Of a stretch of DNA of 21,698 nucleotides, positions 1 through 21,698 are shown one piece after another (position 1 is the stretch's first letter; each line of letters opens with the position of its first letter). The notes beneath the pieces were generated by a model. The model ran no database searches. It was given only the letters and a program-made list of their open reading frames with translations, and was not told the DNA's origin. Source of the stretch: a virus. The stretch covers positions 1-21,698 of the IMG/VR virus record IMGVR_UViG_3300012920_000328; one strand, 5' to 3'. Made by a program: the position numbers and the translations under genes.

Positions 1-1621
1 AAGAAGTAATTTCTCCTGCAGCTACAGTTTTAAGAGACCAAGATTCGAAATCGAAGTCCTCTGGCATGTCAGGGAAAATTGGGTCTGCAGTTTCGCAGCC
101 TTCGCACACAGGCTCAGAAGTCTGAGTACCAAAGAATCTATTTCTACACTCTGTGAATAGAGTTGAAGTAGATGGAGGCTCAGTAGTGTCTGCCGTTACT
201 GATAATTCAGGGAAAGCAGCTTGCAGTTCAGCAAGTTTTTCTGCACGTTTAGCATCTCTTGCTGCATCAGTAGCATAAGGACCACACTCGAGGTCTACAA
301 TGATTTCTAAACTTCTAGTATATACTGAACAAGTTTTACCTGTTGCCCAAGGAACAGTGTCCTCAGTATACGTAAGTAAACATACTGTGTCCTCTTCAGC
401 ATAAGCAGATAACTCAAACTGAGCAGCTGATGTGATACCAGCAGCACCTGCAATGAGCTCAGCTCTTATCGCAGCATCTGTTGGATTTGCATCTCCTACA
501 ATAATCCAAGTCTCAGAGTCGATAGCACCAGCAGCTCTTCCTGCTAATGTAATTTGAGCATCTGTAATAGAAGTATTCTCGATAGCTGCTTTAAGAGTCA
601 CTGCAGTATAAATACCTGCATCGATTACTAGTTTCCATCTGTAAAGTCCACTAACTGTAGTAGCACCTGCTGGGCAAGTCTCACAATCAGTAACAACTTT
701 TACTACCTCATCGCCATTTCTGTTAAGTGTAGCAGGCTCTACAAAAGGACCAGAAGGAGCCGCACTAGCAATAACTTGGTAAGTAGAAGTAGAACCTTCT
801 CTTGTAATTCTTTCAACATCTACGTCTAAAGAACCAAGGTTAGCATCTGCATTTACCCATGCTTGTACTTGAGCAAGTGCCTCACCATTACCTTCATCAC
901 ATCTTTCGAGTGTGTAGTAAGTAACTGCTGAACCTTCAGCGTATAGGTCTGGAGTACAAGAAGAAGTACCGATAACCTCTACTAAGTCACCTACTTTGAT
1001 AGATGCTCCTGTTCCAGCATCAGAACCAGCACGAAGCTCATAGTCTCTGATAGTTTCTACTAAATCTTCTACAATAGACTGACAAGAAGTAGTAGCACAT
1101 GGATTAAGACAATTATCGCAAGCTTCAGGAGAACCTGAGAATACGTTGAATTGTAAATTTGCAACTCCATCACGGAAACCGAGATAAGAAAGTTGCTCAC
1201 CGAATAATTTCAATGAAACTGTAGTAGCTTCATTTTCTTTTAGTTTAATGCCTGTACCAGCTGTACCATTATATCCTAAAGTTACTTCAGAATATACAGG
1301 TGCCTTAGCACGGTCAAAAGTAACATCAAGAACGTCATCTCTTCTAAATGCGATAGTTGAGAAGTTCTTGTTAGTCATGCCGCCAGCTTCCTGTGTACGG
1401 CCTGTTCCCACTTGAATTTGATACAAATCCTCTTTTGGGTTTCCATCCATGTTAGCTACAGCTGCTGGACCCTTTGAGGTCTTGTCAGCCATTCTAAACA
1501 AACCAATTTGACCATTTGCTAGTCGTAATGAGCCTTTACCCGCAGGTATAACGGCATTTTGTCCTAAGTCTGATAGGACCATCAGCCTTGAATAAGCTGA
1601 ATTGTGTGAACGTGAATTCAT
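1..1621 (-). CDS. Large Cys-rich phage virion protein, C-terminus cut by window edge
   Basis: The frame is open from the ATG at 1621-1619 to the left edge, giving at least 540 residues. An in-frame stop at 1642-1640 leaves this ATG as the only plausible start. The N-terminus is MNSRSHNSAYSRLMVL. The rest reads as beta-rich, Gly/Thr/Ala-rich structural protein with almost no long Lys-rich helices. Cysteines are frequent and occur in three CxxC pairs (about residues 168/171, 313/316 and 506/509), the first extended by C175 and C180. No catalytic motif is visible. It is the furthest downstream leftward gene seen, after the capsid gene and two probable connector proteins, so a tail, fibre or other external virion protein is likely by position. 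I do not recognise the family. The cysteines could bind metal or form disulfides in an exposed virion protein. Confidence 0.75.
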   Translation of the reverse strand, partial: MNSRSHNSAYSRLMVLSDLGQNAVIPAGKGSLRLANGQIGLFRMADKTSKGPAAVANMDGNPKEDLYQIQVGTGRTQEAGGMTNKNFSTIAFRRDDVLDVTFDRAKAPVYSEVTLGYNGTAGTGIKLKENEATTVSLKLFGEQLSYLGFRDGVANLQFNVFSGSPEACDNCLNPCATTSCQSIVEDLVETIRDYELRAGSDAGTGASIKVGDLVEVIGTSSCTPDLYAEGSAVTYYTLERCDEGNGEALAQVQAWVNADANLGSLDVDVERITREGSTSTYQVIASAAPSGPFVEPATLNRNGDEVVKVVTDCETCPAGATTVSGLYRWKLVIDAGIYTAVTLKAAIENTSITDAQITLAGRAAGAIDSETWIIVGDANPTDAAIRAELIAGAAGITSAAQFELSAYAEEDTVCLLTYTEDTVPWATGKTCSVYTRSLEIIVDLECGPYATDAARDAKRAEKLAELQAAFPELSVTADTTEPPSTSTLFTECRNRFFGTQTSEPVCEGCETADPIFPDMPEDFDFESWSLKTVAAGEITS

Positions 1622-1632
1622 AGTTAAAAAAT

Positions 1633-2304
1633 TTAATTGTTATTAATAATCCTGTCCTTGTTAATTAATGCGGAATTGGCATCGCCATAATTCCTGAAAA
1701 ACGATTCGGCACACATTGAAATTACTTTGTTGACCCACCAATCTGTGCCCTCTGGGTCTATGTCTGTAGAGGCTGTACCGTCAATCTTGACGTAGCCTGC
1801 AATATCTACTGGTTTTGGAAACCTATAATATGTTATGACACCTCTGTCGATTGTGAAATCTTTGGTGTAAACATTTAGGTTGTTATTTCCAATATAATAT
1901 GGAGCCTCTCTATATCTAATTGAAGGAGCGTTGTTAGCATCCCTGACTATTTGTTCTTGGTCAAAGTTTTTAATCTCAAATAAACTTACTCTTATGCCTT
2001 TACAATCTTTAGTATCTACATAAGCAAAAGCACTTGATATTTCAAACCAGTCATCTGCATTTGCATCTAACGGAACAATGTCGTCAATTGCTGGGAGAGG
2101 TTGTACGTTATTATCTATTACAAGGAACTCTTCTGCATCTGAGAGAGAACTATCATTTCTTTGGTCTAGAGAATAGTCCAAAAATCTAATTTGCTCCTCA
2201 TTATACAAAAAGACAAATCTATCTTTTGAAGCTGCTATATTATTAGAACTTAAGTTTTTATTTACTTTAGTTAAAAATCTTAAGTATGCTTCTTGTATAT
2301 CCAT
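1633..2304 (-). CDS. Probable head-tail connector or tail completion protein
   Basis: This 223-residue protein is not recognised with certainty. Its N-terminus (MDIQEAYLRFLTKVNKNLSS) is helical and is followed by a segment in which an Asp/Glu-rich loop leads into beta strands (about residues 60-180). Near the C-terminus, DWWVNKVISMCAESFF is a helix. A short helical start, a central beta region and a position two genes after the major capsid protein would suit a head-tail adaptor or ring protein; crAss-like phages have ring proteins of similar size in this place, but I see no diagnostic motif. Its start overlaps the stop of the upstream gene by one base (TGATG), so the two are probably translationally coupled. 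It ends 11 bases before the Cys-rich virion gene. Confidence 0.6.
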   Translation of the reverse strand: MDIQEAYLRFLTKVNKNLSSNNIAASKDRFVFLYNEEQIRFLDYSLDQRNDSSLSDAEEFLVIDNNVQPLPAIDDIVPLDANADDWFEISSAFAYVDTKDCKGIRVSLFEIKNFDQEQIVRDANNAPSIRYREAPYYIGNNNLNVYTKDFTIDRGVITYYRFPKPVDIAGYVKIDGTASTDIDPEGTDWWVNKVISMCAESFFRNYGDANSALINKDRIINNN

Positions 2305-3215
2305 CAGTCAATTTGAAGTTTCTCTAATAGTTCTTCGTTACCTACTTTAGTTAAAGTTATATATGCTTGTTGAACGGTTCTCCCGAGTTTCTCACCATCT
2401 AAATAGTAGGTGTTATCTTCTTTAATAATTTTTCTTCTTTTGATGAAATCACTAATTTTATTTTTAATTAGGATTTCTTCGTAATCAGTTGTTCTGATAG
2501 TCTCAGCCAAGTAGTCAAGGTTTCGTGAGTCACCTAACCATCTTTCAAGAAGAGATAACATTACTCCTTTAGTTGCACTTTGGCCTCTTCGTAAAGCTCC
2601 TACAAACTGTAAGTATTGCTTAAGTCTATCTGCATCTTTTGTGTACATGTTGCCAAACCAAGTAAGTACAGAGAGTCTTTTCTCTGAATTAGAAGTTTGA
2701 GCTTCAGCACTTCTTGTAGTGTCAATTATAGCGTATAATGAACCATTATATCTTGGATTACTACCATCGCAATTAGGAGTGATTTGTCCTCCACGGTATG
2801 CTAAGTACAATTTAAAGTAATTGTCCATGTCAGCAGTATCTATAATAGTATTATGCGATAAATCAATACCACAGTGTTCGGAAGCTAAAAAATCTTTTTC
2901 AGTAAGATTAGGATTAGTCTTGATGTAGTTAGCGAGCTTAGTATTATACCAGTCGATAAGATTTTGTCTTTCTTTTAGAATTTTAGCAATTTCTGTTTTA
3001 GTTTTACCTCTAAATTCTGAAGAATTCTCATCAAATCCTGTATCATACCTCCCTGTTTCAGGGTTACCTATAAATAAACATCTAGCTGGTTCAGCCGTAT
3101 AAGATACCATCTTATATCTGTTTACTACTCTTAAAGGCTCTGGAGTAGAATCATCTACTTTTTCTACAATACGATAAATTCTGTCTTTAGCGACTTCAAA
3201 ACATTCTGAATACAT
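2304..3215 (-). CDS. Uncharacterised virion-module protein (connector or tail)
   Basis: This 303-residue protein has no motif that I recognise. The first 60 residues look beta-rich (RIYRIVEKV, RYKMVSYTAEPARCLFIG). Residues 70-135 are mainly helical and charged. A helical block around residues 175-250 contains an Arg-rich patch (LRRGQSATKG). It lies between the 61-residue repeat protein and the 223-residue probable connector and is coupled to the latter by a one-base overlap, so it probably belongs to the neck or tail. A 6-bp hairpin lies just upstream, which may lower its expression relative to the capsid gene. There is no signal peptide or membrane segment. Functional assignment is by context only. 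Confidence 0.55.
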   Translation of the reverse strand: MYSECFEVAKDRIYRIVEKVDDSTPEPLRVVNRYKMVSYTAEPARCLFIGNPETGRYDTGFDENSSEFRGKTKTEIAKILKERQNLIDWYNTKLANYIKTNPNLTEKDFLASEHCGIDLSHNTIIDTADMDNYFKLYLAYRGGQITPNCDGSNPRYNGSLYAIIDTTRSAEAQTSNSEKRLSVLTWFGNMYTKDADRLKQYLQFVGALRRGQSATKGVMLSLLERWLGDSRNLDYLAETIRTTDYEEILIKNKISDFIKRRKIIKEDNTYYLDGEKLGRTVQQAYITLTKVGNEELLEKLQID

Positions 3216-3261
3216 AATTGGTTAATTTAGTTGGTTTTTTAAATATTTTTTTTGTAAAAGT

Positions 3262-3279
3262 GGGTATCGGCAAATACCC
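3262..3279 (-). terminator. Short GC hairpin between leftward genes
   Basis: GGGTAT (3262-3267) pairs perfectly with ATACCC (3274-3279) across a 6-base loop. Read leftward it is followed by ACTTTTAC, so only a short U-run follows. It lies just after the stop of the 61-residue gene. It may be a weak terminator or a 3'-end stabiliser that separates capsid-level expression from the tail genes. Confidence 0.4.
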
Positions 3280-3284
3280 TACTG

Positions 3285-3470
3285 TTACCTTCTCTTGCTT
3301 CCGCAAGAGCCTGAAAAATTAGGCGGCATCCCTGAACCTGCTCCTTTACCTGAAGCAGTTACAGCAATACCAAAGGAGCCTCCGTGGCCCATTTTTTTAT
3401 AGGAACCTCCCATGTCCATTTTTTCATAGGAACCTCCCATACCCATTTTCTTTTTGTTGCCGTATTTCAT
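3285..3470 (-). CDS. 61-residue Gly/Lys/Met tandem-repeat protein
   Basis: This tiny basic protein consists of three near-identical 9-residue units, KKMGMGGSY, EKMDMGGSY and KKMGHGGSF, followed by a Gly/Ser-rich tail with one Cys that ends in SKRR. The coding DNA repeats with a 27-base period. No fold is expected from such a low-complexity sequence; the Lys residues and aromatic Y/F ends suggest binding to nucleic acid or capsid. It sits immediately after the major capsid gene and is flanked by a hairpin on each side, so it may be made in large amounts and be a minor virion component. Short Lys/Met/Gly motifs (KMKAGG) also appear in the 396-residue protein of the right arm, but homology is not shown. 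The regular repeat and the clean start and stop favour a real gene. Its function is unknown. Confidence 0.6.
   Translation of the reverse strand: MKYGNKKKMGMGGSYEKMDMGGSYKKMGHGGSFGIAVTASGKGAGSGMPPNFSGSCGSKRR
3374..3454 (-). repeat. Three 27-bp tandem repeats inside the 61-residue gene
   Basis: AGGA(G/A)CCTCC recurs at 3374, 3401 and 3428, exactly 27 bases apart. Each unit encodes one KxMxxGGSY/F repeat. The units differ by a few substitutions, so copy number could change by slippage or recombination. Confidence 0.85.
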
Positions 3471-3482
3471 GTGTGATAAGTA

Positions 3483-3511
3483 TTAAAGGGGGGAATAAAT
3501 CCCCCCGTTAA
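3483..3511 (-). terminator. Strong G6/C6 hairpin after the major capsid gene
   Basis: GGGGGG (3488-3493) and CCCCCC (3501-3506) form a perfect stem with a 7-base AATAAAT loop. After one mismatch, TTAA/TTAA pairs extend the stem outward. It begins about 13 bases after the capsid stop on the minus strand and is followed by TTTAATACTT. This fits a factor-independent terminator or an mRNA 3'-end stabiliser; the U-run is imperfect, so partial read-through is likely. Confidence 0.6.
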
Positions 3512-3523
3512 AAAAAGGTTATA

Positions 3524-5194
3524 TTAAAACTCGTTAGTTTCGAGTTTCTCAATCATTACGACTCGAGACTTGTCTGGAATCCATGCTGACATTGAAGACA
3601 TGCAGGTGAACTCTCTACCAGGCTGTGGTCGTGAGTATGTGAACCCTTGCTCAAATACTGGTCCGTTAGTAGAACCGTAAGAGAAATCAGGCACATTCTT
3701 AGGTTTAACAATGTAAAGGTTGCTAGTACCTTGAGAAGCATTGTCAATCTCAACACCTTTAGGTAATACACTTCTATCGAATACGTTAGAGTACATTGGG
3801 TCAGTAATATCCCACATAACCAAAGTCCAAGAACGCTTAGATAATCCAGCAGAGTATCCTCGGCTAATGTAATCTCCAAAGCTATCATAGTCAAGAGATG
3901 GGTCGTGCTCAACTCTTACCATACCGATTCCGTTTAGGAATGCCTCACCGATAGCGTATGATTGATACTGTAAGTTGTATCTGTCATTACCTGTCAAGAT
4001 TTTCACTGGAAGTGCTTCTTGGTCAACGTGCACAGGTACAGTGTTCTTGAACTCTTCTTTGAATAGCTCACGAACTAGATTGTGTGCGTTGAAACCAGCC
4101 TTGAAGACTAACTTTCTGTCGTGAATCTGAATAGAAGTACCGTGATAGATAATTTCAGCAGCTTTTTGAATGTACTGACGTAGCTCATTTACGTTCTTGT
4201 AGATGAATCTATGTCCTCTTCGAAGCTGGTGGTAAAGACCTTCGTTAACAATCTTAGAACCGTTGATTCCTGTGATTGTAGCACCTCGGTCAAACATCAT
4301 ACCCATTGCAGTAAGCTTCATCAACTCAGCCATTGCAAGAGCTTCCATGATAGGCTGAACTCGAACTGTGTCACGAAGAAGTCTTCCGCTGTTAGGGTTA
4401 ACTTGACCAACGAAGAAGTAATCTCCTCCTAAACGGTCTTGCATTTTCTGAATTCTTTCAGTTAAGAAAGATGCTTCTTTACCATTTACAGTAAGAACGT
4501 CTGCGTAAGCAGAGTATCCAACTTGTACTGCACGGTAGTCACCTAAAGTATACTGAAGCTTAACAGAGTTCTCAGAAAGACCCATGATGTTTGGTGCAGA
4601 GTATTGAGCATCAAACTCACCAGCAACGTGGTCAATTTTTACATACTCAGTACCAGGCTTCAATTTAGATGCTGGGAAGTACTTGCTTCTGTCTCTTGTT
4701 ACAAGTTGTACAGTGTGTACGTAACCATCACCTTCATCTACTACTTCTGAATCCTCAATAACGATTACTTGCTCACCATCTACTGGGTCGTAAGTAAGAA
4801 TGTCACCAGGAGAGAAGGGGTGAGATAATTTGATATCGAAGAATGAACCATCGATTCCTAAATAACTACCTTCTTCTACATTTTGTACTACGCATGGTTT
4901 TTCAATATCCATTGCGATTTCGTAGTCGAAGCTACCTCTAATACCATTTACAAAGATTTTATCTGAATTACGAAGAGCATCTTTGATAAAAGGTACATTA
5001 ACGGTTCGAGCATTCTCAAAAAGCTCTAACATACCTAGAGATGTTCTATCATCCACATAGTCAGAAGCTTTTAAGGCTACTGAATCAATGTAACCGAACT
5101 GGGACTGAATGTCACTTTTATTGGTAACACCAATCACAGTAGAGTCATTGAAGTTAGCTCCAATAAACTGTCCATTAAAATTTTCTTTTCCCAT
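3524..5194 (-). CDS. Probable major capsid protein
   Basis: This 556-residue protein lies downstream of TerL, portal and an acidic scaffold-like protein, which is the classic position for the major head protein. It lacks enzymatic motifs, membrane segments and a signal peptide, and it alternates beta-rich blocks (residues 60-200) with helices. The helix rich in Met/Ala/Leu near the middle (MEALAMAELMKLTAMG) and the long C-terminal beta region would fit an HK97-type fold, which I infer rather than see. A strong hairpin directly after the stop suggests high expression with partial termination, as expected for a capsid gene. No separate head protease is visible between portal and capsid. The start has no Shine-Dalgarno sequence, only A-rich sequence. 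Another abundant structural protein is possible but less likely. Confidence 0.78.
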   Translation of the reverse strand: MGKENFNGQFIGANFNDSTVIGVTNKSDIQSQFGYIDSVALKASDYVDDRTSLGMLELFENARTVNVPFIKDALRNSDKIFVNGIRGSFDYEIAMDIEKPCVVQNVEEGSYLGIDGSFFDIKLSHPFSPGDILTYDPVDGEQVIVIEDSEVVDEGDGYVHTVQLVTRDRSKYFPASKLKPGTEYVKIDHVAGEFDAQYSAPNIMGLSENSVKLQYTLGDYRAVQVGYSAYADVLTVNGKEASFLTERIQKMQDRLGGDYFFVGQVNPNSGRLLRDTVRVQPIMEALAMAELMKLTAMGMMFDRGATITGINGSKIVNEGLYHQLRRGHRFIYKNVNELRQYIQKAAEIIYHGTSIQIHDRKLVFKAGFNAHNLVRELFKEEFKNTVPVHVDQEALPVKILTGNDRYNLQYQSYAIGEAFLNGIGMVRVEHDPSLDYDSFGDYISRGYSAGLSKRSWTLVMWDITDPMYSNVFDRSVLPKGVEIDNASQGTSNLYIVKPKNVPDFSYGSTNGPVFEQGFTYSRPQPGREFTCMSSMSAWIPDKSRVVMIEKLETNEF

Positions 5195-5219
5195 TGTTCT
5201 TTATTTATAAATTTACTTT

Positions 5220-6377
5220 TTATTTAATAAAAGGATTTTTAGTAGCCTTCTCTCGTGTTGGCTTAAACGAAAAATCTTTCTTTTCAGTAGGTGTCTTCTT
5301 TGCTTTTTTAATATCCATGAACACCTTCTTTTGTACTTCTTTTTGCTTGGATGCTGTTAAATTATTAACAAAACCCTCATAGTCAGTTAAAAAACTGTAG
5401 AGCAGTACGGCTCGCTGTGGGTCATTCCTAAAAGCTAAATAAGCTTCGTCAACTTCAGCTAATCCTGATTGCTCATTAAGATTGGTAAGACCTTTTACCA
5501 CTCTATTAGAAGCTCTACTATCAAAATTTGATGCCTTTAAAATAGATTTGATATCTTTCTTAAAATTATCAATAGCTTGATTTCTTTGCTGATTAGCTAT
5601 TTCTTGTTGCTGTAACATGTGCTGGTGTTGGCCAACAACATGATGTTGAATAGTTTCAAAGGCTGATTGAGCCTCTTCATCTAAATCCATATCCTTAGTA
5701 ATACGTTGAATATGTTTGTTAACCTTTTGGTCATCCCATCCTACAAAATTTTTGTAGTATGTGTAAACAGCATTAACTTTACCTTGGTCAGTACTAATGT
5801 CTAGATTGTTGATTCGGTCAACTGCAGTCTTAGATTGATAATACTGCTCTAAATCTCCACCTGATTGCTTAAAGGCTAAAAATTCTTTTTCTGCAGGACT
5901 AAATGAGGAGTAGATATTTTCTACTAATTTTTCTGACTTCCATGTGTCCTGTTGTTTTGATAACTGCTCAAAGACATCTTTGTCTATTTCTACGTCACCA
6001 CTATTCTCAAAGTCCTCCCAAAACCCAGACTCAATTAACTTTTTAGCTACATACCCATAATCAAATGAATCATCATCGGTCAGTAACGCCTCTTTAACGG
6101 CTTCTTGTGCCTGTTGGGTCTCCTTATCGCTTGATGGCGGTGCAGGAGAATCTTCAAAAGCAACTTCCCTATCTAAGATATCTTCTATTTCAATTTTACC
6201 TGAAGGAGTTGCTTCTGGGGGAGTAGAAGAGACTGGTTCGATAGGAGTCTCTTCCTTTGTTTCTGTTTGAGGCTCTTCCTGAGTTTCTTCCTCAGGTTGC
6301 TTAGTTTCTGTCGAGTCCTCAAATTCTATATTAAAAGGTTTTCCGATAGTAAATGGATTTTGGTTGGTATTGTCCAT
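5220..6377 (-). CDS. Acidic scaffold-like head assembly protein
   Basis: This 385-residue protein has a very acidic, Pro/Thr/Glu-rich N-terminal third (residues 18-110; several runs of E separated by T, P and Q) and a helical middle and C-terminal part with a Gln/His-rich coiled-coil segment (HHVVGQHQHMLQQQEIANQQRN, about residues 246-267). It ends in a Lys-rich tail. Low-complexity acidic sequence followed by coiled coil and a basic C-terminus, encoded between portal and major capsid protein, is typical of phage scaffolding proteins, whose basic C-terminus contacts the capsid. No serine protease motif is apparent. NPFTI near the start and NPFIK at the very end are a curious terminal echo. 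The assignment rests on composition and position. Confidence 0.65.
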   Translation of the reverse strand: MDNTNQNPFTIGKPFNIEFEDSTETKQPEEETQEEPQTETKEETPIEPVSSTPPEATPSGKIEIEDILDREVAFEDSPAPPSSDKETQQAQEAVKEALLTDDDSFDYGYVAKKLIESGFWEDFENSGDVEIDKDVFEQLSKQQDTWKSEKLVENIYSSFSPAEKEFLAFKQSGGDLEQYYQSKTAVDRINNLDISTDQGKVNAVYTYYKNFVGWDDQKVNKHIQRITKDMDLDEEAQSAFETIQHHVVGQHQHMLQQQEIANQQRNQAIDNFKKDIKSILKASNFDSRASNRVVKGLTNLNEQSGLAEVDEAYLAFRNDPQRAVLLYSFLTDYEGFVNNLTASKQKEVQKKVFMDIKKAKKTPTEKKDFSFKPTREKATKNPFIK

Positions 6378-6436
6378 ATTGGTTGATTTTATGGTGTGAA
6401 CTTAATAAATAATTTAAAATTAAAAAAATTAGTAAC

Positions 6437-6469
6437 AATTGTAATTCTCACATTACAAAAATTGTAATT
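6437..6469 (-). repeat. AATTGTAATT direct repeat and 7-bp hairpin between portal and scaffold genes
   Basis: The 10-mer AATTGTAATT occurs at 6437-6446 and again at 6460-6469. TTGTAAT (6439-6445) also pairs with ATTACAA (6452-6458) around a 6-base loop. Read leftward, the hairpin is followed within 10-20 bases by a run of seven T. This could be an AT-rich terminator after portal, a protein-binding site, or both. The 91-base gap that holds it is one of the longest in the left arm. Confidence 0.45.
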
Positions 6470-9177
6470 TATTTTTTATCGTACCGATTTTTGTTAGTTT
6501 GAGCGACTTGTAGCTGCTTATTTGCAACTTCCACTCTTGCGGCAGCCTCTTGAGATTTCACTTGATTAGCTTGTTGTTCTAACATAAATCTTCTGTCTGA
6601 ATCTAGTTGCCTTTGTCTTAAGTCAGAAGCGGCAACCCTCTCTTTATATTTTCTTTCTAAATCTTGAGTAGATGCCTTCAGCTGTTCTATTACTAAAGGA
6701 GTCTCATCTATTGTACCTTCTTCCGAAGGTTTAGCAAAACCTAAAGCTAGAATTGCTTGCTTATTAAGAGCTATCTCTCCTTTAACCTTTTCTAACTCAA
6801 TTTTGTTTTTGTGCTTCTGCTCTTCTTTAGCCATTTCACCTTGCTGTTGCATTTGCATCATTTGCATTTGCTGCTGTTGCTGCTGTTGCTCCATCAAGTC
6901 TTTTTGCTTTCTAGACAATCTAGCTAACTGTATAATTTTAGCTGTAGAGTCCGCTGACACAACTTCTGCCATGTCCTCTAAGTTTTTAGAGATAGTGTTG
7001 TCTCGCATATAAACTTCTTTTAGAAGTTCTAGCTCACTTCTTCTCTTGGTATTATTTCTAGTATAGATTTTAAATCTTCTCAATGGAAGGTCAGGGTCTA
7101 TAATAGATACAAACTGTCTAGTCAAATCACTGTCTGTGTAATTCACAGTAACATCTTTACCTTCATGTTGTAACCACTGTGCTATGTTAATTTGCATCTC
7201 AGCAGTTCTCTGTTGAAACCTAGAAAATTTATCGAACCAAACTTCTGTCTGTGCGTAAGACGATGTCTGAGATGTTCTAATACCTGTGGCTGTTTCTTGC
7301 TCTACAGGTACTGCCATTCGTTGTGGCGTAAATCCTAATTTCTCAAAAGCTCTCATTTTGATAGCTTGAGCAAAATTTAATTTACCCATCATGGCTGCAG
7401 TTAGGTCCATGTTAACCATTTGGAAGTTATTGAACGATGTTCCTCTAGCCTGAGAGGAATCAACAGGAAGGAATCCTAAGTTCCGAGTAACCTCCATTAA
7501 TTTTTCAATGGCTTCGTCTCCTCCAAAGTCTTTCAAGAATTCAGGCATGTAAGCTAAGTCCATAAGAAAGAATAGTCCAAGCTCCTTCGACATGTAGTCT
7601 CTTGCCATATTCATAGCAAGGGAATATTCTACTTGGTCTATCTCTACTCTAGAAACAAGAGACGTATGCTCTAACAATCCTGTAACTGGCATAAGAGTGT
7701 GGTACGTAGCACTCTCTCCTTTTAATTGATAATCAATAGCTCCTCCAAATAGGTAAAGGTGGTCAGGAAGGTCAGTATTTTCATTTAATATTTTAACCCC
7801 ATATCTAACTTCAGGAACATAGTCCCATACAATTGTATTATCTTGAGGATTCTTAGTGTGCTGGTCTAATGTAACTGTTCTTAGTTTCTTGATTTGAAAC
7901 TCATTGATAATGTCTTTTAACAATTCATCAGTTACGACTTCAGACCTAGAAGTTCCGTCTGGTTTAGTGTATGTTAGATATCCTACTCTTTTATAGGATA
8001 CCCAATATGCTTCTACGACTCTAATTAAGTCATATCGATTATCATTATCATTAAAGAAAAAATGCTGACCTCTTAGTTGGTTAGGAAACATGCCTCTGTA
8101 ACCCAGGTCAATACCTGTTTGGTCTTGGATAACTCCTAGGTTTTCATAACCAATAGAATCAGCAAATGGAACTCTTCGTAGAGTCCCTCCAAAGTTTTCT
8201 AACCAGTCTTGAGTATTATCAATACTTGCAGTTGAAAATTCTTTTCCTCTATAATGCTTAGAGCGTAATAAGTCTTGTTTTTGTACCTCTGTAAGATGTG
8301 AGCCAAAGTTGGCAACTACTTGGTTTGGTGTCAAGTATTGAATCCTTCCCACATACTCTCCTGTTTCAGGATACTTTTCGTCTTGTGTGATGGAAGTGAA
8401 GGTATTAAGTGGAGACCATCTCTCAGGTTGATAATAGTCGTGCCCTATTCTCCAATGTAAAAAACATCTCCCTGTAATTAGATAGTCCCTGAACAAGTCT
8501 CTATAGAGTTCGTCCATATCAAATCTAACCTCTCCTTCCTCTAATGTTTTTTCTGCCCACTCTAAGTATATTGGTTTCCACTCGGACTCCATATACTTTT
8601 TAACTTCTTGTGGTATGTTCTTGTCTCTCTCCTTCCGTAGAGTCTCTACGTATTGCTGCTGCTCTTCTTCGGACTTAAATTGTCTTTCATTGTAAAAGCC
8701 TTGACTTAATAACCTAATTTCTATCTCTTTAGAAATGGCATTATTTACTCCCTCCCAAAGTTTTGTTTTTTGATTTCTTAGATATTCATTTGTGGAGAGG
8801 GGGTCATCTGTGTAGACAACATTAGGATTAGGTTTAGTCAAGAACTCCCCAATCATTGTATTTACAATAGGCTCTATGAAGCCGTAGTGTTGTAGGTCTT
8901 CTGATAAATCAGACTGAGAACGAAGCATATCTACCTCCGACAAGAATGCAGAGGTGTTTACAACATCACTATATCTGTAGCTTCCCTCTACTATTCTGTA
9001 AGCATCCTCAAATCTTCTTCTAGCACTGTTTAATTGACGAATACCTATTGTTTCTAGAGTATTCATACAATCCATAACCCAATCCTTATTTTTCTTTTTT
9101 TCAGGAAGGGCTTGTGCAGGAAGTCTTAGAATGTCTCCAAAATATTGGGCATCTCTTAAATCTATATCAAAAAACAT
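6469..9177 (-). CDS. Portal protein with polyglutamine and coiled-coil C-terminus
   Basis: At 902 residues this is large for a portal but within the range of big phage portals such as those of T7-like relatives and crAss-like phages. It lies directly downstream of TerL and upstream of scaffold and capsid, the standard order. The body (residues 30-740) is helical with many aromatic and charged residues and a central beta-rich section. The C-terminus (about 763 onward) starts with a Gln/Met tract (a run of seven Q followed by QMQMMQMQQQ) and continues as a long charged coiled coil rich in K, E, Q and A. This C-terminal part is probably the barrel or a tail that projects into the capsid. A Bacteroidota-type promoter lies just upstream, so this gene may also be transcribed independently of TerL. 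Confidence 0.8.
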   Translation of the reverse strand: MFFDIDLRDAQYFGDILRLPAQALPEKKKNKDWVMDCMNTLETIGIRQLNSARRRFEDAYRIVEGSYRYSDVVNTSAFLSEVDMLRSQSDLSEDLQHYGFIEPIVNTMIGEFLTKPNPNVVYTDDPLSTNEYLRNQKTKLWEGVNNAISKEIEIRLLSQGFYNERQFKSEEEQQQYVETLRKERDKNIPQEVKKYMESEWKPIYLEWAEKTLEEGEVRFDMDELYRDLFRDYLITGRCFLHWRIGHDYYQPERWSPLNTFTSITQDEKYPETGEYVGRIQYLTPNQVVANFGSHLTEVQKQDLLRSKHYRGKEFSTASIDNTQDWLENFGGTLRRVPFADSIGYENLGVIQDQTGIDLGYRGMFPNQLRGQHFFFNDNDNRYDLIRVVEAYWVSYKRVGYLTYTKPDGTSRSEVVTDELLKDIINEFQIKKLRTVTLDQHTKNPQDNTIVWDYVPEVRYGVKILNENTDLPDHLYLFGGAIDYQLKGESATYHTLMPVTGLLEHTSLVSRVEIDQVEYSLAMNMARDYMSKELGLFFLMDLAYMPEFLKDFGGDEAIEKLMEVTRNLGFLPVDSSQARGTSFNNFQMVNMDLTAAMMGKLNFAQAIKMRAFEKLGFTPQRMAVPVEQETATGIRTSQTSSYAQTEVWFDKFSRFQQRTAEMQINIAQWLQHEGKDVTVNYTDSDLTRQFVSIIDPDLPLRRFKIYTRNNTKRRSELELLKEVYMRDNTISKNLEDMAEVVSADSTAKIIQLARLSRKQKDLMEQQQQQQQMQMMQMQQQGEMAKEEQKHKNKIELEKVKGEIALNKQAILALGFAKPSEEGTIDETPLVIEQLKASTQDLERKYKERVAASDLRQRQLDSDRRFMLEQQANQVKSQEAAARVEVANKQLQVAQTNKNRYDKK

Positions 9178-9194
9178 ACACTTTATGTAAGATG

Positions 9195-9226
9195 CAAACT
9201 TAGTAAATTAGTTTGGATTAAACAAA
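9195..9226 (-). promoter_or_regulatory. Bacteroidota-type promoter upstream of portal
   Basis: On the minus strand TTTG (9226-9223), 20 bases and TAAGTTTG (9202-9195) match the Bacteroidota TTG-N17-23-TAnnTTTG promoter pattern. A second overlapping core, TAAATTTG, reads at 9230-9223. The predicted start of transcription falls only about 10 bases before the portal ATG. This would give the portal-scaffold-capsid block its own transcript. Confidence 0.55.
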
Positions 9227-9236
9227 TTTATTACAA

Positions 9237-11387
9237 TTAGCTATACTTTTTATTTCTACCAAATTTGCCACTCGTTATTTTTCTGTAGACATCTCTCTTA
9301 ATCTCATACTTGTCTTCAGAACCTTTAATATTATTGATGGTTAGTTCTTCGTCCCAAATCAATGCGTGACCAAAAGACATAATACGGTCATAGTTCTTAT
9401 AGTTACCGAACTTAATTATCTCTTCAAGCAACATGGGGTCAGTTATTCTAGTCACACCAAGAACGCTTATCTCTTCTCCCTCAGGGCCCATGACACCAGT
9501 TGGTATTTGGTCCCAACAATAGTTTTTCAAAAGTTTCAACAAGTGTTCTTTGTTTCTAGCTGTGGCTGGTAGACCATAGTCTACATTCGCCCTACTGTTT
9601 TCATTGATTCGTAGATTAGTACCCTTTGCTTGTGCAATAAGATACTCAGACTTTTGACTTCTAAGATACTTTACAAAAGGTACGTCTGCCTCTGGTAGGC
9701 ATTCTGCATTATACAACTTTAACAACAACATCGCTTGTCTATAGTAATTTGAATCGATGTTAGGTCTTGAAGTGTATTGTGCTACAATTTGATTCTGCAA
9801 TCCTGATACCCCTGCTTGTCTTTTAAATATATACAAACAATTGAGAGAGTCTGAAGTTGTTGATGTAGATACTTTAGCACCGTCAAATCCTGCTATATAG
9901 GTACCTCTTTTTATTTGTCTTGGATTATCATATATAGGTCTTTCATAAATAACTACAGGAGCATTTACTGCTCCCCCTCGGAATGGGTATTCATTTACAG
10001 GGTCTGCTCCACTAGGAGTTACCGATATAATACCATTAGGCGTAACGTCAAGAGTTACGTACTCACCATATGTACCTTTGATGTTTATAGCATCTTGAGT
10101 TCTCTTGGCTTGTTCCACAGGGAACGGGTTATTACCAGAAAACAAGAAACAATCTTCTGGTTGGAAAGGGTAGTACATTTGTGCTTTCTTTCCTTTGTCT
10201 GGTGACTTAGCCTGTTCAGAACCTATAAAGCCCTGCACTTTGTCTAACGCCTCTTCCCAGTCAGTGACGAGAATATTGAACCCATCAAGTTCTTTAATTT
10301 GTTCTTCAGTGAAATCTCTGTTGAGATATTGTACCAAAGGTACTTCTTTCTTCTCTCCACCCTTGTTAGACATTTGGGCAGGAACAAAAAGACTAACTTC
10401 CTTATCAGTTTCTTGAACATATCTAAAGTGTTCTTCCTTGACTTCTTCTAAATATTGAGTCACATCAAAATGAAAAAAATCAGACTTCTCGGTGTAGAGA
10501 AAGTCCATCTCTGCATCTGCAGCAAAGTCTGTGTTACCACCCGTACCAATCAGCAACTCCACAAATCTTCTTTCACCAAGGTCGTTTTCAATAGCAGGTA
10601 GAAGTGCTGAACGTTGTTTGGAATAAAGATACTTTCCTACCTCATCCCATACAGCCTCAGTAGGTGTGATACCTGCTAAAAGCTCTTCCTTGGATGTAAC
10701 TTGCCCCTGCTGAAGGTTCCTAACGGATATCCTAGAGAAAGCAAAAGAGTTGTCATTCGGTTTATCAGCAATAGGGAAGAATTCATAACTGATAGGATTG
10801 ATTGGATTTCTACCCTTTGTTACTATTCTTTTGTTAAACTCTATTTCAACATCAGAAGATGTTGCTTTGTTCCAATCACTAATCTTAATGAAATCGGAAA
10901 AGCAATCAGGTCTTTTCTCGTAGAACTCATCTAAGTATTTAGTAATGTTGTTAAGGTCAGACTGCGACCCACCAATAATTAGCGGGTTACTATACTGAAA
11001 AATAAAAGTATTATAGGCGACTCGGGATGAAATAAAAGATGTCTTAGCGAATCGTCTTGTACCAAACGCAAGAATAGGTTTCTTACCTTCATCATTAGCC
11101 TTATTATAACACCAATTAATAAGCCATTCATTGTCTCTTAATTTAGGGTTACTAACTATCCTAACTGAATTACCAAATTCGTCCCTGGTATCAATAGATA
11201 GTTTAAAAAAATTCAGGTGCCAATACAACCAGCCTGAGATGTGTATACCTCCGACCATAACTCCTGACTTGCAATAGTTTATATGCTTTGTCCAAAAGGC
11301 TACATAATTAGCATCCTCCCTGGATGGTTCGACTTGATTTACTAAGAAATCTTTAAAAGATACATTTGGAATATCTACCTTACTCAC
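9237..11387 (-). CDS. terL: Terminase large subunit (TerL), ATPase and nuclease of DNA packaging
   Basis: This 716-residue protein has the layout of a phage TerL, which powers DNA entry through the portal and cuts the concatemer. A degenerate Walker A motif lies at residues 109-117 (GTRRFAKTS), a Walker B-like acidic pair at D248-E249 (EAVWDEVG), and a coupling-motif candidate at 278-286 (LLIGTGGNT). The C-terminal nuclease domain begins around residue 497 with YIAGFDGAK (D502 a metal-ligand candidate), and the N-x-DR-x3-GHAL region (about 665-676) resembles the end of TerL nuclease domains. The residue before the Walker A Lys is Ala rather than Gly, a deviation also tolerated in TerL proteins. 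The gene overlaps its upstream neighbour by 8 bases and precedes portal. Identification is firm by size, motifs and neighbours. Confidence 0.85.
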   Translation of the reverse strand: MSKVDIPNVSFKDFLVNQVEPSREDANYVAFWTKHINYCKSGVMVGGIHISGWLYWHLNFFKLSIDTRDEFGNSVRIVSNPKLRDNEWLINWCYNKANDEGKKPILAFGTRRFAKTSFISSRVAYNTFIFQYSNPLIIGGSQSDLNNITKYLDEFYEKRPDCFSDFIKISDWNKATSSDVEIEFNKRIVTKGRNPINPISYEFFPIADKPNDNSFAFSRISVRNLQQGQVTSKEELLAGITPTEAVWDEVGKYLYSKQRSALLPAIENDLGERRFVELLIGTGGNTDFAADAEMDFLYTEKSDFFHFDVTQYLEEVKEEHFRYVQETDKEVSLFVPAQMSNKGGEKKEVPLVQYLNRDFTEEQIKELDGFNILVTDWEEALDKVQGFIGSEQAKSPDKGKKAQMYYPFQPEDCFLFSGNNPFPVEQAKRTQDAINIKGTYGEYVTLDVTPNGIISVTPSGADPVNEYPFRGGAVNAPVVIYERPIYDNPRQIKRGTYIAGFDGAKVSTSTTSDSLNCLYIFKRQAGVSGLQNQIVAQYTSRPNIDSNYYRQAMLLLKLYNAECLPEADVPFVKYLRSQKSEYLIAQAKGTNLRINENSRANVDYGLPATARNKEHLLKLLKNYCWDQIPTGVMGPEGEEISVLGVTRITDPMLLEEIIKFGNYKNYDRIMSFGHALIWDEELTINNIKGSEDKYEIKRDVYRKITSGKFGRNKKYS

Positions 11388-11739
11388 CAGTGTTTCGCTT
11401 TTGAACTGCTTTTTTTAGAAAATCTTTTAACTCACCAATAGCCATACCTGATACATTGACAAGTTCACCATCTTCTATCATAAATGCTTGCTGTGCTTCT
11501 TTTATAGCTTCTGCAATATTATCTTGAATGTCTAATTCTTCATTAAATAATTGTTTGGAACAATCCCCTAATGCTTTCATATATACTAAGCACTCTTGCA
11601 TAGAAGCACTAAGCAGCAGTTTAAGGTAGTTTTCATGTGGTTCTTCACCAAGTGATTCTACTTGAGTAGATAATTCATTGTAAAGTTCAGTATGATACTT
11701 TAGAGCACTCTCTAAGTATTTTTTGTTAGTGTCTGCCAT
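11380..11739 (-). CDS. Small helical protein before TerL, small-terminase candidate
   Basis: This 119-residue acidic protein is predicted to be almost entirely helical (helices around residues 5-30, 37-60 and 70-90, plus a C-terminal helix ending in Lys/Arg). No helix-turn-helix, zinc site or catalytic motif stands out. Its end overlaps the TerL start by 8 bases and its start overlaps the preceding small gene by 14 bases, so it is translated in a coupled chain. The place directly upstream of TerL and the size suit a small terminase subunit, which forms a helical ring that recognises DNA, but the sequence shows no clear DNA-binding part. The assignment is by position only; an accessory head protein is the alternative. 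Confidence 0.55.
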   Translation of the reverse strand: MADTNKKYLESALKYHTELYNELSTQVESLGEEPHENYLKLLLSASMQECLVYMKALGDCSKQLFNEELDIQDNIAEAIKEAQQAFMIEDGELVNVSGMAIGELKDFLKKAVQKRNTGE

Positions 11740-11956
11740 TGGTAGAAATTTTTAAATCATTTAATGTTCTCTCTAACGCTAAAGATATTTGTTCATCTGT
11801 AGCATCCATAAAGAATACGCTGTCTTGAGATTTACCGTTTCTATAATTTTTTCTCCTCAAAACTGCTTTTAACAGCATCGATACATCATATTCAGGATAA
11901 TCTTGAATTAACTGACTCAACATGTCAGCAATATGTGTTTTTCTTAGTTGGCTCAT
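11726..11956 (-). CDS. Small protein of the packaging operon, unknown
   Basis: This 76-residue protein has a helical N-terminus (THIADMLSQLIQDYPEYDVSMLLKAVLRRKNYRNG), a Lys/Arg-rich turn at about residues 34-42 and a second helix near the C-terminus (EQISLALERTLNDL). It overlaps both neighbours (4 bases upstream, 14 downstream). The basic turn could touch nucleic acid. I do not recognise the family. Because it lies just before the TerL gene and its 119-residue partner, it may contribute to DNA recognition during packaging, but nothing in the sequence proves this. Confidence 0.5.
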   Translation of the reverse strand: MSQLRKTHIADMLSQLIQDYPEYDVSMLLKAVLRRKNYRNGKSQDSVFFMDATDEQISLALERTLNDLKISTNGRH

Positions 11957-12555
11957 TTTACTTCTCCTTTTAATGCTATGACAAAAATATCTTTGTCGGT
12001 TTTAATTTTTAATCTTTTGTTTATCTCTCCTTCAAGCTTAGTGTTGTACTTCAGTATTAATTTTGCTGATTCTGCTTCTTTTAATGAAGTTTTGTCTAGC
12101 ACTACTGAAAAGCAAGAACATATAGATGTTCTAATGTTGTTTAAAGTTGTGTCGTATTCAAACTCTTCATGGTCTCCCCTACAGTTAATAAGTTCTAGCG
12201 TAAGCTTGGTATCAGATATTTTTTGATTCAATTTAAATGGCTTTTTGTAGGAAACGGTGAGCGAACCATTTTCATTCTCTTCAATTGTGGCAATATCAGT
12301 GTCGTGCAGTTTTACAGCTAACCCTCTGTCTTTAAATTCTTTTATGTCTTTCCACTTATTCATAGGACAATATTCTTCTATTACTTTTACCTTTGCCTTG
12401 AGTAAACACCCACAAATATTGCAAGTACCAGTTAGTTTATTTTTCTCAGGACATTTATTACAAACTTTTAGCCTATCTTTTGCAAAATTGTCTTTTGCAT
12501 TTGTTATCATCTTTCTCCATCCCTTAAAAATCCTACTTGGTCGTATCTTACCCAT
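11953..12555 (-). CDS. Zinc-finger plus DUF1573-like Ig-fold protein
   Basis: This 200-residue protein has two parts. Residues 28-70 carry a Cys pattern C32-x2-C35-x9-C45-x2-C48-x-C50 and then C63-P near KW, which resembles the short zinc-binding phage domains of the form C..CP...C..CGC.L..K...CP...W. Residues about 85-200 form a beta-rich domain with SICSCFSVVLDKTSLKEAESAKLILKY followed by KIKTDKDIFVIALKGEV. That layout (a C-rich turn, a 'gain of a fixed offset' strand, then a final strand ending in L-x-G-E-V) matches my recollection of DUF1573, an Ig-like domain common in Bacteroidota. The domain call is inference. The gene is coupled by overlaps of 4 and 8 bases within the packaging operon. 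It could be a regulator or a minor head protein. Confidence 0.55.
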   Translation of the reverse strand: MGKIRPSRIFKGWRKMITNAKDNFAKDRLKVCNKCPEKNKLTGTCNICGCLLKAKVKVIEEYCPMNKWKDIKEFKDRGLAVKLHDTDIATIEENENGSLTVSYKKPFKLNQKISDTKLTLELINCRGDHEEFEYDTTLNNIRTSICSCFSVVLDKTSLKEAESAKLILKYNTKLEGEINKRLKIKTDKDIFVIALKGEVK

Positions 12556-12952
12556 TTTTGATATTTTTTGGATTAAATCTATTTCTAAGAAACCATATGT
12601 TATTTACTTTTAAAGATACTGCTTTGTCAATTAGCTCACGCATTCTCATGAGCTTTGATTTAACTATGTCTTTTCTTTTGTTTATTTTTTGTTTGTCACT
12701 ATCTCTAAGATGAGAATACTTATTTATTGTACCCTCTAGCTTTTGTTCAATGTTATGTAAAGAACCTTGTGTAAAATACAAAGTACCAAAGTTTGGAATC
12801 TTATAGACAATATCATCGCTTTCCTCTATATCTTTTTTTAAGGTGTCATGGAAGTACCAGTAGATAGCTTCTCCTGTCTCTCTATCTCCTCCTCTTCTTT
12901 CATATTCATCTAGAACATCATCAAGGAAATATATTTTATCCTTAAACTCCAT
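12548..12952 (-). CDS. Possible HU/IHF-like DNA-binding protein
   Basis: This 134-residue basic protein has a helical N-terminal half, and its middle reads YWYFHDTLKKDIEESDDIVYKIPNFGTLYFT (about residues 31-61). A helix ending in an acidic turn, then V-x-I-P-N-F-G-T-L-x-F, is the arrangement seen in HU/IHF family proteins (L..G..V.I.GFG.F). The DNA-inserting arm that should follow is not obvious; instead there is a Lys/Arg-rich helical C-terminus (about 85-120). HU/IHF-like genes are known near packaging genes in crAss-like phages. The start overlaps the preceding gene by 11 bases and the stop overlaps the next gene by 8. The family call is tentative. Confidence 0.5.
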   Translation of the reverse strand: MEFKDKIYFLDDVLDEYERRGGDRETGEAIYWYFHDTLKKDIEESDDIVYKIPNFGTLYFTQGSLHNIEQKLEGTINKYSHLRDSDKQKINKRKDIVKSKLMRMRELIDKAVSLKVNNIWFLRNRFNPKNIKNG

Positions 12953-13319
12953 TTTCTTTGCTATAGACCATTTGGACTACTATGTTTGGATATTCATCCA
13001 CAGTTTCTTTTATTTTAGCTAAGTCTTCGTTAAAGTCTTTTCTATTTTTTACAGGATGTTTTATTACTAAGTTTTTCTTTTTTAATCTAGAAAACATTGT
13101 AGTAACATTTTGATGTGTCTTAATTCCTACATCAGCTTTTATAGCTATATCCTTAAAATTCTTACTATTCATATCATACAAGAAACATAATGTTAAAATA
13201 TCTATGTCTCTTTTAGTTAAGTAAACTGTTGTAGCACTATACAATTGTAATAGTTTTTGTATTAAGTCTACTTTATCTGAGTATGACAGAAAAAAAGGTA
13301 ATGCTCTATATTGTGCCAT
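12942..13319 (-). CDS. Winged-helix or HTH-like DNA-binding protein, first gene of leftward operon
   Basis: This 125-residue protein is the first gene after the divergent promoter region. Residues 36-90 read as a helix-turn-helix with a wing: RDIDILTLCFLY, then NFKDIAIKADVGIKTHQNVTTMFSRLKKKNLVIKH. The second helix ends in a basic stretch (SRLKKKNLV) that fits a recognition helix and wing. Such proteins act as regulators or as small terminase subunits. Being the first gene of the packaging operon fits both an autoregulator and a terminase small subunit. A leader of about 180 bases, unusually long for this window and with an inverted repeat and a G-rich tract, lies between its predicted promoter and its start. 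There is no catalytic motif. The HTH call is a visual reading. Confidence 0.55.
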   Translation of the reverse strand: MAQYRALPFFLSYSDKVDLIQKLLQLYSATTVYLTKRDIDILTLCFLYDMNSKNFKDIAIKADVGIKTHQNVTTMFSRLKKKNLVIKHPVKNRKDFNEDLAKIKETVDEYPNIVVQMVYSKENGV

Positions 13320-13333
13320 AAATAAATTTTTTA

Positions 13334-13405
13334 TATCTTACGCCCTACAACCCTTTCCTCCTAACCCCCTGTAGTCCCCCTTACCTCCTTTCCCTTTGTA
13401 AGATA
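13334..13405. repeat. Perfect 8-bp inverted repeat enclosing a C-rich tract
   Basis: TATCTTAC (13334-13341) is exactly complementary to GTAAGATA (13398-13405). The 56 bases between them are mostly pyrimidine on the plus strand, with five runs of at least three C (13343-13345, 13351-13353, 13365-13369, 13376-13380, 13392-13394). On the minus strand these are G-runs that could form a G-quadruplex with long loops. Inside lies a smaller inverted pair, CTACA (13345-13349) and TGTAG (13370-13374). In the leftward leader RNA the repeat would close a large stem-loop. Confidence 0.7.
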
Positions 13406-13445
13406 CATGCAATTATACAAAAAAAATTTGACATATGCAAGTCTT

Positions 13446-13454
13446 TGTGGATAA
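13446..13454 (-). other. Perfect DnaA-box match in the divergent region
   Basis: TGTGGATAA on the plus strand is TTATCCACA on the minus strand, the consensus DnaA box. It is followed by a 45-base AT-rich stretch. A single box can arise by chance in an AT-rich window, but its place in the only sizeable non-coding region, between divergent arms, makes an origin or a host DnaA-responsive site plausible. Confidence 0.4.
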
Positions 13455-13507
13455 CTATTGTAAAAGTAATAATATTAGCATTTATTATGTTATTTGTTTG
13501 GAAATGT

Positions 13508-13539
13508 CAAATATATTTTGTAGATTGCGGAAAAATCAA
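13508..13539 (-). promoter_or_regulatory. Bacteroidota-type promoter for the leftward arm
   Basis: On the minus strand TTG (13539-13537), 21 bases and TATATTTG (13515-13508) give a full match to the TTG-N17-23-TAnnTTTG pattern of Bacteroidota promoters. Predicted transcription would start near 13500 and run through the DnaA-box match and G-rich inverted repeat before the first ATG at 13319. Confidence 0.6.
13512..13520 (+). promoter_or_regulatory. Imperfect opposing promoter core for the rightward arm
   Basis: TATATTTTG is the Bacteroidota TAnnTTTG core with one extra T and overlaps the leftward core as a near palindrome. A TTG lies at 13494-13496, 15 bases upstream and shorter than usual. 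Predicted transcripts would start about 20 bases before the ATG at 13547. The match is imperfect. Confidence 0.3.
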
Positions 13540-13546
13540 CTAAATC

Positions 13547-13780
13547 ATGGAAAGAAGCAAAAATAATATTGAACGTGAGTACTTCATGGATTACTGTGAT
13601 TGTGTGTTAGATTACATTGAAGATGATATTTTGAATGATGCCCTATATGATGTTATAGGAAAAAGACTTGAAGATTTGGTCTTTGAAATGTATCTTTTTA
13701 ACACTCCTTGTGGAAAGGCTACACACATAGTTGAAACTATGTTAAAACTTTTTAGAAGAGAATTAAACAACTTTAATTAA
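13547..13780 (+). CDS. Small acidic helical protein leading the recombination operon
   Basis: This 77-residue protein begins MERSKNNIEREYFMDYC. It is acidic, rich in Asp, Tyr and Leu, and predicted to be helical throughout; its C-terminus has a basic helix (LKLFRRELNNF). There are three Cys (residues 18, 20 and 55). The ATG follows an A-rich stretch without a Shine-Dalgarno sequence; Met14 is an alternative start but would remove a leader that fits the frame well. The stop overlaps the recA start (TAATG), so it is co-translated with RecA. I do not recognise a family. Its position makes it a candidate early regulator or RecA partner, which is inference. Confidence 0.6.
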   Translation: MERSKNNIEREYFMDYCDCVLDYIEDDILNDALYDVIGKRLEDLVFEMYLFNTPCGKATHIVETMLKLFRRELNNFN

Positions 13781-14769
13781 TGGGTACTAAATTAGAAGAG
13801 GCTTTAAAAAGTCTCAATAAAAACTTTGGTTCAGGCTCAGTATTTCACTTAGGTGAAAATGAGGCTTTTGAAAAATTAGAAAGAATACCAACAGGGTCTT
13901 TAGGTTTAGATGTCATCACAGGTGGGGGTTACCCTCTAGGAAGAATAATTGAACTATTCGGATGGGAATCTTCAGGAAAAAGCACGTTATGTATACACGC
14001 AATAGCACAAGCTCAAGCAATGGGTAAGAAGTGTGCGTTTGTAGATATGGAGCATGCTTTTGATAAAAACTATGCAGAAGCATTGGGCGTTGACACCGAA
14101 GACCTTATATTCTGTCAACCAGGTAGTGGGGAGGAAGCAATTGAGATTACTAAAACACTAGCGAGTACTGGTGAAATAGGTCTCGTAGTTGTAGACTCAG
14201 TTGCTACTATGGTACCATCTGTCGAATCCGAAGGTGAAGCAGGTGAAAGCAAGATGGGTGTTCACGCAAGACTTATGTCACAAGCTATGCGTGTGTTGTC
14301 TCCTATTGCAAGTAAAAACAATTGTACTTTAATGTTTGTCAATCAACTCCGTCAAAAGATTGGAGTTATGTATGGTTCCCCAGATGTCACGACTGGTGGA
14401 AACGCTCTTAAATTTTATTCATCAATTCGCATTAAACTAACATCTAGTAAGTCTGCTGGCAACAAAGAAAAAGTTGACGGGGTAGACAAGCAGGTGTCTA
14501 ATCTAGTTACTGCAACTACTGAAAAAAATAAAACATATCCGCCATTGCAAAAGCATTCCTTTCAACTAAGATTTGGAATAGGAGTAGATGCAAAAGAAGA
14601 GATTGTAGATATGGCTATCTCTCTAGGTCTAATAGACAAGAAAGGTGCTTGGTACAGCTATGAAGGCACACAGCTTGGTCAAGGTAAAAAAGCAGTATTT
14701 GCCTTACTTGAAGATAATCCTGACCTTGAAGAAACCCTCAAAGAACAAATAATTAAACATTATAACTAA
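13780..14769 (+). CDS. recA: RecA/UvsX-family recombinase
   Basis: This 329-residue protein is a clear RecA, an ATP-dependent strand-exchange filament protein used in phage recombination and repair. Walker A is GWESSGKST (residues 61-69; Trp replaces the usual Pro), the catalytic Glu is E91 in DMEHAFD, and Walker B is LVVVDS (135-140). The DNA-binding loops are conserved: L1 around residues 151-165 (EGEAGESKMGVHARLM) and L2 around 189-215 (QLRQKIGVMYGSPDVTTGGNALKF). It is of near-bacterial type rather than the divergent UvsX type, but it is shorter than cellular RecA because it lacks the acidic C-terminal extension. It starts one base inside the previous stop and ends one base inside the next start, so it is part of a coupled operon with PhoH. 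Acquisition from a bacterial host is plausible. Confidence 0.95.
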   Translation: MGTKLEEALKSLNKNFGSGSVFHLGENEAFEKLERIPTGSLGLDVITGGGYPLGRIIELFGWESSGKSTLCIHAIAQAQAMGKKCAFVDMEHAFDKNYAEALGVDTEDLIFCQPGSGEEAIEITKTLASTGEIGLVVVDSVATMVPSVESEGEAGESKMGVHARLMSQAMRVLSPIASKNNCTLMFVNQLRQKIGVMYGSPDVTTGGNALKFYSSIRIKLTSSKSAGNKEKVDGVDKQVSNLVTATTEKNKTYPPLQKHSFQLRFGIGVDAKEEIVDMAISLGLIDKKGAWYSYEGTQLGQGKKAVFALLEDNPDLEETLKEQIIKHYN

Positions 14770-15443
14770 TGAGAGAGGATTTAAGTACTAGAAGAACAAA
14801 AACCAACCCTTCTTTTAAGTACGAATTGAGTGAAGAACAAAAGCTTGCAAAAGAAAAAATTCTTGACTCTAAGATTGCTATTATAACTGGTAAGGCAGGT
14901 ACGTCTAAAACGTTCTTAGCCTCACAGATAGCCTTAGATTTGTTTTTGAAGGGAGGAGTAGAAAGAATGTATATAGCCCGCCCACAGGTTTCTACAGAGG
15001 ACATGGGGTACCTTCCAGGAAATAAAGATGAGAAGATGAGGCAGTGGTGTGCTCCTGTTATAGAAAACATGGAGATACTACGAGAGAATGGCAAGAAAGA
15101 AGTAGAAAAATGGCTAAAAGAAGGTCAATTAGAACTGCTTCCACTACAATTCGCAAGAGGACGAACAATTACTAACAGCATAATGATAATAGACGAGGCA
15201 CAGAATCTTACTAAGCTTCAAACATATTTATTTTGTACAAGACTTGGAAAAGGTTCTCTTATGATATTTACAGGAGACCTTAAACAAAACGATTTAAAGC
15301 AGCCTAGTAGAAGTGGTTTCCACCAACTAATCGAGACTGCAGGTAAGTTAGATGAGATGATACATGTGGAGTTACAACAAAATTACAGAGACCCTATTGT
15401 TGCTAAATTTATGGAACAATATGAAAAAATTTGTGGCTGGTAA
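14769..15443 (+). CDS. phoH: PhoH-like P-loop ATPase
   Basis: This 224-residue protein carries Walker A GKAGTSKT (residues 41-48) and Walker B IMIIDEAQN (138-146). In between are the PhoH hallmarks, IARPQVSTEDMGYLPG (69-84) and a Gln/Asn-rich sensor stretch TGDLKQNDLKQPSRSG, and a late ELQQNYRDP. PhoH is a predicted RNA helicase-like ATPase, frequent in marine phages; its exact role in phage is not settled. Here it sits between recA and a nuclease and is coupled by overlapping stop and start codons on both sides (TAATG). The short N-terminal extension and standard length fit the phage version, which lacks the PIN domain of some bacterial forms. Confidence 0.9.
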   Translation: MREDLSTRRTKTNPSFKYELSEEQKLAKEKILDSKIAIITGKAGTSKTFLASQIALDLFLKGGVERMYIARPQVSTEDMGYLPGNKDEKMRQWCAPVIENMEILRENGKKEVEKWLKEGQLELLPLQFARGRTITNSIMIIDEAQNLTKLQTYLFCTRLGKGSLMIFTGDLKQNDLKQPSRSGFHQLIETAGKLDEMIHVELQQNYRDPIVAKFMEQYEKICGW

Positions 15444-15919
15444 TGTGGATATACGACAATAAAAAAATTACTTCCCTAGAGCAGATTCCAAGCGAAGCTA
15501 TAGGATTTATATACTGTATACATAATTTTTCTAAAGACAGAATGTATATTGGTAAAAAGAACTTGTATCATTGGAAAAGGGTCGGAATAAAAAGACATCA
15601 AGAACTAAAGCTTGAGGGATTCGAAGTCAGAAAACATAAAAACAAGAAAAAATCTAAAAAAGGCTTGCCTGTTTGGGTTTATAAAGCTAAATTAGAGTCG
15701 GATTGGCTGATGTATACAGGTTCTAACAAAGAACTAAACGAGGACATAAAGAAAGGGGATAGGATTGAAAAACACATTTGGCAGTTTTCCAATTGTTTAA
15801 AAAACTTATCCTTTTTGGAGACAGAGGCTCAATTTAAAATGGATGTTATCAGAGATAATGAAAAATTCTACAATGGTAATATTCTAGGGAAATATTTCCC
15901 AGGGGACTTAAATTGTTAA
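15443..15919 (+). CDS. GIY-YIG endonuclease, SegE-like
   Basis: The start is taken as the ATG at 15443, which overlaps the phoH stop (TAATG), rather than a TTG 12 bases earlier, giving 158 residues. The N-terminal part shows the GIY-YIG motifs: GFIYCIHN (residues 21-28) and MYIGKKN (34-40). A Lys-rich stretch follows (49-74), then SDWLMYTGSNKEL (86-98). FLETEAQ (124-130) supplies the catalytic Glu (E127) and FYNGNI (142-147) the conserved Asn. This set matches the T4 SegE-like GIY-YIG domain. Such proteins may be free-standing homing endonucleases or housekeeping phage nucleases; the tight coupling with recA and phoH favours a resident role. No intron is visible around it. Confidence 0.8.
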   Translation: MWIYDNKKITSLEQIPSEAIGFIYCIHNFSKDRMYIGKKNLYHWKRVGIKRHQELKLEGFEVRKHKNKKKSKKGLPVWVYKAKLESDWLMYTGSNKELNEDIKKGDRIEKHIWQFSNCLKNLSFLETEAQFKMDVIRDNEKFYNGNILGKYFPGDLNC

Positions 15920-15920
15920 T

Positions 15921-16910
15921 ATGATTATCAAAGACATAATCAAAAAGCATATTAAAGAGATACTCGATATATATGCTAAAAAACAAAACTTTACGCACAC
16001 CGCAGAAGCTTTTTGTGCAAAGTTTAATTACAAATATAGTGATTCTTGGAGAAGAGGTATAAGTAGATACATAAATTCCATACCTGAGCTAGATGCTGAT
16101 GTAGCATTAAGAGAAGAGGCAGAGATTGCTAGTCCTGCAAGAGTTCTGATATTTGATATCGAAACTGCTCCACTAATGTCCAATATATGGGGATTATGGA
16201 ATCAAAATGTAGGTCATAATTTATCTATGCTTGAATCAGACTGGTTTATTATTACGTGGTCTGCTAAATGGTTATTTGAAGAGAAAGTTTATACAGGTAA
16301 ACTAACCCCAAAAGAAGCTAAAGAGCAAGATGACTCTAGGATAGTAAGAAACTTTTGGAATCTACTAGATGAAGCTGATATTGTTATTGCTCACAATGGA
16401 GACAAGTTTGACATCAAAAGAGTTAACACTCGCTTCCTGAAACTGGGATTACACCCACCGACACCATACCAAACTATTGATACCCTTAAACATGTCAGGA
16501 AGAAGTTTAACATATCGTCTAATAAACTAGACTATGTTGCTAAATTCCTAGAGCTCGGAGGTAAGATGCAGACTGGAGGTTTTGAACTATGGAAAGGTTG
16601 TATGGAAGGAGACCAAGAGTCCCTTAACAAGATGGAAGAGTACAATATAAAAGATGTAACTCTTCTAGAAGAAGTGTATCTAAGGATACGTTCTTGGATT
16701 ACTCCTCACCCAAATATGGGGTTACACATAGGTGAAAACGTAACATGCTGTGCCACATGTGGAGGAACAGACTTGTCTGTTGTAGGTACTTACAAGACGT
16801 ATATGTCTGAGTATGATGCTCTTAGATGTAATTCTTGTGGAAGTATTAATAGGTCAAGAGCAAGTTCCTTAACTACAGAAGCTCGTAGATTACTAACAAA
16901 ATCAGTTTAA
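15921..16910 (+). CDS. DEDDy 3'-5' exonuclease with N-terminal helical and C-terminal zinc ribbon domains
   Basis: This 329-residue protein has a helical N-terminus that could be a DNA-binding domain (about residues 3-55). A nuclease core of the RNase H-like DEDDy type follows: motif I FDIETAP (78-84; D79, E81), motif II AHNGDKFD (157-164; D164), and motif III YNIKDV (241-246; Y241, D245). A C-terminal zinc ribbon has C277-x2-C280 and C303-x2-C306. Proofreading exonucleases of DNA polymerases share this core, but no polymerase domain is attached. In this operon, with RecA, PhoH and a GIY-YIG nuclease, it probably acts in recombination, DNA degradation or end processing. A role in host DNA breakdown is an alternative. 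The three-part layout is unusual. Confidence 0.8.
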   Translation: MIIKDIIKKHIKEILDIYAKKQNFTHTAEAFCAKFNYKYSDSWRRGISRYINSIPELDADVALREEAEIASPARVLIFDIETAPLMSNIWGLWNQNVGHNLSMLESDWFIITWSAKWLFEEKVYTGKLTPKEAKEQDDSRIVRNFWNLLDEADIVIAHNGDKFDIKRVNTRFLKLGLHPPTPYQTIDTLKHVRKKFNISSNKLDYVAKFLELGGKMQTGGFELWKGCMEGDQESLNKMEEYNIKDVTLLEEVYLRIRSWITPHPNMGLHIGENVTCCATCGGTDLSVVGTYKTYMSEYDALRCNSCGSINRSRASSLTTEARRLLTKSV

Positions 16911-17273
16911 ATGAGTGATTTAATATTTTTAAAAGTCAAAGGGTTTGTTCACGCTTATAAAGAAGAGTCAAAGGCTGTAGCGTGTGAGGAGTGTTTGAAA
17001 GAAGCTGAGGAAAGAGCAGAGTCTTTAGGATTAGACAAGGACTCTTTCGAAAGCCATTGTGATGATTTGTGTTCTGAAAGAGTTCTAGGAAGTAAAAATC
17101 TAGAAACTGAAGAGGTGTTAATTAAAGTTTCGGATATTGTTAATATTGCTGAAGCAAATGATGGTAGAGCTATTATACAAACATCTTCTGATTTACTGCC
17201 TAGATTGTTCAAAGACAGCTACAAAGACATTGTTGAAAGACTAATTTCTGTAGGCAAAATAACTATTATCTAA
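16911..17273 (+). CDS. Small Cys-containing protein of the recombination operon, unknown
   Basis: This 120-residue protein starts directly at the base after the exonuclease stop. It begins beta-like (LIFLKVKGFVHAY), then has a helical section with CEEC at residues 25-28 and further cysteines at 50 and 54 (SHCDDLC), which could together bind one metal ion. The second half has two probable beta strands and a helix (LLPRLFKDSYKDIVERLISV). I do not recognise the family. Its position as the last gene before the next promoter suggests it belongs to the recombination and nuclease operon. Confidence 0.6.
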   Translation: MSDLIFLKVKGFVHAYKEESKAVACEECLKEAEERAESLGLDKDSFESHCDDLCSERVLGSKNLETEEVLIKVSDIVNIAEANDGRAIIQTSSDLLPRLFKDSYKDIVERLISVGKITII

Positions 17274-17291
17274 CTATCTCAACAAATGTAA

Positions 17292-17299
17292 TATATTTG
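17292..17299 (+). promoter_or_regulatory. TAnnTTTG promoter core (TATATTTG)
   Basis: TATATTTG is a perfect Bacteroidota-type core, but no TTG is found 17-23 bases upstream, so the match is partial. The expected transcription start is about 30 bases before the ATG at 17336. It would open the second rightward cluster. Confidence 0.4.
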
Positions 17300-17335
17300 G
17301 ATAATATAAATATTTTCCATATATTAAGATGTGAT

Positions 17336-17590
17336 ATGGCTAAGAATTCCTACAAACCAATTCAAGAGAACAGCTATTGGGATGCTAGAAAAAAATATGA
17401 TGTCCTAAAAGAATCAGGAGAGCTGTTTGAAAAGAATGATAGAATGATTGGAGTCTGGGCATATGACATGAAAAGATTTTTAGAACTAAACGATACACTA
17501 CAAAAATGGGATGTGGATGCAGTAAACCCAAAAGACCAAAGCCAAGAGGAAAGTAGCGGTTCTATTTGGCACGACAAAAAAAAGGAGTAA
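17336..17590 (+). CDS. Small protein of the second rightward cluster, unknown
   Basis: The frame could begin at a TTG at 17297, but that codon overlaps the TATATTTG promoter core, so the ATG at 17336 is preferred, giving 84 residues (MAKNSYKPIQENS...). The protein is charged and rich in aromatic residues, with a helical body (WDARKKYDVLKES, YDMKRFLELNDTLQKWD) and a Ser/Gln-rich hydrophilic tail ending in KKKE. There is no signal peptide or membrane segment. The stop overlaps the start of the next tiny ORF (TAATG). I do not recognise the family. Confidence 0.55.
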   Translation: MAKNSYKPIQENSYWDARKKYDVLKESGELFEKNDRMIGVWAYDMKRFLELNDTLQKWDVDAVNPKDQSQEESSGSIWHDKKKE

Positions 17591-17673
17591 TGAAAAAACA
17601 ATTGTGTTTATTTGTAAAATGGATTACCCGAGGCAAAGTTTGTCTAGGATGGTGTGGCATTAAAAAAAATTAA
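17590..17673 (+). CDS. 27-residue basic peptide with GKVCLGWC motif
   Basis: This peptide contains Lys, Trp and two Cys in GKVCLGWCGIKKN. The start is coupled to the upstream stop (TAATG) and, unlike most genes here, is preceded by an SD-like AAAGGAG. Such peptides are easily missed by gene finders. The sequence is compact and ends 6 bases before the next ORF. It could be a short regulator or membrane-active peptide. Function is unknown, and a chance ORF is possible. Confidence 0.4.
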   Translation: MKKQLCLFVKWITRGKVCLGWCGIKKN

Positions 17674-17679
17674 TATAAA

Positions 17680-17754
17680 ATGTCAATAGAAACTGCTATA
17701 GTTACTGTATTATTACTAGCATTTATTATTATTGACAGACTACGTAAATCATGA
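17680..17754 (+). CDS. 24-residue single-pass membrane peptide
   Basis: This peptide consists of a short acidic N-terminus, an uninterrupted hydrophobic stretch (AIVTVLLLAFIII, residues 6-18) and a basic end (DRLRKS). This is the shape of a tiny membrane protein with the N-terminus outside. The stop overlaps the start of the holin-like gene (ATGA), so the two are translated together. It may be an accessory lysis protein. It is very short, so it could be a chance ORF, but the composition and coupling argue for it. Confidence 0.45.
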   Translation: MSIETAIVTVLLLAFIIIDRLRKS

Positions 17755-17987
17755 GAAAGTTTTTTAAAGCAATGTTTTCAGAGGGAGGGGAAGTATCTTC
17801 CAAAAGAGTGGTCACAGCAATGTGCCTTCTTTTTATGCTTATTGCTTTTACATCAAACTTGTTTTGTGATTACACCGTAGAGCAACATATGTTTGAATCT
17901 CTACAATGGATAGTTATGGCAGGACTAGGATTCACAGCATCAGAAAAGTTTTCTGAAATACTTAGCAAAAGAAAAAACCATGAGTAA
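17751..17987 (+). CDS. Holin-like two-helix membrane protein
   Basis: This 78-residue protein has a charged N-terminus (MRKFFKAMFSEGGEVSSKRV), a first hydrophobic segment (about 20-38, VVTAMCLLFMLIAFTSNLF), a short polar turn with one Cys, and a second, weaker segment (about 50-63, SLQWIVMAGLGFTA), then a charged end. Two membrane helices with a charged C-terminus in a small phage protein suggest a holin or pinholin, which opens the inner membrane at lysis. No endolysin is visible next to it, so the lysis role is inference. Its start overlaps the 24-residue membrane peptide and its end overlaps the next gene by 8 bases. Confidence 0.6.
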   Translation: MRKFFKAMFSEGGEVSSKRVVTAMCLLFMLIAFTSNLFCDYTVEQHMFESLQWIVMAGLGFTASEKFSEILSKRKNHE

Positions 17988-18699
17988 AAAAGTTTATAAT
18001 ATCAGAGGTCATCACTACGGAGGCGAGGTAACCATAGGACGAGTGACTCAAGAATTTTATGATTACTGGGTGGAAAGAGATGAGAATGACTTCAGTGACT
18101 ACATTTTAGGAGAATGGGAAGACACCGAAGACGAAGATATTCCTGAAATGACATCAGATGGTAATGATTACTGGCATGATTTAGATGATATTTTACATTT
18201 TTATGGAAGTTATGCAAACTCTAAGGTAACTTTGATAGACACAGACACTGATGAAGAGAAAGAAGTTGAACACCAGTTCTTATGGAGCCGAGAAGGAGGT
18301 TTTTTTGATGAAGAAGAGCCTGATTGGGATAATTTATACCAAGGCCTCACAAAAGAAGATTACGTGCCTGTAGTAGCTTGTATGAGTGAAGAAAAAGGAT
18401 GGACTTCGACTTGGGTTCTTGAGTTAGAAGAGGATGAAGAGTTTGATGAAAAGAAACTTTCTGCTGGTATACTTGAAACGAACTTTGGAGAGTTTGTTGA
18501 AAAACTGTACTATGATGGTAAAGTATTAGAAGAAGACGATGGTGGAAGTACTAATGGAAAAGGATTTACTGTCCGACTTGGATGGTTTAATACGAAATGG
18601 GTTGACACCCTAGAACAATATGCGGAAGGAAGCGAAGGTTTAACTGAAGCACTAAATGAATTAAAAGAACAGCTTGAATGGGAAGCTGAAAATAACTAA
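17980..18699 (+). CDS. Highly acidic protein, unknown
   Basis: This 239-residue protein is extremely rich in Asp and Glu throughout, with runs such as EDTEDEDIPE and LELEEDEEFDEKKL, and has many Trp and Tyr residues. The first section has a GGEVTIGRVTQEFYDYW start that reads as a compact fold; the rest alternates acidic loops with beta-like segments (TWVLELEEDEE, FTVRLGWFNT). No membrane, catalytic or zinc motif is seen. I recall proteins with a similar start in marine myoviruses but cannot name the family. A strongly acidic protein next to several strongly basic proteins may be a DNA mimic or a chaperone for them; that is speculation. Confidence 0.6.
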   Translation: MSKKVYNIRGHHYGGEVTIGRVTQEFYDYWVERDENDFSDYILGEWEDTEDEDIPEMTSDGNDYWHDLDDILHFYGSYANSKVTLIDTDTDEEKEVEHQFLWSREGGFFDEEEPDWDNLYQGLTKEDYVPVVACMSEEKGWTSTWVLELEEDEEFDEKKLSAGILETNFGEFVEKLYYDGKVLEEDDGGSTNGKGFTVRLGWFNTKWVDTLEQYAEGSEGLTEALNELKEQLEWEAENN

Positions 18700-18710
18700 A
18701 AATAAAATTA

Positions 18711-18726
18711 AAAACGAGAAATAATG
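18711..18726 (+). promoter_or_regulatory. Translation leader AAAACGAGAAATAATG (copy 1)
   Basis: This 16-mer ends in the ATG of the triplicated-module gene and matches 15 of 16 positions of the leader at 20018-20033. Neither holds a standard Shine-Dalgarno sequence. It may be a phage-preferred translation start. Confidence 0.4.
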
Positions 18727-19428
18727 CCTAGTTACGATATATCGATTAAAAAAGAAAACCTAGTCAAGCATGGATGTGCTGTACCTGCAGGGTACGTAAG
18801 ATTAAGCTCAGTGATAGCAAGATTACCTGTACATGATAGCGATGCAAAAGCAAGAGAAGCAGGACTAAAAGACTGCGACATGTACTCAAATACTAATCAA
18901 AATACCATTGGTATTGTAGGTTCAGGAGGTGCAGGAGGTACAAGTGTACCTGATAGAGACTTCACAAATGCTCTTGACATTGCTTTTCCGCAAGAAGAAG
19001 TTATAAAGTATGGTTGCCAAATACCAAATGGTTATGTAAGGTTTACATCTGTTTACGGAAGTTTACCTATATATGCTAATTCAGCAACTGCTGCAGGTGA
19101 CGGACTTAAAAAATGCGACCCTTTTCTTTTGGAAGGTAGCGGAGACTTAGCTTTATTAGTTGCAGACTTTGCACCAGCTGGTGGGGGTGCGGTAGAAAAG
19201 AAAGTACCTTACTTTGATATTGCAATTAAAAAAGAGCAAATTCTATATAGGAACTGCAATCTTCCAAAAGGGTACATAAAACTTAGCCAAGTACTAGCTT
19301 CGTTCCCTGTTTACACAAAAGAACAAGCTGAGGCTGTCTTGCCTGAATGTGCAGGATATCTTCGTAAGAATTCAGTCGGTAAAATTACTGCAGCTAATGT
19401 TTCTTTTGTAAGAAAGGCTACAACTTAA
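18724..19428 (+). CDS. Triplicated 80-residue-period module protein, possible virion protein
   Basis: This 234-residue protein is built from three related modules of about 50 residues: residues 4-54, 84-134 and 164-212. Each reads D-I-x-I/F, then a helix with K/E, G/N-C, P-x-G-Y-V/I, a serine-rich strand, L/F-P-V/I, and a second Cys. The first Cys of each module falls at residues 18, 98 and 178, exactly 80 apart, and the second at 51, 131 and 209. Gly/Ala-rich linkers separate the modules. Regular Cys pairs suggest a disulfide or metal site per module. A tail fibre, decoration or host-binding role is possible, but nothing proves it. It starts after a conserved leader shared with the 396-residue gene. 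Confidence 0.7.
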   Translation: MPSYDISIKKENLVKHGCAVPAGYVRLSSVIARLPVHDSDAKAREAGLKDCDMYSNTNQNTIGIVGSGGAGGTSVPDRDFTNALDIAFPQEEVIKYGCQIPNGYVRFTSVYGSLPIYANSATAAGDGLKKCDPFLLEGSGDLALLVADFAPAGGGAVEKKVPYFDIAIKKEQILYRNCNLPKGYIKLSQVLASFPVYTKEQAEAVLPECAGYLRKNSVGKITAANVSFVRKATT

Positions 19429-19430
19429 TC

Positions 19431-19730
19431 ATGCCGAGGAAAAAGAAAGACCCTAAAGTAGGGACTGGCAAGAAGCCCAAAGGTTCTGGTAGAAGGCTTT
19501 ATACGGATGAGAATCCAAAAGATACTGTTCGTATAAAGTTTGCTACGCAGAAGGATGCTAGAGACACAGTGAAGAAAGTGAAAGATGGTAAAAAACCTTT
19601 CGCAAGAAAAATCCAAATCTTAACCGTAGGGGAGCAGAGAGCAAAGGTAATGGGTAAAGCCAAAGTAGCTGAAATATTTAAGAAAGGGAAGAACGCAGTA
19701 AGAAGAAAACACGGTAAACCTACAAAATGA
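19431..19730 (+). CDS. Small highly basic protein, possible DNA-binding
   Basis: This 99-residue protein is very rich in Lys and Arg, starting MPRKKKDPKVGTGKKPKGSGRR, with a short central segment (YTDENPKDTVRIKFA) and a helical basic remainder. Sequences with a GTGKKPKGSGRRLYTDENP-like core are familiar from marine phages and may form a named family (possibly DUF5872), but I cannot confirm this. Strong charge and small size suggest nucleic acid binding or virion-internal packaging. It lies 2 bases after the triplicated-module gene and overlaps the next start (ATGA). Confidence 0.65.
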   Translation: MPRKKKDPKVGTGKKPKGSGRRLYTDENPKDTVRIKFATQKDARDTVKKVKDGKKPFARKIQILTVGEQRAKVMGKAKVAEIFKKGKNAVRRKHGKPTK

Positions 19731-19864
19731 TTAGAAAGATGCCTAATAAGAATGAATGGAAGCTTTACTCCAAAAAGGGTAAAGTGCTAGGCACATTTAA
19801 GAGTAGAAAGAAAGCTGTAGATAGAGAACGACAAATTAACTATTTTAAAAGCAAAAAGAAATGA
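19727..19864 (+). CDS. 45-residue basic protein with KVLGTFKSRKKAVDRERQI core
   Basis: This small basic protein reads MIRKMPNKNEWKLYSKKGKV, then LGTFKSRKKAVDRERQINYF and a Lys-rich tail. A short beta hairpin (WKLYSKKGKVLGTF) followed by a helix with R-x-R-Q-I is a pattern I recall from short phage proteins. The start overlaps the previous stop (ATGA) and the stop overlaps the next start in the same way, which supports translation. It could bind nucleic acid. The function is unknown. Confidence 0.55.
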   Translation: MIRKMPNKNEWKLYSKKGKVLGTFKSRKKAVDRERQINYFKSKKK

Positions 19865-20019
19865 GGAATTGGAACTTAACGGTGTGTTTACATTGGCCTC
19901 ATGATAGGTTTGCCTTAGGTTGGGAATACCTAAGTCCTACCGAAGAAGTTAGGTTTCACACTACAGAAATATTTTTGTTAATGATAACAATAACATTCAA
20001 TTTAGAAACTAATAATTAA
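19861..20019 (+). CDS. 52-residue Trp/His-rich small protein
   Basis: This protein reads MRNWNLTVCLHWPHDRFALG, then a short aromatic core and a hydrophobic C-terminal segment (EIFLLMITITFNLE, residues 36-49) that could be a membrane helix or beta strand. Its start overlaps the stop of the 45-residue gene (ATGA), which favours real translation. It precedes the leader of the 396-residue gene by a few bases. I do not recognise a family; a chance ORF is less likely because of the coupling. Confidence 0.5.
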   Translation: MRNWNLTVCLHWPHDRFALGWEYLSPTEEVRFHTTEIFLLMITITFNLETNN

Positions 20020-20033
20020 AACTAGAAATAATG
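20018..20033 (+). promoter_or_regulatory. Translation leader AAAACTAGAAATAATG (copy 2)
   Basis: This is the second copy of the 16-mer found before the triplicated-module gene, with one substitution, ending in the ATG of the 396-residue gene. Confidence 0.4.
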
Positions 20034-21221
20034 GGATTTAGAAAAAGAGAATCAAACCAAGAAGGTTTTGGTATCCAAAGAAACGAAAAAATGAAAGCAG
20101 GAGGCTCAATGCCTAAGAAACCTAGAAAAAAAGCTAAGAAAAAGCCTGTAGTTAAACAGCAGGGGATGAAGAAAAGGAAAATGAAAAAAAATATTAGAGA
20201 AGACTTATTTGCAGGTCTACAATCAGGTAAGTACAAATTAGACAATTTAACTCCTGAACAATTGGCTTTTGTTTTCAACAATAGGAGAGCAGCTAAAATT
20301 CTTGAAGCGGCAGCTGGTGCACAAGACATTGTGATGACTAATCAGCAAGACCAAGGCCAAATAGCTACAGGAGGTGATGCAGTAGCCACAGGAGGTGATG
20401 CAAATGCAAGTGCAGAAGCAAGTCCTAACATAAATGTAACTGCAAAACCTGTTACGGTTGTAGATACAAGTATGGGGGTTAATGTGCCTATTGATATACA
20501 AGGACTTCAAAGAGGAGCCGTTACGGATACTCCAGAAGGTCAAATGATTGTGGACCCTCTTACTGGTGTCCTTATGCCTTTTCCTATAACTACCCCTGGT
20601 TTTGAAATACTACCTCCTGGCGATGGAGTGATGCAAGGACCTAGAACGGAAAATGGATTTTATGATGAATATGGACAGCCTCAAATAATCAATGATAGGA
20701 TAATAGAAATGTTACCAGACGGTACTAGTGTTGCTGTGGACCCTATAACTGGCGAACGTATACCTATTCAAAGGCGTGGTGAAGGAGGAATAATGTATCA
20801 AGGATTGGTAATGGATAAGCGAACTGGTTTTATGTTAGACAATACTAGAGGAATAGCCATGGACCCTAACACTGGACGGATGATGCATTTTGACCCTAGT
20901 GTAGGGTTTACTCAAGGTATGTTTGCAGATGGAGGAAAGAAAGGTATGGTCGTTCCTTCCTTGGAAGCAGATGATAGCAGAAGAGTAACTACAGAAGAAG
21001 GTGAGTTTATTGTTAGTAGTGACGGTAAATTTATACCTATTAAAAATCGAGGTCGAGTAGGAACGAGGCCTCAAGGTAGTCTTGGAGATGGTGGAATGAA
21101 GTATCAAGGAAGCATATTCACTGAGATTACTAAAGGCGATGAAGAAAAGATGAAAGCAGGTGGTACTAAGAAGAAGAGGCGAGTAATGAATAAGAAAAAA
21201 TCTAATAGATATGGCTACTAA
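20031..21221 (+). CDS. Tagged, DPxTG-repeat protein, possible virion protein
   Basis: This 396-residue protein has four zones. Residues 1-55 are very basic and begin with the signature SNQEGFGIQRN (8-18) and KMKAGG (20-25). Residues 55-100 form a helical domain (IREDLFAGLQSGKYKL, QLAFVFNNRRAAKILEAAAGAQ). Residues 109-130 are a Gly/Ala repeat (ATGGDAVATGGDANA). Residues 170-340 carry four D-x-x-TG motifs (VDPLTG 174-179, VDPITG 236-241, MDKRTG 261-266, MDPNTG 277-282) and two GG-x-x-YQG motifs (252-258, 354-360). The end is again KMKAGG followed by a basic tail. The repeats suggest a beta-rich structural part. The signature recurs in the next larger gene to the right. A virion or DNA-associated role is likely but not shown. 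Confidence 0.65.
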   Translation: MGFRKRESNQEGFGIQRNEKMKAGGSMPKKPRKKAKKKPVVKQQGMKKRKMKKNIREDLFAGLQSGKYKLDNLTPEQLAFVFNNRRAAKILEAAAGAQDIVMTNQQDQGQIATGGDAVATGGDANASAEASPNINVTAKPVTVVDTSMGVNVPIDIQGLQRGAVTDTPEGQMIVDPLTGVLMPFPITTPGFEILPPGDGVMQGPRTENGFYDEYGQPQIINDRIIEMLPDGTSVAVDPITGERIPIQRRGEGGIMYQGLVMDKRTGFMLDNTRGIAMDPNTGRMMHFDPSVGFTQGMFADGGKKGMVVPSLEADDSRRVTTEEGEFIVSSDGKFIPIKNRGRVGTRPQGSLGDGGMKYQGSIFTEITKGDEEKMKAGGTKKKRRVMNKKKSNRYGY

Positions 21222-21381
21222 TAAAAAAAGAGTTCCAGCACCCAAGGGGTTTCACTGGATGAAGGAAAGAGGAGGTTCACTAAAATTAATGAAAGACCCT
21301 TCGACTGGATATAAAAAGCATCCTGGTTCGTCCAAGTATGCTGAGTTTGGAATACAGAAAGTACATAAAAAGAAAAAGTAA
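21211..21381 (+). CDS. 56-residue basic protein with PKGFHWMK motif
   Basis: This small Lys-rich protein begins MATNKKRVPAPKGFHWMKER and continues GGSLKLMKDPSTGYKKHPGSS before AEFGIQKVHKKKK. A proline-Gly-Phe-His-Trp start and a basic body with aromatic anchors suggest binding to nucleic acid or capsid; similar short proteins are familiar from marine phages. The EFGIQK near the C-terminus weakly echoes the EGFGIQR in the 396-residue protein. It starts 11 bases inside the previous gene and its stop overlaps the next start (TAATG). Confidence 0.55.
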   Translation: MATNKKRVPAPKGFHWMKERGGSLKLMKDPSTGYKKHPGSSKYAEFGIQKVHKKKK

Positions 21382-21698
21382 TGAAAAAGTCACCATTTAG
21401 AAATTCAAGCTCTAATCAAGAAGGGTTTGGTATTGAACGTAATAATAAAAGAAAGTCTTCTAAGAAAAAAGCTACCAAGCGTAAAAAGCCTGTTGCTAAG
21501 AAGCAAGGTACATCGATTGCTAAAAAAACGGCAGGCAAAGATTTAATTGTACAAAATTTTGGAGATGATGTATTTTCAGGTACTTTTAGAATTGTAAACC
21601 CAGATGGTGGCTTTGCAAATAAAGCAGGTGAAAGAGTGACATATCAAGTTAACCCTGATGGTAGCTACACGCAGATAATCTCAACAGATGCTTATTAC
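21381..21698 (+). CDS. Second protein with the SNQEGFGI-x-RN tag, cut by right edge
   Basis: The frame begins at the ATG at 21381, overlapping the previous stop, and stays open to the right edge (106 residues visible). The N-terminus reads MKKSPFRNSSSNQEGFGIER, then a Lys/Arg-rich tract (KRKSSKKKATKRKKPVAKK). The visible rest looks beta-rich (DDVFSGTFRIVNPDGG, ERVTYQVNPDGSY) with two V-N-P-D-G repeats. It shares the N-terminal tag and basic tract with the 396-residue protein, so both may be targeted to the same place. The C-terminus and true length are unknown. Confidence 0.6.
   Translation, partial: MKKSPFRNSSSNQEGFGIERNNKRKSSKKKATKRKKPVAKKQGTSIAKKTAGKDLIVQNFGDDVFSGTFRIVNPDGGFANKAGERVTYQVNPDGSYTQIISTDAYY

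Follow-up and report, generated by a model that had tools for sequence, protein, structure and literature searches.

A conserved terminal peptide on small lysine-rich proteins of a crAss-like phage genus resembles the ends of the putative scaffolding protein

Many otherwise unrelated lysine-rich proteins of a crAss-like phage genus carry a short peptide that resembles both ends of the phage's putative scaffolding protein, and this peptide may thus be a label for packing inside the shell. That the peptide is a conserved terminal motif for targeting or docking is very probable. The complete mechanism, in which the tag mimics the scaffold and thereby brings its carriers into the procapsid, is put forward tentatively, at a little under an even chance.

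Two tagged genes and their leaders

The window, which is the whole stretch of DNA analysed, is a 21.7-kb virus record. Terminase, portal, a 385-aa protein and the major capsid protein (MCP) form a crAss-like head module on its minus strand, and its plus-strand part ends with both tagged genes (Table 1). The presence of MCP, portal and ring proteins (CrAss_Ring_1 in the relative G013) indicates crAss-like membership; because the MCP score for Crass_capsid falls under the curated cut-off, the lineage is a distant one. Scans of IMG/VR with the terminase large subunit and MCP recovered ~15 contigs that belong to the genus, with an MCP identity of 91% or more wherever this protein is present, and, beyond the genus, two outgroups (MCP 66% and 56%) and ~30 distant crAss-like phages.

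Table 1. Features of the window discussed in the text
Feature	Position	Strand	Remark
Terminase large subunit	9237..11387	-	
Portal protein	6469..9177	-	
Putative scaffolding protein, 385 aa	5220..6377	-	between portal and MCP genes
Scaffold N-terminal motif NPFTIGKPFNIEF, residues 7-19	6321..6359	-	
Scaffold C-terminal motif KNPFIK, last six residues	5223..5240	-	
Major capsid protein, crAss-like	3524..5194	-	
61-aa basic protein directly 3' of MCP	3285..3470	-	diverged position-equivalent of relatives' tagged MCP-adjacent proteins
99-aa Lys-rich accessory protein without tag	19431..19730	+	84% identical copy in second, unrelated phage group
Tagged protein 1, 396 aa, leader residues 1-45	20031..21221	+	
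Tag core SNQEGFGIQRN, protein 1 residues 8-18	20052..20084	+	
56-aa basic protein between the two tagged genes, ends AEFGIQKVHKKKK	21211..21381	+	
Tagged protein 2, runs off window end, leader residues 1-43	21381..21698	+	227 aa in contig L064
Mini-motif A SPFR, protein 2 residues 4-7	21390..21401	+	
Tag core SNQEGFGIERN, protein 2 residues 11-21, includes mini-motif B GFGIE	21411..21443	+	

An earlier note on this DNA had pointed to an N-terminal tag shared by the two open reading frames at the window's end. Both do carry SNQEGFGI[QE]RN, with FR before the core and a Lys-rich tract after it. The longest run common to the two 30-residue N-termini is 8 residues, and no run exceeded 6 in 4000 shuffles. 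The shared block is longer than had been described: it extends over ~43-45 residues, past the K-rich part to KKxVxK[KQ]QG. A third tagged gene (281 aa) is present in two of three close contigs, the third contig stopping short of that gene.

It is the peptide and not the DNA that is conserved, as the note had also proposed: 6 of 10 conserved residues are written with different codons. Over the 11-residue motif, proteins 1 and 2 differ with a pS of 0.92 and a pN of 0.08; in comparisons with the third paralog, the values are 0.90-1.08 (pS) and 0.04 (pN). The synonymous sites of the paralogs are saturated and amino-acid changes are rare, and the peptide has therefore been held by purifying selection. 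The bodies behind the leaders are unlike each other, again as first described, with no significant BLASTP match once the leader is removed (E at least 0.04; ~1 for the window pair). In protein 1, the leader is 87-96% identical at the amino-acid level between the window and its relatives, as compared to 48-54% for the body. The AF2 model of this protein is of low confidence and mostly disordered.

The 56-aa protein encoded between the tagged genes probably carries no tag of its own, as judged from its relatives. At least 588 IMG/VR stretches encode a member of its family (P.PKGFHWMK...KLMKxPxxGYKxHxGxSxxAxFx[IV]QKxHKK), and the window's copy matches no Pfam or PHROG family. The C-terminal FGIQ of this protein was considered as a tag and dropped, as Fx[IV]QKxHKK is found family-wide.

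Two further features of the neighbourhood were observed. The low-complexity pieces ATGGxAxATGG and DGG[MY]KYQG recur in the bodies of tagged proteins (window 20031-21221; L013:17973-18392). A 234-aa protein beside the tagged array (window 18724-19428) has PAGYVRLS in common with a structural-module gene of G005 (14221-15057), making it, from this stretch of sequence, a possible virion paralog.

Mini-motifs at either terminus across the genus

Across the genus, the tag is composed of two mini-motifs: A, [KR][SA]PF; and B, GFG[IV][QE]. These occur in either order and at either terminus on ~12 small basic proteins, the genes of which lie beside the MCP gene or within a fast-changing accessory array. 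Farther members of the genus are without SNQEGFGI and encode small basic proteins of the same layout (MRKSPFKMQDADASGMGIQ, MRKKAPFTSQYADGSGMGVQ, MAKKSPFTNPKGDGIHGI and MRSPFSNPQGDGTHGIS), and a profile made from the leaders retrieved a C-terminal version, TSPFANPMDQHGHGVQRGSKRR. In most members, the basic protein directly 3' of MCP ends in FG[IV]Q(N)xGRSPFS, GFGIQNPSQSNFSCGG, KKSPFK or GFGVQEMGGKKSPFRG. Within one family of 104-114 aa, the end KYKDGGxxFG[IV]QxGRSPFS hardly varies, in contrast to a drifting middle. The window's own 61-aa protein at this position has SFGI...PPNFSG, as compared to GFGIQNPSQSNFS in L006.

Motif counts were made on a pool of 388 proteins from six genus contigs and, as the pool includes homologs, are descriptive. 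Matches to the B-type pattern [FMH]G[IV][QE] are terminal in 15 cases and interior in 3, and permutations of its letters are terminal 0-1 times. The pattern [NS]PF is terminal 28 times and interior 21 times for an expected terminal fraction of 0.17, with permutations terminal in from 2/25 to 11/28 of matches. In G005 (92 kb), the putative scaffold has two terminal [NS]PF, small basic proteins flanking MCP have three, and there are no others.

The tag is restricted to the genus. A scan of IMG/VR for the exact tag found only chance or unrelated matches outside it. For the pattern M[KR]K[ST]PF...GxGI (15 contigs), the other matches were a repeated 33-aa peptide and unrelated frames. Among named phages, protein 1 has no match, and no tags were found in phi17:2 or csAssE. 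The 33-aa peptide is near-identical (MRKSPFELKKGGVVKMRGGGIIARDRLKPTKII) in six contigs outside the genus: L080, L082, L084, L085, L086 and L090.

Could the leader simply be an ancient N-terminal piece of a single growing family of basic proteins, inherited without any targeting partner? Proteins 1, 2 and 3 align over the ~43-45 residues of the block and their genes are near-adjacent, as simple paralogy would have it. However, both the order of the mini-motifs and the end that carries them vary, and the bodies include DUF5824 as well as unrelated proteins. DUF5824 sits behind the leader in one tagged protein; its homologs in pelagiphage HTVC026P and cyanophage MED4-184 are without such a leader. 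In addition, the leader of protein 1 is far more constrained than its body (pN 0.02-0.07 versus 0.30-0.34). Paralogy alone is thus an improbable account. The earlier note had named two findings that would speak against a tag: a single homologous domain, and random positions in unrelated proteins. The first did not appear, as bodies differ and untagged DUF5824 exists elsewhere; nor did the second, as the B motif is terminal in 15/18 matches in the genus pool.

The note had also proposed checking whether the tag always sits at the N-terminus. It does in the window pair; in relatives, C-terminal versions occur as well, namely GRSPFS, KKSPFK, KKSPFRG and SPFANPMDQHGHGVQRGSKRR. The position bears on whether the tag is a propeptide removed by a head-maturation protease. 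In the window pair it is N-terminal, short and conserved, as in the internal proteins of T4, yet where GRSPFS and KKSPFK form the extreme C-terminus, cleavage would take away next to nothing. Six related contigs, which are possibly incomplete, gave no Peptidase_S78 or S77 homolog, and a protease of another type is possible. We regard a propeptide as very improbable, and the maturation protease suggested in the note found no support.

Resemblance to the ends of the putative scaffold

The 385-aa protein is a putative scaffold on three grounds: the position of its gene; its predicted fold; and the absence of its homolog from a list of annotated structural proteins. The AF2 model (32 homologs) has disordered segments at residues 1-83 and 364-377 and an all-helical core at 84-360. 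This fold is common to phi17:2 R9ZYN6, phi14:2, Flavobacterium phage Fpv3 and gut crAss-like phages, and a Foldseek search of the PDB gave no significant match for the model. The homolog phi17:2 gp067 has the same gene position, between portal and MCP, and the same predicted fold. It is annotated as hypothetical and is not among the proteins annotated as structural in that phage, unlike its neighbours MCP and portal. It also differs in lacking NPF at its ends, and phi17:2 is without tagged small proteins.

In the window, the putative scaffold starts MDNTNQNPFTIGKPFNIEFED and ends KNPFIK. The consensus ends in the genus are KNPFTIGxPF[TN]I[QE] and [KR]NPF[ITL], and [KQ]NPFTIG at the N-terminal end and [KR]NPF at the C-terminal end are common to all members. 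By shuffling, the chance of [NS]PF at both ends of the scaffold is ~2e-6 to 7e-6. The scaffold of the outgroup G016 has NPFANP at the start and SPFT at the end; in distant crAss-like phages, an NPF-type motif was found at neither end. As the outgroups are without tagged small proteins beside MCP, the scaffold motif may be the older of the two. More widely, the N- and C-terminal tails of scaffold-position genes are often alike, as if the scaffold were bivalent (KNPFT/KNPFT; IKVKDLG/LKVRSVG; IGPVDD/VAPVDD; L097-L143, L236, L239, L091 and L094).

The resemblance of tag to scaffold was assessed by a blind ranking, in which the score of each protein was that of its closest ungapped alignment with the scaffold ends. 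Tagged proteins lie nearer to these ends than untagged proteins (p=2e-5) and than untagged small basic proteins (p=6e-4), p-values that are optimistic because they pool homologous genomes. A tagged protein ranks 1st in G005, G010 and G015, 2nd in G008 and 8th-9th in G012. The window's own two tags rank 11-12 of 29, a weak resemblance, and the tagged protein of G013 ranks 47 of 85. The match spans 3-6 residues only; the leader HMM misses the scaffold, and the scaffold-end HMMs miss the leaders. When scaffold-like ends were sought in phi17:2 and csAssE, no protein stood out.

The main alternative partner is the portal or neck: the tag would dock to the portal/neck or tail barrel in place of the capsid shell, small proteins would be loaded at the ejection vertex, and the scaffold ends, the C-terminus of ring protein 1 and the small proteins would all bind the portal region. 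The sequence GFGTFQNPNPFRF also closes ring protein 1, so that the partner could be neck or portal rather than MCP. Within the genus, the ring protein 1 homologs end GFGT[FM]QNPNP[FY]RF (genes L059:17091-18047, L053:3740-4696 and L069:6324-7277), close to the small-protein form GFGIQNPSQSNF. In crAss001, the portal-end ring is R1, and both capsid and tail store cargo (PMC10172136). However, the ring protein 1 of an outgroup ends NPNSF, without GFG, and several tagged genes adjoin MCP whereas none was seen adjoining ring protein 1. Docking at the portal is accordingly unlikely, while still the strongest of the competing accounts.

A second phage group, G027-G031, offers a comparison. It has accessory genes up to 91% identical to those of this genus, including the 99-aa and 56-aa basic proteins. 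The exchanged genes are untagged only, and no tagged protein is common to both groups. The head module of the second group is different, and the scaffolds of the two groups have no BLAST match. Its small proteins carry a recurring terminal motif, seen in KLPMRDRAIDVLGVVEPQST, KTPFRDRAVNTLKIVEPEST and IPFKNSAIDKIAG and, at the C-terminus, in FSFKNTAIQKLND and AMRNAAIDKLIYRYEP; its scaffolds start IKVKDLGVVEEKSS and IRVKDIGVSQEKS. The generalised motif [FMVLI][KR][DNS]x[AGD][IV], which was widened to admit the scaffold and partly chosen by viewing it, is terminal in 8/11 matches, and the terminal ones are all array proteins or scaffold. The second group has a terminal tag of its own, and a partial match of this tag to the group's own, non-homologous scaffold, weaker than in the first group, is suggestive. 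The form [PSA][FM][RK][DN]xA[IV][DN] was noted on small array proteins (L161, L163, L164 and L236-L242), with a loosely similar scaffold N-terminus. The 5-mer LGVVE, exact in scaffold and leader of G028, was set aside as not rare by itself among all pairs.

The same exchange bears on another possible role of the tag: contact with nucleic acid or a host factor, jointly with the Lys tract and apart from head assembly. The Lys-rich tract does follow the tag directly, and one tagged 90-aa protein (L008:18723-18995) weakly resembles fusellovirus VP2 (Pfam Fusello_VP2_Capsid, 22.7 bits, under the 27-bit cut-off). The tag core itself has few charges, however, and Lys-rich proteins in the same array move freely between phage groups without any tag. 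Such a role for the tag is improbable, to about the same degree as simple paralogy.

A docking model and its meaning

Taken together, these data favour a model in which small Lys-rich accessory proteins dock onto the head-assembly machinery through a terminal short linear motif. The tag would copy the docking ends of the scaffolding protein, with [SA]PF and/or GFG[IV][QE] at one terminus. Tagged proteins would ride into the procapsid via the binding site of the scaffold on MCP (or portal); the Lys-rich tract, by binding DNA, would keep them inside with it; and they would be delivered with the DNA, as the internal proteins of T4 are by their capsid-targeting sequence (CTS). Of the three roles suggested in the earlier note (sorting, packaging and processing), packaging is the best supported: the motif is found at either terminus of ~12 basic proteins; genes in relatives adjoin MCP; and the tags resemble scaffold ends. 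Among the points against the docking model is that, in the window, the tagged genes and the structural genes are on different strands.

The cargo-loading peptides of encapsulins are terminal short linear motifs of the cargo. The tag is like them in being terminal and in its proposed docking to an HK97-fold shell. It is unlike them in its motif and in its setting, a phage procapsid with a scaffold. In T4, internal proteins are diverse and only the CTS is conserved; the CTS directs them into the scaffolding core, and their lysines contact DNA (PMC3012670). Here too, a short conserved terminal peptide is carried by fast-changing, otherwise diverse proteins. In contrast to the CTS, the tag stands at the N- or C-terminus and resembles the ends of the phage's own scaffold, and its role in packaging is proposed from that resemblance. 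The CTS is also removed by a gp21-type (S77) prohead protease; in the six related contigs, which may be incomplete, no known prohead protease was found. In crAss001, gp45, gp46 and the virion RNA polymerase are stored in the virion and ejected (PMC10172136). These are large conserved proteins that are not known to bear such a tag, and the tagged proteins match no crAss cargo family.

A broader reading is possible, though less likely than the mechanism itself. Lineages of Bacteroidota-type phages may each have their own docking motif at the scaffold ends, and captured accessory genes that gain this motif would become internal virion proteins, the motif serving as a lineage-specific zip code for procapsid cargo.

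Outside T4, little is known of how tailed phages choose small internal proteins for packaging, and most small Lys-rich phage proteins lack annotation. If the model is true, a comparison of terminal motifs with scaffold ends would reveal from sequence what cargo uncultured phages carry, and many hypothetical proteins could be placed inside the virion. It would also provide a short and portable peptide for the loading of HK97-fold procapsids.
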